Positions 1 to 64,000 of a stretch of DNA of 64,000 bases are shown piece by piece. The notes beneath the pieces were generated by a model. It was not told the DNA's origin, did no database searches, and saw nothing but the letters and a program-made list of their open reading frames with translations. A program made the translations under genes and the position numbers. How positions within the stretch are numbered: the stretch's first letter is position 1; each line of letters begins with the position of its first letter. The stretch covers positions 1-64,000 of the forward strand of contig CAIPKV010000013.1 of NCBI GenBank assembly GCA_903865745.1, written 5' to 3'. The DNA comes from an uncultured Verrucomicrobia subdivision 3 bacterium. Lineage in GTDB: Bacteria > Verrucomicrobiota > Verrucomicrobiia > Limisphaerales > UBA11358.

Positions 1-74
1 ATCCGCAGACCCGGTTTTTTACCTGCACCCGTTGGATTCGCCGTTTTTTGTTGGTTGGACATAGATGAAAGCCT

Positions 75-2306
75 TTGTTTATGCGGCTTCAGTGTAAGTC
101 AATAACATCAGCTTGTGAAGCTTATTTGGGAAATATGGGTTCAAACAATTACGTGTTGAGCATGACCACGACGAACTACACGGCGGGCGGTCTGAGTTCC
201 AATACCCTTTATTCCTTTACGGTGGTCGCGATGAATGCGGGTGGGGTCTCGGGTAGTTCTGCCGTTGTCAGCACACCGCCTGCCGCCCCGGCCAGCCTTA
301 ATGCGTATCCCGGCAACGCGCAAATTACTTTAAGCTGGAGCGCGTCCATCGGGGCTACGAACTATGTCATTCTGCGTGGTACTAGCAGCGGCAACGAAAC
401 GGTCGTCGCGGGCACCGCGACCAACACGACTTACACCGACACCGGCCTGCTGAACGGTACTAACTACTACTATGTCGTCTATGCGGTGAGCACCGGCGGC
501 AATAGTATTAACTCACCGGAAGCCAGTGCCACACCGTTCGCCGGGCCACCCCCAATTTATTGGATCAACGCGCTCACTTCCTCGGCGCAAGATTGGAATG
601 TGAATTCGAATTGGAGTAACGGCTCGGCCTTTCCCAATGCAACGCAGGCCACGGCCATAGTCAATTCACCGATTTCTGCGGCACAGACAATCAACCTCAA
701 TCAGTCCATCACGGTCGGGAACTTAAGCATTGGCGCCACGGGGGGCGCGTTCAACGTGACCGGCAACGGCGGCTCGCTGACGTTTGACGATACGCCCGGC
801 CTGGCTTGGTTGACCCAGTTAGCCAGCAGCAAGGGCGACACAATCTCTGCGCCGGTAACGTTGAACAGCGATTTGAACATCAGCAACCTGTCGGCCAACG
901 CGCACACCTTGGCGGGTCCGATTTCTGGCACCAACGGTATCACCATTCTCGGGCCGGGAGTCGTAGCTTTGTCGGGAACCAATACGTTTAACGGAGGGTT
1001 GATGGTGGCGGGCGGAACTTTGGAAATCGACAACCAATACTCCGCCGGTAACAATGCTATACAACTTACGGGTGGCGGCACCTTAAATGAGAACACCATT
1101 TCGTTCACCAATGCGATTATTAACTCCGCCAGTAATACTTGGACTATAAGCGGCTCCGGGAATGTTTCACCCGCTGCGACGTTGACGGGCAATGGTGTAA
1201 TAAGCTTAAACATCACTTGCTCGGGCGTCTGCACGCCCGGGGGCGACTGGAGCCAGTTTGCTGGCACGATTGCGTGGGCTCCTGGCAACGGCGCGCAATG
1301 CCGTTTGTATGGAACCACCGGCAGTAGCAATGCAGTTTGGAATCTTGGCAATAACACGGCCAGCCTATACAACCGCAATGGAGCTATAACCATTAACTTG
1401 GGCGCATTATCTGGTGGGTCCTTGACCACCATTTCCGGCGCTTCGGCGACACCTTATGCCTCCACCTATTCGATTGGTGCATTGAATCTGGATTCGACGT
1501 TTAACGGGCGGGTAAGCGACGGCCAAGGCACTACCGCAATTAACAAGGTTGGCACCGGCGTCTTGATGCTGACCGGCACTAATAACACTTACTCCGGCGG
1601 CACGGCAGTGAATGGCGGCACCTTGTTGGTAAACAACCTGACCGGCACCGGGGTGGGTTCCGGCGCGGTCAGTGTTAATTCCGGAGGGACGCTCGGTGGC
1701 AATGGCATCATCGCCGGGGCCGTGACGGTTAACTCTGGCGGCAAGCTCACACCGGGTAATAATGCCATTGGCACGTTGACGCTGGGCAATGCACTTACGC
1801 TGGCGGCGGGCAGCGCCGCAGTATTTGGCGTCAGTCATTCGCCTTTGACGAACGACTTGGTGCAGGTCACCGGCTTGTTGAAGTTTGGCGGCACGCTCGT
1901 GGTAACCAACGTCGGGACCAATGCGCTGGTGGCGGGCGACCATTTTACGCTCGCTACTGCGACCAGCTACAGCGGCGCATTTACCAACTTGAACTTACCC
2001 GCATTAAACGCCGGGCTGGCATGGAACACAAATCAGATTAGTACGAATGGTTCCCTCTCGGTAGTTAGCATCGTGCCGCCATCCATCAACCAAACCCGGC
2101 TGGCGGGAAACAATATCATCCTGACTGGCAGCGGCGGCACGCCCGGAGGTAATTATTATCTGCTGACCACGACCAACCTTACACTGCCAGTAACCCAGTG
2201 GACGCGGCTCGCTACCAACCTGTTTGATGGCAGCGGTAATTTTAATTGCACCAACGCGGTTAATCTCGGCTGGTCGCAGACTTTCTATCAACTGCAATCC
2301 CAGTAA
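75..2306 (+). CDS. Secreted FN3 / autotransporter-type beta-strand repeat protein, 5' end damaged
   Basis: Large Ser/Thr/Asn/Gly-rich surface or secreted protein of about 743 residues. The first 50 or so residues resemble the second half of a fibronectin type III domain, and a complete FN3-like domain follows (about residues 70-155). From about residue 160 the protein is beta-helical, with autotransporter-associated repeats such as GTGVLMLTGTNNTYSGG near residue 500. It closes with a short beta-rich tail and no PEP-CTERM anchor. The only start is a TTG directly behind an in-frame TGA at 66-68. There is no signal peptide, and the first FN3 domain is cut in half. The real gene therefore probably began further upstream and is truncated, frameshifted, or interrupted here. 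Function is unknown; adhesion or polysaccharide binding is typical of such proteins. Confidence 0.7.
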   Translation: MFMRLQCKSITSACEAYLGNMGSNNYVLSMTTTNYTAGGLSSNTLYSFTVVAMNAGGVSGSSAVVSTPPAAPASLNAYPGNAQITLSWSASIGATNYVILRGTSSGNETVVAGTATNTTYTDTGLLNGTNYYYVVYAVSTGGNSINSPEASATPFAGPPPIYWINALTSSAQDWNVNSNWSNGSAFPNATQATAIVNSPISAAQTINLNQSITVGNLSIGATGGAFNVTGNGGSLTFDDTPGLAWLTQLASSKGDTISAPVTLNSDLNISNLSANAHTLAGPISGTNGITILGPGVVALSGTNTFNGGLMVAGGTLEIDNQYSAGNNAIQLTGGGTLNENTISFTNAIINSASNTWTISGSGNVSPAATLTGNGVISLNITCSGVCTPGGDWSQFAGTIAWAPGNGAQCRLYGTTGSSNAVWNLGNNTASLYNRNGAITINLGALSGGSLTTISGASATPYASTYSIGALNLDSTFNGRVSDGQGTTAINKVGTGVLMLTGTNNTYSGGTAVNGGTLLVNNLTGTGVGSGAVSVNSGGTLGGNGIIAGAVTVNSGGKLTPGNNAIGTLTLGNALTLAAGSAAVFGVSHSPLTNDLVQVTGLLKFGGTLVVTNVGTNALVAGDHFTLATATSYSGAFTNLNLPALNAGLAWNTNQISTNGSLSVVSIVPPSINQTRLAGNNIILTGSGGTPGGNYYLLTTTNLTLPVTQWTRLATNLFDGSGNFNCTNAVNLGWSQTFYQLQSQ

Positions 2307-2387
2307 TTAGAATTAGGGGCGAAACCGGCTTACCCTTCCATCGCTTTACCGCAGGCTTATGTTGATAGCCGATTCGGTACGGAATAC

Positions 2388-5369
2388 TTACTCCGTCTTA
2401 AGTGCGGGCGTCAGGGACGTTTGGCTTGGGGTAATAATGGACATGGGGGCAACCTTACCCGCCGTAACGGTGACGTGGTCGAACAGGGTGGAGTTCAAGA
2501 CGGCATTGTTGTGGGCGGTCAACGCGAGGCCGGCGGACAGGTTTTTGTTCAAGAGATTCGTCACGCTGCCAGCGGCGAGCCAGTTTGTACCGTCGGCGGA
2601 GACGTAGCCGTTGAAGATATTCCCGGTGCGTGTGAGTTTTAACCAGTGCGGCAGCTTGGCCTCCGGGCCGTCGGCACTGGCGCTCGCGCCGTCCGTGGTG
2701 GCGCGGGATTGCAACACGGAGCCGCCCTGACCGGTGACCCCCATGAAAACATACTTGGCTCCGGCGGCATCATTCTCGCGCAACATCACACCGGCTTTGC
2801 ACCAGGGATCGGTGTAGGATACGGAGACGACGCGCGCGACGATACAGCCATCGCCCGCGAGCGCGTGGCTGGCAAAATGAAACGCATCGGCGTTTTCCCA
2901 GATGTCGCTGCCGGACGCGAGCAGGTTGAAGCCGCCATTGAGAAAGTCGGCTTCACCGCTGACACCGACGTTGCCGATATCGGCGCTGCTCCAGCCGTGT
3001 GGCAAGGTTGGTGCATTGGCGTGTAGTGAAGAAATCCATTTAGCGATGACGGCGACGGCTTTGTCATCGACTACATTTTTGCCGATGGGCGGCATCTGGT
3101 TCTCGCCCACGCGGCTGATGCGATAGAACAAAACGGATTTGTTGGTGTCACCGGGAACAATGACTTTAGCCCCGGCGATGCCGAGTTGGTTGGCGACGGG
3201 GCCGTTGATGAGGTTTTGCTTCTTGAACAGCGTCTCGAAGCGCGCGTCGAAGAACGCGCCCGCACCGCCGGGGCGATGGCACATGGAGCAATTGGCATCG
3301 AGATAGGAGCGGACGCGAATCTGGAGGGCAGCGGCGGTGTTCGTGATGTTGACGAGGTGGGGATAATGGAAAATTTTTCGGTCGTCAAAGGCGGCATCAA
3401 ACAGGCCGAGATGGCCAAGCGTATGAAGCTGGTTGGCGGTAATACCGCTGGGATAAGTGAAGCTGCCATTAAGCTGGCGCGTCTTGAGGCCGAGCACGCC
3501 ACCGGACGCGGTCGTGTGGCAGGTAAGACAATCTTGTCGGCCCGGATAAAACCAGTTTTGCGTGCGCGTGCCGGTCGCCGTCTTGATCACAATCGGCTCC
3601 GTGAGACCGGCGATGACGAGGTCGGCATCGGAATCATCCGCGCGCCATTTGTAGCTGGCACCATAGACGTAGCCGTTGGTGTCGCGCACCATGATGCGGG
3701 TTTCGAGGCGGCGCCGGATTTGCGGATTGGTTTCGTCCACGGGCAGATCGAAATGTTTCACGAAGACGGAGCCGGCGGGGAAGGTCCATTCGCCATTGGC
3801 CGAGAAGCCGATGGTGGTGTTGGTGGGAATCGTGAACCAGCGGGTCTTCACCGCTCCATCCGACCAGAGCGGTGAGTTGACGGTGTAGGGGATGAGGAAA
3901 TTGGCGGGTTTCAAATTGGTGAGGTCGGCGAAGATACCGGTTTGCGAAATCAACTTCGGCATCAGCTTGGTCGGGGGTGGTGGACCGCCGCGTTGCAGCT
4001 TGAAGATGCGTCCGCCGATGCTGCTCATCTGGCAGAAGTAAAGTTCGCCAGCCGCATCGGTGCCGAATGAGGATAGGCCAGTGTAATCGGTACCGGAGTT
4101 GGGGCCGGTGCCTTTGGGCATGACGCAGAGGAGGGTTTTCTTGACGGGGGTCGCGGTATCGTCGAGCGCCCAGACGGTGCGGAAGACGTTGTCGCCGAAA
4201 ATATATTTGCCGCCGAGATCCTTCGCGAATTTCTGGCCGCGATAAACGTAGCCGCCGATGACCGCGCGGCCGTCCGTGTGCGGATAGTCGAGCAGCGGCC
4301 CGCGGCTGATGCCGATGCAATTCGTGGGCATCTTACCGAGATTGCCTTCGCAGATGTTCCATTGGAAGTTCAAGCCTGATTCGCCGGGGTTGATGAGGTC
4401 GATTTCTTCGCGCGAACTTTCGCCGACATCGCCAATAAATATCTTTCCGCTGGGCGCGTCGTAGGTCATGCGATGCGGGCTGCGTAAACCGAGGCAGTAG
4501 AATTCTTCGAGGACGTTGGACTGACCGACGAAGGGATTGTCGTTCGGAATATAATAATTGGCGGTGAAGCCGTTGGTGGGCTGACGCGGTGGCGCGTGGC
4601 TCACGTTGCTGCGACAATCCACATCAATTCGGAAGACGCCGGAGTAGAGGCTTTTGTTGATGAGTTGGTCGTTGTCGCCGACGGAATTGTCACCATCCGT
4701 CCAGTACAGGAAACCATTCGTGGGATTAAAGAACATGCCGCCGCCGTGATGCCAGACGGTTTGGTTGGTGAGATCTACAAAGATTTTAACCGAGTCAGGC
4801 ATGGCGACGCCGTTAGCATCGAGCGTGTAGCGTTCGAGCCGGTCATGATAGGTGTCCGGTAGATTCGGCACGGGGCGAGTGAAGGCATCGCCGGCGACGG
4901 TGCCGGGCTTGACCCAGGTGTAATATACGAACATGAAATGGTTCGTGGCGAAGCCCGGATGGAACGCAATGCCGAGCAGGCCGGAATCATCCCAGCCCTG
5001 GCATTGGTTGTGGAGGTCGAGGACGAGTTTTTTCTCCGTCGCGCCGGGAGCGTTTTGAAACGCCCAGACACGGCCTTCGCGTTCCCAGACGGTGAGTTGA
5101 TCCGTGCCGGGAATGAACGTGAGGCCGACGCTGTTGGTAAAGAGCAGGTTGGTGAAGGCGTTCACGGCAGTCCAGTTGCCCGAGATGCTGGGGGCAATTT
5201 CCGGCAGCGCGCCATTCAGGAACGCGCCGATGCATGGGCGGTTCGTGAGGGCGTAGGTTTTTTCGGTGGTGACGGTCTTAGCATTGCCGCTGAAGACAAG
5301 GCTGCCCAGTAAAGCGAGTAGCAATTGTCCTTGGCGATGCGCGCGTAACTTAAGCGGAAAGATATTCAC
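2388..5369 (-). CDS. Secreted PQQ-type sugar dehydrogenase fused to cytochrome c and a C-terminal beta-sandwich domain
   Basis: A 993-residue exported multidomain oxidoreductase starting at GTG. After a signal peptide (hydrophobic LLLALLGSLVFSG near residues 17-29) comes a glucose/sorbosone-dehydrogenase-type beta-propeller (about 60-470), the family that uses PQQ to oxidise sugars. A Pro-rich linker leads to a cytochrome region with two CxxCH haem sites, CLTCH near residue 612 and CSMCH near residue 693, and a likely axial Met in ENQMPP near 756. The last 200 residues resemble a DUF1349/concanavalin-like domain, probably for carbohydrate binding. The architecture suggests periplasmic oxidation of a sugar or sugar aldehyde with electrons passed to the fused cytochrome. 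It is convergent with the upstream secreted repeat protein. The substrate cannot be told. Confidence 0.85.
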   Translation of the reverse strand: MNIFPLKLRAHRQGQLLLALLGSLVFSGNAKTVTTEKTYALTNRPCIGAFLNGALPEIAPSISGNWTAVNAFTNLLFTNSVGLTFIPGTDQLTVWEREGRVWAFQNAPGATEKKLVLDLHNQCQGWDDSGLLGIAFHPGFATNHFMFVYYTWVKPGTVAGDAFTRPVPNLPDTYHDRLERYTLDANGVAMPDSVKIFVDLTNQTVWHHGGGMFFNPTNGFLYWTDGDNSVGDNDQLINKSLYSGVFRIDVDCRSNVSHAPPRQPTNGFTANYYIPNDNPFVGQSNVLEEFYCLGLRSPHRMTYDAPSGKIFIGDVGESSREEIDLINPGESGLNFQWNICEGNLGKMPTNCIGISRGPLLDYPHTDGRAVIGGYVYRGQKFAKDLGGKYIFGDNVFRTVWALDDTATPVKKTLLCVMPKGTGPNSGTDYTGLSSFGTDAAGELYFCQMSSIGGRIFKLQRGGPPPPTKLMPKLISQTGIFADLTNLKPANFLIPYTVNSPLWSDGAVKTRWFTIPTNTTIGFSANGEWTFPAGSVFVKHFDLPVDETNPQIRRRLETRIMVRDTNGYVYGASYKWRADDSDADLVIAGLTEPIVIKTATGTRTQNWFYPGRQDCLTCHTTASGGVLGLKTRQLNGSFTYPSGITANQLHTLGHLGLFDAAFDDRKIFHYPHLVNITNTAAALQIRVRSYLDANCSMCHRPGGAGAFFDARFETLFKKQNLINGPVANQLGIAGAKVIVPGDTNKSVLFYRISRVGENQMPPIGKNVVDDKAVAVIAKWISSLHANAPTLPHGWSSADIGNVGVSGEADFLNGGFNLLASGSDIWENADAFHFASHALAGDGCIVARVVSVSYTDPWCKAGVMLRENDAAGAKYVFMGVTGQGGSVLQSRATTDGASASADGPEAKLPHWLKLTRTGNIFNGYVSADGTNWLAAGSVTNLLNKNLSAGLALTAHNNAVLNSTLFDHVTVTAGKVAPMSIITPSQTSLTPALKTE

Positions 5370-5456
5370 TGCGTAACGCCGGTAAGTTTCGCTGACACGG
5401 TCAGTTCGTCAAATTTTTTAGTATGATTTTTGGCGGCGCAATTCTAGCCTGACGCG

Positions 5457-6212
5457 ATGTTTCGTCCCTGCATTGACCTGCATGAAGGCAAAGTGAAGCA
5501 AATCGTCGGCGGCACGCTTACCGAGGCCGGCGCGCGCACCAACTTTGTCGCTGAGCAATCGGCGGCGTACTTCGCTGAGCTTTACCGGCGAGACGACTTG
5601 CGCGGCGGCCATGTCATCATGCTCGGCGCTGGTAATGATGTAGAGGCGCGCGCGGCGCTGGCCACCTTTCCCGGCGGCCTGCAAATCGGCGGCGGTATCA
5701 ATGCCGCTAACGCGCGCGGATGGCTCGACGCTGTCGCGTCACGCGTCATCGTCACGAGCTGGGTCTTTCGCGAAGGCCGCGTGGACTGGGCGCGGTTGGA
5801 TGAACTGGTCAAGGTCATTGGTAAAGACAAACTCGTGCTGGACTTGAGTTGTCGCAGACGTGGTGAAGACTATTTCGTCGTGACCAACCGCTGGCAGAAG
5901 TTCACCGAACTGGTCGTGAACGCGGATACACTGAAGAAGTTTTCCGGCTATTGCGCAGAATTTTTAATTCATGCCGTGGACGTGGAAGGCTTGTGTCGGG
6001 GTATTGATGGCGACCTGGTCGCTAAGCTCGGCCAATGGTCGCCCCTCCCGATGACCTATGCGGGCGGCGCGAACTCGCTGGCGGATTTGGAACAGGTGAC
6101 GACGCTGGGGCAGGGGAAGGTGGACCTTACAATCGGCTCGGCGCTGGACATCTTCGGCGGCACCGGCGTGAAATACGACGACTGTGTAAAGTTCAACCGC
6201 CGCCAGAAATGA
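5457..6212 (+). CDS. hisA: HisA-type ProFAR isomerase, eukaryote-like form
   Basis: A TIM-barrel enzyme of 251 residues matching the 1-(5-phosphoribosyl)-5-[(5-phosphoribosylamino)methylideneamino]imidazole-4-carboxamide isomerase of histidine synthesis. The N-terminus FRPCIDLHEGKVKQIVGGTL and the segments GGGINAANA and TYAGGANSLADLEQV resemble the plant/fungal HIS6 form more than the usual bacterial HisA, which begins with MIIPAIDLK-like sequences. The catalytic Asp is in CIDLHEG. It stands alone, with no other his genes in the window, divergent from the upstream dehydrogenase and convergent with a small secreted protein gene. The family call is firm; the statement about its eukaryotic relationship rests on remembered motif patterns. 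Confidence 0.88.
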   Translation: MFRPCIDLHEGKVKQIVGGTLTEAGARTNFVAEQSAAYFAELYRRDDLRGGHVIMLGAGNDVEARAALATFPGGLQIGGGINAANARGWLDAVASRVIVTSWVFREGRVDWARLDELVKVIGKDKLVLDLSCRRRGEDYFVVTNRWQKFTELVVNADTLKKFSGYCAEFLIHAVDVEGLCRGIDGDLVAKLGQWSPLPMTYAGGANSLADLEQVTTLGQGKVDLTIGSALDIFGGTGVKYDDCVKFNRRQK

Positions 6213-6248
6213 ATCAGGCGGCGGTCGGGGTTTGGAATGGTTAGCTGA

Positions 6249-6587
6249 TTATTTGTTGACGACGATTTTGGTTGGCGTAAGGATTTCCTTGCCATCCGTT
6301 TCTGCAACGGTGCCAGTGACGGTGACATTTTCGGAGTCGCCGTGGCAGACCGCTTCGTGCTCGGCTTTGCTAACGTCATTTTGTTTCAGGAAGTAGTTCA
6401 CAGTTTTACCGTCCTGCGTGACCTGAACCACATTTTGGCATTTGTCAGTGATGTGTAGTGAGCATTTACCGCAGACCATGCTACCGGTGATGGTGGTTTC
6501 TTTGCTGTCGTCGGCGAGGACGGTCATGGTAGTGCCTGCAAACGCGAGGCTAGCCAACAGAGCGAGGGTGAGTTTCAATTGTTTCAT
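6249..6587 (-). CDS. Small secreted Cys-containing protein
   Basis: A 112-residue protein starting at the ATG at 6587, which puts a good signal peptide first (MKQLKLTLALLASLAFAGTTMTVLA). The longer reading upstream adds 17 unlikely residues. The mature part is about 85 residues: a CGKC motif, then HITDKCQN, a YFLKQNDVS stretch and AVCHGDSENVTVTGTV. It resembles a small OB-like family of exported proteins common in Verrucomicrobiota and Planctomycetes that is often annotated as a domain of unknown function. The cysteines could bind metal or form disulfides. No partner gene is evident. A gene is very likely; its function is unknown. Confidence 0.75.
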   Translation of the reverse strand: MKQLKLTLALLASLAFAGTTMTVLADDSKETTITGSMVCGKCSLHITDKCQNVVQVTQDGKTVNYFLKQNDVSKAEHEAVCHGDSENVTVTGTVAETDGKEILTPTKIVVNK

Positions 6588-6668
6588 AGTTGTAATGATG
6601 TAGTGGTTTAGTTGCTTACAATTGTTAATACACCACACATAATCGTTTTGTTCAAATAATTTAATGCG

Positions 6669-7139
6669 TCAGCTGGCGAATAGCTCCATCACAGTCAGTT
6701 GGAATTGCGGCACGAGCCGTTCTGCCAGTACTTCGCGACCGGCCAATATGCCGTGCAGCTTGAGGCCGAACTCGAACGCATGGTAGATTTCCACGTTGTC
6801 GTAGCGCGGGTCAACCATCCACAGGCGAGGCACGCGGTGGTGCTCGTAAACTTCCTTCTTCAGGACGGTGTCAGCGTGGTGGTCGTCGCGGCTGATGATT
6901 TCAGCGGCGAGGAATAATTTCCCGGACGCCGCCATGACGAGCGCGAGGTCGGGGCAGATTGTCGTCGTGCGCGAAAGCGAAACGCGGGTGCGCGGCGGGA
7001 GCAACTGGGTGCCGGTAAGACCCGCGACGCTCGCGGCCATTTCGCGGTGGAGCCGGGCGCAGATTTGCTCGTGCCACTCGCCGGGCATGGCGCGCGGCAG
7101 CGTCGCGCCGTTCAGGATTTCCTCGTAGAGCCGGCTCAT
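6669..7139 (-). CDS. Uma2-family (DUF820) putative restriction endonuclease-like protein
   Basis: A 156-residue protein with PD-(D/E)xK nuclease-like features. CPDLALVM is the central Asp strand, LAAEIISRDDHHADTVLKK carries the E-x-I/V core followed by a Lys helix, and RLWMVDPRYDNVEIY is the typical following strand. This pattern is that of the Uma2/DUF820 family, very abundant in cyanobacteria and some Verrucomicrobiota, with unproven cellular function. I chose the ATG at 7139 (MSRLYEE) because the upstream 26 residues do not look conserved. It is divergent from rpsP. Confidence 0.8.
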   Translation of the reverse strand: MSRLYEEILNGATLPRAMPGEWHEQICARLHREMAASVAGLTGTQLLPPRTRVSLSRTTTICPDLALVMAASGKLFLAAEIISRDDHHADTVLKKEVYEHHRVPRLWMVDPRYDNVEIYHAFEFGLKLHGILAGREVLAERLVPQFQLTVMELFAS

Positions 7140-7247
7140 GGGGTTAATCAAACCAGTGTGGCGCGCTGCAGGCAACCAATTTTCCCGAAAACAAGGCTTG
7201 CAAAGCGAACCTTGCACCGGTAGTTTTCATGCTCTTTTGAAAAATTT

Positions 7248-7508
7248 ATGTCTGTAAAAATCCGCATGAAACGCATTGGCACGAAAAACACGCCAGTGTT
7301 CCGCATTGTCGTGGCTGATAGCCGCAGTCCGCGCGATGGCAAGTGCATCGAGGAAATCGGCACCTACCAGCCGCTCAAGCAGGGTGAGAATTTCACCCTC
7401 AAGCTCGACCGCGCCCACTACTGGGTCAGCAAAGGCGCGCAGCCGAGCGACACCGTGGCCAGCTTCATCAAGAAGGCGGCCATGGCGGCTCCGGCAGTGG
7501 CGGCCTAA
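7248..7508 (+). CDS. rpsP: 30S ribosomal protein S16
   Basis: An 86-residue small-subunit ribosomal protein. The signature [20 protein letters not shown] with [12 protein letters not shown] and IEEIGTYQP is typical of bS16, and the length is normal. It is the first gene of the classical rpsP-khpA-trmD-rplS ribosome/RNA-modification operon. The next gene starts 12 bases downstream. No promoter could be assigned confidently upstream, where the Uma2 gene diverges. Confidence 0.97.
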
Positions 7509-7520
7509 TTTGTTTTCGCC

Positions 7521-7766
7521 ATGCAGGAGTTCCTCGAATATGTCGTCAAAGGACTCGTGCAGAACCCCGGCGCGGTGACGGTCACCCCCGTGGATCGCTC
7601 GGGCGCGACGGTTTACGAGCTGCGGCTCGATCCGTCCGATGTGGGCAAGATAATTGGCAAGCAGGGCGTGACGATTAACGCCATCCGTTCCTTGCTGCTG
7701 GCCGGCAGCGCGAAGAAAGGCCTGCGCTGTTCGGTGGAGATTGTAGAAGATAAGCCGGCGCGCTGA
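7521..7766 (+). CDS. khpA: KH-domain RNA-binding protein KhpA
   Basis: An 81-residue single KH-domain protein. The RNA-binding GxxG loop is in IIGKQGVTINAIRSLL, preceded by YELRLDPSDVGK. KhpA acts with KhpB in global RNA binding, and its usual place is between rpsP and rimM/trmD. Here trmD follows after only 18 bases and rimM is not between them. Confidence 0.95.
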   Translation: MQEFLEYVVKGLVQNPGAVTVTPVDRSGATVYELRLDPSDVGKIIGKQGVTINAIRSLLLAGSAKKGLRCSVEIVEDKPAR

Positions 7767-7784
7767 ATCGAAATTAAGGCACGC

Positions 7785-8453
7785 ATGAAGATTGACGTGC
7801 TGACCTTGTTTCCGGCGATGTTCGCCGGACCGCTCGATGAAAGTATCATCATGCGGGCGCGCAAGTCGGGACTGCTGGAATTGAATATCCATCAGTTGCG
7901 GGATTGGGCGCATGACAAGCACAAGACCGTGGACGACCGTCCCTTCGGTGGCGGGCCGGGCATGTTGCTGAAGCCGGAACCGATTTTTGAAGCGGTGGAA
8001 AGTTTGAAGCGTGACGGAACGAAAGTGATATTACTTTCGCCCAGCGGCCGGAAATTCAATCAGGCCATTGCACGCGAACTGTCGCAGGAGAAAGATTTAC
8101 TGCTCGTGACGGGTCATTACGAAGGGTTTGACGAGCGGATTCGGGAAACGCTGGCGGACGACGAGTTGTCCATTGGTGATTATGTGCTGACGAACGGCGC
8201 ATTGCCCGCGATGGTGGTGATTGACGCGGTCGCGCGGTTGCTGCCCGGAGTTTTGGGTGATGACGACAGCTCGCGCGATGAGTCGTTCAGCCACGGGTTG
8301 CTGGAATACCCGCAGTGGACGCGGCCCGCTGATTTTCGTGGGCTGAAAGTCCCGGAAGTGTTGCTGAATGGCAACCACGCGGAGATCGAAAAATGGCGGC
8401 GCGAGCAGGCGAAGGTGCGGACCGAAGCGCAGCGCCCAGATTTGTTGAAATAG
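7785..8453 (+). CDS. trmD: tRNA (guanine37-N1)-methyltransferase
   Basis: A 222-residue SPOUT-class methyltransferase that makes m1G37 in tRNAs reading CNN-type codons and so prevents +1 frameshifting. The start [13 protein letters not shown], the segment [17 protein letters not shown], the SAM-knot stretches [11 protein letters not shown] and [13 protein letters not shown], and [30 protein letters not shown] are diagnostic. The C-terminal helical domain is short but present (YTRPADF-like region). It is cotranscribed with khpA and rplS, with a 15-base gap before rplS. Confidence 0.97.
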
Positions 8454-8468
8454 AAATTTACAATATAT

Positions 8469-8843
8469 ATGAACCAGGCATTACAACACAAAATTGAATC
8501 GGCACAGTTTCGCAAAGACAACGCGAAGTTCAACGTGGGCGACAGCGTCCGCGTTCACACCAAGGTCGTCGAAGGCGACAAGGAACGCATCCAGATTTTC
8601 GCCGGCGTCGTCATCGGCAAGCGCGGCGCGGGTCTGAACGAGACCTTCACCGTCCGCCGCATCAGCTACGGCGAGGGTGTCGAGCGCATCTTCCCCTTCC
8701 ACTCGCCCCGCGTGGACAAGATCGAAGTCGAGCGTCAGGGCGATGTCCGCCGCGCCAAGCTCACCTACCTCCGCAAGCGCCTTGGCAAGGGTGCGACGCT
8801 CGTCAAAGAGCTCGAAGAGAAGGTCGCCGCTCCCGCGAAGTAA
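8469..8843 (+). CDS. rplS: 50S ribosomal protein L19
   Basis: A 124-residue large-subunit protein at the 30S-50S interface. Diagnostic segments are [59 protein letters not shown] and [14 protein letters not shown]. The C-terminal tail is slightly extended ([13 protein letters not shown]). It is the last gene of the operon and is followed by a perfect intrinsic terminator. Confidence 0.97.
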
Positions 8844-8861
8844 TCCGTACCACCCCATTTC

Positions 8862-8889
8862 AAGGCGAGGCTTCGGCCTCGCCTTTTTC
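8862..8889 (+). terminator. Rho-independent terminator after rplS
   Basis: A perfect 10-bp GC-rich stem, AAGGCGAGGC at 8862-8871 pairing with GCCTCGCCTT at 8876-8885, closed by a stable TTCG loop and followed by T residues. It sits 18 bases after the rplS stop and closes the ribosomal operon. Confidence 0.93.
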
Positions 8890-9032
8890 ATTGGAGCGGG
8901 CGGCGGATTATGGCTAAACCTTGGTTTTCAAGGGGTTTCGCGGCGATTTCCCCTTTCCAATTGACCTAGCCCATATTTGCCGGTAGCCTCTCCATCCCGT
9001 TCGGCGCATGAAGCGTTGACGGCAAAACTTTT

Positions 9033-9227
9033 ATGTCTGAAGGATACTGCGTCAAGTGCAAGGCCAAGAAACCCATCGCCAATGGCGTGGAAGAAATCAT
9101 GAAAAACGGCCGCCGCGCCATCAAAGGCAAATGCCCCACCTGCGGCACCGTGATGTTTAAAATCCTCGGCAAGGCCGATGCCGCGCCGGCCCCGACCACC
9201 CCCACCACCCCGCCGCCGACCGCTTGA
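9033..9227 (+). CDS. Small zinc-ribbon protein (DUF5679-like)
   Basis: A 64-residue protein with two Cys pairs, YCVKCKAKKP and CPTCGTVMFK, separated by MKNGRRAIKGK, as in the DUF5679 zinc-ribbon family. This ribbon also occurs as a module in topoisomerases and DNA-binding proteins. A Pro/Ala-rich tail follows. It lies 8 bases upstream of the NDK gene and is probably cotranscribed with it. The fold is clear; the role is unknown. Confidence 0.85.
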   Translation: MSEGYCVKCKAKKPIANGVEEIMKNGRRAIKGKCPTCGTVMFKILGKADAAPAPTTPTTPPPTA

Positions 9228-9235
9228 AATAATTT

Positions 9236-10408
9236 ATGTCCCAACAGCTCGCCTACGTCATTGTCACGCCCTACTCCCTCTATAAATCCCGCACCGGCGG
9301 CATTTTGAGCCGGCTCATTACGCGCACGGGTCTCGACCTCGTCGGTCTGCGCATGTTCGCGCCGAGTCACGAACTGGCCCGCGAATATGCCGAGACCATC
9401 GTCTCCGCGCACGACACCCAGGACCGCAAGATTCAGGAATTGCTCAAGCAATACGTCCAGGAAAATCTCGCGCCCGACCCCAAAACCGGCCGTGGTCGTC
9501 GCGTCATGATGCTTCTGTTCAAGGGCGACGAAGCGGTCCGTAAGGTCCGCTCCGTGGTGGGCAACTTGAGTCCCGACCGTCGTGGGGGCGAAACCATTCG
9601 CGACACCTACAGCGACTTAATTCTGGATGACGCCGGCAATGTCCGTTACTTCGAACCCGCCGTGCTCGCCGCGCCCAACGTGGAAGAAGCCGAACGCAAG
9701 CTCAAGCTCTGGGCCCGCTACTCGGACAAGGACGGCGGCATCCTGGAAAACGTCATCAACTACACTATTAACGACCAGCCCGAGCGTACGCTCGTCCTCA
9801 TCAAGCCCGACAACTTCAAATTCGCCACCGGTCGTCCCGGCAACGTCATTGATTTCTTCTCGCGCACCGGTCTGTACATCGTCGGCGCCAAAGTGCTGCG
9901 GATGAGCACCACGCAGGCCATGGAATTTTACGGTCCCGTCCGCGAATTCCTCCGCGCCAAGCTGAAAGACGGCGTCAGCGCCAAAGCCAAAGACATTTTG
10001 GAGAAGGAATTTGGCTTCAAGATGTCCGCCGAAGACCAAAAGGCCCTCGGCGAAATCCTCGGGCCCCTGCAAGGCGACTCGCAGTTCGACAACATCGTGC
10101 GTTTCATGTCCGGGCATGCGCCGGGCGAGATACCGCAGGCCGATTGGGACAAGCCCGGCACCGAGAAGTGCATTGCGCTCGTCTATGAGGGCGTCGGCGC
10201 CGTCAATAAGATCCGCGACGTCCTGGGTCCGACGGACCCCTCCAAGGCGCCGCCGGGCTCCATTCGCCGTGAGTTTGGATCCACCATCATGGTCAATGCC
10301 GCGCACGCCAGCGACTCGGCCGAGAATGCCAAGCGCGAGTTCGGCATTGTCAAACCCGGTGAGAACAACTTCAAACAGGTCATCGAAGAAGTCCTCGGCA
10401 AAGTCTGA
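9236..10408 (+). CDS. ndk: Tandem nucleoside-diphosphate kinase (two NDK domains, first lacks the catalytic His)
   Basis: A 390-residue protein formed by two NDK-type halves. Normal bacterial Ndk is about 140 residues and exchanges the gamma phosphate between NTPs and NDPs through a phospho-His. Half one (1-180) begins LAYVIVTPYSLYKSRTGGIL. The region that should carry the active-site NxxHGSDS reads instead NVRYFEPAVLAAPN, so the His is missing. Half two (about 190-390) begins RTLVLIKPDNFKFA and keeps NAAHASDSAENAKREFG with the catalytic His, and it carries an extra helical insert around residues 245-275. Half one is therefore probably structural or regulatory. The gene is followed by a strong terminator. 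Confidence 0.88.
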   Translation: MSQQLAYVIVTPYSLYKSRTGGILSRLITRTGLDLVGLRMFAPSHELAREYAETIVSAHDTQDRKIQELLKQYVQENLAPDPKTGRGRRVMMLLFKGDEAVRKVRSVVGNLSPDRRGGETIRDTYSDLILDDAGNVRYFEPAVLAAPNVEEAERKLKLWARYSDKDGGILENVINYTINDQPERTLVLIKPDNFKFATGRPGNVIDFFSRTGLYIVGAKVLRMSTTQAMEFYGPVREFLRAKLKDGVSAKAKDILEKEFGFKMSAEDQKALGEILGPLQGDSQFDNIVRFMSGHAPGEIPQADWDKPGTEKCIALVYEGVGAVNKIRDVLGPTDPSKAPPGSIRREFGSTIMVNAAHASDSAENAKREFGIVKPGENNFKQVIEEVLGKV

Positions 10409-10429
10409 CCCTTTAATTATCTCCGTCCC

Positions 10430-10455
10430 AGCCCGCTCGCGAGAGCGGGCTTTTT
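10430..10455 (+). terminator. Rho-independent terminator after ndk
   Basis: A perfect 9-bp stem, AGCCCGCTC at 10430-10438 with GAGCGGGCT at 10443-10451, loop GCGA, then a T tract. It begins 21 bases after the ndk stop and directly precedes repeat array 1. Confidence 0.93.
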
Positions 10456-10500
10456 CGTTTGGCAGTGGCAACGCCTTCAAACGGACCTCTTCGCGCCGGC

Positions 10501-10941
10501 GCGGGGCATACCCCGCGCCGTCCGGGGTCTACCCCGCGACGCTCGGAACCTGCCCCGCGTCATGCGGGGTGTACCCCGCGAAGCGTGGGGTATACCCCGC
10601 GCGACGCGGAACCTACCCCGCAAGGCGCGGGGTCTACCCCGCGTGGTCTGGTGTGTACCCCGCGAGGTGCGGGGTATGCCCCGCAAGGCGCGGAACCTAC
10701 CCCGCGTGACGCGGAACCTGTTCCGGACGGCTGGGAAGTACTTCCGCAGCTCGCGTAACCCCCCACGCGCGGCGCGGAACCTCTCACGCGAGCTGCGTAA
10801 CCCCTCACGCGTCGCGCGGAAGTACTTCCACGAGTCGCGGAACCCCTCACGCACGGCGCGGAACCCCTCACGCACGGCGCGGAACCCCTCACGCACGGCG
10901 CGGAACCCCTCACGCGTGGCGCGGAACCTCTCACGCGCGGC
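10501..10941. repeat. Repeat array 1: 21 units of exactly 21 bp, palindromic
   Basis: A gene-free stretch built of 21 consecutive units of exactly 21 bp. The main unit pairs GCGGGGT with ACCCCGC around a centre between unit positions 8 and 9. The right half drifts to a second form, GCGGAACCCCTCACGC followed by 3-5 variable bases, repeated almost unchanged from 10837 to 10941. Open frames run through it on both strands only because 21 is a multiple of 3 and the unit lacks stops. I do not call a gene. It lies between the convergent ndk and metG genes. The following 240 bases (10942-11181) hold GC-rich sequence and one copy of a CATCTG word repeat. Confidence 0.9.
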
Positions 10942-11144
10942 TTGGAAACGGTGGTCCGCCGGGGGTGAGTGGTGGGGAACTGTCTGTAAAGCAGCCGGTT
11001 GCAGTTAAAAGGGGGTTTTTAGGGCGCGCGGGCGGTTTTTACCTAAACCGGCTTGGACCCAGAGCCCGCCCTTTAGAAATATTAACAAGCCGGTTGGCTG
11101 GCTCTAGCGGTGGAATCCCGAAACAATGGATTGCTTGACCCGCC

Positions 11145-11180
11145 CATCTGCGTTTCATCTGTGCCCATCTGTGGCCAAAA
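11145..11180. repeat. Interspersed CATCTGTG word repeat, copy 1
   Basis: Three tandem words (CATCTGCGTTT, CATCTGTGCC, CATCTGTGGCC) ending in AAAACTC. Closely related stretches occur near 33408-33440 and 45066-45105, all in intergenic sequence. This copy runs up to the 3' end of metG. Confidence 0.7.
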
Positions 11181-11181
11181 C

Positions 11182-12732
11182 TCAGACGTCTTTGCGCGGG
11201 AAGAGCGGGGCCGGTTCGCCAATGGCGTGGCCGGCCACCAAACCGCCCCAGGTCGCCTCGGCCAGCTTGTCCGGCGTGCCGGTCAGACCGAGTTGCGCGT
11301 AGATCTTGGCCGAGGTGCCCGGCAGAAAAGGATTTAACAGGACCGCGAGCACCCGACAGGATTCCGCCAGATTGTAGAGCACTTCGTCGAGGCGCTGCGC
11401 CTGCGCGGGGTCTTTGGCGAGCTTGAACGGGGCGGTCTCATCCACAAATTTGTTCGCGCGATTGACCAAGCCCCAGATGCTTTGCAGCGCGGCTTGGAGC
11501 TGACCCTGTTTGAACAGGGCGCGGGTCTCATCGGCGGCCTTGGCGGCGTCGGCGGCGAGCTCATTTGATTTCGCGGGCACAACCCCATTGCGATAGCGTT
11601 TGAGCATGGAGAGGGAGCGGTTGACGAGATTGCCCAGGCCGTTGGCCAACTCGGCTTGGTAACGCGAACGGAAGCCGGCGTCGGTCCAATTACCGTCGGG
11701 GCCGATGTCGAGTTCGCGCAGGACGTAGAAACGGAAGGCGTCCAACCCCCACTCGTTGATGACGGCGATGGGGTCGATGACGTTGCCGGTGCTCTTGCTG
11801 ATCTTGGCGCCATCCTTTTGCCACCAGCCATGCACGAGAATCTGTTTGGGTAGAGCCAGACCCATGGCCTTCAGCATGATTGGCCAGTACACGGCATGAA
11901 ACTTCACAATGTCCTTGCCGATAACGTGGATGTCGGCAGGCCAGAGGGAAAGTTTTGAGTTTTGAGTGCTGAGGGTTGAGTGCGGCAGGACAGCTTCGTC
12001 ACCGTGGGCGGCGGCGATGCTGGTGTAATTCACGAGGGCGTCGAACCAGACGTAGGTGACGAACTCGGGGTCGAAGGGCAACGGGATGCCCCAGTTCAGG
12101 CGCGCGAGCGGACGCGAGATGCACAGGTCTTCGAGCGTGTTGTTCTTGAGGAAACCGAGGACTTCGTTCCGCCGATAGGAGGGGGCGATGAAGTCGGGGT
12201 TGGCCTCGATGTAATCAATCAGCCATTGCTGCTGCGCCCCGAGTTTGAAGTAGTAATTATCCTCTTTCAACTCCGCCACTTCGCCGTAGCTGGCATCGAA
12301 GGTGCCGTCGGGTAGCCGATCTTTCTCAGTGAGAAAGGTCTCTTCCTTGGCGGAATAGAAACCGGTGTAAGTGGCTTTGTAAAAATGGCCGGCGGCGTTG
12401 AGCTTGGCCAAAGTGGCTTGGACAAATTCCTTGTGGCGTGGCTGCGTGGTGCGGACGAAGTCGTCGTTGGTGAGTTCCAACTTCTGGGCAAAGGCCTGCC
12501 AGTCGGCGGCGAGGGCGTTGCAGTATTCCTGGGGGTTTTTCTGCTCGGCCTGCGCGGCTTGTTGAACCTTCTGACCGTGCTCGTCGAGGCCCGTGAGGAA
12601 GAAGACTTCCTGACCCAGACTGCGCCGGGCGCGCGCGATGACGTCGGCAATAATCTTCTCGTAGGCGTGGCCGAGATGCGGCTGGCCGTTGACGTAATCA
12701 ATCGCGGTGGTGATGTAAAACCGTTTGCTCAT
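11182..12732 (-). CDS. metG: Methionyl-tRNA synthetase
   Basis: A 516-residue class I aminoacyl-tRNA synthetase that charges tRNA-Met. The HIGH motif is HLGH (residues 19-22), KISKS (near 310) is the KMSKS loop, and LTGLDEHGQKV and HVIGKDIVKFHAVYWP are typical. It lacks a C-terminal EMAP/dimerisation domain, as in short forms. An odd stretch at about residues 250-264, STLSTQNSKLSL, falls in a loop and looks like a translated intergenic word repeat. It diverges from the LuxE-like gene. Confidence 0.96.
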   Translation of the reverse strand: MSKRFYITTAIDYVNGQPHLGHAYEKIIADVIARARRSLGQEVFFLTGLDEHGQKVQQAAQAEQKNPQEYCNALAADWQAFAQKLELTNDDFVRTTQPRHKEFVQATLAKLNAAGHFYKATYTGFYSAKEETFLTEKDRLPDGTFDASYGEVAELKEDNYYFKLGAQQQWLIDYIEANPDFIAPSYRRNEVLGFLKNNTLEDLCISRPLARLNWGIPLPFDPEFVTYVWFDALVNYTSIAAAHGDEAVLPHSTLSTQNSKLSLWPADIHVIGKDIVKFHAVYWPIMLKAMGLALPKQILVHGWWQKDGAKISKSTGNVIDPIAVINEWGLDAFRFYVLRELDIGPDGNWTDAGFRSRYQAELANGLGNLVNRSLSMLKRYRNGVVPAKSNELAADAAKAADETRALFKQGQLQAALQSIWGLVNRANKFVDETAPFKLAKDPAQAQRLDEVLYNLAESCRVLAVLLNPFLPGTSAKIYAQLGLTGTPDKLAEATWGGLVAGHAIGEPAPLFPRKDV

Positions 12733-12850
12733 TATCGAACGGATAGTCTGGCTGACCTAGCGCGTAAAGGCAATCTCGCTTGCGGCCAAGCGGGGTCGTG
12801 TTAAACTGGCGGCTGGCTGTCGCGGAAAACCAGCCACGAACAAACACCGC

Positions 12851-13912
12851 ATGCATAAAGACCTCGCCACCTTCGCCGCGCACTTGCGCGGGCTCATTGC
12901 CATTCCGCACTCGGCATTTCATGCGCCGCAATTCTCGGAGCTGGCTCTCGAACTCTTTGCGCTCCAGTTCCAAGCCAATTCCGCTTATCGCAAAATCTGT
13001 GAGGCGCGCAAGCTGACGCCGGGGACGGTCACGGACTGGACGCAGATTCCCGCCGTACCCACGGCCGCTTTCAAGGAATTGGAGTTGACCAGTCTCGCAC
13101 CGGTGGCGCGCACCGCCGTATTCCATTCCAGTGGCACGACGGCGCAGCAGCCTAGCCGGCATTTTCATTCGGCGTCGTCGCTGGCGCTGTATGAGGCGTC
13201 GCTGTGGACGTGGTTTGCCCAAAATGTCGGGGCGGATTTCCGATTAATCAGTCTGACGCCACCGCCCGCGCAAGTGCCGCACTCGTCGCTCGTCCACATG
13301 TTCGAGACTGTGCGCCAGAAGTTGGGCGCGAAGGACGGGGTCTTCATCGGCGACGTGTCGGTGGACGGCGTTTGGACTTTGGGTGTGAAAGAAACCATGG
13401 CCGCGTTAAACGGGTCGCTCGCCTCGCGCCAGCCGTCATTGTATTTGGGCACCGCCTTCTCGTTCGTGCACTTGCTGGACTATCTGGTGGAACGCGATTT
13501 GCGGGTCAAGCTGCCCGCCGGTTCGCGCGTGATGGAAACCGGCGGCTACAAGAACCGCTCCCGCGTATTGCCCAAAGCCGAATTGCATGCGCTCATCACC
13601 GACCGGCTGGGCGTTCCGCGCGAAAACATTATCTGCGAATACGGCATGAGCGAGCTTAGCTCACAGGCGTATGACTTTGGGCGCAGTTTCCATTTCCCGC
13701 CGTGGGCGCGCGGGCAAATCATCTCACCGGAGACGGGGCGTGAAGTCGCGGACGGCGAGGCGGGATTGATCCGCGTGTTGGATCTGGCGAATGTGTATTC
13801 GGTTGCCGCCATTCAGACGGAGGACTTGGGCGTTCGCCGCGGCGACGGTTTTGAATTGATTGGGCGGGCACAATTATCCGAGCCGCGTGGCTGTTCCCTG
13901 ATGACCGCATGA
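12851..13912 (+). CDS. LuxE-family acyl-protein synthetase-like protein
   Basis: A 353-residue member of the acyl-protein synthetase/PaaK-like adenylating family. LuxE activates a fatty acid as acyl-AMP and passes it to an enzyme Cys before reduction by LuxC. Visible motifs are IPAVPTAAFKE, HSSGTTAQQPSR (nucleotide-binding loop, near residue 91), METGGYKNRSR and ICEYGMSELSSQ. The stop overlaps the start of the LuxC-like gene (ATGA at 13909-13912), so translation is coupled. No luciferase genes are present. The substrate acyl group is unknown. Confidence 0.85.
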   Translation: MHKDLATFAAHLRGLIAIPHSAFHAPQFSELALELFALQFQANSAYRKICEARKLTPGTVTDWTQIPAVPTAAFKELELTSLAPVARTAVFHSSGTTAQQPSRHFHSASSLALYEASLWTWFAQNVGADFRLISLTPPPAQVPHSSLVHMFETVRQKLGAKDGVFIGDVSVDGVWTLGVKETMAALNGSLASRQPSLYLGTAFSFVHLLDYLVERDLRVKLPAGSRVMETGGYKNRSRVLPKAELHALITDRLGVPRENIICEYGMSELSSQAYDFGRSFHFPPWARGQIISPETGREVADGEAGLIRVLDLANVYSVAAIQTEDLGVRRGDGFELIGRAQLSEPRGCSLMTA

Positions 13913-15243
13913 ACCTGCCCGACTTCTACTTTGCCGACCTGCCGCCGGAAGCGGTGCTAACGCCCACGATGATCACGGCGGCGTGCGATACGTTGAAGCG
14001 CAATCGCGAAAAATATCTGCTGCCGCGCCCGACAGCGGACATCATCAAAGTTCTTTGCGAAGTCGCTGGCGAGTGGCTGCAACCGGAGAGCCGGTTTCGC
14101 AAGCTGGCGCTCGAGCGTGGTCCGGCGGAGACGGGGTTTAGCCGACCAATTCTGGAAAAAGGTTTGGATAGTTGTTTCCGTCAGTTCACGCCGGAGAATT
14201 TTCACACGCTGCTGACGCAGGAACTGGGCGACGCAGAACGGTTGGATGGCTTCACCGCCGGCGCACTGGCGCGCGGGCCGGAATTTCTGGTTCACATCGC
14301 GGCGGGCAACCTGCCGAATCCGGCGTTGATGAGCCTGACGCTCGGATTGCTGACGCGCTCCGCTCAGTTTATGAAATGCGCGAGCGGCGGGTCATTTCTG
14401 CCGCGCTTGTTCGCCCACTCCATTTATCACGCCGACCCGAAACTCGGCGCGTGCCTGGAAATCGCCGAATGGCGCGGCGGCCAGCGCGAACTGGAAGATG
14501 TGCTATACGCCCACGCGGACTGCCTGACCGCGACGGGTAGCGACGCAACGCTCGCGGCCATCCGCGCACATCTGCCGCCGAAGGTGCGCTTTCTCGGCTA
14601 CGGCCAGCGCGTGAGTTTTGGGTTCATTGCGCGCGAAGCGTTGCGCGAGGAAAACGTTGCGGAAACCGTTGCGCACGCGGCGGAGGATGTTATTGCTTGG
14701 GATCAAAACGGCTGCCTTTCGCCGCATGTCCTTTATGTCGAGGAGCGCGGTGCGGTGGAGTCTGACAAATTTGCCCAACTGCTCGCGGTGGAGTTGGCAA
14801 AGCGTGAAGCCAGCGAGCCGCGCGGTAAAATTCCAGTGGAAGCCGCGGCGGCGATCGCCTCGCGTCGCGCGATTTACGAGGCCATTGCCGCGCATCGTGC
14901 CGACGCGAAGATCTGGGCGAGCGCGGATTCGACGGCGTGGACGGTGGTGTTTGAGCATGATGTGACCTTTCGTTTCTCACCGCTGAACCGTTTCATCTAT
15001 GTGAAGCCGGTGCCGGAGGTGGCGGCGGTGATGCCGGGCGTGGATGAGATTAACGGAAAGGTTTCGACGGTAGGCATCGCGGCATCGCCGGATAAAATGC
15101 GGGAACTGGCGCTGCGGTTCGCGCGCTGGGGCGCAACGCGGATATGTCCGCTGGGCCGGATGCAGAAACCGCCCGTGACGTGGCGGCATGATGGGCGGCC
15201 CGCGTTGGGAGATTTAATCACTTGGACAGATTTAGAACTATGA
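13909..15243 (+). CDS. LuxC-family acyl-CoA/acyl-protein reductase
   Basis: A 444-residue aldehyde-dehydrogenase-fold reductase of the LuxC type, which reduces an activated acyl group to an aldehyde with NAD(P)H. Typical pieces are [39 protein letters not shown], the nucleotide-site region [20 protein letters not shown], and [19 protein letters not shown], whose Cys is the likely nucleophile. It overlaps the preceding LuxE-like gene by 4 bases and the following queD by 4 bases. Together the pair should make an aldehyde from an acyl group; the end product is unknown. Confidence 0.87.
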
Positions 15244-15602
15244 AAATGGAATTAAGAAAGACGTTTCAGTTTGAGGCGGCGCATCTGCTGCCGCTGTTAC
15301 CCAAGAACCATAAATGCCGACGCCTGCATGGCCACAGCTTCAGCGTGGAAATCGTGGTGGCTGGCGAGTGCGACCCGAAGCTCGGCTGGCTGATGGATTA
15401 CGCGGATATTTCAGCGGCGTTCAAGCCCATCTGGGAAAAGCTCGATCATTATTATCTCAACGAGATTCCCGGCCTGGAGAATCCTACCAGCGAAGTGGTC
15501 GCTGTCTGGATTTGGCGCAAGCTGAAGCCCAAGCTGCCGCTCCTTTCGGAAGTGGTCGTGGCGGAAACCTGCACCGCGCGGGCGGTTTATCGCGGCGAGT
15601 GA
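15240..15602 (+). CDS. queD: 6-pyruvoyl-tetrahydropterin synthase / QueD family protein
   Basis: A 120-residue T-fold enzyme. In bacteria QueD makes 6-carboxytetrahydropterin from dihydroneopterin triphosphate for queuosine. The zinc ligands are His15, His30 and His32 (FEAAH and LHGHSF), the catalytic Cys is Cys26, and [16 protein letters not shown] and [12 protein letters not shown] are typical. I chose the ATG at 15240 because it overlaps the upstream stop as ATGA, like the junction before it. Neighbouring queC or queE are absent. Its coupling to LuxE/LuxC-like genes is unusual. Confidence 0.9.
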
Positions 15603-15663
15603 TTTCGGTTTGTGAGTTTACTTGCGCCCCACACTCTAACTAAGCATATATCAAATATCGCAA

Positions 15664-16041
15664 ATGATCTTGGGTACCGGCATTGACCTTATTGAAGTGG
15701 CGCGCATCGCGGCGTCATATGCGAAGTTTGGCGAACGATTCGTCAATCGGGTGCTGTTGCCGGAGGAGATTGCCTACTGCCTCGCGCATAAGAATCCCGC
15801 GCCATTTCTGGCCGTGCGGTTTGCGGCGAAGGAGGCGGTATCCAAGGCCTTCGGCACGGGCATTGGCGCGCAACTCGGCTGGCAGGACATCGAGATTCGG
15901 CGCAAGGAATCGGGCGAACCGTTTGTGGTATTACACGGGAAAGGTGCGGAACTATTCGCGGCGCGCGGTGCGCGGCAACTTCACATCAGCCTCACGCACA
16001 CGGAAAATTACGCTGCGGCTACCGCGATTTTGGAGGGCTGA
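15664..16041 (+). CDS. acpS: Holo-[acyl-carrier-protein] synthase
   Basis: A 125-residue phosphopantetheinyl transferase that converts apo-ACP to holo-ACP using CoA. The start MILGTGIDLIEVARI carries the Mg-binding Asp8, FAAKEAVSKAFGTG carries the catalytic Glu/Lys, and HISLTHTENYAAATAIL is the usual C-terminus. It lies 61 bases after queD on the same strand and may share its transcript. Confidence 0.95.
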   Translation: MILGTGIDLIEVARIAASYAKFGERFVNRVLLPEEIAYCLAHKNPAPFLAVRFAAKEAVSKAFGTGIGAQLGWQDIEIRRKESGEPFVVLHGKGAELFAARGARQLHISLTHTENYAAATAILEG

Positions 16042-16064
16042 GCGCCAGTTAAGTAGGCGCTTGG

Positions 16065-16286
16065 TTAGCGGCGGGGGCGCTTAGGTTTTTCACCAAAGAC
16101 CTGGTCAATGACCTTCCTGAATTTACTATTGTCAATGGGCTGGGGCTTGACCGGTCCGGCGATTTCTTCTTCGATATCCAGCACCAGACGCTTGGAACGC
16201 TCCAGCCGGGTCTGGAGTTTTTTGATGAGAACTTCGAGTTCCCCAACTTCCTGACGGAGGATGGCGGCAATTTCAGCTTTGTTCAT
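16065..16286 (-). CDS. Small predicted coiled-coil protein
   Basis: A 73-residue charged protein, MNKAEIAAILRQEVGELEVL onwards. The N-terminal half is a clear amphipathic/coiled-coil helix, and the tail is basic (GEKPKRPRR). I do not recognise a family. An overlapping reading in another frame is a shadow. It is convergent with acpS. Existence is likely because the frame is protein-like; function unknown. Confidence 0.55.
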   Translation of the reverse strand: MNKAEIAAILRQEVGELEVLIKKLQTRLERSKRLVLDIEEEIAGPVKPQPIDNSKFRKVIDQVFGEKPKRPRR

Positions 16287-16347
16287 GTTGCGCCCACTAA
16301 ATCAGCTTCGTCGCGAAACTCAAGCGGAAATAAGTCCGTGGTGGATT

Positions 16348-16614
16348 TCAGTGCAGGCAGAAAAAAACGAATAGCACAATTAGTAGCAGCGCGGTGAGCC
16401 ACCAGACCCAATGGATGCCGCGTGGTTTGATGGGAGTAGAGGCAAACTCTTCCTTGACGAAATTCTCGTAGTTAAAATTCTCCTCCGGGATACCGAGGTT
16501 GCTGGCGTAGGCGGACTCCGACCAGCCGGTCTTTTCATCAGCACCGCAACTAGGGCAGGCCCGGGCGTTGCGGGGCACATCGGCACCGCAGTTAGGACAA
16601 ACCTCGGGAGACAT
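16348..16614 (-). CDS. Zinc-ribbon protein with C-terminal membrane anchor
   Basis: An 88-residue protein. The N-terminal zinc ribbon has CPNCGADVPRNARACPSCG (four Cys), followed by an acidic linker, and one C-terminal membrane helix (WVWWLTALLLIVLFVFFCL). This layout is common in small bacterial tail-anchored proteins of unknown role. It lies upstream of the coiled-coil gene on the same strand. Confidence 0.75.
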   Translation of the reverse strand: MSPEVCPNCGADVPRNARACPSCGADEKTGWSESAYASNLGIPEENFNYENFVKEEFASTPIKPRGIHWVWWLTALLLIVLFVFFCLH

Positions 16615-16630
16615 GTTTGAATGTTGAATT

Positions 16631-16699
16631 ATGAAGTATGAATGAAGAAGTCCACCAGCTGTGGCAAGTATGTTTCATCATTCTGCATTCATACTTCAT
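16631..16699. repeat. Inverted word repeat (ATGAAGTATGAATG)
   Basis: A perfect 14-base inverted repeat, ATGAAGTATGAATG at 16631-16644 against CATTCATACTTCAT at 16686-16699. It lies between two genes of the minus strand. It belongs to a class of short word repeats seen elsewhere in the window and may act as a weak terminator structure. Confidence 0.6.
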
Positions 16700-16710
16700 C
16701 ATTTGTCTTA

Positions 16711-17301
16711 TCACCCGCCGACGCCCGCGTATTCCTCGTCGGTGCGCAGGTCGAGACCCATGAGCACGTAGTCGTGCGTGATGGCTTGCATATCCTTGAC
16801 GTAGTCGTCGAGGCGCACGAGTTGGTTGAAGCCGAGCATCGCGAACATCTTCATGGCGGCTTCCTGTTCCGCAATGAAGGCCGCCTCGACGCGCTCCAGA
16901 CCAGCGCGACGGGCGATGTTCAGTGTCTCTTCGACGAGTTTGGTGGCGAGGCCGCGACCGCGAAAACTGGGATGCACGAGCACGCTGACACGACCGATGT
17001 GCCGTTTCCAGCCACCGAGACGCTGGTGTAGCGTGGCGACGCCGACAATCTTATGGTCCACCACGCCGAGCAGCGGCAGGTTGCGGCCCACATCAATGTT
17101 TTTGCACCAGTCGCGGATAACCTTGACGTCCTGAACACGGTGTTTGATGAACATCCGTTCACGTTCCGGAATGTCGAGGAAGAGCTGGTGAAATTCCTTT
17201 TCGTCCTCGGCCCGGAGCACGCGCAGGGTCGCCTTCTTGCCGTCCTTGAGGGCAATGTGTTTGGGGAATGACTGGAGTTCGAGTTCGATGCTGAATGACA
17301 T
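16711..17301 (-). CDS. GNAT-family N-acetyltransferase
   Basis: A 196-residue acetyltransferase of the GNAT superfamily. The acetyl-CoA-binding motif A is in RVSVLVHPSFRGRGLATKLVEETLNIARRAGLERVEA (R/Q-x-x-G-x-G/A form: RGRGLA). LRVLRAEDEKEFHQLF and GVATLHQRLGG are the preceding strands. I chose the ATG at 17301 because AAGGAAT lies just upstream as ribosome-binding site. The substrate is unknown. Confidence 0.85.
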   Translation of the reverse strand: MSFSIELELQSFPKHIALKDGKKATLRVLRAEDEKEFHQLFLDIPERERMFIKHRVQDVKVIRDWCKNIDVGRNLPLLGVVDHKIVGVATLHQRLGGWKRHIGRVSVLVHPSFRGRGLATKLVEETLNIARRAGLERVEAAFIAEQEAAMKMFAMLGFNQLVRLDDYVKDMQAITHDYVLMGLDLRTDEEYAGVGG

Positions 17302-17358
17302 AAATTCCTTTCTTGGCCGCACTCTGCGCTGGTCGCGCGAATTGCGCAATAAAAATTT

Positions 17359-18087
17359 TTAGCGGAAAGCGGAACGGCCCACGATGCCGGTGGCTGGATG
17401 GAAGGAGCTGAGTTTAACCTGCGTTGGGTCGAGACTCCAGCGGGCGGCGAGCTGGGGTAACTTCTCAGAGTTCGACTCGGCGTCATTAAGAGTAAATGAA
17501 TGCTCACCGTAGGCGGATAGTTTTACATCTACCTCGATTTCAGGGAGGGTCTCAGTACCTTGATTCCAAACCGTCTCGCCCGCCCACGCGTAAGCACGTG
17601 TCACGCAACCATGATCCAGCCGCGCCCAGGCATGATGGCGTAGGAATCGGCTGGCGTAAAAAAACTGTACATGGCCGAGTTCCCGACTCAAAGCCGTTAG
17701 AAATAGGAATGTCGCATCTACGTCGTCAGTCGGATTTGGCAAGCCTTGGCCGGTGACAATCACCCAACCGTGAACACGCGGGCTGATGAAAAATTCGTGG
17801 CCACCGGACAATCCCTCCGCCCACGAGCACGGCTCCGTGCGTCCCAATCCCAGGGCTGTTTGCACCGCCTCAGGCGAAACGCCGCGGACGGCCAGCCAGC
17901 TTTCGGGGCGACGCACGGCGGTCGGTGGGTACAAAAAGAAGTTCTGTGCCGGAGCGATGACTGGCTTTTGTGCGAGCTGGTTTCGGCGGTTAATTGCCAG
18001 CATCCAGCCCAAAACCATGAACCCGATGCCCAGCGCCAATCCTTGCATGGCGAGGAACATCAAAGGAATGAAGTCGGCCTGACTCAT
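17359..18087 (-). CDS. Unknown membrane-anchored protein
   Basis: A 242-residue protein with one N-terminal membrane helix (PLMFLAMQGLALGIGFMVLGWML) followed by a soluble domain of about 200 residues. That domain contains WLAVRGVSPEAVQTALGL, HGWVIVTGQGLPNP and a SRELGHVQFFYASRF segment. I do not recognise a family. It lies between cutA and the GNAT gene, all on the minus strand. Overall codon use is like its neighbours. Confidence 0.65.
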   Translation of the reverse strand: MSQADFIPLMFLAMQGLALGIGFMVLGWMLAINRRNQLAQKPVIAPAQNFFLYPPTAVRRPESWLAVRGVSPEAVQTALGLGRTEPCSWAEGLSGGHEFFISPRVHGWVIVTGQGLPNPTDDVDATFLFLTALSRELGHVQFFYASRFLRHHAWARLDHGCVTRAYAWAGETVWNQGTETLPEIEVDVKLSAYGEHSFTLNDAESNSEKLPQLAARWSLDPTQVKLSSFHPATGIVGRSAFR

Positions 18088-18128
18088 TCGTTAAATTTAA
18101 CCCGACTTCTGGCCGATTCAAATTATTT

Positions 18129-18455
18129 TCAACGGCAGTTGGCCGCCAACCAGTCCAAATACTTCCGATTACCCGCCCGCAGCGGTAGGACGAGAAACTC
18201 TGGCGTGTCGTAGGGATGCCGCGCGACAATGAGCTTTTCCAGCACGTCCACATTTGATTTTGTTGTTTTGAAGACCAGCAGAATCTCAGCGCTCGTTTCA
18301 ATTTCCCCCCGCCACCAATAATGTGACTCGATTTTGGGAACGAGATTAGCACAGGCGACCAGCTTGGCTTTCAGGGCGGCTTGGGCCAGTGCGCGCGCAG
18401 TCTTCAAATCTGGCGCGGTGACGAGGATCAGTGCGAAGTTTGTGGCGGGTTTCAT
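18129..18455 (-). CDS. cutA: CutA-family divalent-cation tolerance protein
   Basis: A 108-residue trimeric ferredoxin-like protein. Diagnostic segments are ARALAQAALKAKLVACANLV, IESHYWWRGEIETSAEILLVFKT and ARHPYDTPEFLVLPL. CutA1 has been tied to copper tolerance, but its biochemical role remains uncertain. It is divergent from rsmI. Confidence 0.95.
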   Translation of the reverse strand: MKPATNFALILVTAPDLKTARALAQAALKAKLVACANLVPKIESHYWWRGEIETSAEILLVFKTTKSNVDVLEKLIVARHPYDTPEFLVLPLRAGNRKYLDWLAANCR

Positions 18456-18502
18456 TTAACGATTGGATTTTATTTCACACTCGATTTCTGTAAAGTCAAG
18501 CC

Positions 18503-19201
18503 ATGGACGCCGCCCTGCCGCCGCTCACGCCTAGCACGCTTTATCTCGTGGCCACGCCGATTGGTAACCTCGAGGATATCACGCTCCGCGCCCTCCGCGT
18601 ATTGCGTGAGTGCGATGTGGTGGCCGCTGAGGACACGCGGCATTCCGGGCAGTTGCTAAAACATTTCGGCATCAGTAAACCGCTCCTGAGCTACTTCCAG
18701 TTCAACGAGGCACGACGCAGCGAGGAAATCATTGAACGACTTCGGCGCGGCGAGAAAGTGGCGCTAGTGACTGACGCTGGGAGTCCCGGTATCAGCGACC
18801 CCGGTGAACGCGTGGTGCAGGCCGCCATCGCCGCTGGCTTTCGCGTGGAAGCCGTGGCTGGCCCGTGCGCGCTCATTGCTGGCCTCACCGCAAGTGGTTT
18901 GCCGACGGAGGAATTTCATTTCGTTGGCTTTCTGCCACACAAATCCGGCCAGCGCCGTAATAAATTGGAATTGCTCAAAACGATTCCCGGCACTTTGGTT
19001 TTCTATGAATCTCCCTATCGCATCGAAAAACTGCTCGGCGAACTGAACGAGGTCTATCCCGACCGTGATGTGGTGCTGGCACGCGAGTTGACGAAGAAGT
19101 TCGAAGAGTTTTTGCGAGGCAAGCCGGCCGCACTGCTGGAAATCGTCGCGAAGCGCAGCCTAAAAGGCGAGTTTGTAGTGCTGTGCAGGGGCGCTCAGTG
19201 A
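18503..19201 (+). CDS. rsmI: 16S rRNA (cytidine1402-2'-O)-methyltransferase
   Basis: A 232-residue tetrapyrrole-methylase-fold enzyme that methylates the ribose of C1402 in the 30S decoding centre. LYLVATPIGNLEDITLRAL, EDTRHSGQLLKHFGI, LVTDAGSPGISDPG and FVGFLPHKSGQRR are diagnostic. It is shorter than the E. coli enzyme because the C-terminal extension is missing, which is common. Confidence 0.95.
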   Translation: MDAALPPLTPSTLYLVATPIGNLEDITLRALRVLRECDVVAAEDTRHSGQLLKHFGISKPLLSYFQFNEARRSEEIIERLRRGEKVALVTDAGSPGISDPGERVVQAAIAAGFRVEAVAGPCALIAGLTASGLPTEEFHFVGFLPHKSGQRRNKLELLKTIPGTLVFYESPYRIEKLLGELNEVYPDRDVVLARELTKKFEEFLRGKPAALLEIVAKRSLKGEFVVLCRGAQ

Positions 19202-19305
19202 CTATTGCCTCTGGTTCAAACAAACATCAGCCACTCAAATTCTCGTAACCATCCCAGCGCCTTGGTAGTCTGGTTTTGAAATAACCGCCGTAAAACTATT
19301 TAAAC

Positions 19306-20631
19306 ATGAATACATCCCGTTCCTTTACCCGCCGCAGTTTTCTCAAGACCGCCTTAGTCGCTGGCACCGCACCACTTATTTTGCGCTCCGGCCTGTTCGC
19401 CGCCGATACTACCCCGTCTAAACAAATCACGCTGGGCTTCATCGGCATCGGCGCGCAGGGCAATGGTCTGCTCGGTGCCTGCCTGCCGCGCGAAGATTTT
19501 CGCGTATTGGCGGTCAGCGATGTGGATGGGACGCGGCGCGGCCTCGCCAAGAAAAAGGTCGAGGCGCGCTACGCCAAGGATGTTAAGTCGGGCGAATACA
19601 AGGGCTGTGATGATTACAGTGATTTTCGCGATTTGCTCGCGCGCAAGGATATTGACGCCGTCGTCATCGCCACTCCGGATCACTGGCACGCGCTCATCGC
19701 CATCGCCGCCGCCAATGCGGGCAAGGACATCTATTGTGAGAAACCCATGGCGCACACGATTCTCGAAGGTCGCGCAATGGTCAATGCCGTGCGTGCGAAC
19801 AATCGCATTTTCCAAGTCGGCTCGATGCAGCGTTCGATGGGTGAATTCCGCGCCGCTTGTGAGCTCATCCGCAATGGCGTGATTGGCAGGGTGGACAAAG
19901 TAGATGCCGCCGTCGGTGGCCCGCCAATTTTCTGCGACCTGCCGGAGGAAAAGGCCGAGCCCGGCTTGGATTGGGATTTGTGGCTTGGCCCGGCTCCGAT
20001 GCGCCCGTACAACTCCATCTTGAGCCCGCGCGGTTTTCCGAAAGGTTTTCCCCAATGGCGGCATTACCGCGAATACGGCGGCGGCGGCGTGTGCGACTGG
20101 GGCGCGCATCATTTTGACATCGTGCAGTGGGCGTTTGGCTTTGACACGAGCGGGCCGGTGGAGTTCTTCCCCACGACCGACCCCAAAGGTGAATCCGGTG
20201 TGCGCTGGCGTTACGCAACGGGTTTGGAAGTCACGCATCAAAGTGGTAACGGTATCACGTTCTACGGCGACAAAGGAAAGATTTATGTCAAACGCCACAA
20301 GTTCCAGCTTTGGCTCGGCGACAAACTTAAGGCGGAGACGATGGATGACTATTCGCCGTTGCTAAAAGAATTATTACCCTCCAATGCCGTGCGCCTCTAT
20401 CGCAGTACCAATCAGATCACCGATTGGGTAAAATGCATGAAGTCCCGCCAACTGCCCGTGTGCGATGTGGAAACCGGCCAGCGTTCGGCGACCGTTTGCA
20501 ATCTCGCCAATCTGACCTACTTCAATAAGCAGGTCATCAAATGGGATCCGGCGACCGAAAACTTCGTGGGCGGCACCGGTGACGCCAGCTGGCTTACCCG
20601 CGAGTACCGCACGCCGTGGAAGTTGGCCTGA
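19306..20631 (+). CDS. Twin-arginine-exported Gfo/Idh/MocA oxidoreductase
   Basis: A 441-residue protein with a TAT signal (FTRRSFLKTALVAGTAPLIL, Arg9-Arg10). An N-terminal Rossmann fold follows (GFIGIGAQGNGLL; ATPDHWHALIA; YCEKPMAHTILEGR, the usual EKP motif), then the C-terminal alpha/beta domain (GGGGVCDWGAHHFDIVQWA). Such exported members are abundant in Verrucomicrobiota and Planctomycetes and are thought to act on sugars with NAD(P). The substrate is unknown. It is convergent with the TatD-like operon. Confidence 0.92.
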   Translation: MNTSRSFTRRSFLKTALVAGTAPLILRSGLFAADTTPSKQITLGFIGIGAQGNGLLGACLPREDFRVLAVSDVDGTRRGLAKKKVEARYAKDVKSGEYKGCDDYSDFRDLLARKDIDAVVIATPDHWHALIAIAAANAGKDIYCEKPMAHTILEGRAMVNAVRANNRIFQVGSMQRSMGEFRAACELIRNGVIGRVDKVDAAVGGPPIFCDLPEEKAEPGLDWDLWLGPAPMRPYNSILSPRGFPKGFPQWRHYREYGGGGVCDWGAHHFDIVQWAFGFDTSGPVEFFPTTDPKGESGVRWRYATGLEVTHQSGNGITFYGDKGKIYVKRHKFQLWLGDKLKAETMDDYSPLLKELLPSNAVRLYRSTNQITDWVKCMKSRQLPVCDVETGQRSATVCNLANLTYFNKQVIKWDPATENFVGGTGDASWLTREYRTPWKLA

Positions 20632-20635
20632 AGCA

Positions 20636-20710
20636 GACAGGATGACAGGATTGCCAGCAATTATTTTCCAGGAACGCCTGATTCATCCTGTCCATCCTGA
20701 AAATCCTGTC
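20636..20710. repeat. GACAGGAT inverted word repeat between convergent genes
   Basis: Two GACAGGAT words at 20636-20652 face three complementary ATCCTGTC/ATCCTGA words at 20684-20710, separated by about 30 bases. The structure lies between the convergent Gfo/Idh and TatD-like genes and touches the latter's stop codon. It could fold as a terminator in either direction. Confidence 0.65.
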
Positions 20711-21512
20711 AAATGCCTTTGAAGTTCGGCGACTGGCGCAGGAACTTCTGCGGGTTCGCGAAAACAATCTTCTCGATTGCGCCGGCCAAGTGGCCGCGTT
20801 TTCGCATTTTCTGCGCCGTCTTCGGCACGGCCAGCGGATCGCTCACGCCCCAGTCGCACGCGCTATTCAGCCAGAGACGCTCGTGACCGTAAGTTTCCAG
20901 GATATCGATCGCGCGCGCCGGCGTGCACTTGGTTTCAGGATACAACGTCATGCCCGCCCACATCCCCGCATCGAGGACTTGTTCCACCGTGTGCTCCTCG
21001 ACGTGGTCGATGATGACGCGCTCCGGCTTGATGCGCGGATCGTTCTTCAACACATCGAGAATCAGTCGCGTGCCCTTGAGTTTGTCTTCCAAGTGCGGCG
21101 TGTGGACGAGGATTAACTGTTTGTATTTTGCCGCGAGGTCCACCTGCAGTTCCAGTACGCGCAGTTCGTTTCGCGAATTCTTGTTCAAGCCGATTTCGCC
21201 GATGCCAAGGACATTCGGGCGATTAATAAATTGTGGGATGAGCGCGATGACTTCTTCTGCGAGCTTCACGTCTTCGGCTTCCTTGGAGTTAATGCAGAGC
21301 CAGCAGAAATGTTTTAGGCCGAACCTGGCGGCGCGCTTCGGTTCGTGTTCGGTGAGCTGCGAAAAATAATCGTAGAAACCAGCTGCGGAACTGCGGTCGA
21401 AGCCCGCCCAGAAGGCGGGCTCGCAGACCGCCGCGCAACCGGCAAGCGCCATGCGTTCGTAATCATCCGTCGTGCGGCTGACCATGTGGGCGTGCGGTTC
21501 AATGTATTTCAT
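20709..21512 (-). CDS. TatD-like metal-dependent hydrolase
   Basis: A 267-residue amidohydrolase-fold protein. EPHAHM supplies the N-terminal HxH metal site, and [40 protein letters not shown] and [18 protein letters not shown] are the further conserved strands. It is distinct from the typical TatD two genes upstream and resembles the TatD-related hydrolases of ebo-type operons, though no other ebo genes are here. Its ATG overlaps the preceding stop as ATGA. Function unknown. Confidence 0.8.
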
Positions 21513-21769
21513 GGGCGATAGGCTCCCACTGCGCCCTTCGTGGTCGCGACAGATATTGGCTTCGACGTGGGGTCGCTGAACGCCAACAGCACCTTCTTCG
21601 CCTTGGCTTTTCCTTTCCCATCCAGCTTCGCGAGGGCGGTGCGAAAGGCTTTGAGCCGGAAATCCGCCGTGCCCTCCGCGCGCTCCATGCGGTCGAGGAA
21701 CGCGGCGACTTCAATGAGCTTATGCCGCGCGTCGAGGAAATAAAGGTCGAGGATTTGTTGCTTGGTCAT
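21509..21769 (-). CDS. Small protein between two TatD-family genes
   Basis: An 86-residue protein, [20 protein letters not shown] onwards, mainly helical ([25 protein letters not shown]). I do not recognise a family. I chose the ATG at 21769 because it overlaps the tatD stop as ATGA, and its own stop overlaps the next gene in the same way. The double coupling strongly supports a real gene working with the two hydrolases. Confidence 0.75.
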
Positions 21770-22572
21770 GCGAGTTTGGGGAAAAATTCCAGCGCCGTGC
21801 GACACGTTACCGTGCTCAGCTCTTCCAGCGAAATCAATTTCACCTGCGCCACCGTCGCGGCGATTTCCTTCACGTAAGCCGGTTCACCGCGCTGGCCGCG
21901 ATACGGCACCGGCGCGAGGTACGGGCAATCCGTTTCCAGCATGAACTGCCCCAGCGGCGTCGCGGCCACGGCGTCGCGGATATTCTGGCCATTCTTGAAA
22001 GTCACGATGCCAGTGTAGCTCACGAGCGAGCCGATGGCCAAGATCGCTTGCAGCCGCGCCACACTCTCGCCGAAGCAATGGAACACGCCACGCACCTTGC
22101 CGGCAAACGGCGTTAATTGCGCCAGCGTGTCATCGAAAGAAGCGCGCTGATGAATGATGGCGTTCAAGCCAAATTCAGCCGCGACCTCAAGTTGTTGTTT
22201 AAAAATGTCTGCCTGCCGGGCTTTGTAATGGGCGTCATCCGCCGTCGTGCCGCCTTGGGTGCTCGGTAACCGGTAATAATCCAGCCCGGTCTCGCCGATG
22301 GCGACGACTTTGGGGTGGCGGGCGAGTTCGCGCAGGTCAGGGCGCAGGTCGGCGGGCGCTGCCAAGGCCTCGGACGGATGCCAGCCGACGGCGGCGTAGA
22401 GGCTGGGATATTTTTCCGCGAGCGCGACGGCGCGGCGGCTGCTGGCGAGGCTCGTGCCAATGGAAATAATCTTGGTGATGCCGGCGGCTCGGGCGCGGGC
22501 GAGGACCTCGGCAAAATCCGGCTCGTAATCGGGATAATCCAGGTGCGCGTGCGTATCGAAAAAGACGCTCAT
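21766..22572 (-). CDS. tatD: TatD-family hydrolase
   Basis: A 268-residue metal-dependent deoxyribonuclease/hydrolase. FFDTHAHLDYPDYEPD holds the metal-binding HxH (His8, His10). VAIGETGLDYYR, IIHQRASFDDTLAQL, GVFHCFGESVARLQ and LETDCPYLAPVPYRGQRGEP are typical of TatD. I chose the ATG at 22572 because the 21 residues before it do not fit the family. It is the first gene of a three-gene overlapping operon. Confidence 0.92.
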   Translation of the reverse strand: MSVFFDTHAHLDYPDYEPDFAEVLARARAAGITKIISIGTSLASSRRAVALAEKYPSLYAAVGWHPSEALAAPADLRPDLRELARHPKVVAIGETGLDYYRLPSTQGGTTADDAHYKARQADIFKQQLEVAAEFGLNAIIHQRASFDDTLAQLTPFAGKVRGVFHCFGESVARLQAILAIGSLVSYTGIVTFKNGQNIRDAVAATPLGQFMLETDCPYLAPVPYRGQRGEPAYVKEIAATVAQVKLISLEELSTVTCRTALEFFPKLA

Positions 22573-22743
22573 GTTGGGTGTCACCAAGCCACGCCATCGG
22601 CGGGCTGTCAACCACAAAGGAAAAAGCCCGGGCAAAACCTTTTAATAAGTAAAGCCGGGACCCAGGAACGGATGGAATTCCAGCGATTCTGCTATCTTGA
22701 TTGAATTTACCCGCCGCAAAATCCGATTTCTTGCCGCTGGAAG

Positions 22744-23079
22744 GCATTTAGTTGGCAACTAAAGACGTTTAGCAGGCGAATGAACGCGTTTAGCTGCCAA
22801 ATTAAGACGTTCAGCACGACGCTAAACGCCTTTAGCAGGGCGCGGAAGGTCTATAGCACGCCAGTGAAAGCATATAGTTGCCAACTAAACCCGTTCAGCA
22901 CGCAAATGAAGTCGTTCAGCGTCGTGCTAAACCCATTTAGTACGCTGCTAAACGTAATTAGCACGACGCTGAAAGCGATTAGCTGGCTGCTAAAGAGGCT
23001 TAGCTGGCAATTGAACGTCTTCATTTGCCAACTAAACGCGTTTAGCAACCACTTTAAACGCCTAAATAGCCAGCCAAAC
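22744..23079. repeat. Repeat array 2: 16 units of exactly 21 bp, palindromic
   Basis: Sixteen consecutive 21-bp units. The typical unit pairs GTTTAGC (positions 3-9) with GCTAAAC (15-21) around a variable centre. Two units, at 22744 and 22870, replace C-G at positions 9/15 by T-A on both arms. Both strands can be read as a seven-residue repeat with the same Phe-Ser core because the unit is palindromic. I treat that as a by-product. The array lies between the aspartate aminotransferase stop and the tatD start. The remaining gene-free flanks (22573-22743 and 23080-23203) show only a short imperfect inverted repeat at 23083-23140. Confidence 0.9.
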
Positions 23080-23203
23080 GGCAAAAAGTGCCACTATTTG
23101 AAGAAAACCGCCGAAACAGACACACAAGTGGCGATTTTTGAGCAGACAAGTGGTGGGCCGACCCGCCGGTCAGCCTCACCTCTTGAAAAGTAACGGCGAA
23201 AAC

Positions 23204-24379
23204 TTACTTCACCAGCGTGCGGCAGAACTTATCCATCCGGTCCAAACCCTTCTCAATGTTCGCCAGACTGGTGGCGTAGCTAAGGCGGATGTAGTCGTCC
23301 GCGCCAAACGCGATGCCGGGGACGGCGGCGACCTTTTCCTGCTCGAGCAGCCGCGCGCAGAAGTCGGCGGATTTGAGGCCGGTCTTGGAAATGTTCGGGA
23401 AGAGGTAGAACGCACCCTTCGCGTTGACGCAAGTGATGCCGGGCATGGTGTTCAACTTGGCATGCGCGTAGCGGCGGCGCTTGTCGTATTCCGCGAGCCA
23501 GAGGGGCAGGTGTTCCTGCGAACCGGTCAGGGCAGCGACGCCGCCTTTTTGCGCGAAGGAAGTGGGGTTGCTCGTGCTATGGCTTTGCACGGCGTCAATG
23601 GCCTTGGCAATTGGCTCGGGCGCGGCTAAGAAACCGAGACGCCAGCCGGTCATCGAGTACGCCTTGGCCAGACCGTGGACGATGATGGTGTGGTCGTAAT
23701 GGGCTTGCGAGAAGCTGGCGACGCTCTTGACCTTCGCACCATCGTACAGGAGGTGCTCGTAAATCTCGTCGCTCATGATGAGGACGTTTTTCTCCACGCA
23801 GATGTCGCCGAGCGCTTTCACTTCTTCGGGCGTATAGACGGAGCCGGTAGGGTTGCTGGGTGAATTGAGGACGAACAGGCGCGTGTTGGGCGTGATGGCG
23901 GCGCGGAGCTGTTCGGGCGTGACCTTGAACTCGGTCTTGTCCGTGGTCTGGAGAATGACGGGCTTGGCCCCGGCGAGCTTGACCATTTCCGGATAGCTCA
24001 GCCAATACGGCGCGGGAATGATGACTTCGTCACCCGCTTCGCACGTGGCGAGAATGACGTTGTAGCAGGAATGTTTGCCGCCGCAGGAGACGATAATTTG
24101 GGACGGCTTGTAAGTGAGGCCGTTTTCACGGAGAAACTTGGCGGCAATGGCTTCGCGCAGCTCGGGGATACCGCTGCTGGGGGTGTATTTGGTAAAACCG
24201 GCGGCGAGCGCCTTGGCGGCGGCGTCTTTGATATGCTGCGGCGTATCGAAATCGGGTTCGCCCGCGCCAAAGCCGACGACGTCTTCGCCGGCGGCTTTCA
24301 TGGCCTTGGCTTTGGAATCGATGGCCAGAGTGAGGGAGGGGGCGAGGGAGGCGGCGCGCTGGGAGATTTTGTAGTTCAT
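23204..24379 (-). CDS. Aspartate/aromatic-type aminotransferase, fold type I
   Basis: A 391-residue PLP enzyme of the bacterial class Ib aspartate aminotransferase group. FGAGEPDFDTP, YTPSSGIPELREAIA, NSPSNPTGSVYTPEE and MSDEIYEHLLYDG are diagnostic. The PLP Lys is about residue 239, in HGLAKAYSMTGWRLGF. RLSYATS near the end carries the carboxylate-binding Arg. I chose the ATG at 24379 (MNYKISQRA), the usual family start. It probably transfers amino groups between aspartate and 2-oxoglutarate, though other amino acids are possible. Confidence 0.92.
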   Translation of the reverse strand: MNYKISQRAASLAPSLTLAIDSKAKAMKAAGEDVVGFGAGEPDFDTPQHIKDAAAKALAAGFTKYTPSSGIPELREAIAAKFLRENGLTYKPSQIIVSCGGKHSCYNVILATCEAGDEVIIPAPYWLSYPEMVKLAGAKPVILQTTDKTEFKVTPEQLRAAITPNTRLFVLNSPSNPTGSVYTPEEVKALGDICVEKNVLIMSDEIYEHLLYDGAKVKSVASFSQAHYDHTIIVHGLAKAYSMTGWRLGFLAAPEPIAKAIDAVQSHSTSNPTSFAQKGGVAALTGSQEHLPLWLAEYDKRRRYAHAKLNTMPGITCVNAKGAFYLFPNISKTGLKSADFCARLLEQEKVAAVPGIAFGADDYIRLSYATSLANIEKGLDRMDKFCRTLVK

Positions 24380-24474
24380 AAATTTGAGCGCGGAGAGCAT
24401 AAAAAGATTTGGGGGCTACGCAAGAAGGGAATTGCCATTATCCGTCGAAAACCCGGTGGAATGCCTAAAAGAAA

Positions 24475-24517
24475 AAAGCGCCTGGCTCAAAAACCCATTA
24501 AAAAAGCCAGGCGCTTT
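24475..24517 (-). terminator. Intrinsic terminator after the thioredoxin-like gene
   Basis: A perfect 13-bp stem, AAAGCGCCTGGCT at 24475-24487 with AGCCAGGCGCTTT at 24505-24517, and a 17-base loop. On the minus strand the stem is followed by a T-rich run. It lies between the TlpA-like stop and the aminotransferase start, both on the minus strand. Confidence 0.88.
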
Positions 24518-24613
24518 AACCCAAACCCAAACTATCTACATAATGTCAGACCGGGCCGGTAGAATATTGTTCAAATTATTTTAACAAAATGATTCTACCC
24601 CTAAAAACTGGGG

Positions 24614-25402
24614 TTATTTGGCGGAATAACGGTCCAAAATGTCGGCGACGACCTGCTCGGTCAGCTCGTGACCTTCCAGAAACGGAAAACCTTCCCAGCG
24701 GACGTAGCCTTGCGGATCCATAATCATGACGTGCGGGATGCCGGTGACGCCAATCATGTTCTTGGTGACGGCGTTGGAGTCGATGGCAATGGTATATTCG
24801 ATCTGGGGATTGGTCATGCGCCGCACCGCCGCCTCGCTCTCGCCGGACAGGCCGATGACGACGAGCTTGGCGCCGAACTTTTTCTGGAAGTTGTTCAGCT
24901 CGGGTATGGCCTTCCGGCAGGGACCACACCAGGTCGCCCAGAAATCAATGAGGACGAACTTGCCCCGGATGTCGGGCGCAGGCGTCAGCCATTTCTCAAC
25001 AGCGAGGCCGGGAAATTTCTGGTTCAAAAAAGACTTAGCCCAGATTTTCTTGCCGCTGTTGGAGGCATCCTTACCGATGGGACGCGACATATCCTCCGGG
25101 GGCGGTTGGCGGAGCAGTTCTTGGTGGTATTGCACTTGGTTGGCAGCCTGTTTCTTTTCCACGGCACCCGCTTTGGCCGGATCGTAGTTGAAATGTTTTT
25201 GGAGGACGGGGTCGAGGTCTTTGAGTTTTAAGTTGCCCGTGCCTTGGTCGTAGATGAAATAAATGTCCGTGGCGGAAACGCCGGTGATGGTGACGTTGGT
25301 GTAAGTGTCGGTGCCGACCTTGAGCACCCCAATCTGCTCGTCCGCACGGACAGTGCCCGACAGCAGAGCCAGGCCCAACAGTAAGAATATCACCAGACGC
25401 AT
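24614..25402 (-). CDS. Secreted TlpA-like thioredoxin-fold protein
   Basis: A 262-residue exported protein. The signal peptide is MRLVIFLLLGLALLSGTVRA when starting at the ATG at 25402. An N-terminal region of about 100 residues with TNVTITGVSATDIYFIYDQG follows, then a thioredoxin domain with the redox motif WATWCGPCRKAIPEL. SGESEAAVRRMTNPQ and GITGIPHVMIMDPQG complete the fold, with the cis-Pro in GIPH. It probably keeps periplasmic cysteines reduced or assists cytochrome maturation. It is divergent from the kinase gene. Confidence 0.9.
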   Translation of the reverse strand: MRLVIFLLLGLALLSGTVRADEQIGVLKVGTDTYTNVTITGVSATDIYFIYDQGTGNLKLKDLDPVLQKHFNYDPAKAGAVEKKQAANQVQYHQELLRQPPPEDMSRPIGKDASNSGKKIWAKSFLNQKFPGLAVEKWLTPAPDIRGKFVLIDFWATWCGPCRKAIPELNNFQKKFGAKLVVIGLSGESEAAVRRMTNPQIEYTIAIDSNAVTKNMIGVTGIPHVMIMDPQGYVRWEGFPFLEGHELTEQVVADILDRYSAK

Positions 25403-25531
25403 GACTGCTATATGGAACGCGGCGCCACCGGTGTCAAGCGGATGCGCACGGTAGTTATTTATAGGTCTAATCAGGTTCATCCGAATCATTCTGGCGAAAC
25501 CACTGGCAACAAACTAACGTCTCTGCACCAG

Positions 25532-27721
25532 ATGAATGGACGTTTCAAGATGCCGCTGTGGATGATTCCGCTGCTGATCGCCGCGCTGGTCGCGCTGTTC
25601 GGCTGGTGGGGCGACGGCCGCGTGCGTTCGACCATCCGGCAGGAATTAAGCGCGCAGCTAACCGGCACCCTCGACGCCAACGTTACGGCACTAAAAATTT
25701 GGACGGACAACCAGCTCAAGTTCGCCAGCACGCTTGCCAGCGAGCCGAATGTGCGCAACTTCAGCGCGCGGCTCCTCACCAACGCTCCCGCCGAGACGCT
25801 GCGCCCGTTTGAAAACGACCGGCTGATTAATTATCTCCGCCAGCGATTGAATGTCATGGGCTACGAGATTGCCCAGGTGGTCAACACCAACTTCACCGTG
25901 GTGGCGACTTCGGGGCGTAACCGGTTGGCGACCACCGTGCCGGTCTTCGATGCACATACGAATAAGTTCGCCGAACTATTTCGTACGAAAGAGCCGGTCC
26001 TCATTACGCCCTTCAAGCCGGAATTGCTCCAGGAGCGGCGCGCCTTCCGCTACGGCAGTGGCGGTGGCGGAACTAATTCGCTGTTTCAAAAGAAAAAGCA
26101 TCTGCTGGCGGTTTCGGCCAATACCGGCCGGCGCGGCTATGCGGCCTTGATGCAGGTGGCCGCGCCGTTGCGCTTGCCGGATGATACGGTTTTCGGCGCG
26201 CTTGCGCTGGTCATCAACCCGGATAACGAATTTTCCCGCATCCTGTCCGTGGCCCGCACCGGCGAAACGGGCGAAACTTACGCATTCGACCAGACCGGCC
26301 TCCTGATTTCGCGCAGCCGTTATGAGTTGCAGTTGCATCAGCTCGGATTGCTGGCCGTTACCAACTTGAGTTCCGCGCTTAACATCCGCTTGCGCGATCC
26401 CGGCGGCGATTTGACGCAGGGTTACCAGCCGGCCAGCAATGATGACGAGCCGCATCCGCTCATCCGCTTGGTCGAAGATGCGGTCGCCGGCGAATCGGGC
26501 GAAGACCTCGAGCCAAGCCGCGATTATCGTGGCGTGCCAGTAGTGGGTGCGTGGCGCTGGCTGCCGCAACTCGGCTTCGGCGTGGCCACTCAAATCGACG
26601 CCAGCGAAGCGTATCGCCCGCTGCACCTGCTGGAATGGTTGTTCGTGTCATTGACGCTGATGCTGCTGTTGTGCGCGGTCGGGATGTTTGTGTTTTCTTG
26701 CGCCAACGCGCTTTCACAACAGCGCTTGGACGAGGCGGAGCTTAAATTGAAACAGCTCGGCCAATACAATCTTGAGGAAAAGATTGGCGAAGGCGGCATG
26801 GGCGTCGTGTACCGCGCGCGGCACGCTTTGATGCGACGGGAAACCGCCGTCAAACTGCTGCTGCCCGACCGCGCGGACGCTGCCGCCATCGAGCGCTTTC
26901 AGCGGGAGGTCTGCCTCACCTGCCAGCTCACGCATCCCAACACCATTCAGGTCTATGACTACGGTCATACGCCCGATGGCATCTTCTATTACGCGATGGA
27001 ATATTTGCGCGGGCTTAACCTCCACGATTTGACCGCGCAATGCGGCAGTCTGCCGGAAGGGCGCGTGGTGCATATTCTCATGCAAGTGTGCGACTCATTG
27101 GCGGAGGCGCATGATTTGGGGCTGATTCATCGGGATATCAAGCCGGGTAATATTTTCCTGTGCGACCGTGGCGGCGTGCCTGATTGCGTCAAGGTGCTGG
27201 ACTTCGGCCTCGTGCGGGAATATCGCAGTGGCCAGGGCGAACACGGTCCACTCACCGCGCATGACGCCGTCGAAGGGACGCCGTGGTTCATGCCGCCCGA
27301 GGCATTCGCCGGTTCCGGCCAAAGCGATCCGCGCAGCGATTTGTATTCCGTAGGCGCGCTGGGTTATTACCTGCTGACCGGCGGCAAATATGTTTACGAA
27401 GGTGGTTCGCTCACCGAAATCCACGAGCAACAACTCTCCAGCCAACCCATCCCGCCCGGTGCCCGCGCCGGTCTCGCGGTCAGCACGGAGCTTGAGCAAA
27501 TCATTCTGCGTTGTCTGGCCACCGCGCCGGACGAACGCCCGCAAACCGCGGCGGAACTTGTCGCGTTACTGGCGGCCACACCGTTCGCCACGGCTTGGAC
27601 CCCGGCGGAGCGCGTCGCGTGGTGGACAGCCTATCGCAGCCAGCCGCAACCGGAGCCCGCCAGCGGCGAGGTCTCGACGCCGCGCCAGAGCGTGAGCATT
27701 GATATTGCCGGAAGAGTTTGA
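25532..27721 (+). CDS. Membrane sensor Ser/Thr protein kinase (Cache-like sensor, C-terminal kinase)
   Basis: A protein of about 729 residues. Two membrane helices (residues 6-24 and about 370-392) bracket an extracytoplasmic sensor of about 340 residues whose layout resembles a double Cache domain. A Hanks-type kinase follows: glycine loop GEGGMGVVYRA (near 417), AVKLLLP Lys, HRDIKPGNIFL (near 531), DFGLVRE (near 555) and a GTPWFMPPEA activation/P+1 segment. All catalytic residues are present. The kinase is placed after the second membrane helix, the reverse of PknB. The start is uncertain; ATG 25532 or 25550 fit best. The ligand and targets are unknown. Confidence 0.88.
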   Translation: MNGRFKMPLWMIPLLIAALVALFGWWGDGRVRSTIRQELSAQLTGTLDANVTALKIWTDNQLKFASTLASEPNVRNFSARLLTNAPAETLRPFENDRLINYLRQRLNVMGYEIAQVVNTNFTVVATSGRNRLATTVPVFDAHTNKFAELFRTKEPVLITPFKPELLQERRAFRYGSGGGGTNSLFQKKKHLLAVSANTGRRGYAALMQVAAPLRLPDDTVFGALALVINPDNEFSRILSVARTGETGETYAFDQTGLLISRSRYELQLHQLGLLAVTNLSSALNIRLRDPGGDLTQGYQPASNDDEPHPLIRLVEDAVAGESGEDLEPSRDYRGVPVVGAWRWLPQLGFGVATQIDASEAYRPLHLLEWLFVSLTLMLLLCAVGMFVFSCANALSQQRLDEAELKLKQLGQYNLEEKIGEGGMGVVYRARHALMRRETAVKLLLPDRADAAAIERFQREVCLTCQLTHPNTIQVYDYGHTPDGIFYYAMEYLRGLNLHDLTAQCGSLPEGRVVHILMQVCDSLAEAHDLGLIHRDIKPGNIFLCDRGGVPDCVKVLDFGLVREYRSGQGEHGPLTAHDAVEGTPWFMPPEAFAGSGQSDPRSDLYSVGALGYYLLTGGKYVYEGGSLTEIHEQQLSSQPIPPGARAGLAVSTELEQIILRCLATAPDERPQTAAELVALLAATPFATAWTPAERVAWWTAYRSQPQPEPASGEVSTPRQSVSIDIAGRV

Positions 27722-27808
27722 TTAAGCGGCTGGTAGGGGATGTTGGGTGTTCCAACGGTGGCCGATTTGTTTCTTGGCGACATCGCGCGGCGTCGCTAAA
27801 TTGACGGC

Positions 27809-28198
27809 ATGATTAATCACGGCATCCTCAATCCCCAGATTCTTTCCCTCCTCGCGCGCGTGCGCCACACCAACGCCCTCGTCATTTCCGATCGCGGCTT
27901 TCCGTTCTGGCCGGAGATTGAAACGGTGGATATCTCCGTCGTGGACGATCTGCCATCCGTGCTGCAACTCATCGCCGCCGTGCGCGCCAACCATCATTTC
28001 ACGCAGGCTTACATGGCGGAGGAATTTCTAAAGAACAATTACAAGAACACCCAGGAGAAGTTTGCGCGGGCGCTGAAAGGCGTGCCGACGACTTATGAGC
28101 CGCACGTCGATTTCAAGAAGCGTGTGCCGCACGCCATCGGCCTCATCCGCACGGGCGACACGGTGCAATACGCCAACACCATTTTAATCTCCGGCTAA
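27809..28198 (+). CDS. RbsD/FucU-family sugar mutarotase-like protein
   Basis: A 129-residue protein of the D-ribose pyranase/L-fucose mutarotase family, which speeds interconversion of sugar anomers. HGILNPQILSLLARVRHTNALVISDRGFPFWP contains the conserved N-terminal His and the HT-x-x-hydrophobic-x-I-x-D core. ILISG closes the family. It lies 9 bases upstream of a sugar-isomerase-like gene, which suggests it feeds that enzyme. The exact sugar is unknown. Confidence 0.85.
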   Translation: MINHGILNPQILSLLARVRHTNALVISDRGFPFWPEIETVDISVVDDLPSVLQLIAAVRANHHFTQAYMAEEFLKNNYKNTQEKFARALKGVPTTYEPHVDFKKRVPHAIGLIRTGDTVQYANTILISG

Positions 28199-28207
28199 CC
28201 TTTTGAA

Positions 28208-29635
28208 ATGAAGCGCAATCTCCGTGTCGGTCTCTTCGGCATTGGTCTCGACACTTACTGGCCGCAATTCAAGGGGCTTAAGCCGCGCCTCGAAGGCTAC
28301 GTGCGCGTTGTGGAGAAGAAGCTCACGCGCCCCGGCGTCGAGGTCGTGAACCTCGGCCTCATTGATAATCCGGTGAAGGCGCTCGAAGCCGGCCACCAAT
28401 TCCGCGCCGCCGATGTGGACGTGATTTTTCTCCACGTCACGACCTACGCGCTGTCGTCCACCGTGTTGCCCGTGGTGCAGCGTGCGAAGGTGCCCGTCAT
28501 CATCCTGAACCTCGCGCCGACCGCGGCGATTGATTACGCGAAGTTCAACCAGATGGGCGACCGCACCGCGATGACGGGCGATTGGCTGGCGCATTGCGCG
28601 GCGTGTCCCGTGCCGGAAATTGCCAATGTCTTCAGCCGCGCGCACATTGATTTTCATCAGGTCACCGGCATGCTCCACGACGATCCCGTTTGCTGGAACG
28701 AGGTGGACGCCTGGATCGAAGCCGCCCGCGTCGCGCACACGATGTTTCACAATCGCCTGGGTCTGATGGGCCATTATTACGGCGGGATGCTGGATATTTA
28801 TTCCGACACCACGCTGCAATGCGCCACGTTCGGCGGTCATCTGGAGATTTTGGAAGTGGATGAACTCGCCGCCTTACGTCGCGAAGTCACGGCGTCACAA
28901 ATCAAGATTCGTGTGGCGCAATTTAATAAAGTGTTCGCTGTGCAGGCCGATTGTTCGCCAGCGGAACTGGCGCGCGCCGCCAAAACTTCCGTGGCTCTCG
29001 ACCGTTTGGTCAAGGAGCACGACCTCGGCTCGCTCGCTTATTTCTACAATGGCACCGGCAACGCGGAGAACGAGGACGCCATCAGCTCGATCATTTTGGG
29101 TAACTCGCTGCTGACGGCGCGCGGCATTCCCGTCGCTGGCGAATACGAAGTCAAGAATGTGCAGGCCATGAAAATCATGGACACCTTCGGCGTGGGCGGC
29201 TCGTTCACCGAATATTACGCGATGGATTTTGCCGACGACGTCGTCCTCATGGGTCACGACGGTCCCGGTCACATTAAGATTGCCGAGGGCAAGACGAAGG
29301 TGCGCCCGTTAAAAGTCTATCACGGCAAAGTCGGTCGCGGCTTGTCGGTGGAAATGTCCGTGAAACACGGCGCAGTCACGCTCCTCTCCGTCGTGGAAAC
29401 CAAGGATGGCAAACTAAAGCTGCTCGTGGCCGAGGGCGAATCCGTGCCCGGCCCCATCCTGGAAATTGGCAATACCAACAGCCGCTACCGCTTCACCATC
29501 GGCGCGCGCAAGTTCGTGAACGACTGGAATGCCCACGGCCCCGCACATCATTGCGCCGTCGGCGTCGGTCACATTGCGGACAAGCTGGACAAGCTCGGTA
29601 GCTTGCTTGGCTTGGAAGTGGCGCGCGTTTGCTGA
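28208..29635 (+). CDS. L-fucose/L-arabinose isomerase-family protein
   Basis: A 475-residue protein with the fold of L-arabinose/L-fucose isomerases. VGLFGIGLDTYWPQFKGL begins an N-terminal Rossmann-like domain, VIFLHVTTYALSSTVLP lies in the domain, LMGHYYGGMLDIYSD is in the middle, and GNAENEDAISSIILGNSLL and MGHDGPGHI (likely metal site) are in the C-terminal half. It is probably an intracellular aldose-ketose isomerase working with the adjacent RbsD-like protein. No kinase or transporter for the sugar is in the window. Confidence 0.83.
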   Translation: MKRNLRVGLFGIGLDTYWPQFKGLKPRLEGYVRVVEKKLTRPGVEVVNLGLIDNPVKALEAGHQFRAADVDVIFLHVTTYALSSTVLPVVQRAKVPVIILNLAPTAAIDYAKFNQMGDRTAMTGDWLAHCAACPVPEIANVFSRAHIDFHQVTGMLHDDPVCWNEVDAWIEAARVAHTMFHNRLGLMGHYYGGMLDIYSDTTLQCATFGGHLEILEVDELAALRREVTASQIKIRVAQFNKVFAVQADCSPAELARAAKTSVALDRLVKEHDLGSLAYFYNGTGNAENEDAISSIILGNSLLTARGIPVAGEYEVKNVQAMKIMDTFGVGGSFTEYYAMDFADDVVLMGHDGPGHIKIAEGKTKVRPLKVYHGKVGRGLSVEMSVKHGAVTLLSVVETKDGKLKLLVAEGESVPGPILEIGNTNSRYRFTIGARKFVNDWNAHGPAHHCAVGVGHIADKLDKLGSLLGLEVARVC

Positions 29636-29710
29636 TTTGGTAAGACTCGCGATGCCGGCGGTTGCGGCCGTAGTTGCTGGAATCGCAGAGTGGGCTACAG
29701 TGTCGTCGCT

Positions 29711-31147
29711 GTGAAGATTCTCATTACCGGCGCCAACGGTTATATTGGCCGACGCCTCATTCCTGTCCTGCTTGAGCAAGGGCACGAATTGTTCTGCTGT
29801 GTGCGCGACAAGGCGCGGTTCGATTGGTATCAGCGGCACGAACGTTTGCACACCCTCGAGCTGGATTTTCTCAAGCTACCCTCCGCGGTGGCTTTCCCCC
29901 CGGACCTCGACGTCGCGTACTATCTGATTCATTCGATGAACAGCGTCATCGGCGACTTTGCCACGCCGGAGCTACAGTCGGCCAATCGTTTCTGCGAATT
30001 GCTGGAGCCAACCCGCTGCCGCCAGATCATCTATCTCAGCGGTATCGTGAATGAACAAACCCTCTCCACGCATCTCTCCTCGCGGCTCGCGGTCGAGAAG
30101 GTATTGCGATCCAGCCGCATCCCGTGCACCGTCTTGCGCGCCGGGATTGTCGTGGGGTCCGGCAGCGCTTCCTTCGAGATCATCCGCGACTTGGTGGAGA
30201 AACTGCCCGTGATGATTGCGCCGCGCTGGCTGCAGACGCGCGGCCAGCCCATTGCCATCCGCAACGTCATCCAGTTTCTCGTCGGCGTAATCCTGCGGAC
30301 CGAGACTTATAACCAGGACTTCGACATCGGCGGTCCGGAAGTGTTGACCTATCGGCAGATGCTCACGCAATTCGCCGACGTACGCGGATTGCGCCGGCTC
30401 ATCATCACCGTGCCGGTCATGACGCCGCGTCTTTCCTCCTACTGGCTTTACTTCATCACCTCCACCTCCTTTGCCTTGGCGGCCAATCTCGTGGATAGCA
30501 TGAAGATCGACATCATTCCCCGGAAAAATCATCTCGCTGAGCAACTGGGGATAACGCTCATCACTTATCAAAACGCCGTCGCCCTCGCGCTGGAACGCAT
30601 CGAATCCGGCAACGTCGTCAGCGGCTGGAAAGATTCCTTCGCTTCCTCGGGCGCGAGTCTGGCGCTGATGCACTCGGTCAATGTCCCGTCGCACGGCTGC
30701 TTCCAAGACCGGCGCATCCGCGACATTGCCGGTCGCGCGGATGCCGTCTGGCAACGCGTCTGGAGCATCGGCGGCGATACCGGCTGGTATTATGGCAACT
30801 GGCTCTGGGCCCTGCGCGGCCTGCTCGATAAAATAGTCGGTGGCGTCGGTCTGAACCGTGGGCGCACGCATAGCAATGACATTGAAGCGGGCGACGCCCT
30901 GGATTTCTGGCGCGTGCTGGTGGCGGATAAGGCGGCTAAACGACTCCTGCTCTTTGCCGAGATGCGGTTGCCCGGCGAAGCGTGGCTGGAGTTTCAGGTT
31001 GTCCCGACCGCCACCGGTGAGCAGCTCGTTCAAACCGCCACCTTCCGGCCGCGCGGCGTGTCCGGCCGGCTTTACTGGTATGCCGTGCTGCCCTTACACC
31101 ATTTCGTCTTCAATGGCATGATCGACGCGCTGACGAAGCCATCGTGA
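29711..31147 (+). CDS. SDR-family NAD(P)-binding protein with C-terminal DUF2867
   Basis: A 478-residue protein. The N-terminal Rossmann fold begins directly at a GTG start (VKILITGANGYIGRRLIPVL), with the YLIHSMNS and YLSGIV core of the atypical SDR group. From about residue 320 it has a DUF2867-type lipid/START-like domain (WYYGNWLWALRGLLDKIVGG, FWRVLVADKAAKRLLLFAEM). Family members are often linked to ubiquinone or lipid metabolism without proof. A GTG 21 bases further upstream is possible but adds residues before the Rossmann strand. Confidence 0.85.
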   Translation: MKILITGANGYIGRRLIPVLLEQGHELFCCVRDKARFDWYQRHERLHTLELDFLKLPSAVAFPPDLDVAYYLIHSMNSVIGDFATPELQSANRFCELLEPTRCRQIIYLSGIVNEQTLSTHLSSRLAVEKVLRSSRIPCTVLRAGIVVGSGSASFEIIRDLVEKLPVMIAPRWLQTRGQPIAIRNVIQFLVGVILRTETYNQDFDIGGPEVLTYRQMLTQFADVRGLRRLIITVPVMTPRLSSYWLYFITSTSFALAANLVDSMKIDIIPRKNHLAEQLGITLITYQNAVALALERIESGNVVSGWKDSFASSGASLALMHSVNVPSHGCFQDRRIRDIAGRADAVWQRVWSIGGDTGWYYGNWLWALRGLLDKIVGGVGLNRGRTHSNDIEAGDALDFWRVLVADKAAKRLLLFAEMRLPGEAWLEFQVVPTATGEQLVQTATFRPRGVSGRLYWYAVLPLHHFVFNGMIDALTKPS

Positions 31148-31212
31148 GCGACGGCCAACCGCCGCCACACCTCTTAGCAATAGTTGCAAGTGCCGGTGAA
31201 ATCCCCCGTCGG

Positions 31213-31752
31213 TCAACGCGCGGATAAGTTGGACACGCTCGACCCGGTGCCGGGCGTGGAAGTGGTGCTCTTCGACTGATCCGTTTGGAAGTTTGTGTGT
31301 ACGACCGCTGGTTGGTTGACCGGCGCGGACGCACTAGGCGTCGCCAACCCAAACACGGAATAATCACACGGCCCCACCAGTTCATTCAGCACCAGCCAGA
31401 GGTTGTCGCGATTGAAAGGTTTGGATAGGCAAATCACCTTGAGGTTGGGCGGCAATTTTAGCGGGCCATTAAAGTCGCCGGAAAGCAGGAGAATGGGAAA
31501 CGTGACTTTCTTTTCCGCCAGCCGCCAGATCAGATTATCGCCCGTCATGCCGGGATGCTGCAAGTCGGTGATCAGGAGATCCGGCGCCTGCTGCTCCAGT
31601 TCCGCCCAGGCCAGATTGCCATCTTCGAAGAGCGACACCTGCGCCTCGCGGAACCAGTTGGCGATGCAGTACCGCAATATTTCCGACAGGAGTTTCGAAT
31701 CCTCCAGCACCACGATACGGCGTTTTTTCAAAGACAGGGCGGCGGCACTCAT
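31213..31752 (-). CDS. Single-domain response regulator (receiver) protein
   Basis: A 179-residue protein. The receiver domain (residues 12-125) has the acidic pair in RIVVLEDSK, the phosphoacceptor Asp in LLITDLQHPGMTG, the Ser in LLLSGDF and the Lys in CLSKPFN. A 50-residue Ser/Thr/Pro-rich tail follows with no output domain. No histidine kinase is adjacent. I chose the ATG at 31752. Confidence 0.85.
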   Translation of the reverse strand: MSAAALSLKKRRIVVLEDSKLLSEILRYCIANWFREAQVSLFEDGNLAWAELEQQAPDLLITDLQHPGMTGDNLIWRLAEKKVTFPILLLSGDFNGPLKLPPNLKVICLSKPFNRDNLWLVLNELVGPCDYSVFGLATPSASAPVNQPAVVHTNFQTDQSKSTTSTPGTGSSVSNLSAR

Positions 31753-31963
31753 AATTTTTACGGATTGGGTTGGCAAATCGGTCAAAGCTTCTAAAGCGTC
31801 TTTAACCGAGCCTTAACCTGTTATACCCCCATAGCAAAATCCGTCAATCCACATATCTTGTCATTTCAAGGACAACAAATGTCTAGGTGCAATTAGGGTT
31901 ACGGCTGGGGATTGCCCTAATGGCGGCAGCGCGGCGGCGTCCAATAAGGAAAGCGGGGAATAC

Positions 31964-31990
31964 TACCGCGAAATACCCGAAATACGCGAA
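31964..31990. repeat. 27-bp TACCGCGAAATAC repeat, copy 1
   Basis: A 27-base stretch beginning TACCGCGAAATACCCGAAAT. An identical copy lies at 32502-32528 in the same orientation, and an inverted copy with three changes at 33495-33521. The first two flank repeat array 3. The gene-free stretch 31753-32087 holds nothing else that I can support. Confidence 0.85.
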
Positions 31991-32087
31991 CGGGCTGGAA
32001 CGCAGGCCGCCAGGAGTGAGGTAAGGGTGGGCTTCCTCTCAACTCACCACTTCGGTGAAACCGGCTCCAGCCACGACCATGGCCGGT

Positions 32088-32444
32088 GCATCCTTGGTCA
32101 TGTACGGCGTGTACTGGGTTCTGTACGGGCCGTACTAGGTCCAGTACGTCATGTACTTGGTTAAGTACGGCGCGTACAGGGTTAAGTACGGCTTGTACTA
32201 GGTCGAGTACGGCGCGTACAGGGTTAAGTACGGTGTGTACTGGGTTCTGTACGGCGCAAACAGGATTCTTTTTGGTTCGTACAGGGTCTTGTACGGTGCA
32301 TACAGGGTCCTGTGCGACGCGTACAGGGTTATGTTTGGTTCATACAGGGTCCTGTCTGGCGCGTACAGGGTTATGTTTGGTCCGTACAGGGTCCTGTCTG
32401 AGGCGTACAGGGTCCTGTTTGCACCATCCATGGTTAAGGATATG
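32088..32444. repeat. Repeat array 3: 17 units of exactly 21 bp, palindromic
   Basis: Seventeen consecutive 21-bp units. GTAC at positions 3-6 pairs with GTAC at 15-18 around GGGT. The final unit (from 32424) changes both arms together to ATCC and GGAT. Positions 7/14 alternate between T-A and A-T pairs in many units. Open frames exist on both strands and read as seven-residue repeats; I do not call a gene. It lies between the divergent receiver gene and a small membrane-protein gene, flanked by identical 27-bp repeats. Confidence 0.9.
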
Positions 32445-32501
32445 GCGAAATGTCCCCTTTCTGGGCAGGTTTGGGGATAAAGTTGCTGGGAAGGCCGATA
32501 T

Positions 32502-32528
32502 TACCGCGAAATACCCGAAATACGCGAA
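32502..32528. repeat. 27-bp TACCGCGAAATAC repeat, copy 2
   Basis: Identical over 27 bases to 31964-31990 and in the same orientation, on the other side of repeat array 3. The rest of 32529-32739 shows no gene I can support. Confidence 0.85.
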
Positions 32529-32739
32529 AAGGGAAGGGAACTCAATATTCTACTCGCCAAGGGGCGGGGGCGAGATTAGGGTTCAAGTCATGGATTCAAA
32601 TAGGGCTACCGAGGAACTTTCCAGCTTGCTGGAAACGGGCGTTGCCCGAACGCAGCCTTTGCCACAGCCATCAAGTCCAAACGCCATGGAATAGGCCGCA
32701 ATAATTCAATACAATACTTGTTAGGCATCATTCGTGTTT

Positions 32740-33039
32740 ATGAGCACTCTCATCGTTTTAGGCATATCCGCAGTCTTGGCAATCGCGGTGACTGCATTGA
32801 TGTGCCGGCGACGGATAGCTCACAAGAAGAAGGTCGGAGTCCTCACCACACTTTTGGGCGCACTTATTCCAGCGGCGTGCATGACCATTCCGATTTATTT
32901 CTGCGAGGTTAGCTCACGCCATCATGGTTTTGCCCTCATTCAGGTTAGCTTTATCAACGCGTTCGGATTCAGCATTATTCCGGCGATTGTGACAGTGATA
33001 TTTTACCAAGCACGCAACAAGGAAATCCATGATGCCTAA
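32740..33039 (+). CDS. Small unknown membrane protein
   Basis: A 99-residue protein with three predicted membrane helices (LIVLGISAVLAIAVTALM; VGVLTTLLGALIPAACMTIPIYF; INAFGFSIIPAIVTVIFY) and a basic loop RRRIAHKKK after the first. I do not recognise a family. GTG 32734 is an alternative start. It stands alone in a repeat-rich region with lower GC than its neighbours, so it may have been acquired. Confidence 0.6.
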   Translation: MSTLIVLGISAVLAIAVTALMCRRRIAHKKKVGVLTTLLGALIPAACMTIPIYFCEVSSRHHGFALIQVSFINAFGFSIIPAIVTVIFYQARNKEIHDA

Positions 33040-33167
33040 CCAGATTAGATGAGAAGGCAGACCACTGACGCGATGGTGCGTTGGTGCTAAAGTCTGCCTA
33101 TGAGAACTACCACTAATAAAACCAGTCCGGCTCCGTCCCTCGTTTCCACCTCCACCCCTGCCGCCGA

Positions 33168-33374
33168 ATCCTGAAAGGATGCCAGCATCCAGCCCAAGGT
33201 TGCGCGGGGGCGCTACCTTGGGTAAAACGCATCCTAGATTCAACTACCCTGCAAGGGTTGCATCGTGGGTCTGGCCAGGGTGATACAACCCCGATGGGGT
33301 AGAATTTCATGGGGGACGTGGACCCAGCGTAGCCTGCGGCAACGCTGGGCTGGATGATTTAATCCCTGCGGGAT
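33168..33374. repeat. Hairpin-cluster repeat element
   Basis: Six short hairpins within about 205 bases: ATCCTGAAAGGAT (33168), CCCAAGGT with ACCTTGGG (33193-33222), ACCCTGCAAGGGT (33246), ACCCCGATGGGGT (33288), CCCAGCGT with ACGCTGGG (33323-33349) and ATCCCTGCGGGAT (33362). Loops are short and several contain purine-rich tetraloop-like sequence. It resembles the element at 44047-44214 in design but not in sequence. The flanking bases hold a word repeat (33408-33440) and an inverted CCCCTC/GAGGGG stretch near 33470-33485. Confidence 0.75.
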
Positions 33375-33407
33375 AGCTCCCGGCGTTTGCATGGTTCGTG
33401 TCTGAAT

Positions 33408-33440
33408 AATCTGCGTCCCTCTGCGTAATCTGCGGTTAAA
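33408..33440. repeat. Interspersed CTGCGTAATCTGCGG word repeat, copy 2
   Basis: AATCTGCGTCCCTCTGCGTAATCTGCGG-type tandem words, related to the copies at 11145-11180 and 45066-45105. Confidence 0.6.
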
Positions 33441-33494
33441 CTTGTCCGTCCCCTCACCCCAACCCTCTCCCCTCCGAGGGGCGAGGGAGAAGCG

Positions 33495-33521
33495 TTCGCG
33501 TATTTAGCGTCTTTCGCGGTA
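33495..33521. repeat. 27-bp TACCGCGAAA repeat, inverted copy 3
   Basis: Reading the minus strand gives TACCGCGAAAGACG onwards, 24 of 27 matches to the copies at 31964 and 32502. It lies just downstream of the secreted protein gene that ends at 33569. Confidence 0.7.
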
Positions 33522-33568
33522 AAACTGTTCCCAGCTTAGCCCGCTCACACCGGCTGACGGGCGGGCAA

Positions 33569-34243
33569 TCAGTTGGCGGTGTGCGCTTTCAAAGACAAAT
33601 CGCCATCGCTGTCCACTTCCTTGATGCAGCCGATGCCGGGCGCGTAATACTTGTACTCTGTCGCGCCATCCGAGGCGTGTTCCTCGATCTTCACGCAATT
33701 CTGATAAGTCCCCGCCGGCACGGTCACGGTCTCAGTTACCGAAACTACTTTATCCACCTCCGTAGTAATCTTGGGGACGTCTTCGGAGCGGAACTGGTCG
33801 CCGACTTTCGGGTGCGCGGGCATTAACAAGCCGGGCGTCTGGGTTTCTTTGCCCAGCAACCAGCCGCCGCTGTGCCCGGAGACTTTGCCATCCTTATATT
33901 GATCCACGTCTTCGCCCAGATAATAAACATTGCCCGCGTCGTCCTGCGCGAAATAGTCCAGCGTGATTTCGGTGAGCTTGCCTCCCACGATTTCCTTGTC
34001 CTCCACGGCGAGGGCGGCGACCGGCTGGCCGGCGATGGTAAAGGTCTTTTTCACGTCCGGCTTGGCGGTGCGCTCCACATGCTCATCCGGACTCTCAAGG
34101 ATGTCCTGCTTGAGGGAAGCGATCGGCAGATAGGCGTTGGTGATGGCGCGCGGCTGCGAGAAGACCGGCTGCGCCGACAGCGTGACGCCGACCATGGCGA
34201 AGCTGGCCGCAAGCAAGCCGGTAAATCTGAGAGGGTGTTTCAT
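33569..34243 (-). CDS. Unknown secreted protein
   Basis: A 224-residue exported protein with a signal peptide (LLAASFAMVGVTLSAQPVFS). The mature part is beta-rich: FTIAGQPVAALAVEDKEIVGG, ITLDYFAQDDAGNVYYLGED, and ETVTVPAGTYQNCVKIEEHASD followed by YKYYAPGIGCIKEVD. The last two segments are a recurring pattern in small exported bacterial proteins of unknown function, with two Cys that may pair. It diverges from ccoI. Confidence 0.8.
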   Translation of the reverse strand: MKHPLRFTGLLAASFAMVGVTLSAQPVFSQPRAITNAYLPIASLKQDILESPDEHVERTAKPDVKKTFTIAGQPVAALAVEDKEIVGGKLTEITLDYFAQDDAGNVYYLGEDVDQYKDGKVSGHSGGWLLGKETQTPGLLMPAHPKVGDQFRSEDVPKITTEVDKVVSVTETVTVPAGTYQNCVKIEEHASDGATEYKYYAPGIGCIKEVDSDGDLSLKAHTAN

Positions 34244-34390
34244 AGGTTGGATATAAGTACGTTTGCAGGATAGCCCCCGAGCCCTGGCCGCGTCGAGATT
34301 TTCCGCGATGGCAAGATTGTTCTAGTCCTTGGCAAAATACGGTTAGTCGGCTTGGCGGGCGCTTGGCATTTTACGTTTCAACCGTAAGCG

Positions 34391-36928
34391 ATGCCCAGCC
34401 CAGCTAAAACCACTACCGCGCCGCAAGCCTGTTTTCACTGCGGCGAACCCTGCCCAGCGGGGGCGTTCGTCCTAATGGACAAGGCCTTTTGCTGTTTTGG
34501 TTGTCAGACGGTTTTTAGTCTGCTGCGCGAGAGCGGGTTGGAACAGTTTTATCAACTGCAAACTGCGCCCGGCACGCGCATCCGCGCCGCCTCGGCCGCC
34601 GCCAAATGGGCCTTTCTCGACGACCCGACAGTGGCGGAAAAGCTGCTGGATTATGCGGATCTCAAGCAGGCCAAGGTCACTTTGCACCTGCCGGCCATCC
34701 ATTGCGTGGCATGCGTCTGGCTGCTGGAAAATCTGTTCAAACTGCATCCGGGCATCGGCCATTCGCAGGTAAACTTTGCGCGGCGCGAGGCCGCCATCAC
34801 CTTTGAGCGGGACAAAATAAAGTTCAGCGAACTGGTCGCGCTGCTCACCGCCATCGGCTACGAACCGGAGCTGACGTTTGGCGAAACGGAGAAGACCCAG
34901 CCATCGCCGTGGCGCAAGAAGGCGTGGCTGCAAATCGGGCTGGCCGGCTTCGCCTTCGGCAACATCATGATCATGTCGCTGCCGTTTTACTTCGGCCTCG
35001 ATAGCTTTAACGGCCCGTGGTTCAAGGCTATCGCGGGTTGGCTGGGGCTGGCGTTCGCACTGCCGGTGGTTGCGTTTGGTGCGTCGGATTTCTGGCGCGC
35101 GGCGTGGCTGAGCGTGCGGCAGCGCACCATCACGCTGGAAGTGCCCATCGTGCTGGGGCTGGCGGCGATTTATCTGTCGAGCGTGATTGAGGTGTTCGCG
35201 CACCGTGGGCCCGGCTACTGCGATTCGTTGTGCGGGCTGATTTTCTTTCTCCTGTGCGGCCGGCTCTTCCAGCGAAAGACTTACGACCGGCTCACGTTTG
35301 ACCGCGATTACAAAGGCTTTTTCCCATTGTCCGTGGTGCGTAAGAGTTCCGATGGCGAGGCAAGCGTGGCCATCTCGCAGCTTAACCCGGGCGACCATTT
35401 GATTTTACGAAACGGTGAACTCTTGCCGGCGGATGCAAAACTGGTCAGCGGCGAAGCGTGCATGGACTACAGCTTCGTGACGGGCGAATCCGCGCCAGTC
35501 CCGCGTGAAGCGGGCGACCATCTATATGCGGGCGGTCGGCAGGTCGGCGGTGCGATTGAAGTCGAGATGGTGAAATCAGTTGCCCAAAGCTATCTGGCCG
35601 CGCTGTGGGATAATGAGGCTTTCCGCAAACATTCCGACCACGACCTCGACTCGTTGACGAACCGTTACAGTAAACGTTTTACCAAAATGGTCATCGGCAT
35701 CGCGCTGGCGGCGGCGGCGTTCTGGCTGTTCAAGGATTCCACGAAGGCGTTGAAGGCGTTTACTTCCGTGCTGATTGTGGCGTGTCCGTGTGCGCTTGCG
35801 CTCGCGGCCCCACTGGCGCATGGCACGGCGCAGCGGATTCTGGCGCGCCTGAATATCTTCCTGAAAAACGCGCTGGTCATCGAGCGCATGGCCGAGGTGG
35901 ACACCATCGTGCTCGATAAGACCGGCACGCTGACGACGGCGGATGCGGGCGGCGTGGAGTTTTTGAAGGCAGTAGGAAGAATGCCGAATGCAGAATGCAA
36001 AGAAGACGATTTGAGCGCGGCTGAAAGGAACTGGATTGGTTCGCTGGCGCGGTACTCGACGCATCCGAATTCGGTGCGCATTGCCAAGTCGCTGGCCTAT
36101 TCGATTTTGCCCGTGGCTAACTTCAAAGAAACGCCGGGTGGCGGCGTGGAAGGGGAGATCGCCGGACACAAAGTCTTGCTCGGCTCGCGCGCGTGGTTCG
36201 GCAAATGCGGGGTCAGTGGTGGCGACAATCTTACCGGCACGATTTCTACCGTTGTGGCGATTGATGGAAAACTGCGCGGTTCATTTTCACTTGAGAACAC
36301 GCTGCGGCCGGAAGTGGCGCAGTTGATTGCGCGTCTCGGCGGCAAATACGAGCTGGCGCTGTTGAGTGGTGATAACGCGCGGGAGGCGGCGCGGTTCCAA
36401 AAGCTTTTTGGCGAACGGGCGGTCTTGAAATTCAACCAAAGTCCGGCCGAAAAGCTCAACTTCGTGCGCGAACTGCAGACGCGCGGGCGCAAGGTGATGA
36501 TGGTTGGCGACGGCTTGAACGATGCCGGCGCACTCAAACAGGCGGAGGTCGGCGTGGCGGTGGTGGAGCAGATTGGAGTTTTCTCGCCAGCGAGCGACGT
36601 GATTCTGGATGCGGCAGAGTTGCCCCGGCTGGCGCGGGTTTTGGACTTTTCGCGCGACGCGGCGCGGGTGGTGCGCGCGGGCTTTATCATCTCGGCCCTT
36701 TACAACCTGATTGGCGTGAGCATCGCGGCGGCGGGACTATTGGCACCGATAGTATGTGCGATTTTGATGCCGTTAAGCTCGGCGACGGTGGTGGTTTTCG
36801 CCAGCGGCGCGACGGCGTGGCTGGGAAGAAAGTTGAGCGTTGGGGAGTTGAGCGTTGAGAGCACTGACGGTTGCGCTGCTCAACTCTCAACACTTGGCTC
36901 TCAACTTCTACAAAAGGAGGCCGCATGA
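34391..36928 (+). CDS. ccoI: Copper-translocating P1B ATPase for cbb3 oxidase assembly
   Basis: An 845-residue membrane ATPase that exports copper for the CuB centre of cbb3 oxidase. The Cys-rich N-terminus (CFHCGEPC, FCCFGCQ) is typical of CcoI. An HMA domain follows with HCVACVWLLENL, then TGES in VTGESAPV, the ion-binding CPC in ACPCALALAAP (near 463), the phosphorylated Asp in DKTGTLT (near 509) and GDGLNDAGALKQ (near 706). Two stretches look like inserted word repeats: GRMPNAECKED near 530 and the last 30 residues (SVGELSVES onwards). Its stop overlaps ccoS as ATGA. Confidence 0.93.
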   Translation: MPSPAKTTTAPQACFHCGEPCPAGAFVLMDKAFCCFGCQTVFSLLRESGLEQFYQLQTAPGTRIRAASAAAKWAFLDDPTVAEKLLDYADLKQAKVTLHLPAIHCVACVWLLENLFKLHPGIGHSQVNFARREAAITFERDKIKFSELVALLTAIGYEPELTFGETEKTQPSPWRKKAWLQIGLAGFAFGNIMIMSLPFYFGLDSFNGPWFKAIAGWLGLAFALPVVAFGASDFWRAAWLSVRQRTITLEVPIVLGLAAIYLSSVIEVFAHRGPGYCDSLCGLIFFLLCGRLFQRKTYDRLTFDRDYKGFFPLSVVRKSSDGEASVAISQLNPGDHLILRNGELLPADAKLVSGEACMDYSFVTGESAPVPREAGDHLYAGGRQVGGAIEVEMVKSVAQSYLAALWDNEAFRKHSDHDLDSLTNRYSKRFTKMVIGIALAAAAFWLFKDSTKALKAFTSVLIVACPCALALAAPLAHGTAQRILARLNIFLKNALVIERMAEVDTIVLDKTGTLTTADAGGVEFLKAVGRMPNAECKEDDLSAAERNWIGSLARYSTHPNSVRIAKSLAYSILPVANFKETPGGGVEGEIAGHKVLLGSRAWFGKCGVSGGDNLTGTISTVVAIDGKLRGSFSLENTLRPEVAQLIARLGGKYELALLSGDNAREAARFQKLFGERAVLKFNQSPAEKLNFVRELQTRGRKVMMVGDGLNDAGALKQAEVGVAVVEQIGVFSPASDVILDAAELPRLARVLDFSRDAARVVRAGFIISALYNLIGVSIAAAGLLAPIVCAILMPLSSATVVVFASGATAWLGRKLSVGELSVESTDGCAAQLSTLGSQLLQKEAA
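36913..36920 (+). promoter_or_regulatory. Strong ribosome-binding site for ccoS
   Basis: AAAGGAGG four bases before the ccoS ATG, inside the 3' end of ccoI. It fixes the ccoS start at 36925. Confidence 0.8.
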
Positions 36929-37143
36929 GTGTCGTCATCATATTAATTGCCGCGAGCCTGGCGGTAGCGCTGCTGTTTTTGGCGGGCTTCGTCTGGGCGG
37001 TGCGCAGCGGGCAATACGAAGACACGCTGACGCCGTCGCTGCGCGTGCTGGCGGAAGATGATTTTAACAGGGCAGGGGGTAAGGCCGTTTCCCCCGTGAC
37101 CCTGCCACAAACCAAACAACGGCCAAACTCCCCTAACAAATGA
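36925..37143 (+). CDS. ccoS: cbb3 oxidase maturation protein CcoS
   Basis: A 72-residue protein with one N-terminal membrane helix (VVIILIAASLAVALLFLAGFVWAV) followed by SGQYEDTLTPSLRVL, the usual CcoS D/T-P pattern, and a variable tail. CcoS is needed for cofactor insertion into cbb3 oxidase. It overlaps ccoI at its start and the next gene at its stop, both as ATGA. Confidence 0.88.
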   Translation: MSVVIILIAASLAVALLFLAGFVWAVRSGQYEDTLTPSLRVLAEDDFNRAGGKAVSPVTLPQTKQRPNSPNK

Positions 37144-38057
37144 AAACAAAAATCAAAATCGTAAGCTCGGCGGCCGTCTTGACCGCAGCCTTGGCCGCGA
37201 CGGCCAGCGCGGCTGACTCGAACACCACCAACTGGTTGGATAACACCATCTCACCGGTCGCCAACCCGATTTATTTTGAAGACCCGAAAGTGACGAGCGA
37301 AGTGCATCCCTTCTACATGTATCATTGGTTGCCGAGCACGTTTGATTTCAAAGGCGGCAGTGTGCCACTGGGTGGTCAGGTGCAGGTGACGGCGGTGCAA
37401 TTGCGTTATGCGCTCACGGATAAGCTGGGCCTGATTGCGTCGAAGGATGGTTACATTGCGTTTCAGCCGAACCACACCCTGGGTCATGCGTATGGCTGGG
37501 GCGATCTCGCGGCGGGTCTGAAATATGAGTTGATCGATGATCAGGACAATCAGTTTCTGTTGACGCCGGGTTTCACGCTGACGGTTCCGACCGGCAGCAC
37601 GGCCGTTTATCAAGGGCATGGTTCCGGCACCTGGAATGTGTTTGCCTCGGCGGAAAAGGGCTTTGACCAATTACATTTTACGGCGAACACCGGGTTCGTC
37701 ATTCCGAACAACTTTGACCAGAACACGGCGCAGTTGCACTACAGCTTGCAGGCGGATTATTACGTCTGCCAATACTTCATCCCGTTCGCGGTGGCGAATG
37801 GTTACACCATTCTCTCGAATGGTAATGGCCAGTCCAGCCAGTCGCTCAAAGCTGTACCGCTGAATACCGAAGGCTATGACCTCATCAACTTCGGCAGCGC
37901 GGATGCGTCGGGGACCACACAATTTACCGTTGGCGGCGGGGCGCGGGCGCGGATCGTAAAAAATGTGGATGTCGGTATCGCCTACGAAGCGGGCGTGGTG
38001 CATCCGGTGGGCATTTTTGAAAGCCGGCTCACGGCGGACTTTGTCTGGCGGTTTTAA
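37140..38057 (+). CDS. Outer-membrane beta-barrel-type protein inside the cbb3 operon
   Basis: A 305-residue protein with a signal peptide (IVSSAAVLTAALAATASA). The mature part is built of alternating amphipathic strands (QVTAVQLRYALTDKLGLIAS, HAYGWGDLAAGLKYEL, FLLTPGFTLTVPTG, ARARIVKNVDVGIAYEAG) and ends in a C-terminal Phe (FVWRF), the mark of an outer-membrane barrel. It resembles the transporter/MetA-like barrel families in general layout only. The ATGA overlap with ccoS suggests cotranslation. A role in copper or electron-transfer physiology is only guessed from position. Confidence 0.75.
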   Translation: MKTKIKIVSSAAVLTAALAATASAADSNTTNWLDNTISPVANPIYFEDPKVTSEVHPFYMYHWLPSTFDFKGGSVPLGGQVQVTAVQLRYALTDKLGLIASKDGYIAFQPNHTLGHAYGWGDLAAGLKYELIDDQDNQFLLTPGFTLTVPTGSTAVYQGHGSGTWNVFASAEKGFDQLHFTANTGFVIPNNFDQNTAQLHYSLQADYYVCQYFIPFAVANGYTILSNGNGQSSQSLKAVPLNTEGYDLINFGSADASGTTQFTVGGGARARIVKNVDVGIAYEAGVVHPVGIFESRLTADFVWRF

Positions 38058-38132
38058 TGGTGGATGAAACTGGCGGCGCGGCTGCTGGCCGCGCCGCCAG
38101 TTGATGAACTAAAAGCATGGAATAAATAAAAT

Positions 38133-40268
38133 ATGAATGTAGAAACCTTCAAATATGACAACCGGATTGTGCGGGCTTTTGCCATCGCAACGATTATCTG
38201 GGGTATCGTCGGCATGCTGGTCGGCATGCTGGCGGCGGTGGAATTGTTTTACCCCGGCGCGAACCTGAACCTCCAGTTTATCACCTTCGGCCGCATCCGG
38301 CCATTGCACACAAACGCGGTGATTTTCGCGTTCGTCGGCAACGGCATGTTCATGGGCATTTACTATTCGCTGCAACGGTTGTGCAAGGCGCGCATGTTCA
38401 GCGACTGGTTAAGCTGGTTCAATTTCTGGGGCTGGCAAACCATCATCGTCGCGGCGGCGGTCACGCTGCCGCTCGGCCTGACGACCAGCAAGGAGTACGC
38501 GGAACTGGAATGGCCGATTAAGATTGCCATCACAATTGTGTGGGTGGCGTTTGCGGTGAATTTCTTTGGCACCATCGTCAAGCGCCGTGAGAAGCACATG
38601 TATGTGGCGATCTGGTTTTACATCGCGACGGTCATAACCGTCGCGGTGCTGCACATCACTAACTCAATGACCATGCCGGCGGGGCTGTTCAAGAGTTATT
38701 CGATGTATGCCGGCGTGCAGGACGCTTTAGTGCAATGGTGGTATGGCCATAACGCCGTCGCGTTCTTCCTGACGACGCCTTATCTCGGCTTAATGTATTA
38801 TTTCCTGCCAAAGGCGGCAAATCGTCCGGTGTTTAGCTACCGGCTATCGATTATTCATTTTTGGGCGCTGGTGTTTCTTTACATCTGGGCGGGACCGCAC
38901 CATCTGCTTTACTCCGCACTGCCAGACTGGGCGCAATCGCTGGGCATGGTGTTCTCCTTGATGCTCATTGCGCCTAGCTGGGGAGGTATGTTGAACGGCT
39001 TACTAACTCTGCGCGGTGCGTGGGATAAGGTGCGTTCCGATCCGGTTTTGAAATTCATGGTGGCCGCCATCACGGCCTATGGCATGGCGACCTTGGAAGG
39101 GCCGCTACTGTCTATCAAGACGGTCAACTCGCTTTCGCATTACACGGATTGGACGATTGCACACGTCCACGTCGGCGCGATGGGCTGGAACGGCTTCCTG
39201 ACGTTCTCGATGCTCTATTATCTTTTCCCGCGTCTTTACAACACCAAGTTGTGGTCTAATAAGCTGGCTAACTACCATTTCTGGATTGGGATGCTGGGCA
39301 TCGTGTTTTATGTCGTGCCCATCTATATCTCCGGGGTTACGGAAGGTTTGATGTGGAAGCAATTTAATAAGGACGGCTTCCTTCAATACCCGAACTTCCT
39401 GGAAACCATCCTACAAGTCGTACCGATGTTCCGGCTCCGCGCGATTGGCGGCACGCTCTACCTCGTAGGCGCGTTCATGATGGCTTATAACCTTTATCGC
39501 ACAGCCAAGGCTGGACAGTTTGAGCCGGACACCGAGGCGCAGGCCGCAGCTCTCGAAAAAGCCCCCGTGGTTGCTGGTAAATCAGCTTTCCATAGGATGC
39601 TCGAAGGTAAGCCGCTGTTCTTTACGGTGCTGGCCACCGTGGCGGTTTTGATTGGCGGGTTGGTCGAGATTGTCCCGATGTTTCTCATCCAAGCAAATGT
39701 GCCGACCATTGCTAGCGTGCATCCGTACACACCGCTCGAAGTTCTGGGCCGCGATATCTATATCCGCGAAGGCTGCCTCGGCTGTCATTCGCAGATGATC
39801 CGTCCCTTCCGCTCCGAGACCGAGCGTTACGGCGAATATTCCAAGGCGGGTGAGTTTGTCTATGACCATCCGTTTCTGTGGGGGTCAGAGCGCAAAGGCC
39901 CAGATTTGGCGCGCGAAGGCGGCAAGTATCCCGCCGCGTGGCATTACAACCATATGGACGACCCGCGCTCAACTTCGCCCGGTTCAATTATGCCGCGCTA
40001 TTCGTGGCTGCTAACGCAAAAGATTGAGATTGATACCTTGCCCTCGCACCTCACTGCGTTGCGCCGGATAGGTGTGCCTTATCCCATAGGCTATGAAAAT
40101 GGTCCGGCGCAAAAAGATCTGCAGGCGCAGGCGGATAAGATTGTCGCCGACCTGAAGCTGGGTGCGGTGAACGCCACATCGGATCAAGAAATCATCGCGC
40201 TCATTGCTTATCTCCAACGGCTGGGCACGGATATCAAATCGGTGCCGGTCACGACGGCGACCAAATAA
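38133..40268 (+). CDS. ccoNO: cbb3 cytochrome c oxidase, fused subunits I and II (CcoN-CcoO)
   Basis: A 711-residue fusion of the catalytic subunit CcoN (about 1-475) and the monohaem cytochrome CcoO (about 500-711). CcoN shows the CuB/haem ligands in YGHNAVAFFLTTP, WAGPHHLLY and DWTIAHVHVGAMGWNGF. CcoO shows a membrane anchor (VLATVAVLIGGLVEIVPMFL), the haem site EGCLGCHSQMIRP (near 548), RYGEYSKAGEF, and the axial Met in PGSIMPRYSWL. In most bacteria these are two genes. The enzyme reduces oxygen with high affinity and pumps protons. Confidence 0.95.
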   Translation: MNVETFKYDNRIVRAFAIATIIWGIVGMLVGMLAAVELFYPGANLNLQFITFGRIRPLHTNAVIFAFVGNGMFMGIYYSLQRLCKARMFSDWLSWFNFWGWQTIIVAAAVTLPLGLTTSKEYAELEWPIKIAITIVWVAFAVNFFGTIVKRREKHMYVAIWFYIATVITVAVLHITNSMTMPAGLFKSYSMYAGVQDALVQWWYGHNAVAFFLTTPYLGLMYYFLPKAANRPVFSYRLSIIHFWALVFLYIWAGPHHLLYSALPDWAQSLGMVFSLMLIAPSWGGMLNGLLTLRGAWDKVRSDPVLKFMVAAITAYGMATLEGPLLSIKTVNSLSHYTDWTIAHVHVGAMGWNGFLTFSMLYYLFPRLYNTKLWSNKLANYHFWIGMLGIVFYVVPIYISGVTEGLMWKQFNKDGFLQYPNFLETILQVVPMFRLRAIGGTLYLVGAFMMAYNLYRTAKAGQFEPDTEAQAAALEKAPVVAGKSAFHRMLEGKPLFFTVLATVAVLIGGLVEIVPMFLIQANVPTIASVHPYTPLEVLGRDIYIREGCLGCHSQMIRPFRSETERYGEYSKAGEFVYDHPFLWGSERKGPDLAREGGKYPAAWHYNHMDDPRSTSPGSIMPRYSWLLTQKIEIDTLPSHLTALRRIGVPYPIGYENGPAQKDLQAQADKIVADLKLGAVNATSDQEIIALIAYLQRLGTDIKSVPVTTATK

Positions 40269-40280
40269 CCAAGGCGAACT

Positions 40281-40484
40281 ATGATCTATAACATTATTCA
40301 TTCAATCCTGCGCGGAGCGCAAAACCTCAATGCCTACGGGCTGTTTTCGTTCTTCCTGTTCTTCGGGTTTTTCATCGGCGTCATCATCTGGGTGTGCGCG
40401 CTGAAGAAAAAATATTTGGATAAGATGGGCGCCCTGCCGCTCGATGGCAGTGAGACTAACACCAACCAAGAAATCAAACCCTGA
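40281..40484 (+). CDS. ccoQ: cbb3 oxidase small subunit CcoQ
   Basis: A 67-residue protein with one membrane helix (GLFSFFLFFGFFIGVIIWVCAL) followed by a KKKYLDKMGALPLD segment typical of CcoQ/FixQ. It stabilises the complex. It lies between ccoNO and ccoP, with gaps of 12 and 6 bases. Confidence 0.85.
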   Translation: MIYNIIHSILRGAQNLNAYGLFSFFLFFGFFIGVIIWVCALKKKYLDKMGALPLDGSETNTNQEIKP

Positions 40485-40490
40485 TAAACT

Positions 40491-41084
40491 ATGAGCAACG
40501 ATCCTAAAGAGCCCTTGCTGCTCGACCACGACTACGACGGCATCCAGGAACTCGACAACAACCTGCCGCGTTGGTGGGTGTGGCTGTTCTACATCACCAT
40601 CATCTTCGCGGCGGCCTATCTGATCTATTACCATGTCACGTGCACTGGTGATTTGTCAGCGGCGGAGTACGCCAAGGAAATGAAGGCCGGCGAACAAATC
40701 AAGGCGGCGGCGATGGGTAAGTTCGAGGCGTCCATTCCCACGCTGCTACCCTCCACCGACGCCACCGTGTTAGATAGCGGTCGCCAGACTTATGCCAAGT
40801 TCTGCGCGCCGTGCCATCGCGCGGACGGCGGCGGCCTCGTCGGCCCCAACCTGACCGATGATTATTGGATTCACGGCAGCGCCTTTGCCGACAATGTTAA
40901 AGTTATCTGGGACGGCGTGCCTGCCAAAGGCATGATCACCTGGAAAACCGTCTTGAAGCCGGACGAAATCTATTCCGTCGCGAGCTATATCTACACGCTG
41001 CGTGGCGCGAAGCTCGCCACGCCCGGTAAGCCGCCGGAAAACCAAGCGCCAGCCAAGGCCGCCGGACCGAGCCAGTTCGAATAG
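40491..41084 (+). CDS. ccoP: cbb3 oxidase subunit CcoP, single-haem form
   Basis: A 197-residue cytochrome c subunit. DYDGIQELDNNLPRWWVWLFY is the classic CcoP N-terminus leading into one membrane helix, and one haem site is present (FCAPCHRADGGGLVGPNLTDDYWIHG, near 105) with the axial Met in KGMITWK. Standard CcoP is about 300 residues with two haems; this one has a single CxxCH. It transfers electrons to CcoO. Confidence 0.93.
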   Translation: MSNDPKEPLLLDHDYDGIQELDNNLPRWWVWLFYITIIFAAAYLIYYHVTCTGDLSAAEYAKEMKAGEQIKAAAMGKFEASIPTLLPSTDATVLDSGRQTYAKFCAPCHRADGGGLVGPNLTDDYWIHGSAFADNVKVIWDGVPAKGMITWKTVLKPDEIYSVASYIYTLRGAKLATPGKPPENQAPAKAAGPSQFE

Positions 41085-41132
41085 GCATTACTACTCCCGG
41101 CGCGTTGCCCGCAGCGCGCCGGGAGATTTCCC

Positions 41133-42581
41133 TTGAATATTAAAACACCCAAAGAAAAGCCGGAGACTTCTCTTAAAGAAGTGGACTGGTCGGATTTTCG
41201 CGACCATCTGGCCACCGCCGATCGCGAGGGGCGTCGCCAGTGGATTTATCCGCGTAAGATTGCCGGGAAATATTATCGCTGGCGGACGTGGTTTAGCTGG
41301 CTGCTGCTGGCCATCATGTTTGCCGGGCCGTTCATCACCATCCACGGCAATCCGCTGCTGTTGCTGGATGTGGTCGGGCGCAAATTCGTCGTGCTCGGGC
41401 AAATCTTCTGGCCGCAGGACATGATTATCTTTGCCGTCGCCACGCTGATTTTCGCCGTGGGCATTCTGGTTTTCACCACGGCGTTTGGCCGGGTCTGGTG
41501 TGGCTGGGCCTGTCCCCAGACGGTGATGATGGAAATGGTCTTTCGCAAAATCGAATACTTCATCGAAGGAGACGCGCCTCAGCAACGCGAGCTGAACAAA
41601 GCGCCGTGGCATGCCAAAAAACTCCTCAAGAAAGTTTCCAAGCACATCCTCTTCTTTGCACTGTCGTTTCTGGTTGGCAATGTGCTGTTGAGTTACCTCA
41701 TCGGCTGGCAGTCGCTTTACCAGATTATCACCGATCCACCGGCGCAGCACGTCACCGGGTTGGCGTTCATGATTGGGTTTGCGCTGTTGTTTTACGGGAT
41801 CTTCGCGCGCTTCCGCGAACAGGCTTGCACCTTCATTTGTCCCTACGGCCGGTTGCAATCGCTGTTGCTGGATGAAAATTCCATCGTGGTCGCCTATGAC
41901 TATAAGCGTGGCGAAAAGCGCGGCCCGATTCGACAGGAACACAAGTTTGGTCAGCGCCGCGCCGCCGGCTTTGGCGACTGTGTGGCGTGTAACAACTGTG
42001 TCACCGTTTGTCCTACGGGCATTGATATTCGCAACGGCACCCAGATGGAATGCGTCCATTGCACCGCATGTGTAGATGCTTGCGACGCGGTGATGGCGAA
42101 GATTAACCGCCCGCCCGGCCTAATCCGCTACGCTTCGCTCAATGGCATTGAGCGAGGCCAACGCCTGTGCGTCACGCCGCGTCTCGTGGTGTATTCAGTC
42201 GTGTTGCTCGCGCTCGCGACGGTGCTGGCCTTGATGTTGTTCACGCGCGCGGATGCGGAGGCCACGGTGTTGCGCGCGCCGGGTTCGCTGTTCCAACAGA
42301 TGCCTGATGGCCGGTTCAGTAACCTTTACACCATTCGCGTGGTGAATAAAACGTCGCGCGATCTGCCAATGGAACTACGCCTGGAAAATCTCGCCGGCTC
42401 GCTGCAAGTGATGGGCGGCAACCTGGTTGTCCCCGCACAAAAACTTTTGGAGAACTCGGTGTTAATCGAACTTGATTCGGCGGCCATGAAGTCGGGCACC
42501 ACCCCGCTGGTCATCGGCATTTATTCTGACGGTAAAAGAATTCAAACCCTCAAGACGGCCTTCATCGGCCCGCGCAATTAA
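41133..42581 (+). CDS. ccoG: cbb3 oxidase accessory ferredoxin CcoG (FixG/RdxA)
   Basis: A 482-residue membrane protein with five or so helices and two [4Fe-4S] sites, CVACNNCVTVCPTGIDI (near 283) and CVHCTACVDACDAVM. CGWACPQTVMMEMVFR is the conserved motif of the family. A periplasmic C-terminal Ig-like domain follows. CcoG helps to reduce copper for insertion into cbb3 oxidase. It uses a TTG start; no better start is nearby, and the conserved sequence begins right after it. Confidence 0.92.
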   Translation: MNIKTPKEKPETSLKEVDWSDFRDHLATADREGRRQWIYPRKIAGKYYRWRTWFSWLLLAIMFAGPFITIHGNPLLLLDVVGRKFVVLGQIFWPQDMIIFAVATLIFAVGILVFTTAFGRVWCGWACPQTVMMEMVFRKIEYFIEGDAPQQRELNKAPWHAKKLLKKVSKHILFFALSFLVGNVLLSYLIGWQSLYQIITDPPAQHVTGLAFMIGFALLFYGIFARFREQACTFICPYGRLQSLLLDENSIVVAYDYKRGEKRGPIRQEHKFGQRRAAGFGDCVACNNCVTVCPTGIDIRNGTQMECVHCTACVDACDAVMAKINRPPGLIRYASLNGIERGQRLCVTPRLVVYSVVLLALATVLALMLFTRADAEATVLRAPGSLFQQMPDGRFSNLYTIRVVNKTSRDLPMELRLENLAGSLQVMGGNLVVPAQKLLENSVLIELDSAAMKSGTTPLVIGIYSDGKRIQTLKTAFIGPRN

Positions 42582-42584
42582 TTT

Positions 42585-43046
42585 ATGAAAACCACTAACC
42601 GCAATTATTGGCCCCTTGGCATCTTCATTACCTTTGGACTCTTCTTCGCTGGCATGGCGACTGTCGTCGGCATCGCCTCGACGCATCGCGAAGATCTGGT
42701 CAACCAGAACTATTACGAGCAGGAACTGAAATATCAGGAGCACATCGACGGCGCCGGCCGCGCGCAAGCCGCCGGGGCCGCGATTACGAGCGACGCCGTG
42801 ACGGGCAAAATAATTGTCGCCGTGCCACGCGCGCATCTGGCGCAGAAGTTATCCGGCACCGTAACGTTTTATCGCGCCAACGACCCGACACTCGACCGCG
42901 AGTTTCCGCTGGCACCCCAGGCTGACGGCACGCAGACGTTCGAGACCGCAAAGCTGACCGCCGGGCCATGGCAGGTACGCGCCGCGTGGACCGCGAATGG
43001 TCTCAGCTATTTTGTTGAAGAAAAAGTTGTCGTGGCTGCTAAGTAA
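42585..43046 (+). CDS. ccoH: FixH/CcoH-family protein
   Basis: A 153-residue membrane-anchored protein. YWPLGIFITFGLFFAGMATVVGIA is the N-terminal helix, NYYEQELKYQEHIDGAGRA is the conserved FixH segment, and a periplasmic beta domain follows. CcoH stabilises the cbb3 complex during assembly. It lies 4 bases after ccoG and 4 before the SafE-like gene. Confidence 0.88.
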   Translation: MKTTNRNYWPLGIFITFGLFFAGMATVVGIASTHREDLVNQNYYEQELKYQEHIDGAGRAQAAGAAITSDAVTGKIIVAVPRAHLAQKLSGTVTFYRANDPTLDREFPLAPQADGTQTFETAKLTAGPWQVRAAWTANGLSYFVEEKVVVAAK

Positions 43047-43049
43047 TCA

Positions 43050-43739
43050 ATGGATTTCACCCTCGCCTTCTTTTTGGGGTTGCTGGGCAGCCTGCATTGC
43101 GCCGCCATGTGCGGGCCGCTAATGCTCGCGCTGCCCGACCGGGCCGCCGGGCCCGGGCGCTTCATTGCCGGGCGACTCATTTATCAGCTCGGGCGGGTGC
43201 TGACTTATGGCCTGCTCGGCGTCATGGCCGGTCTCGTTGGCAAATCTTTATTCCTCGCCGGCGTGCAACGCTGGCTATCCATCGCGCTGGGCTTGGCGGT
43301 GTTGGTCGGTTTTCTTGTCTCCAAAAAAGTTGCCCTGGCCGCGCCCGTGGTTCGGTTGGTAACACTTTTGAAAACTGCCATGTCCGTCCAATTGCGACAG
43401 CGCAATTTCTCCTCGCTGGCGCTGCTCGGCATGCTGAATGGTCTGCTGCCCTGTGGTCTGGTTTATGTGGCGCTGGCGGGGGCGGCGGCCCACGGCAGTT
43501 TGGGTGAAGCGATTATATTTATGCTCTTATTCGGCTTGGGCACATTGCCGATGCTGCTGGCCATCAGTTTTTCCGGCCGGCTCTTTCCCATGTCACTGCG
43601 GCTGAAACTGCGCGGGATGATTCCCGCTGGCGTCTGCGTGCTGGCGCTGCTGCTGATATTGCGCGGAATGGCGCTGGGCATTCCATATGTCAGCCCGGCG
43701 TTGGCGGACGGTGTGCCCGCCAGTTGCTGCGCGCATTAA
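43050..43739 (+). CDS. SafE/TauE-type membrane protein of the cbb3 locus
   Basis: A 229-residue protein with about six membrane helices of the sulfite exporter/cytochrome-biogenesis superfamily. GLLGSLHCAAMCGPLMLALP carries a C-x3-C pair in the first helix, and ALLGMLNGLLPCGLVYVALAGAAAHGS the matching half. Such proteins often sit in cbb3 loci, where a role in copper or sulfur handling is suspected. The C-terminus ends in SCCAH. Not essential to the oxidase itself. Confidence 0.85.
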   Translation: MDFTLAFFLGLLGSLHCAAMCGPLMLALPDRAAGPGRFIAGRLIYQLGRVLTYGLLGVMAGLVGKSLFLAGVQRWLSIALGLAVLVGFLVSKKVALAAPVVRLVTLLKTAMSVQLRQRNFSSLALLGMLNGLLPCGLVYVALAGAAAHGSLGEAIIFMLLFGLGTLPMLLAISFSGRLFPMSLRLKLRGMIPAGVCVLALLLILRGMALGIPYVSPALADGVPASCCAH

Positions 43740-43784
43740 GATTTAAAGGCGGGTTGCCGCCATGCCAAACCCTCTTCCACGCTT

Positions 43785-43952
43785 GTGTTCCGGACATCCT
43801 CCGCTGACCTCTGGACGTCCGTGAACAATTTGGTGACATCCGCCACTGACCGAGGGAGGTCCGGTATCGGTCAAGGGACGTCCGCTGGTGATTTTCGAAC
43901 CTCTGGTAACGACTGAGGGTTGTCCATCGGTCCCTTGAGGACCTCCGGAAGT
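43785..43952. repeat. Repeat array 4: about 8 degenerate units of 21 bp
   Basis: Eight units phased at exactly 21 bp, each with a GGACGTCC-like palindrome at positions 8-15 (GGACATCC, GGACGTCC, GGAGGTCC, GGTTGTCC, GGACCTCC), with weaker GACC/GGTC pairs outside. More degenerate than the other arrays. It follows the SafE-like stop. The next 70 bases show nothing clear, then a hairpin-cluster element starts. Confidence 0.8.
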
Positions 43953-44046
43953 CATTTCTGAGATGCTCAATTTAAAGTGGAAACGTAACTGAATCTGGAG
44001 TTTTGCATCAAAAAGGGCGTGCTAACGACGTTTTGGGTGAGCAGGA

Positions 44047-44214
44047 CGATAATAGCCCAGCCTTTCAAGGCTGGTTTTAACAGCCAAGCCGAGGCCACAG
44101 TCCCCCCGAGGGACTCCGGAAGATTAGTTGGCAGTCCGCAAGGACCTTTCGTCCCGGACGGGACTTGAGGAGTTGGCGTATTTTACCCAGCCATCAATGG
44201 CTGGGCTATTATCG
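44047..44214. repeat. 168-bp hairpin-cluster element with perfect inverted ends
   Basis: The ends are a perfect 16-base inverted repeat, CGATAATAGCCCAGCC at 44047-44062 and GGCTGGGCTATTATCG at 44199-44214. Inside are further hairpins: CCAGCC/GGCTGG at 44057-44074, GTCCC/GGGAC near 44100-44115, GTCCGCAAGGAC near 44136-44147, GTCCC/GGGAC near 44151-44165, and CCCAGCC/GGCTGGG at 44186-44205. No reading frame. It could be a non-autonomous mobile element or a structured intergenic repeat. Confidence 0.8.
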
Positions 44215-44264
44215 AGAGCAAATAATATCTCGACAACGAAGGCCGGGGAATTAAGAGTTGAAAC

Positions 44265-44993
44265 ATGATTTCCGCCCTGACCCGCTTCTGGCCTAGTCTC
44301 GCCCTTGTCGCGACGCTGTTCGTTGGCACAACAGCGGCCAACTGCCAGACGCAAGGCGACACCCCACACATAAAGATGACCGATGTACCCATTGCTATAG
44401 CCATCGATAATCTTACTCGACTGTCGAACCATAATTACATCATTGACCAAACGCTATTCGCGCCGCCCTATGGTTCAAACCAGAAAGGAATGGTCGAACC
44501 CAAGCTGACATTTGATTGGACGAATGTCGTCGCTGAATATGCGCTTGACCGCGTGCTCAAGGAAAACGGGCTCGTCATGGTTCAGGATAAGTTCACCACG
44601 GTTGCGCTCATCACCAGCACCAACCATGTCGCCAACGTCGTGGATTGGAGCCTACTCGTCAGCACCAACACTACGGCTGGAATCACGAATGGACTAATAC
44701 CACAGGTTCGTTTTATGGATGTGCCGCTGGAACTAGCGCTCAAGAACCTTGTCGAACAAGATCATCTTAATGTGGTGGTTGATCCAAAGATAGCGACGGA
44801 TGCTGGCAAGTCCCTGCACAAACTTAACATTCTATCGGTGGCGTCCGTCAGTTGGGGGCAAGTGCCGACCGTTTCTCTTCACTGGGAAAATGTCACCCCG
44901 AAACAAGCTCTCGTCGCGCTCTGCGAGGCTTACAATTTAGTCATCGTCAAGGACGCTGGCACCGGTGTCGTCAGCATCAAGCCCAGGGATTAG
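44265..44993 (+). CDS. Secreted protein with two STN-like repeats
   Basis: A 242-residue exported protein with a signal peptide (PSLALVATLFVGTTAANC). Two copies of a secretin/TonB short N-terminal (STN)-type domain follow: IKMTDVPIAIAIDNLTRLSNHNYIID (about 37-100) and VRFMDVPLELALKNLVEQDHLNVVVD (about 146-240). Both end in a TFDWTNVVAEYALDRVLKENGLVMV or VSLHWENVTPKQALVALCEAYNLVIV block. No secretin barrel or TonB-receptor barrel is attached or adjacent. Function unknown. Confidence 0.8.
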   Translation: MISALTRFWPSLALVATLFVGTTAANCQTQGDTPHIKMTDVPIAIAIDNLTRLSNHNYIIDQTLFAPPYGSNQKGMVEPKLTFDWTNVVAEYALDRVLKENGLVMVQDKFTTVALITSTNHVANVVDWSLLVSTNTTAGITNGLIPQVRFMDVPLELALKNLVEQDHLNVVVDPKIATDAGKSLHKLNILSVASVSWGQVPTVSLHWENVTPKQALVALCEAYNLVIVKDAGTGVVSIKPRD

Positions 44994-45065
44994 CGGGAAC
45001 ATTCAAACAAACTTCACCGCATCGGAATTAGGCTCACCCAATGGCCGCAGTTTGCCGGTCTGGAT

Positions 45066-45105
45066 AAATCTGTGTTTCATCTGTGTTCATCTGTGGCTAA
45101 AACCT
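45066..45105. repeat. Interspersed CATCTGTG word repeat, copy 3
   Basis: AAATCTGTGTTTCATCTGTG continued by a third word, TTCATCTGTGGCTAAAA. Related to the copies at 11145 and 33408. It lies in the 190-base gap before the DEAD-box helicase gene. Confidence 0.7.
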
Positions 45106-45182
45106 TCGCCGGTGCCGATTCTATTTAGCGCTCGCCGCTGGGCGCGTTCCTGCTATGATTAGCGCAGTCGCAAAGACTTTTC

Positions 45183-47204
45183 ATGACATCCAAACTATTC
45201 TCCGAACTGGGGCTCTCGCCCGAACTCATCAAGGCCGTGGACAAACTGGGTTACGAACAGGCGTCCCCCATCCAAGCCGCCGCCATCCCGGTGCTCATGA
45301 CGGGCAAGGACGTGGTGGGCCAGTCCATGACCGGTTCCGGCAAGACGGCCGCCTTCGGCATTCCCGCCGTGGAAAAGGTGGACCCGAACCTGCGCGCGGT
45401 GCAGGTGCTCATCCTCTGCCCGACGCGCGAGCTGGCGATCCAAGTCTCGGAGGAGATCCACAAGCTGGCGTTCTTCAAGCGCGGCATCAATTGCCTGCCC
45501 ATCTACGGCGGCCAATCCTATGAGCGCCAGTTCTTCGGCCTGAAACAGGGCGCGCAGATCGTCATCGGCACGCCCGGCCGCCTGATGGATCATATGCGGC
45601 GCGGGACGTTGCGGCTGGAGACGATCAAGATGGTCATCCTCGATGAAGCGGACGTGATGTTGAACATGGGTTTCCGCGAGGACATCGAGACGATCCTCAA
45701 GGATGCGCCGAAGGAACGGCAGACGGTGTTCTTCTCCGCGACGATGCCGAAGCCGATCCGCGACTTGATCGAGAAGTATTCGCGCAGCCCGGAGAGTGTG
45801 AAGATTCAGGCGAAGGAGCTGACGGTGCCGACGGTGGACCAGGTTTATTATGAGGTGGACCGCCGGTACAAGATGGATTTGCTCACGCGGCTGATTGACA
45901 TTTACGATCTGAAGCTGGGCATCGTGTTCTGCAATACGAAGCGCATGGTGGATGACCTGGTGGATCATCTCGAAGCCGCCGGCTATCAGGCGGACCGCTT
46001 GCACGGCGACATGACGCAGGCGATGCGCGACCGCGTGATGAACAAGTTCCGCAAGTCGGGCCTGGAGTTTCTCGTGGCCACGGACATCGCGGCGCGCGGC
46101 ATTGACGTGGACGATGTGGAGGTGGTGTTCAACTACGATCTGCCGTACGACCCGGAAGATTATGTGCATCGCATCGGGCGCACGGGTCGCGCGGGGCGCA
46201 GTGGCCGGGCGATTTCGCTGGTGCCGTTCCGCGAGTTGTTCCAAATCCGCAACATCGAGCGCTTCACGAATATGCGGATTCAGCGCGGCAAGATTCCGAC
46301 GGAGAACGAGGTGGCGGAGGCGCGTGAGAATGTGTTCACGGATAAGTTGAAGGCGCTGCTGACGAGCGGAGAATTCACCAAGCAAGACCGCTTGGTCGAA
46401 CGGCTCGTCGAGGAAGGATTTAATCATACGGACATCGTGTCGGCGCTGATCCATCAATTGCAGAGCGGCGATGCGGCCAAGCCCGCGCCCAAGACGGAGG
46501 ACTATGACCGTCCACCCCAGCGCGACGAGCGGCCGGGCCGCTTCGATGACCGGGGCGGTCGCGGGGATTATCGCGATGACCGTCGGGCGCCGCGCTTCGA
46601 CGACCGCCGCGAGGAACGCCCGCGCCAATTCGAAGAACGCGCCCCGCGCGAAGGTGTGAGGTTCGCGGACCCGAAGAAGGCGAAGGTCGCGCCGTGGAAG
46701 GCCGCCGCTACTACGACGCCAAAGATTGTTACGCCGCCACCGGCGAAGAAGGTTGTCACAGCCAAGCCCGCAGCCGTGGCCGTGGTTGAACTGGCGCCGG
46801 AGATTGCCGCCGTGACGCCATCGCCCGTCGAAACGCCCGTTGAAGCAGTTAAGACTTATTCTGATGAGGAGATTCTCGCCTCGGTGAAGACGCCGGAATC
46901 GAAGTTGTTCATCAAGCCGAAAGCCGCGCCAGTCGCGCCGGCCAAGCCGAAGGAAAGCCGCGGCACACCCGCAGGCCAGACGCGCTTGTGGATGAGTCTC
47001 GGGGCGGAACAAGGTATCGCGCCGATTGATGTGGTGAACTCCGTAGCGGGCGAGACTGGCCTGCCCGGCAAGGTGGTCGGCAAAGTGGATGTGCGCGAGC
47101 GGCATGCGTTCGTGGATGTCACGAGCGAACACGCCAACAGCATTATCGCCAAGTTGAACCGCTCGCAAATCAAAGGTCAGAAGGTCAAGGTCAAGCTGGC
47201 GTGA
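45183..47204 (+). CDS. deaD: DEAD-box RNA helicase with C-terminal DbpA-type RNA-binding domain
   Basis: A 673-residue ATP-dependent RNA helicase. MTGSGKTAAFGIP is Walker A, PTRELAIQV motif Ia, ILDEADVML (DEAD near 157), FSATMPKP is motif III, and HRIGRTGRAGRSG motif VI. A middle low-complexity region rich in Arg, Asp and Gly (about 440-500) and a Pro/Ala/Lys-rich linker lead to a DbpA-like RNA-binding domain (about 600-672: RLWMSLGAEQGIAPIDVVN, RHAFVDVTSE). It likely unwinds rRNA or mRNA at ribosome assembly or in cold. It is coupled to the next gene (TGATG). Confidence 0.93.
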   Translation: MTSKLFSELGLSPELIKAVDKLGYEQASPIQAAAIPVLMTGKDVVGQSMTGSGKTAAFGIPAVEKVDPNLRAVQVLILCPTRELAIQVSEEIHKLAFFKRGINCLPIYGGQSYERQFFGLKQGAQIVIGTPGRLMDHMRRGTLRLETIKMVILDEADVMLNMGFREDIETILKDAPKERQTVFFSATMPKPIRDLIEKYSRSPESVKIQAKELTVPTVDQVYYEVDRRYKMDLLTRLIDIYDLKLGIVFCNTKRMVDDLVDHLEAAGYQADRLHGDMTQAMRDRVMNKFRKSGLEFLVATDIAARGIDVDDVEVVFNYDLPYDPEDYVHRIGRTGRAGRSGRAISLVPFRELFQIRNIERFTNMRIQRGKIPTENEVAEARENVFTDKLKALLTSGEFTKQDRLVERLVEEGFNHTDIVSALIHQLQSGDAAKPAPKTEDYDRPPQRDERPGRFDDRGGRGDYRDDRRAPRFDDRREERPRQFEERAPREGVRFADPKKAKVAPWKAAATTTPKIVTPPPAKKVVTAKPAAVAVVELAPEIAAVTPSPVETPVEAVKTYSDEEILASVKTPESKLFIKPKAAPVAPAKPKESRGTPAGQTRLWMSLGAEQGIAPIDVVNSVAGETGLPGKVVGKVDVRERHAFVDVTSEHANSIIAKLNRSQIKGQKVKVKLA

Positions 47205-47617
47205 TGAGCGACGAAGTACCAGTGGAGCCGGTGGGTAAGAACGTCGAGCGGCTCTTTCCGTTCGTGGTTAAGACGCGCGGACTGCTCATTGGCCGCGACA
47301 CGCTGCGCGCTAATAAGGGCAAGCTGCATTTCGTCCTCATCACTACCGACATCGCTGACGCCAGCCGCGAAGAGGTGCTCAAGGACTTTACACATTATCC
47401 CGTTGTGCAACATTTCACGGGCGCAGACTTGGAGCAGTTCTTCAACGTGAAAGGGGCCAAGGCGGTCGGCTTCACGAAGTCCGGCCTCGCACAATCCATC
47501 TACGCTGAGTTGAAATCATTTCGCCTGAACAAGCCCGAAGTCAAACCCACCCCGCCCAAACCCGCGAAAGCCGCCAGCGCGCCCGTTACGACTCCGCCTA
47601 CTTCAGAAACTCCGTGA
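47204..47617 (+). CDS. L7Ae/L30e-like putative RNA-binding protein
   Basis: A 137-residue protein starting at the ATG that overlaps the helicase stop (TGATG). The first 100 residues show the L7Ae/YlxQ-like pattern: KTRGLLIGRDTLRANKGKLHFVLITTDIADASREEVL, then HYPVVQHFTGADLEQFFNV and AVGFTKSGLAQSIYAEL. The C-terminal 35 residues are Pro/Ala/Lys-rich. The coupling to a DEAD-box helicase supports an RNA or ribosome role. The family call is by pattern only. The 3' end overlaps the convergent pseudouridine synthase by 20 bases. Confidence 0.65.
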   Translation: MSDEVPVEPVGKNVERLFPFVVKTRGLLIGRDTLRANKGKLHFVLITTDIADASREEVLKDFTHYPVVQHFTGADLEQFFNVKGAKAVGFTKSGLAQSIYAELKSFRLNKPEVKPTPPKPAKAASAPVTTPPTSETP

Positions 47618-48365
47618 ACGCCGGTTCCGGTGGTGTGGTGAAATCCCAGTCGCGGTCGCGCCAATGAAACTGCAGCCTGCCCGCGTGCAAAGCGTGCGAC
47701 GATAGGATAAGCCGCCCGCGTTGTTCTTCCGTCAACCGTCCCTCAACCAGCGCGAGATACAAGTCCGTATCACCGCCATAAATCTTGTCGCCCACGATGG
47801 GATGGCCGAGGTGTTGGAGGTGGATGCGGATTTGATGTTTGCGCCCGCTACGAGGCAGGAGTCGGAGCAAGGTGAAGGGAGACAGGCTAGTTGTGGATTG
47901 TGAGTTCTGGGTTATGGGTTTGGAAGTGTCGGGCGACACCGCTCTGAAGAACCTTCGCTCCACGAAATACTCCGTCTGCGACGGTGTGCCGTCCGGTCGC
48001 ACACAATCCTTGATGGCGACAATGCTGGTCTCGTCCTTGCCCAGTGGTGCATCAATCAGCCCCTGCTCTCCACGAACGTGGCCATGTACGATGGCGAGGT
48101 ATTCCTTTTGGATGGCGCGCGTCTCCCAAATCTTGCCCAACTCGCGCGCGACGACGGCATTCTTGGCGATGACCACGAGGCCGGAGGTTTCGCGGTCGAG
48201 GCGGTTCACGAGATGCGGCTCGGATTCCGTCTTGAGATAAAGCCGCGCGCGACTGATGAGGCTGGAGTACTCATCGCCCTTCGTCGGATGGCAGACGAGG
48301 TCCGCCGGCTTGTGCACCACCAGCAGGTCGGCATCTTCGTGAACGACATCGAATAGTTTATCCAA
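47598..48365 (-). CDS. RluA-family pseudouridine synthase
   Basis: An enzyme of about 255 residues that converts uridine to pseudouridine in rRNA or tRNA. VVHEDADLLVVHKPADLVCHP, PHLVNRLDRETSGLVVIAKN (catalytic Asp in RLDRETSG), KEYLAIVHGHV and RSGRKHQIRIHLQHLGHPIVGDKIYG are diagnostic. The start is uncertain: the frame continues far upstream but there overlaps the opposite receiver gene and loses similarity; I take the TTG at 48365. SKPITQNSQSTTSLS (about residues 147-161) looks like a translated word repeat inserted in a loop. Confidence 0.85.
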   Translation of the reverse strand: MDKLFDVVHEDADLLVVHKPADLVCHPTKGDEYSSLISRARLYLKTESEPHLVNRLDRETSGLVVIAKNAVVARELGKIWETRAIQKEYLAIVHGHVRGEQGLIDAPLGKDETSIVAIKDCVRPDGTPSQTEYFVERRFFRAVSPDTSKPITQNSQSTTSLSPFTLLRLLPRSGRKHQIRIHLQHLGHPIVGDKIYGGDTDLYLALVEGRLTEEQRGRLILSSHALHAGRLQFHWRDRDWDFTTPPEPAFTEFLK

Positions 48366-48458
48366 GGGCAGCAGGTTATCACGCCGGTCGTCCGGGGGAA
48401 ATGGTTTAGCCGCAAAAACCGTCTGGCATTGCCGTGTAGATATTGCTAAGGTTCTACC

Positions 48459-48923
48459 ATGCAGGCTGACTCTAAAACCAAGGTGACGGGCAAGATTCTG
48501 GTGGTTGACGATAATCCGATCATCCAGCGCGCCGTTTACTTCCCGCTGCGCGACGCCGGTTACAAGGTCTTGATGACGGGCGACGTTTCCGAAGCCATGA
48601 AGTTGATTCGCGCCGAGCAGCCGGACCTGGTTATACTGGATTTGTCCTTTCCGCTGGATGCCAGCAACATCAACGGTCCGATTCAAGACGGTTTCTATCT
48701 CATCGACTGGATTCATCAGACGGTGGATGTCAGGAAATCGCCCGTCGTCATCATCTCCTCGACCGACCCATCGGTCTATAAGGAGCGCGCTGCGGCTGCC
48801 GGTGTTCGCGCGTGTTTCCACAAACCTTTGGATAAGGAAAAGCTGCTGGTGTCCGTCCAAACCATCCTGGCTGGCGAGCCTCCCGGTCAAATGCCGCCGA
48901 ACCTGCGGTTGCGCTTGGCGTAA
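48459..48923 (+). CDS. Single-domain receiver (response regulator) protein
   Basis: A 154-residue protein, essentially one receiver domain. ILVVDDNPIIQRA holds the acidic pair, LVILDLSFP the phosphoacceptor Asp, VVIISSTDPS the Thr/Ser and CFHKPLDKEKL the Lys. No output domain and no adjacent kinase. Its 3' end overlaps the convergent uppS by 37 bases. Confidence 0.88.
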   Translation: MQADSKTKVTGKILVVDDNPIIQRAVYFPLRDAGYKVLMTGDVSEAMKLIRAEQPDLVILDLSFPLDASNINGPIQDGFYLIDWIHQTVDVRKSPVVIISSTDPSVYKERAAAAGVRACFHKPLDKEKLLVSVQTILAGEPPGQMPPNLRLRLA

Positions 48924-49624
48924 TCCTCCAGCGCCGCGAAGAACTGCGGCTTCTTGAAGTCCGGCCACAGTGTCGGCGTAATCACTAACTCCGCGTAGCT
49001 AATCTGCCACAAGAGAAAGTTGCTCACGCGCATCTCACCGCTCGTGCGAATGAGCAGATCCGGGTCAGGGACGTTGCGCGTCCAGAGATGGTCGGAGATG
49101 ACCTTCTCCGTGATGTCGGCGGGGTCCAGCTTGCCGGACTTTACCTTCTGCGCGATCTGCCGCGTCGCCTCAATGATCTCAATCCGGCTGCCGTAGCTCA
49201 ACGCCATGATCAGCGTCAGGCCGTTGTTCTTGGACAGCGTGGCCATGGATTTGGCGAGGTGCTCCTGAACATTATCCGGCAGACGGTGGATTTGCCCGAT
49301 GACTTCGAGGCGGACATTACTCTTGTTTAGTTCCTTCGTCTCGGTCTTGAGGTAATGAACAAGATACTTCATTAGCGCATCCACCTCGTCCTTAGGACGA
49401 TTCCAATTCTCCGCCGAGAATGCGTAGAGAGTGAGATATTTGATGCCGAGTTCGCCGGCGGTGCGGATGATTTCGCGGGCAGAATCGGCACCGCGCCGGT
49501 GACCCTCGATGCGCGGCAGGTGGCGCGCTTTCGCCCAACGCCCATTGCCGTCCATAATCACCGCGACATGGCGCGGGAGGTTGGCCTGGGCTTCGGCTGA
49601 AAGCGTTGGGTTGGTGGAGCTCAT
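48887..49624 (-). CDS. uppS: Isoprenyl (undecaprenyl) diphosphate synthase
   Basis: A 245-residue cis-prenyltransferase that makes the C55 lipid carrier for peptidoglycan. [27 protein letters not shown] (catalytic Asp25), [15 protein letters not shown], and [27 protein letters not shown] are diagnostic. Its ATG overlaps the stop of the four-helix-bundle gene. Confidence 0.96.
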
Positions 49625-50061
49625 TTGCAGATTAGACGCGTGACGGGATGCGGGATGCGGGATGCGGGATTCTCGGTATTCTCCGCGGGGCCGGTGCGAT
49701 GGTCGGCTTCAACCGACTGCGTGAACCGGTTTAGCTTCCGGCCCACCTCATCCAGTCGCTTGGACAAATCCTGATACAGCGGTTCATCCGTCAGCGACCC
49801 GGTTTCAAATAGAATTTCCAGATGATCAATGGTTTCATCGCACGAGGACTGCGCGTAGGTGAGGAAATGAATAAAGTCCGCCTTGTAACGCCGGCGGCCA
49901 TAGCCCTCAACAATATTTGAGCGGACAGATTTCATCGAACGCCGGATCTGCGTGCCTTCCTCGAACATCTCGAACTTCGGCAGCCGGGTCAGCGACATCT
50001 TATGGATGTCCGTCACCAGACTGCGTGACAGCTTCCATATCTCCAGATTCCGATAGCTCAT
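49621..50061 (-). CDS. Four-helix-bundle (23S rRNA-intervening-sequence type) protein
   Basis: A 146-residue protein. [60 protein letters not shown] and [15 protein letters not shown] match the four-helix-bundle family first found inside 23S rRNA intervening sequences. Function is unknown. The last 20 residues ([16 protein letters not shown]) come from a GGGATGC word repeat at 49630-49675. It is upstream of uppS and coupled by ATGA. Confidence 0.88.
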
Positions 50062-50131
50062 AAAGTGTTCAATCGTTCCAACCAGCTACCGCGCCAGAAT
50101 CCATCCCGTATCTAGCATCAAGCAGCCAGCA

Positions 50132-51514
<1,383 letters not shown>

Positions 51515-51649
51515 TCAATTCGACATTGCGACCATCACTGCCACTCATGCGAAGATTTACGTCAATACAATCTACCCAAGACCCGCGTAGCATTTCGGCG
51601 AGTTGTAACTTAAGGCGACGACGGTAGGCAGAGAACTTACCGCCTTGCT

Positions 51650-53155
51650 TTAACTGAAAGCTGCTGCGTATTTTCGGGCGAGCGCCGACAGTTCTGCGAC
51701 CGCGGCCTGGTTCTTCGCTTCGCCGGCGACATTCTTCAATTCGTCCGGGTCGTGCGGATCGAGCAGCATTGCGCCATTCGCGCCGTCCTTCCCGTATTCG
51801 GCGTAGCGCCATTGCTCCGTCCGCACGGCGACGCCGTGGACGGTCCGGCCATCTTCGCTCCAGATGGAGTAAGCCGGCTTGTCCCACTTGGCGTTCGGGT
51901 CTTTTAGCAACGGCGTCAGGCTCGCCCCTTCAATTTCCTTTTGCTTCGGCAGACCGCATAGTTCCACGAGGGTTGGATAAATATCCAATGACTCCACGAT
52001 ACGCGAACACGTCTGGCCATTACCCGCCTGGCCGGGGGCAGACACAATCAGCGGCACCCGCGTGCCCATCTCGAAGAGCGAACCCGCCTTCGACCACTTG
52101 CCCTTTTCGCCGAGCTGATAGCCGTGGTCAGTAACAAAGACCACAATCGTGTTCTCGCGCAACCCCAGTTTGTCCAGCTCAGCGAGCACCCGCCCGATAT
52201 TCCAGTCCACCCACGAGATGGCGGCAAGATAGGCGCGGATAACTTCCTTGGCCTCGGTCTCGCTCGCGCTGCGCCCGATGAACAGGTCGGCGTTGTGCTT
52301 GCGGATGGCTGCGCTCGGGAATCCCGGCGGCACGGTAGGCAGCGCCGCAAAGTCTGGCGGCAGCGTGATTTTGTCCAAGTCGTACAGGTCGAAGAACCGT
52401 TGCGGCGCGGTGGGCGGACTATGCGGTTTGACAAAGCCGCAGGCGATGAAGAACGGCTGGTCTTTATATTTCCTCAGGTTCTCAATCGTCTTATCCGCAC
52501 TGTGATAATCGCCATGGTTCTCGCCATTGCCAGCGAGAATCACAATGCGGTCGGAATAAGCTGCGCGCTTGCGGCCTTCGGATTCACCCTTGCCAGACGG
52601 AGCGGCGGGCGGCGGTGACAGATGCGGCACAACGTGGCCAAGGTCGGCCGACTGCATGCCGCCCTCGTCTGCCGCCGAACCGCCACTGGTGCTGCTCCAG
52701 GCTTTTGGATCGTCAATGCCGCCGTGAAATATCTTCCCGGCGCGGGCGGTGACGTAGCCGTTCTGCCGGAACAATTGCGGCAACGAAATCCAGTCCGGAT
52801 GCGCTGTGCGGAAATCTGTGCGGTTGCCGATGACCCCGGTTGTAGACGGCCGGCGCCCCGTGAGCAGCGAGGCGCGCGAGGGATTACACAGTGGATATTG
52901 GCAATAGTTCCGATCGAATCGCACGCCTGAGTGGGCCAGCGCGTCGAGGTTCGGGGTCAAGGCCCGGAAGCGGCTGCCGTAACAGCCCAGTTCCACGCGC
53001 ATATCGTCGGCCATGAGGAAGAGCACGTTCGGCAGGCGTGCGGGCTTATCCGATGCGCCCCGCAGCGCGGCGGGAAAGGAGACGGCAGCCGACGCCGCGG
53101 CAACGGCTCCCAAAAAGTCACGACGCGACCAAGGCTTCTCCGGTAGGGGCTTCAT
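51650..53155 (-). CDS. Twin-arginine-exported sulfatase
   Basis: A 501-residue type I sulfatase. The TAT signal is WSRRDFLGAVAAASAAVSFPAAL. NVLFLMADDMRVELGCYGS has the metal-binding Asp pair, and LCNPSRASLLTGRRPSTTG holds the Cys (near 88) that becomes formylglycine (C-x-P-S-R). FIACGFVKPHSPP, DHGYQLGEKGKWSKAG and TRVPLIV are further family motifs; overall it resembles iduronate-2-sulfatases. Likely removes sulfate from polysaccharides in the periplasm. A radical-SAM formylglycine maturase is not in the window. Confidence 0.93.
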   Translation of the reverse strand: MKPLPEKPWSRRDFLGAVAAASAAVSFPAALRGASDKPARLPNVLFLMADDMRVELGCYGSRFRALTPNLDALAHSGVRFDRNYCQYPLCNPSRASLLTGRRPSTTGVIGNRTDFRTAHPDWISLPQLFRQNGYVTARAGKIFHGGIDDPKAWSSTSGGSAADEGGMQSADLGHVVPHLSPPPAAPSGKGESEGRKRAAYSDRIVILAGNGENHGDYHSADKTIENLRKYKDQPFFIACGFVKPHSPPTAPQRFFDLYDLDKITLPPDFAALPTVPPGFPSAAIRKHNADLFIGRSASETEAKEVIRAYLAAISWVDWNIGRVLAELDKLGLRENTIVVFVTDHGYQLGEKGKWSKAGSLFEMGTRVPLIVSAPGQAGNGQTCSRIVESLDIYPTLVELCGLPKQKEIEGASLTPLLKDPNAKWDKPAYSIWSEDGRTVHGVAVRTEQWRYAEYGKDGANGAMLLDPHDPDELKNVAGEAKNQAAVAELSALARKYAAAFS

Positions 53156-53295
53156 GGGAAAAAGAGTGGGCGCACCCGGCCCCAAACGCAAGCGGACGTT
53201 TGTCACCAGTTCTGTGGATATTGGCCGACCAGCCAACACCCATCCCCTCCTAATTTTCACTTTCGGTTTCCCGCGCTGCCGACTAGCCTGCCGCC

Positions 53296-54366
53296 ATGCG
53301 TGATGCCTCTCTCAACTTTCTCAAAACCCTCGTCAACACCCCCAGCCCCACCGGCCACGAAACCCGCGGTCAACGTGTCTGGCTCGATTACGTCGGCCAG
53401 TTCGCCGACGAGACCTTTTCCGATGCCTATGGCAACTGCGTCGCCGTCCTCAACAAAGGCGCTTCGCCGCGCATCATGCTTGCCGCGCACGCCGATGAGA
53501 TTGCGATGGCCGTCAATTACATCGATGACCACGGCTTCATCTATGTGCGCCGCATGGGCGGCATCGATGCGGCCATCACCAAGGCGCAACGCATCTTCAT
53601 CCACACCCGCAATGGCGCGGTCAAGGGCGTCGTCGGCAATGTCGCGCCGCACCTCATGAAGACCGAGGGCGAACCGAAAGCCCCCAAGATTCACGACCTC
53701 TTCATCGACATCGGCGTCAGCTCGCGCAAGGCGGCGGAGAAGCTCGTCCGCATCGGCGACCCCATCACCCTCGCGGATGAGTTCGATATCCTGCGCGGCG
53801 ACCTCGCGGTGGGGCGCGCGTTTGATAATCGCATTGGCACCTTCGCTGTGGCGGAGACCTTGCGACTGCTCAAAGCGTCCAAGGTGAAGTTGAATTGCGA
53901 AGTCTGCGCCGTCTCGAATGTGCAGGAAGAAGTCGGCCTGCTCGGCGCGCGGCAGATTGCCTACTCGCTCAAGCCGGATATCGCGCTCGTCGTGGATGTG
54001 ACGCACGCCACCGATTATCCCACCGTCAGCAAGACGCAGCACGGCGACACGCGCATCGGCAGTGGCCCGGCCATCACCCACGGCGGTTGCAATCATCCCG
54101 ACGTCGTCGCGCGATTGGAAGAAGTCGCCGCCAAGCAGAAGATACCGTTGCAGCACGAGGCCATGTCCGCCACCAGCGGCACGGACACCGACGTCATCTT
54201 CTGGACGCGCGGCGGCATTGCCAGTGCGCTCATTAGTTTGCCGAACCGTTACATGCACTCGCCCGTCGAGGTGGTCAGCCTAAAAGACCTGGAACAAATC
54301 CCGCAACTCATGGCCGCCTTCGTGCAATCCCTCAAGCAGGGCGAAGAGTTCAAGGTGAAGATCTAA
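53296..54366 (+). CDS. M42-family metalloaminopeptidase
   Basis: A 356-residue two-metal peptidase. LNFLKTLVNTPSPTGHE, IMLAAHADEIAMAVNYID (first metal His/Asp), AFDNRIGTFAVAETL (bridging Asp), NVQEEVGLLGARQI (Glu pair) and YMHSPVEVVSLKDL are diagnostic. It removes N-terminal residues from peptides, or hydrolyses related glycosyl or cellulose substrates as some members do. Divergent from the sulfatase. Confidence 0.93.
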   Translation: MRDASLNFLKTLVNTPSPTGHETRGQRVWLDYVGQFADETFSDAYGNCVAVLNKGASPRIMLAAHADEIAMAVNYIDDHGFIYVRRMGGIDAAITKAQRIFIHTRNGAVKGVVGNVAPHLMKTEGEPKAPKIHDLFIDIGVSSRKAAEKLVRIGDPITLADEFDILRGDLAVGRAFDNRIGTFAVAETLRLLKASKVKLNCEVCAVSNVQEEVGLLGARQIAYSLKPDIALVVDVTHATDYPTVSKTQHGDTRIGSGPAITHGGCNHPDVVARLEEVAAKQKIPLQHEAMSATSGTDTDVIFWTRGGIASALISLPNRYMHSPVEVVSLKDLEQIPQLMAAFVQSLKQGEEFKVKI

Positions 54367-54492
54367 TAAGGAACGTCGGAACGCAGGAACGGCTAAACCG
54401 GGCCAAAAGGCATCAAACCCACCCGTTTCGTCCACATACAGGACAGTTTACCGCCAAATAACCCGTTCCCTAGGGGCAGTGTGCCCACACCC

Positions 54493-54690
54493 GAGGGGTC
54501 GGGTGCCTACTCCCGAGGGGTCTTGTGTCTACCCAAGAGGGGTCGGGGGTCAACCCAAGAGGGGTCTTGTGCCCACCCAAGAGGGGCCGAGGGTCGACTC
54601 CCGAGGGGTCTTCTGTCCGCCCAAGAGGGGTCGGAGGTTCATACCCGAGGGGTCTTGTACCAGCACCCGAGGGGTCGGGGGTGCACACCT
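54493..54690. repeat. Repeat array 5: 9 units of exactly 22 bp, alternating two types
   Basis: GAGGGG recurs at 54493, 54515, 54537, 54559, 54581, 54603, 54625, 54647 and 54669, always 22 bases apart. Odd-numbered units continue with a GGG-rich form (TCGGGGG), even-numbered ones with TCTTGTG or TCTTCTG, so the true unit is a 44-bp dimer. CCC before and GGG after form a short inverted pair. Unlike the 21-bp arrays this period is not a multiple of 3. It lies between the M42 peptidase and a lipoprotein gene; the other bases of the 510-base gap hold a short GGAACG word repeat near 54370-54395 and nothing else clear. Confidence 0.88.
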
Positions 54691-54879
54691 GGCAGGCAGG
54701 GTATGGGCACACGAGGGGCAGGCAACGAGGCTTGGACGGGCAATGGACTGGGTAAAGGCCGGACAATTGGTCAGGAACAATGAGGCGGGCGCGACTCGAT
54801 GCCTCGACCAAGTTTCACTATCGGCCTTACGCCCATCTTTCCCGCTCGACAGCCCGAGCCGGTAATCCTACGTTGACAC

Positions 54880-55236
54880 ATGCGTATTCTACGATGGGAG
54901 TTGTTGTTGCTGGTGCTGACGGGTGGACTGTTGACCGGCTGCCATAAGACGGGCGTGAGTTTTACTGAGCTGCACTCGGTGCCGACCGTTTCCATTGCCA
55001 ACAACCTCGTCACCATCCACTTCAAGGGTGTCTATCTCGGTTCGCATACCTGGGCGCAAATGAAGTCCCATCTGGAAGGTCAAACCCTCTGTGTGTCTGG
55101 CTATAAAACCACGTCCGAACCGGAGGAAGACCATGACTATGACATCAGCCTCCCGGCGACGGCGGGCGGCCAGCCGTTGACCGTGGTCTGGGTCAATCCC
55201 GATGGTTCCCGGATGCCCCTCACCGTCACGAACTGA
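54880..55236 (+). CDS. Small predicted lipoprotein
   Basis: A 118-residue protein with a lipoprotein signal: LLLLVLTGGLLTGC, with Cys about residue 21 as lipidation site. The mature part is beta-rich (TVSIANNLVTIHFKGVYLGSH, QPLTVVWVNPDGSRMPLTVTN). I do not recognise a family. It is probably anchored in a membrane facing the periplasm. Confidence 0.75.
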   Translation: MRILRWELLLLVLTGGLLTGCHKTGVSFTELHSVPTVSIANNLVTIHFKGVYLGSHTWAQMKSHLEGQTLCVSGYKTTSEPEEDHDYDISLPATAGGQPLTVVWVNPDGSRMPLTVTN

Positions 55237-55257
55237 TTGCGGGCGGCGCCTGCTTCG

Positions 55258-55297
55258 TCACTTCACCGCCAGAAAACCGACCAGCGTACACGCGATG
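55258..55297. repeat. 40-bp direct repeat, left copy (OPT gene 3' end fragment)
   Basis: Bases 55258-55297 match 55872-55911 at 38 of 40 positions. The right copy is the last 12 codons and stop of the OPT transporter gene. The two copies flank the toxin-antitoxin pair. Confidence 0.85.
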
Positions 55298-55367
55298 TGT
55301 CATGGAGACAGAGGTTGAACCCGTCATGACGGTTGCGAAACAATCTAAACCCGGCTAAAGTATTGCC

Positions 55368-55598
55368 ATGAAACTGCTGGCGGCCAAAGAAGAACAGTTC
55401 CTCACCAATGCCAAGGGCAAACGCACCGGCGTGGTGCTGGATTTGCAGACCTATGAGCATCTCCGCGCCGCCGAAGAGGAACTGGCCGATATTCAGGCCT
55501 ATGACGCGTTGCAAGACCGCGCGCATTCGGAAATCGCCGCCGGCCAGTGTACCACGCTTTCGTCTTACCGCGCGAATCGTAAGCGCAAGGTAAAGTGA
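55368..55598 (+). CDS. Type II antitoxin (Phd/RelB-like)
   Basis: A 76-residue protein. GKRTGVVLDLQTYEHLRAAEEELADIQAYD is the typical core of small antitoxins that pair with RelE/ParE toxins, and the C-terminus is basic (YRANRKRKVK). Its stop overlaps the GTG start of the toxin gene (GTGA). The antitoxin should bind and block the toxin and repress the operon. Confidence 0.85.
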   Translation: MKLLAAKEEQFLTNAKGKRTGVVLDLQTYEHLRAAEEELADIQAYDALQDRAHSEIAAGQCTTLSSYRANRKRKVK

Positions 55599-55849
55599 AG
55601 TTTCTCATCGTCCTGCCCAAATCGGTTCAGAAGGAACTGGATCGTTTGCCGGATGAAGTGGCCGCTCGGATACTAACCCGGCTGACCGGCTTGGAAACCA
55701 ACCCGCGTCCAGCCGACGTGAAGAAACTCAAAGGCCGCATGGCGTGGCGGATTCGGGTGGGCGATTACCGGGTGATTTACGAAATCCACGACCGCGTCTT
55801 GCAAGTCATCGTCATCACCGTCGGTCACCGCCGGGAAATCTATCGCTGA
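55595..55849 (+). CDS. RelE/ParE-family toxin
   Basis: An 84-residue toxin. FLIVLPKSVQKELDRLPDEVAARILTRL, NPRPADVKKLKGRMAWRIRVGDYRVIYEI and VIVITVGHRREIYR match RelE/ParE; the R-x-G-x-Y-R-x-I-Y motif is intact. RelE cuts mRNA in the ribosome; ParE attacks gyrase. Which applies is not clear. GTG start overlaps the antitoxin. Confidence 0.9.
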   Translation: MKFLIVLPKSVQKELDRLPDEVAARILTRLTGLETNPRPADVKKLKGRMAWRIRVGDYRVIYEIHDRVLQVIVITVGHRREIYR

Positions 55850-55871
55850 TCTCTTTCGCCGCACCGCCCGC

Positions 55872-55911
55872 TCACTTCACCACCAGAAAGCCGACCAGCG
55901 TACACGCGATG
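55872..55911. repeat. 40-bp direct repeat, right copy (inside the OPT gene 3' end)
   Basis: The partner of 55258-55297; it encodes the last residues ACTLVGFLVVK and the stop of the OPT transporter gene on the minus strand. Confidence 0.85.
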
Positions 55912-57851
55912 GCGATGAAGGCCGCCACCAGCGATTCGCCCGCCACCAGCCCGGACGCTATCGGGATGGCATACGTGTTGGCGTTCTTCCGGTGATACTT
56001 CTGCCAGACGCTCACAATCACCGCACCGATGAGGAACGAGAAGGCGTTTTGAAACGGCACCACCCACGCCAGACCCAGCCCCATGGCGGAGGGTAGGTAC
56101 GGCTTCGCCTTGGGCCAGAGCTGTTCCACCACAGGCAGCAGCATCCCCACAATTGCGCCAATCACGATGGCGATGAGCGCGGTGTGCGGCAGATGATTGA
56201 TGCCCTGCGTGAGGAGGTCGGCCACGGCGCGCCACATGTTCGTGGCGGGCGGGTTAAAAGCTTCGAGCGCCTGCTTGTTCGGCACCATGAGATACCACGC
56301 CGGCACGACGGCGATGACCCCAAAGAACACGCCATAGAACTGCGCGAGGAACTGCCGGCGCGGGTTCGCCCCGAGCAGGTAGCCGCTCTTGAGATCGGTC
56401 AACAAATCGGCGGCGGCTCCGGCGGCGGCGGCGGTGGTGCCGGCGGCCATTAGATTAATTGCGGCAATACCCTTCGCCCCGGGCAATACGGCGTAAAGGA
56501 GCTGGGTGACTTTGCCCATCGCACCGACGGGGGCGGTATCGGTCTCACCCGTCGCGCGGCAGCACACGAGCGACACCACAAACGAAAACGCCACGGACAC
56601 GAGCCCAAGCCAGATGGCGATGTGAAAGGCGAAGTATTGCACGACGAGGATGCCGATGGTGATGGGCACGAGCCCGATGAACAGCCAGGAGTTCGGCACT
56701 TCGACGGCAGCGGCGGCATCGTCTGCGGCATCGCGCTCGGTCTGCTTGAAGATGAAGAAGGCGCGCGCGACGGTGCGCCAGTTCAGGGCCACTTGGGTGA
56801 GGCTGGAGAAGACCATCACCGCCGTGCCGCCCCAGAGCGCCCAGCGCGTGGGATTGAAATTGCCTTCGGGCGACATCTTGAACGACGGCATCCAGCCGGC
56901 GACTCCGGCATTCGCGATGTCCAGCGCCACGAGGTGCGGCGCGATAAAGTAGTAGAGGAATGCCGAACCCGCAAACATGGAGAGCGACACGCGCAAGCCG
57001 GTAATCATGCCCGCGCCGACGAGCAGCACGCTTGGCTCGAAGGCCAGCCCGGCCATCTGCCCGCGCGTGAGCGGATTCAGGAAGCCGGTAAAGTCCCACG
57101 TATCCGGCAGATAGAGTTTGCTCGAAAGCCATTCCAACCATGACGGCAGGCGATGCTTGAGCTTCAATTGATCCACCAGCTCCGAGTAAGTATGCAGCGT
57201 GCCAATGACCGCGCCCGCCGCGAGCGCGATGAGCAGGGAGTAGGCTTGCTTCAAAGATTCGCCGCTCTTGGAATAGAGGCTGCGCAGCGTCTCCGCCGTG
57301 GCGATGCCGGAGGGAAAGCGGAGTTGCTCGTGATTGATCATCTGGCGCTTCATCGGGATGGCGAGGAAGACGCCGAGTGCCGCCGTGAACAGCACGAACG
57401 CGGCGGCGACGGGCCATGGCTGTTGGACCCCGGTGATGAGGAGCAAGGCGCCAAGCGCGGTGGCGAGCGTGGCGCCGGTGGAGGAACCAGCCGCCGTGGC
57501 GGTGGACTGCATGCAGTTGTTTTCGAGCACGCTCATCTGTGTGACGCGGCCGGCGAACAGCTTGCAAATGGTATTCCACACGACGAACGAGATGACGCAG
57601 GCGGTGATGGAGACGCCGAAGCTCCAGCCGATCTTCAGCGTGGTGTAGAGATTGGAGACGGCGGTGAACATCCCGAGGATGCCGCCCATGACGACGGCGC
57701 GCACGGTGAGCTGGCGCTGGGTGTCGCCGCGATAACATTGCTCAAACCACTGGCGATCTTTCTCCTCGGGCGTGCCGGTAAAACCCGCGACGGGCAGTTC
57801 GTATTCGGCGTCCGACTTGTGGGGGTTGGGGCTGGGCACCGGTTGATTCAC
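55872..57851 (-). CDS. OPT-family oligopeptide transporter
   Basis: A 659-residue membrane protein with about 14-16 helices of the OPT/YSL superfamily, which imports peptides or metal chelates by proton symport. RQLTVRAVVMGGILGMFTAVSNLYTTLKIGW is the family's first conserved block, and ENNCMQSTATAAGSST and LVGAGMITGLRVSLSMFAGS follow. The frame continues far upstream, but that part overlaps the preceding gene and is charged shadow sequence; the GTG at 57851 (VNQPVPSPNPHK) is the best start. Confidence 0.9.
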   Translation of the reverse strand: MNQPVPSPNPHKSDAEYELPVAGFTGTPEEKDRQWFEQCYRGDTQRQLTVRAVVMGGILGMFTAVSNLYTTLKIGWSFGVSITACVISFVVWNTICKLFAGRVTQMSVLENNCMQSTATAAGSSTGATLATALGALLLITGVQQPWPVAAAFVLFTAALGVFLAIPMKRQMINHEQLRFPSGIATAETLRSLYSKSGESLKQAYSLLIALAAGAVIGTLHTYSELVDQLKLKHRLPSWLEWLSSKLYLPDTWDFTGFLNPLTRGQMAGLAFEPSVLLVGAGMITGLRVSLSMFAGSAFLYYFIAPHLVALDIANAGVAGWMPSFKMSPEGNFNPTRWALWGGTAVMVFSSLTQVALNWRTVARAFFIFKQTERDAADDAAAAVEVPNSWLFIGLVPITIGILVVQYFAFHIAIWLGLVSVAFSFVVSLVCCRATGETDTAPVGAMGKVTQLLYAVLPGAKGIAAINLMAAGTTAAAAGAAADLLTDLKSGYLLGANPRRQFLAQFYGVFFGVIAVVPAWYLMVPNKQALEAFNPPATNMWRAVADLLTQGINHLPHTALIAIVIGAIVGMLLPVVEQLWPKAKPYLPSAMGLGLAWVVPFQNAFSFLIGAVIVSVWQKYHRKNANTYAIPIASGLVAGESLVAAFIAIACTLVGFLVVK

Positions 57852-57892
57852 GCGCGGCAAGATGGGAGAACTGGCGTCGGGGCGCGAGTCTT

Positions 57893-58339
57893 TTATTTCA
57901 GGTAGAACCGCGTGTCCCAGGTGATGAGCAGCGGACTGGCGCGGACGGCTTCGGCCAGTTCCACAAAGGGAACCTGGGCTTCGAGCCAGCGCGGGTTTTG
58001 GGTCAGGCCATCCATGGAGTTCTGCGTATTGTTGCAGATGAGGTAATGGCCGCCGCCCAAAACCGTGAACGCCTCGATGCGCGTGCCAATCCCATGCCGG
58101 GAGAATTCGAAGTCGCCTACGCCGTATTTGCGATTGAGCAGTTCGGCGCGCAAGGGACCGAGGTCGGCGACGAAGCTCTGGAGGAACTCGTCGTTGCGGG
58201 GCCCGGTGTAGAGGAGGACGCGCGCCTTGTTCTCGGCCAGCGAGACGACGGCCCATTCATCGAACACGGTGCCGCCGTAGCGGGTGTTCATCTGCAAAGC
58301 GCAGTTCTTGATTTTGGCAGCGAGGTCATCGAGCGTCAT
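57893..58339 (-). CDS. Unknown conserved-looking protein upstream of the OPT gene
   Basis: A 148-residue protein starting MTLDDLAAKIKNCALQMNTR (ATG 58339; TTG 58375 is an alternative). GTVFDEWAVVSLAENKARVLLYTGPR and LRAELLNRKYGVGDFEFSRHGIGTRIEAFTVLGGGHYLICNN suggest a roadblock-like or small alpha/beta fold. I do not recognise a family. It lies 41 bases before the OPT start and 59 bases after the methyltransferase gene, on the same strand. Confidence 0.7.
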   Translation of the reverse strand: MTLDDLAAKIKNCALQMNTRYGGTVFDEWAVVSLAENKARVLLYTGPRNDEFLQSFVADLGPLRAELLNRKYGVGDFEFSRHGIGTRIEAFTVLGGGHYLICNNTQNSMDGLTQNPRWLEAQVPFVELAEAVRASPLLITWDTRFYLK

Positions 58340-58398
58340 ACGATTGAGCAGACCAAATCCCAAGCCGCCGCTCAAGGCAATTCAGGCAGTGGGCTGAC

Positions 58399-59373
58399 TC
58401 ACTGACGTTCAGGGGGCGGCGACTTTTTGACCGCCGTGATGGTCAGGGTGGCCCCTTGCCCCAGCACCGCCAACAGCAGCGTGGCGGGCAGACTGATGAG
58501 GCCCAGCAGGGGTGTGAGCAGCACGGTGACGAGGGCGGAACCGTAGGCGGGTTTGCCGCCGATGACCTTCGCGCTCTGGCCGCGCAGCCAGTTGTAAAGG
58601 AGGTTGGGTCGCGCGCCCAGCCAGTTCAGCAAAGATTGCACGAAGCTGAAGTTGTCATACTCCGGGGCCAGCGAACTGACCCAGCCCGGCGTCAACCCGG
58701 CTTCGCGCAAAACCCGCGACAACGATTCGCGCGTGTGGTGCGACAGATGGCGCGGACAGTCCAGATGAAACCAGCCGGCCTTGGTGAGCCGCGCCTCCGG
58801 ACTGCCGAAGTCGGGCACCGCCACGAGAAACAAGCCGCCGGGGCGCAAGATGCGGGCGACCTCGGCGACCATCGGACGCGGGTCGGAGATGTGTTCGAGG
58901 ACATGCCACATCACAACGACATCGAAGGTGTTGTCCGGAAAATTCAGTTCGTGCAGCAGACCCACGCGCACCGGCAGCTTGAGGACTTCGCGCGCGAAGC
59001 GGCACGCGCCATCGGAATACTCCGTGCCGGTCACGTCGCAGCCATTGCGCTGGAAGGCGCGCAGGAGCAGGCCACGTCCGCAGCCGATATCGAGCACCTT
59101 GGCGTTGGGTTGCTTCAATCGGCGCAGCACCTGCCCCGAGCGCCAGGCGTGGAGCTGTTCCTGCAACCATTCCATCAAGGCCGGAAAACGGCGGCCCTGC
59201 TTGTCGCCATAATAGCCAGCGGGATAATAGCGTCCGATGTCGGCCGGCACCGGCAGGGTGACGACCTGCGCGCAATGGCGGCAGCGGGCGATTTGAAAGG
59301 TCTCGCCGCTGATATAATCGTAGGCGGAAAACAGCGCCTCGGTTTCGGTGGCGGGATGCGGACAGCTTTGCAT
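58399..59373 (-). CDS. Class I SAM-dependent methyltransferase with membrane tail
   Basis: A 324-residue protein. A N-terminal zinc-ribbon-like start (CPHPATETEALF, ARCRHC) resembles C-methyltransferases of sugar/lipid biosynthesis. VLDIGCGRGLLLRAF is SAM motif I, FDVVVMWHVLEHISDP and ILRPGGLFLVAVPDFGS follow. The last 60 residues are hydrophobic (VLLTPLLGLISLPATLLLAVLG), so the enzyme may sit at the membrane. Start chosen at ATG 59373. The substrate is unknown. Confidence 0.85.
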   Translation of the reverse strand: MQSCPHPATETEALFSAYDYISGETFQIARCRHCAQVVTLPVPADIGRYYPAGYYGDKQGRRFPALMEWLQEQLHAWRSGQVLRRLKQPNAKVLDIGCGRGLLLRAFQRNGCDVTGTEYSDGACRFAREVLKLPVRVGLLHELNFPDNTFDVVVMWHVLEHISDPRPMVAEVARILRPGGLFLVAVPDFGSPEARLTKAGWFHLDCPRHLSHHTRESLSRVLREAGLTPGWVSSLAPEYDNFSFVQSLLNWLGARPNLLYNWLRGQSAKVIGGKPAYGSALVTVLLTPLLGLISLPATLLLAVLGQGATLTITAVKKSPPPERQ

Positions 59374-59478
59374 CGCAAAAAGTAGGCCGCAAACCGTCAC
59401 TCAAACAAGTCGAAACCGCCGCCGGATATGTTTAGGCTTTGCCGCAGCTGGATAATTAATATCCTCCAGCCTTAAGTC

Positions 59479-60300
59479 ATGCAGGCTAAAACCGGACCAG
59501 CTCAGAACCCGGCGGGCGCTACCACCTTGAAGAAAAGGGACTGGCCGCATTACCTACTCTTGACCCTCACGCTGGTGGCAGCGACGGCGACCTTGGTCAG
59601 TCCACCCGGCGCGGCGAGCAACCTTTACGCCCTGTTGCTGCTGCTCGCAGTTGCCAGCTCTATCGCCGCGCTCGCCCGCCAGCTACCGCTGCAAAGCGTG
59701 CTGTTTGCCGCCTTCATCACGGCTCTCATCGGTGGTGCGGCGCACGGGCTGAGCGCACGCACCGGCCTGCCCTTCGGGCCCCTGTCGTTCGGCGAAAGCA
59801 GCGGATTGCCACTCTTCAACACGGTGCCGCCCAATGTGCTGCTGCTCTGGGTCATCGCCATCTTTAATTCGCGCGGCGTCGCGCGGCTAGTCCTGCGCCC
59901 GTGGCGCCGCGTGAAGACGTACGGCTTCCTGCTGATGGGTTTGACGGCGGCGCTGGCCCTGGCGTTCGACTTTGCGCTGGAGCCGTTCGCCCACCTAAAA
60001 CATCTCTGGCTGTGGGAGCCGACGAAGATTCCCGTGACGTGGTTCGGCGCGTCACCGCTGAGTTTCTTGGGGTGGACGTTCGTGTCGTTGATGATTCTTG
60101 CCATCATCATGCCGTATCTCATTCGCAAGCAGCCGGGCAATCCCAGCGCGCCAGACTTCGCACCGCTAGCCCTGTGGCTGGGCGCGATTGTTCTATTCTC
60201 GGTCAACGCAGCGCAGGCGAATCTGTGGCTGCCCGTGATTGTCAACATCGTCATCGCCGGAGTGGCGACTTTCTTCTCGTGGCGCGGCGCGAAGTGGTGA
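59479..60300 (+). CDS. CruF-like carotenoid biosynthesis membrane protein
   Basis: A 273-residue membrane protein with about seven helices. HGLSARTGLPFGPLSFGESSGLPLFNTVP, VIAIFNSRGVARLVLRPWRR and FDFALEPFAHLKHLW are the signature of the CruF/DUF422 carotenoid 1',2'-hydratase-like family. Other carotenoid genes are absent from the window. The substrate may be a carotenoid or related isoprenoid. Convergent with the CNNM/CBS genes. Confidence 0.83.
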   Translation: MQAKTGPAQNPAGATTLKKRDWPHYLLLTLTLVAATATLVSPPGAASNLYALLLLLAVASSIAALARQLPLQSVLFAAFITALIGGAAHGLSARTGLPFGPLSFGESSGLPLFNTVPPNVLLLWVIAIFNSRGVARLVLRPWRRVKTYGFLLMGLTAALALAFDFALEPFAHLKHLWLWEPTKIPVTWFGASPLSFLGWTFVSLMILAIIMPYLIRKQPGNPSAPDFAPLALWLGAIVLFSVNAAQANLWLPVIVNIVIAGVATFFSWRGAKW

Positions 60301-60301
60301 A

Positions 60302-61603
60302 TCAGCTCTTGCGCGACACCTTTAATTTGGCCACGCGCGGGCCGTCCATGTCCTCGACGCGCAGCTCGTAGGCGCCGACGTTCACGAAATCACCCGGCTT
60401 GGGGAAGCCACCGAGTTGCTCCGTGACCCAACCGCTCGTGGTCGTGGTGTTCTCGTCATGCGGCACGGCCCCGATGATTTTCTCCAATTCATGCAGCGCC
60501 AGGGTGCCGGCAGCTTCCCAGAGGTTTTCAGCCAGGCGCACCAGCTCGGATTTCTCGGTGTCGAACTCATCCTGAATCTGGCCGACGAGCGCCTCCATCA
60601 CGTTTTCCAAGGTCACGATGCCGACGGTGCTGCCAAACTCATCCACGACGACGGCGAAGTGCAACTTGCGGTCGAGAAATCGCCGCAGCAACTGGTCAAG
60701 CGCAGCCGTCTCGGGAATATAGAAGAGCGCGCGCGCGACCGGCAGCAGTTCCAGCGCCGTCTTCGCCCGTTCGCGCAAGGCATACAAATCCTTGATGTGA
60801 ACCACGCCCAGCGTCTGGTCGAGGTTGCCGTTTTCGCAGATGGGGAAGCGCGAGTAACGGGTTTTCTCCGCCAGCGCCACGCAGTCGGCCACTGACGCCG
60901 ACGTATCAAACGCGGTAATCTCGTTGCGCGGGCGCATCACCTCGCGCGCGGTGCGATGCCGCAGGTCGAGCGCGTTCAGAATCAGGTCGCGGCGGTCGCC
61001 CGCACCTTGCGCCGCCGAGAGCACCACGCGCAGTTCCTCCTCGGAATGGCGGTCGTGCAGTTCGCCACCGGCGAAGCCGAGCCAACGCAATACAATCTGG
61101 GACGAGCGGTGCAGCACCCAGATGAAGGGATAGGAGATGCGATAAAACCAGGCCAGCGGCGACGCCACCCACAGCGAGGTTTGCAGCGTGCGACGGATGG
61201 CGATGGCCTTCGGCACCAGCTCGCCCGCGATGATGAGCAGGTAGCAGTTCACAAAGAAGCCGACGACAATGGCGATGGTTCCCTGCGTCTGCACGTTGGC
61301 GATGTTGAGCAGCGGAAAGACGGGTTCGAGGAGCGCGCGGAAGACCGGCTCCACGAGCACGCCCAGCGCCATGCTCGCCAGCGTGATGCCGAACTGCGTC
61401 GCGCTGATGTACGAATCAATGTGTGCGACGATGTGCCGCGCGGTACGGGCGCGGCGGTTGCCCTTCTCCGCGAGCGGCGCGAGCTGGGTGTCGCGAATGC
61501 GGACGAGCGCCAGCTCCGCGGCGACGAAAAAGGCGTTGAACAACACCAGCACCGCCACGGCCAGCAGCTTCAACCCGTCATCGATGACCTGGTTCCAGTT
61601 CAC
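60302..61603 (-). CDS. CNNM/CBS/transporter-associated domain protein (HlyC/CorC family), copy 3
   Basis: A 433-residue membrane protein. Three to four N-terminal helices form the CNNM (DUF21) domain (FNAFFVAAELALVRIRDTQL; GITLASMALGVLVEPVF). Two CBS domains follow (about 210-330: REVMRPRNEITAFDTS; GVVHIKDLYALRERA), then a C-terminal transporter-associated domain (VTEQLGGFPKPGDFVNVGAYELRV). The family takes part in magnesium or cobalt efflux. It overlaps the next gene upstream as ATGA. Confidence 0.9.
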   Translation of the reverse strand: MNWNQVIDDGLKLLAVAVLVLFNAFFVAAELALVRIRDTQLAPLAEKGNRRARTARHIVAHIDSYISATQFGITLASMALGVLVEPVFRALLEPVFPLLNIANVQTQGTIAIVVGFFVNCYLLIIAGELVPKAIAIRRTLQTSLWVASPLAWFYRISYPFIWVLHRSSQIVLRWLGFAGGELHDRHSEEELRVVLSAAQGAGDRRDLILNALDLRHRTAREVMRPRNEITAFDTSASVADCVALAEKTRYSRFPICENGNLDQTLGVVHIKDLYALRERAKTALELLPVARALFYIPETAALDQLLRRFLDRKLHFAVVVDEFGSTVGIVTLENVMEALVGQIQDEFDTEKSELVRLAENLWEAAGTLALHELEKIIGAVPHDENTTTTSGWVTEQLGGFPKPGDFVNVGAYELRVEDMDGPRVAKLKVSRKS

Positions 61604-62589
61604 AGTTTCACCTCACCGAACATGAGCTTCAAGATGTCTTCCAACGCCACCACGCCCGTCTCACCGCCGTCGCGCGCGAGGACGATGGCCAGCCGCTGGC
61701 CAGCGCGTTGCATCCGGCGCAGGGCGATTTCCAGCCGGGTGCTGTCGTCGAGAAACAGCGCGGGCGACATGAACTCACCGGCCGTCTTGGCCGCATCCAG
61801 GTTCTCCACGAACAAGAGCGCGCCCACGTCCAGCATGCCCGCGACGCGCTTCCTGCCATCCCGCACTTCCCAGACGGGCAGACGCGAGAGATTCTTCTCC
61901 TGCGCCATCTTCAGGGCGTCGCGCAATGGGGACCGGACTTCGAGCGCAAAGGTTTTAGCCATGGGAATGGTCATTTGCGCGACGGTGAAATGTTGCAGGT
62001 CCAGCACGCGGTTGACCATGGCGTGCTCCTCGCCGGTGAGCGCCTGCGCGGCCTCGGCCATGACCGCGCGCATCTCCTCGCGATTACCAAAGAGCCGGCC
62101 CGTGAACGCCCGCGCGCCGCGCCAGCGCAAGACGGTGCGCGAAACGCTTTCGACCACGAAGACCACCGGTGCCAGCGCCAGATGCACGAGCCGGACGGCG
62201 TTGGCCGCCGAGAGACAGAGCCGGTTTGGATAAGCGCGGAACAGCATCTTGGGCAGCAAGTCTGAAAACGAGTAGAACACAAACACGATGACCGTGAAGA
62301 GCGCGATGATCAAAGCGGTCTGGCCGGCGAACCAGTCGTGCAACTTCGCAATCACCCAGCCGAGGATGAAGAAGTTGACGAGCGTGTTGCCCACGAGAAT
62401 CGTCCACAAGAACTTCTCCGGCTGCTCCAGAAAGCCGTGGAGAATCTGTGCCTGCGCGTTGCCCATGCGCGCGAGCCGGCGCACCCGCAGCCGGTTTAAC
62501 GCGAACACGCCCGCCTCCATGCCCGATAGCAAGAACGACAGCAGCAGGCACAGCGCCAGTCCGAAGAATGTCGTGAGATAAGCGGTCAT
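61600..62589 (-). CDS. CNNM/CBS domain protein, copy 2 (no C-terminal domain)
   Basis: A 329-residue membrane protein. The CNNM domain spans about residues 1-190 (LLSFLLSGMEAGVFALNRLRVRRLARMGN), and the CBS pair follows (about 215-325; AGMLDVGALLFVENLDAAKT). It lacks the transporter-associated domain found in the two neighbours. Coupled on both sides by 4-base overlaps. Confidence 0.88.
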   Translation of the reverse strand: MTAYLTTFFGLALCLLLSFLLSGMEAGVFALNRLRVRRLARMGNAQAQILHGFLEQPEKFLWTILVGNTLVNFFILGWVIAKLHDWFAGQTALIIALFTVIVFVFYSFSDLLPKMLFRAYPNRLCLSAANAVRLVHLALAPVVFVVESVSRTVLRWRGARAFTGRLFGNREEMRAVMAEAAQALTGEEHAMVNRVLDLQHFTVAQMTIPMAKTFALEVRSPLRDALKMAQEKNLSRLPVWEVRDGRKRVAGMLDVGALLFVENLDAAKTAGEFMSPALFLDDSTRLEIALRRMQRAGQRLAIVLARDGGETGVVALEDILKLMFGEVKL

Positions 62590-63794
62590 TTGATTTGCTG
62601 CACCAGCAGTTCGCGCACCCGCCGCTCGTCCGTCACCTGCGCCGTCAGTTTTAAGCCAGCGAAGGTCGCTGATTCACCAACCGCCGGCACCACGCCAAGT
62701 AGGTGCGTCAGCAGACCGCCCATCGTTTCGACCTCCGGCACATCAGGCAGCAGCGGAAACTCCCGGCGGAAATCTTCGAGCCGCATCGTGCCGTTCACGC
62801 GCCAATGGCCGGGCGATAACTTTTCCAACACGAAACCCTGCGGCTCGGTCGCTACGCGGATTTTGCCGACGATGCCACCAAGAATATCCTCCATCGTCAC
62901 CAATCCGGCCGCGCTGCCGAACTCATCCAGCACGATGGCGAGCCCGCGCTGCTGCTTCTGCAACGCGCGAAACAGTTGGAGCAGGTTCATGGATTCCGGC
63001 ACGAACGACGGAAATTCAATCACCTCGGCCAGATCAATCTGGGGGTCGAGCAGCAGCCCGCGCGTGTTCAGGATACCGACGATGGTGTCCGGCGTCTCAT
63101 CGTAAATCGGCAGCCGACGATGCTTGTATTTCCGCGCCGCCGCGAGCATCTCGTCCACCGTGGCGTCGTCGGAGACCGCCACCATGCCCGCGCGCGGACG
63201 CATCACATCGCGGGCCGTCCGGCGGTCGAGGCTGATGATCTGCAAGATGATTTCGCGCTCCGACTCCTCGAGTGTGCCCTGCTGCCACGCGAGTTCGAGG
63301 AGTTCCTGATATTCCGCTTCCGTAACGGCGGCGGGCGGCGCAGCTTTGGCCGCGGCCTGTTTGAGAATGGCGGCATTCGTCCATTGCGCGGCGCGATAGA
63401 ATGGCTTCGTGACCCGGCGAAAAATCATGAGCGGCCACGCGACGCGCAGCGCCCAGCGTTCCGGCTGCCGCACCGCCAGCGTCTTGGGTAGCACTTCGCC
63501 GACGAGGAGCACCACAGCCGCCAGCGCGAGCATCGTCAGGCCAAAGCCCCAGCGCGCATCGAATACCATGCGGAGCGCGGCGGCGAGAATGGCGGCATTG
63601 GCAAAGGTATTTCCCAGCGCGAGCACAGCTTGGAGGTCTTGCGGGCGTTCGAGGAGTTGGGCAACAATCCTGCCTGCGCCGGCAGGCTTTTCGCAAAGCT
63701 GCGCCACCTGCCATTTGCTCAAGGAAAACAGCGCCGTCTCGGCCAGCGCAAAGAAGAAACTCGCGCCCGCAAAGATCAAAACCACCAGTGCCAT
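62586..63794 (-). CDS. CNNM/CBS/transporter-associated domain protein (HlyC/CorC family), copy 1
   Basis: A 402-residue protein, the first gene of the three-gene set. CNNM domain (LVVLIFAGASFFFALAETALFSLSK; VLLVGEVLPKTLAVRQPE), CBS pair (about 195-315: ARDVMRPRAGMVAVS, IVGILNTRGLLLDP) and C-terminal domain (HWRVNGTMRLEDFRREF; VGESATFAGLKLTAQV). ATG 63794 is preceded by GGTGG; GTG 63806 is possible. Confidence 0.9.
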   Translation of the reverse strand: MALVVLIFAGASFFFALAETALFSLSKWQVAQLCEKPAGAGRIVAQLLERPQDLQAVLALGNTFANAAILAAALRMVFDARWGFGLTMLALAAVVLLVGEVLPKTLAVRQPERWALRVAWPLMIFRRVTKPFYRAAQWTNAAILKQAAAKAAPPAAVTEAEYQELLELAWQQGTLEESEREIILQIISLDRRTARDVMRPRAGMVAVSDDATVDEMLAAARKYKHRRLPIYDETPDTIVGILNTRGLLLDPQIDLAEVIEFPSFVPESMNLLQLFRALQKQQRGLAIVLDEFGSAAGLVTMEDILGGIVGKIRVATEPQGFVLEKLSPGHWRVNGTMRLEDFRREFPLLPDVPEVETMGGLLTHLLGVVPAVGESATFAGLKLTAQVTDERRVRELLVQQIK

Positions 63795-63936
63795 CGCCGT
63801 TTCCACCCGCCAAGCTTAAGCGTAAAACGCGCGCCGGAAAAGGCGAATTGCACACCCCATGCCAAAACCCTTACCCGCCCAAAAAACCATTTGACAGCCG
63901 CCCACCTTCATATCAATCTATCTGCATCCGTTGATT

Positions 63937-64000
63937 TGACGGACTCATAACGAGTGGTTAAGGGACTGGCCCGATGACACCACGGCAACCGATTGAACTT
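63937..64000 (+). ncRNA. SAM-I (S-box) riboswitch, 3' part outside the window
   Basis: The last 60 bases hold the conserved core of an S-adenosylmethionine riboswitch: ACTCATAACGAGTGG (P1/P2 side and the K-turn strand), GGGACTGGCCCGATGA, then CACCACGGCAACC. GTGG at about 63954-63957 pairs with CCAC at about 63989-63992, enclosing GGG/CCC of the inner stem. It is cut by the window end. The controlled gene lies to the right, probably in methionine or SAM metabolism. Confidence 0.92.

Follow-up and report, generated by a model that had tools for sequence, protein, structure and literature searches.

The window, by which we mean the whole 64,000-nucleotide stretch analysed, is contig C13 of a 3.63-Mb genome in 87 contigs. 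The element studied here lies between two convergent genes, ndk and metG. On the plus strand, ndk (9236–10408) is an ORF for a nucleoside diphosphate kinase (Pfam NDK, 3e-37); at 390 aa, the protein is much longer than usual and carries three NDK-domain stretches according to Pfam. Its 31 named relatives are all from Verrucomicrobia-type MAGs (Verrucomicrobia subdivision 3, Limisphaerales, Pedosphaera and similar names). Inspection of the sequence 3' of ndk showed an intrinsic-terminator-like hairpin at about 10430–10455 on the same strand (AGCCCGCTC...GAGCGGGCT-TTTT), and a similar terminator is present in many relatives. Array 1 follows at 10501–10941. Its right flank (10942–11125) holds an imperfect inverted repeat around CTGT...ACAG and is shared with the homologous elements of two other contigs, C18 and C82 (matches of 75% over 200 bp and 74% over 87 bp). 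A copy of a short interspersed repeat found at many sites across the genus (ATCTGCGTTTCATCTGTG..CCATCTGTGG; 11145–11181) adjoins the end of metG, the methionyl-tRNA synthetase gene on the minus strand (11182–12732; Pfam tRNA-synt_1g, 2.8e-92).

The gap between ndk and metG measures 774 bp here, as compared with 60–176 bp in relatives keeping that order, and no array was found in this gap in nine such relatives (four named and five further genomes). Array 1 is lineage-specific and absent from the nearest relatives, which stand at about 82% in DNA. No tRNA was found. A search for similar plasmid or phage DNA found none, and an origin from either was therefore rejected. The terminator-like hairpin of ndk itself lies upstream of array 1, which therefore does not serve as terminator of that gene; the assignment as an intrinsic terminator or mRNA 3' element was rejected on this ground and because related arrays also occupy divergent gaps.

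Array 1 consists of 21 contiguous 21-bp units with zero indels, as a sequence-only reading of this DNA had stated. The sequence, TRF and the pairing tests describe a string of inverted half-sites in two blocks. The usual unit had been given as GCGGGGT paired with ACCCCGC. This is correct for block A (units 1–11, 10501–10731), which is mostly GCGGGGTNTACCCCGC with the hybrids GCGGAACCTACCCCGC, but not for block B (units 12–21, 10732–10941), which is mostly GCGGAACC[CT]CTCACGC and weakly palindromic. The changed units singled out earlier are all present, namely GGAAGTACTTCC at 10732 and 10816, GGAACCTGTTCC at 10711, and GCGT...ACGC at 10795, with one more unit of the last kind at 10753. The claim that pairing survives each time turned out to be wrong: 11 of the 21 units pair at only four of seven arm positions, among them the hybrids at 10606 and 10690, the unit at 10543 that nearly copies them, and six of the final nine, which have the usual form of block B. 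The two GGAAGTACTTCC units stand one 84-bp higher-order repeat apart (TRF), and units of this type also occur in the homologous arrays L013 and L014. They are thus inherited copies, not independent compensations.

The covariation check proposed in the sequence-only reading gave a signal in array 1 that depended on the null model. Against naive shuffling, 74.4% of the arm cells were paired versus 66.7 ± 2.0 expected, and the covariation score was 0.241 versus 0.140, with 0 of 500 shuffles as high and slid-partner controls lower. Another naive pairing test yielded p of about 1e-4. The signal was lost when arms were permuted within blocks, where 60 of 77 cells were paired in units 1–11 (56.7 expected, p 0.24) and 44 of 70 in units 12–21 (43.3 expected, p 0.62).

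Array 1 is one member of a large class of intergenic repeat elements, and this class is lineage-specific. Within the window, array 2 (22747–23057; 21 bp, TTTAGC...GCTAAA) sits between ORFs that read as a TatD-type hydrolase and an aminotransferase. It belongs to family F2, which counts five more arrays, and the conserved right end of about 98 nt (23046–23143, plus strand) is common to all six; a model of it, R1, gave six hits in this genome and no hit in 47 further genomes from the genus. Array 3 (32092–32427; family F3, 21 bp) has conserved flanks at about 32053–32099 on the left and about 32424–32625 on the right. Array 4 (54462–54703; family F4) has a 22-bp period and the core GAGGGGTC, and a weak candidate with a 21/42 period lies at 43794–43961, its palindromic enrichment being weak. 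Copies within each family (F1–F4) have unit or end sequences in common. F1 comprises array 1 and copies on C18, C82 and C61, F3 comprises array 3 and copies on C3, C4, C16 and C29, and F4 comprises array 4 and copies on C10, C24 and C33. Two 22-bp arrays (L174 17681–18120 and L178 9481–9920) are recent duplicates, about 95–98% identical. An ORF resembling a tyrosine recombinase/integrase (L013 6026–7051) was seen about 1.6 kb from an F1 array.

For the genome-wide census, we sampled this genome in two rounds, of 375 kb and 327 kb, part of it in stretches picked for family hits. These approximately 700 kb contain 40 arrays, 35 at period 21 and 5 at period 22, and the counts are lower bounds, because the assembly is fragmented and several contigs end within arrays. 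Contigs C16, C18, C22 and C24 start or stop in this way, and positions 1–126 of L173 and L174, both inside an array at contig ends (C22, C24), are exactly the same: arrays break the assembly. The stretches not picked for hits (C1–C10, C20, C30 and C40; about 194 kb) hold 7 arrays, a density that would give roughly 130 genome-wide, a number on the order of a hundred. In about 1.2 Mb of relatives' DNA, comparable arrays numbered only about five (L040, L071, L076, L078 and L121). Predicted genes are avoided by 38 of the 40, and tandem, divergent and convergent gaps are occupied alike. Other periods are scarce among long arrays, being limited to simple repeats of 7, 12 and 14 bp, periods of 15–18, 27 and 33, and two of 41 bp. 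The latter pair (L169 13931–14320 and L175 10677–10983) are related to each other, have arms TTGGTC/GACCAA and a period near four helical turns, and form an exception to the 21/22 rule.

Most arrays have a palindromic consensus when compared with column-permuted nulls, and their sequences differ between families. Otherwise unrelated sequences share one design, in which mirror-image half-sites recur every 21 (or 22) bases, equal to two helix turns. The spacing of dyad axes at 10.5 bp was rejected as independent evidence, since it is a mathematical consequence of any palindromic 21-bp period. Literature on such arrays in Verrucomicrobia, or on arrays with two-turn spacing, was searched, and nothing matching was found. 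The earlier statement that the palindrome and not the sequence is kept holds, more strongly across the genome than inside array 1; what has to be revised is the level, which is that of whole arrays and not of single units.

This difference in level was seen most directly in family F2. Around their common right end, the F2 arrays use differing arms (TTTAGC/GCTAAA, TTTTGC/GCAAAA, TTTACC/GGTAAA and TTTGCC/GGCAAA). Across 90 units, 393 arm cells were paired, as compared with 324 ± 10 after shuffling across arrays and 379 ± 8 when the right arms were shuffled within arrays (p 0.05). The unit-level excess was also small over 43 arrays with 84 true dyad axes (mean z 0.47 ± 0.15); this weak remainder is what a hairpin model wants, and it counts against the explanation that we favor below. 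The arms change together between whole arrays, without comparable co-change inside them. This implies that an array behaves as though it had a single half-site, present in both orientations and replaced array-wide, and it points to array-wide homogenisation of that half-site and not to unit-by-unit hairpin repair. Covariation of stem arms is usually read as strong proof of a functional RNA. The arrays are a clean warning case in this respect, as they pass a naive covariation test and their arms co-vary strongly between homologous elements, with almost no co-variation unit by unit.

The alignment of homologous copies contained 691 substitutions, along with two gaps of 21 bp, one of 42 bp and a single gap of 1 bp; these counts are approximate, because the homologous pairs overlap (w3, C4, C16) and the substitutions are not all independent. 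Arrays gain and lose whole units (21 or 42 bp). Indels are rare in the flanks as well as in the arrays. The substitution rate was 0.226 in the arms and 0.206 near the axes (p 0.37), dropping to 0.09 at the arm centre. Since the arm rate is not below the axis rate except at this centre, there is no clear support for a strongly sequence-selective protein. Substitutions were even across codon positions. Column conservation in the arrays peaked at 10.5 bp (0.258 vs 0.100 ± 0.023, 0 of 2000 permutations) and fell below chance at 3 bp (p 0.002), a pattern in keeping with a constraint at the level of duplex DNA, but not with one at the level of codons.

Between aligned homologous arrays, six inversions of the core were detected (for instance GAGGGGTC to GACCCCTC), at 6 of 239 dyad axes and 0 of 4695 other centres, although the palindromic arms make an inversion easier to score at an axis than elsewhere. 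Counts of unit inversions were left out, as palindromic units inflate them. In published work, homogenised arms together with an inverted spacer identify inverted repeats that have undergone template switching (PMC8604942; PMC8794818), and such switching can mimic compensatory change (PMC8794818).

With the above results in hand, we give an even chance to the explanation that the interspersed elements are helix-phased duplex-DNA arrays of inverted half-sites, palindromic through array-wide homogenisation, which provide a platform for a putative two-fold protein. One short half-site would alternate forwards and backwards, one per helical turn, so that the period equals two turns (21 bp, or 22 in a few arrays). 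The complementarity of the arms may persist through joint rewriting of whole arrays, by amplification of variant units and by fold-back template switching, which would copy one arm onto the other and flip the core. The two-turn phase would persist if the array serves as a multivalent platform on duplex DNA, and the putative protein, for example a mobilisation or nucleoid protein, would make its contacts along a single face of the helix, as a two-fold dimer. The two-fold symmetric DNA site, which the sequence-only reading had offered as one of two options, is retained here, as a whole array of sites of this kind. Template switching and whole-unit gains and losses explain the array-wide match of the arms, but not the common period of 21/22 bp. 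The helix phase could also be inherited from one ancestral array instead of being maintained.

The main rival to the platform reading, which we hold to be rather unlikely but the strongest of its kind, is that the arrays are function-free selfish or neutral minisatellites. Slippage and unequal exchange would multiply the units, fold-back template switching would make the palindromes, and nothing would be bound. This agrees with the equal rate at which arms and spacers diverge between copies, with gains and losses of whole tandem units (the 21- and 42-bp gaps), with higher-order repeats of 42, 63 and 84 bp, with the core inversions at axes and with the lineage-specific distribution. Neutral processes alone leave three observations unexplained, namely the 21 or 22 bp found in all unrelated families, the single one-base indel per 691 substitutions, and the 10.5-bp conservation period inside arrays.

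A string of RNA hairpins, acting as an sRNA sponge, an attenuator or a stabiliser of transcript ends, appears improbable. Most arrays fold far above their shuffles; any palindromic array must fold, so this is by itself no argument for an RNA function, and in most arrays both strands fold strongly. The significance of the naive covariation speaks for hairpins, but covariation at the unit level is absent in array 1 once blocks are respected and is slight in F2. Between homologous copies, 199 pairs were broken by single changes as compared with 31 compensated pairs. G.U-type cells exceed A.C cells on one strand in F1 and F3, whereas the strand is inconsistent in F2 (68 GT vs 50 AC). The bias is strong in array 1 (3 GT, 19 AC) and in L016 (20 and 1), and it was rejected as proof of RNA. 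The strong skews of w1, L014b and L016 belong to one family. L016 has the hybrid half-site pair of array 1 reversed, and the two arrays can be aligned in either orientation; the skew is therefore probably one inherited asymmetry. At the gathering score, Rfam gave no match in the window, and array 1 reached sub-threshold hits only, the best being microRNA hairpin models. The arrays show no orientation preference relative to genes and also lie in divergent gaps, and the exact 21/22 spacing is not needed by RNA. Taken with the lack of a consistent G.U strand, these findings disfavor the hairpin string put forward from the sequence.

Mobilisation as REP/BIME-type elements by a RAYT (Y1) transposase is very improbable. 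Regular spacing, alternating orientation, intergenic position and high copy number are all found here, and the genome has two Y1_Tnp genes (L186, C16:16134–16472; L187, C57:61177–61518), the one on C16 lying about 1 kb from an array. A different, REP-like palindrome (CCGTCCCGATGGGAC type), and not a 21-bp array, flanks the L186 gene; neither a common unit sequence nor a GTAG/CGTC tag was found among the arrays, whose unit consensus varies by family. Protein-coding heptapeptide repeats, which the sequence-only reading had already found hard to reconcile with the units, can practically be dismissed: 21 bp is seven codons and divisible by 3, there is avoidance of indels and many frames are open, but 22-bp arrays exist, the consensus is palindromic, conservation and substitutions lack a 3-bp signal, the open frames lie on both strands and differ among arrays, and no array ORF has a Pfam match. 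A CRISPR array was rejected, since spacers of roughly 20–70 bp are expected there, whereas about 5 bp separate the palindromes here and the arms vary. An iteron origin was rejected as well, no replication initiator gene being adjacent to array 1 (neighbors ndk and metG) or array 2 (neighbors the hydrolase and aminotransferase ORFs).

The platform reading can be extended, tentatively and with more doubt than belief, to a new bacterial repeat class. It would comprise dozens to hundreds of helix-phased arrays serving as duplex-DNA platforms for putative dimeric proteins, each family with its own two-fold half-site. Specificity would change from array to array, with all units taking on the new half-site at once. 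Should a protein maintain the two-turn phasing, this would point to a chromosome-wide system of DNA binding, so far undescribed, in Verrucomicrobia of the Limisphaerales type.

Among known systems, the iterons of replication origins are tandem sites of about 20–22 bp, spaced two helical turns apart and bound on duplex DNA. They are few, direct and not inverted, and stand beside a rep gene, whereas the present arrays number dozens, are inverted and lie by housekeeping genes. Prokaryotic satellites and minisatellites (PMC6749651) are likewise tandem and intergenic, with scattered families and higher-order repeats. Their unit lengths are diverse, and two-fold symmetry has not been reported for them, whereas the present arrays have nearly all one helical length and dyad symmetry. 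Inverted repeats shaped by template switching (PMC8604942, PMC8794818) resemble the arrays in arm homogenisation, core inversion and multi-base 'compensatory' changes arising without selection, but are described as single inverted repeats and not as whole, phased arrays. The LIMP palindromic repeats of Lobosphaera mitochondria (PMC4524435) are also lineage-specific, intergenic repetitive palindromes of short motifs; each is a single hairpin made of AACCA repeats, whose loop is invariant, in contrast to the two-turn phasing observed here. BIMEs consist of palindromes that alternate in orientation at regular spacing (PMC2817692), and together with REPs, REPINs and their RAYT (PMC2817692, PMC3733652, PMC3116915) they share with the arrays an intergenic, high-copy, species-specific and dynamic character. 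REPs keep one tagged consensus genome-wide, whereas each array family here has its own half-site and a period fixed at 21/22 bp through as many as 21 units, and the Y1 gene inspected (L186) is not bordered by an array.
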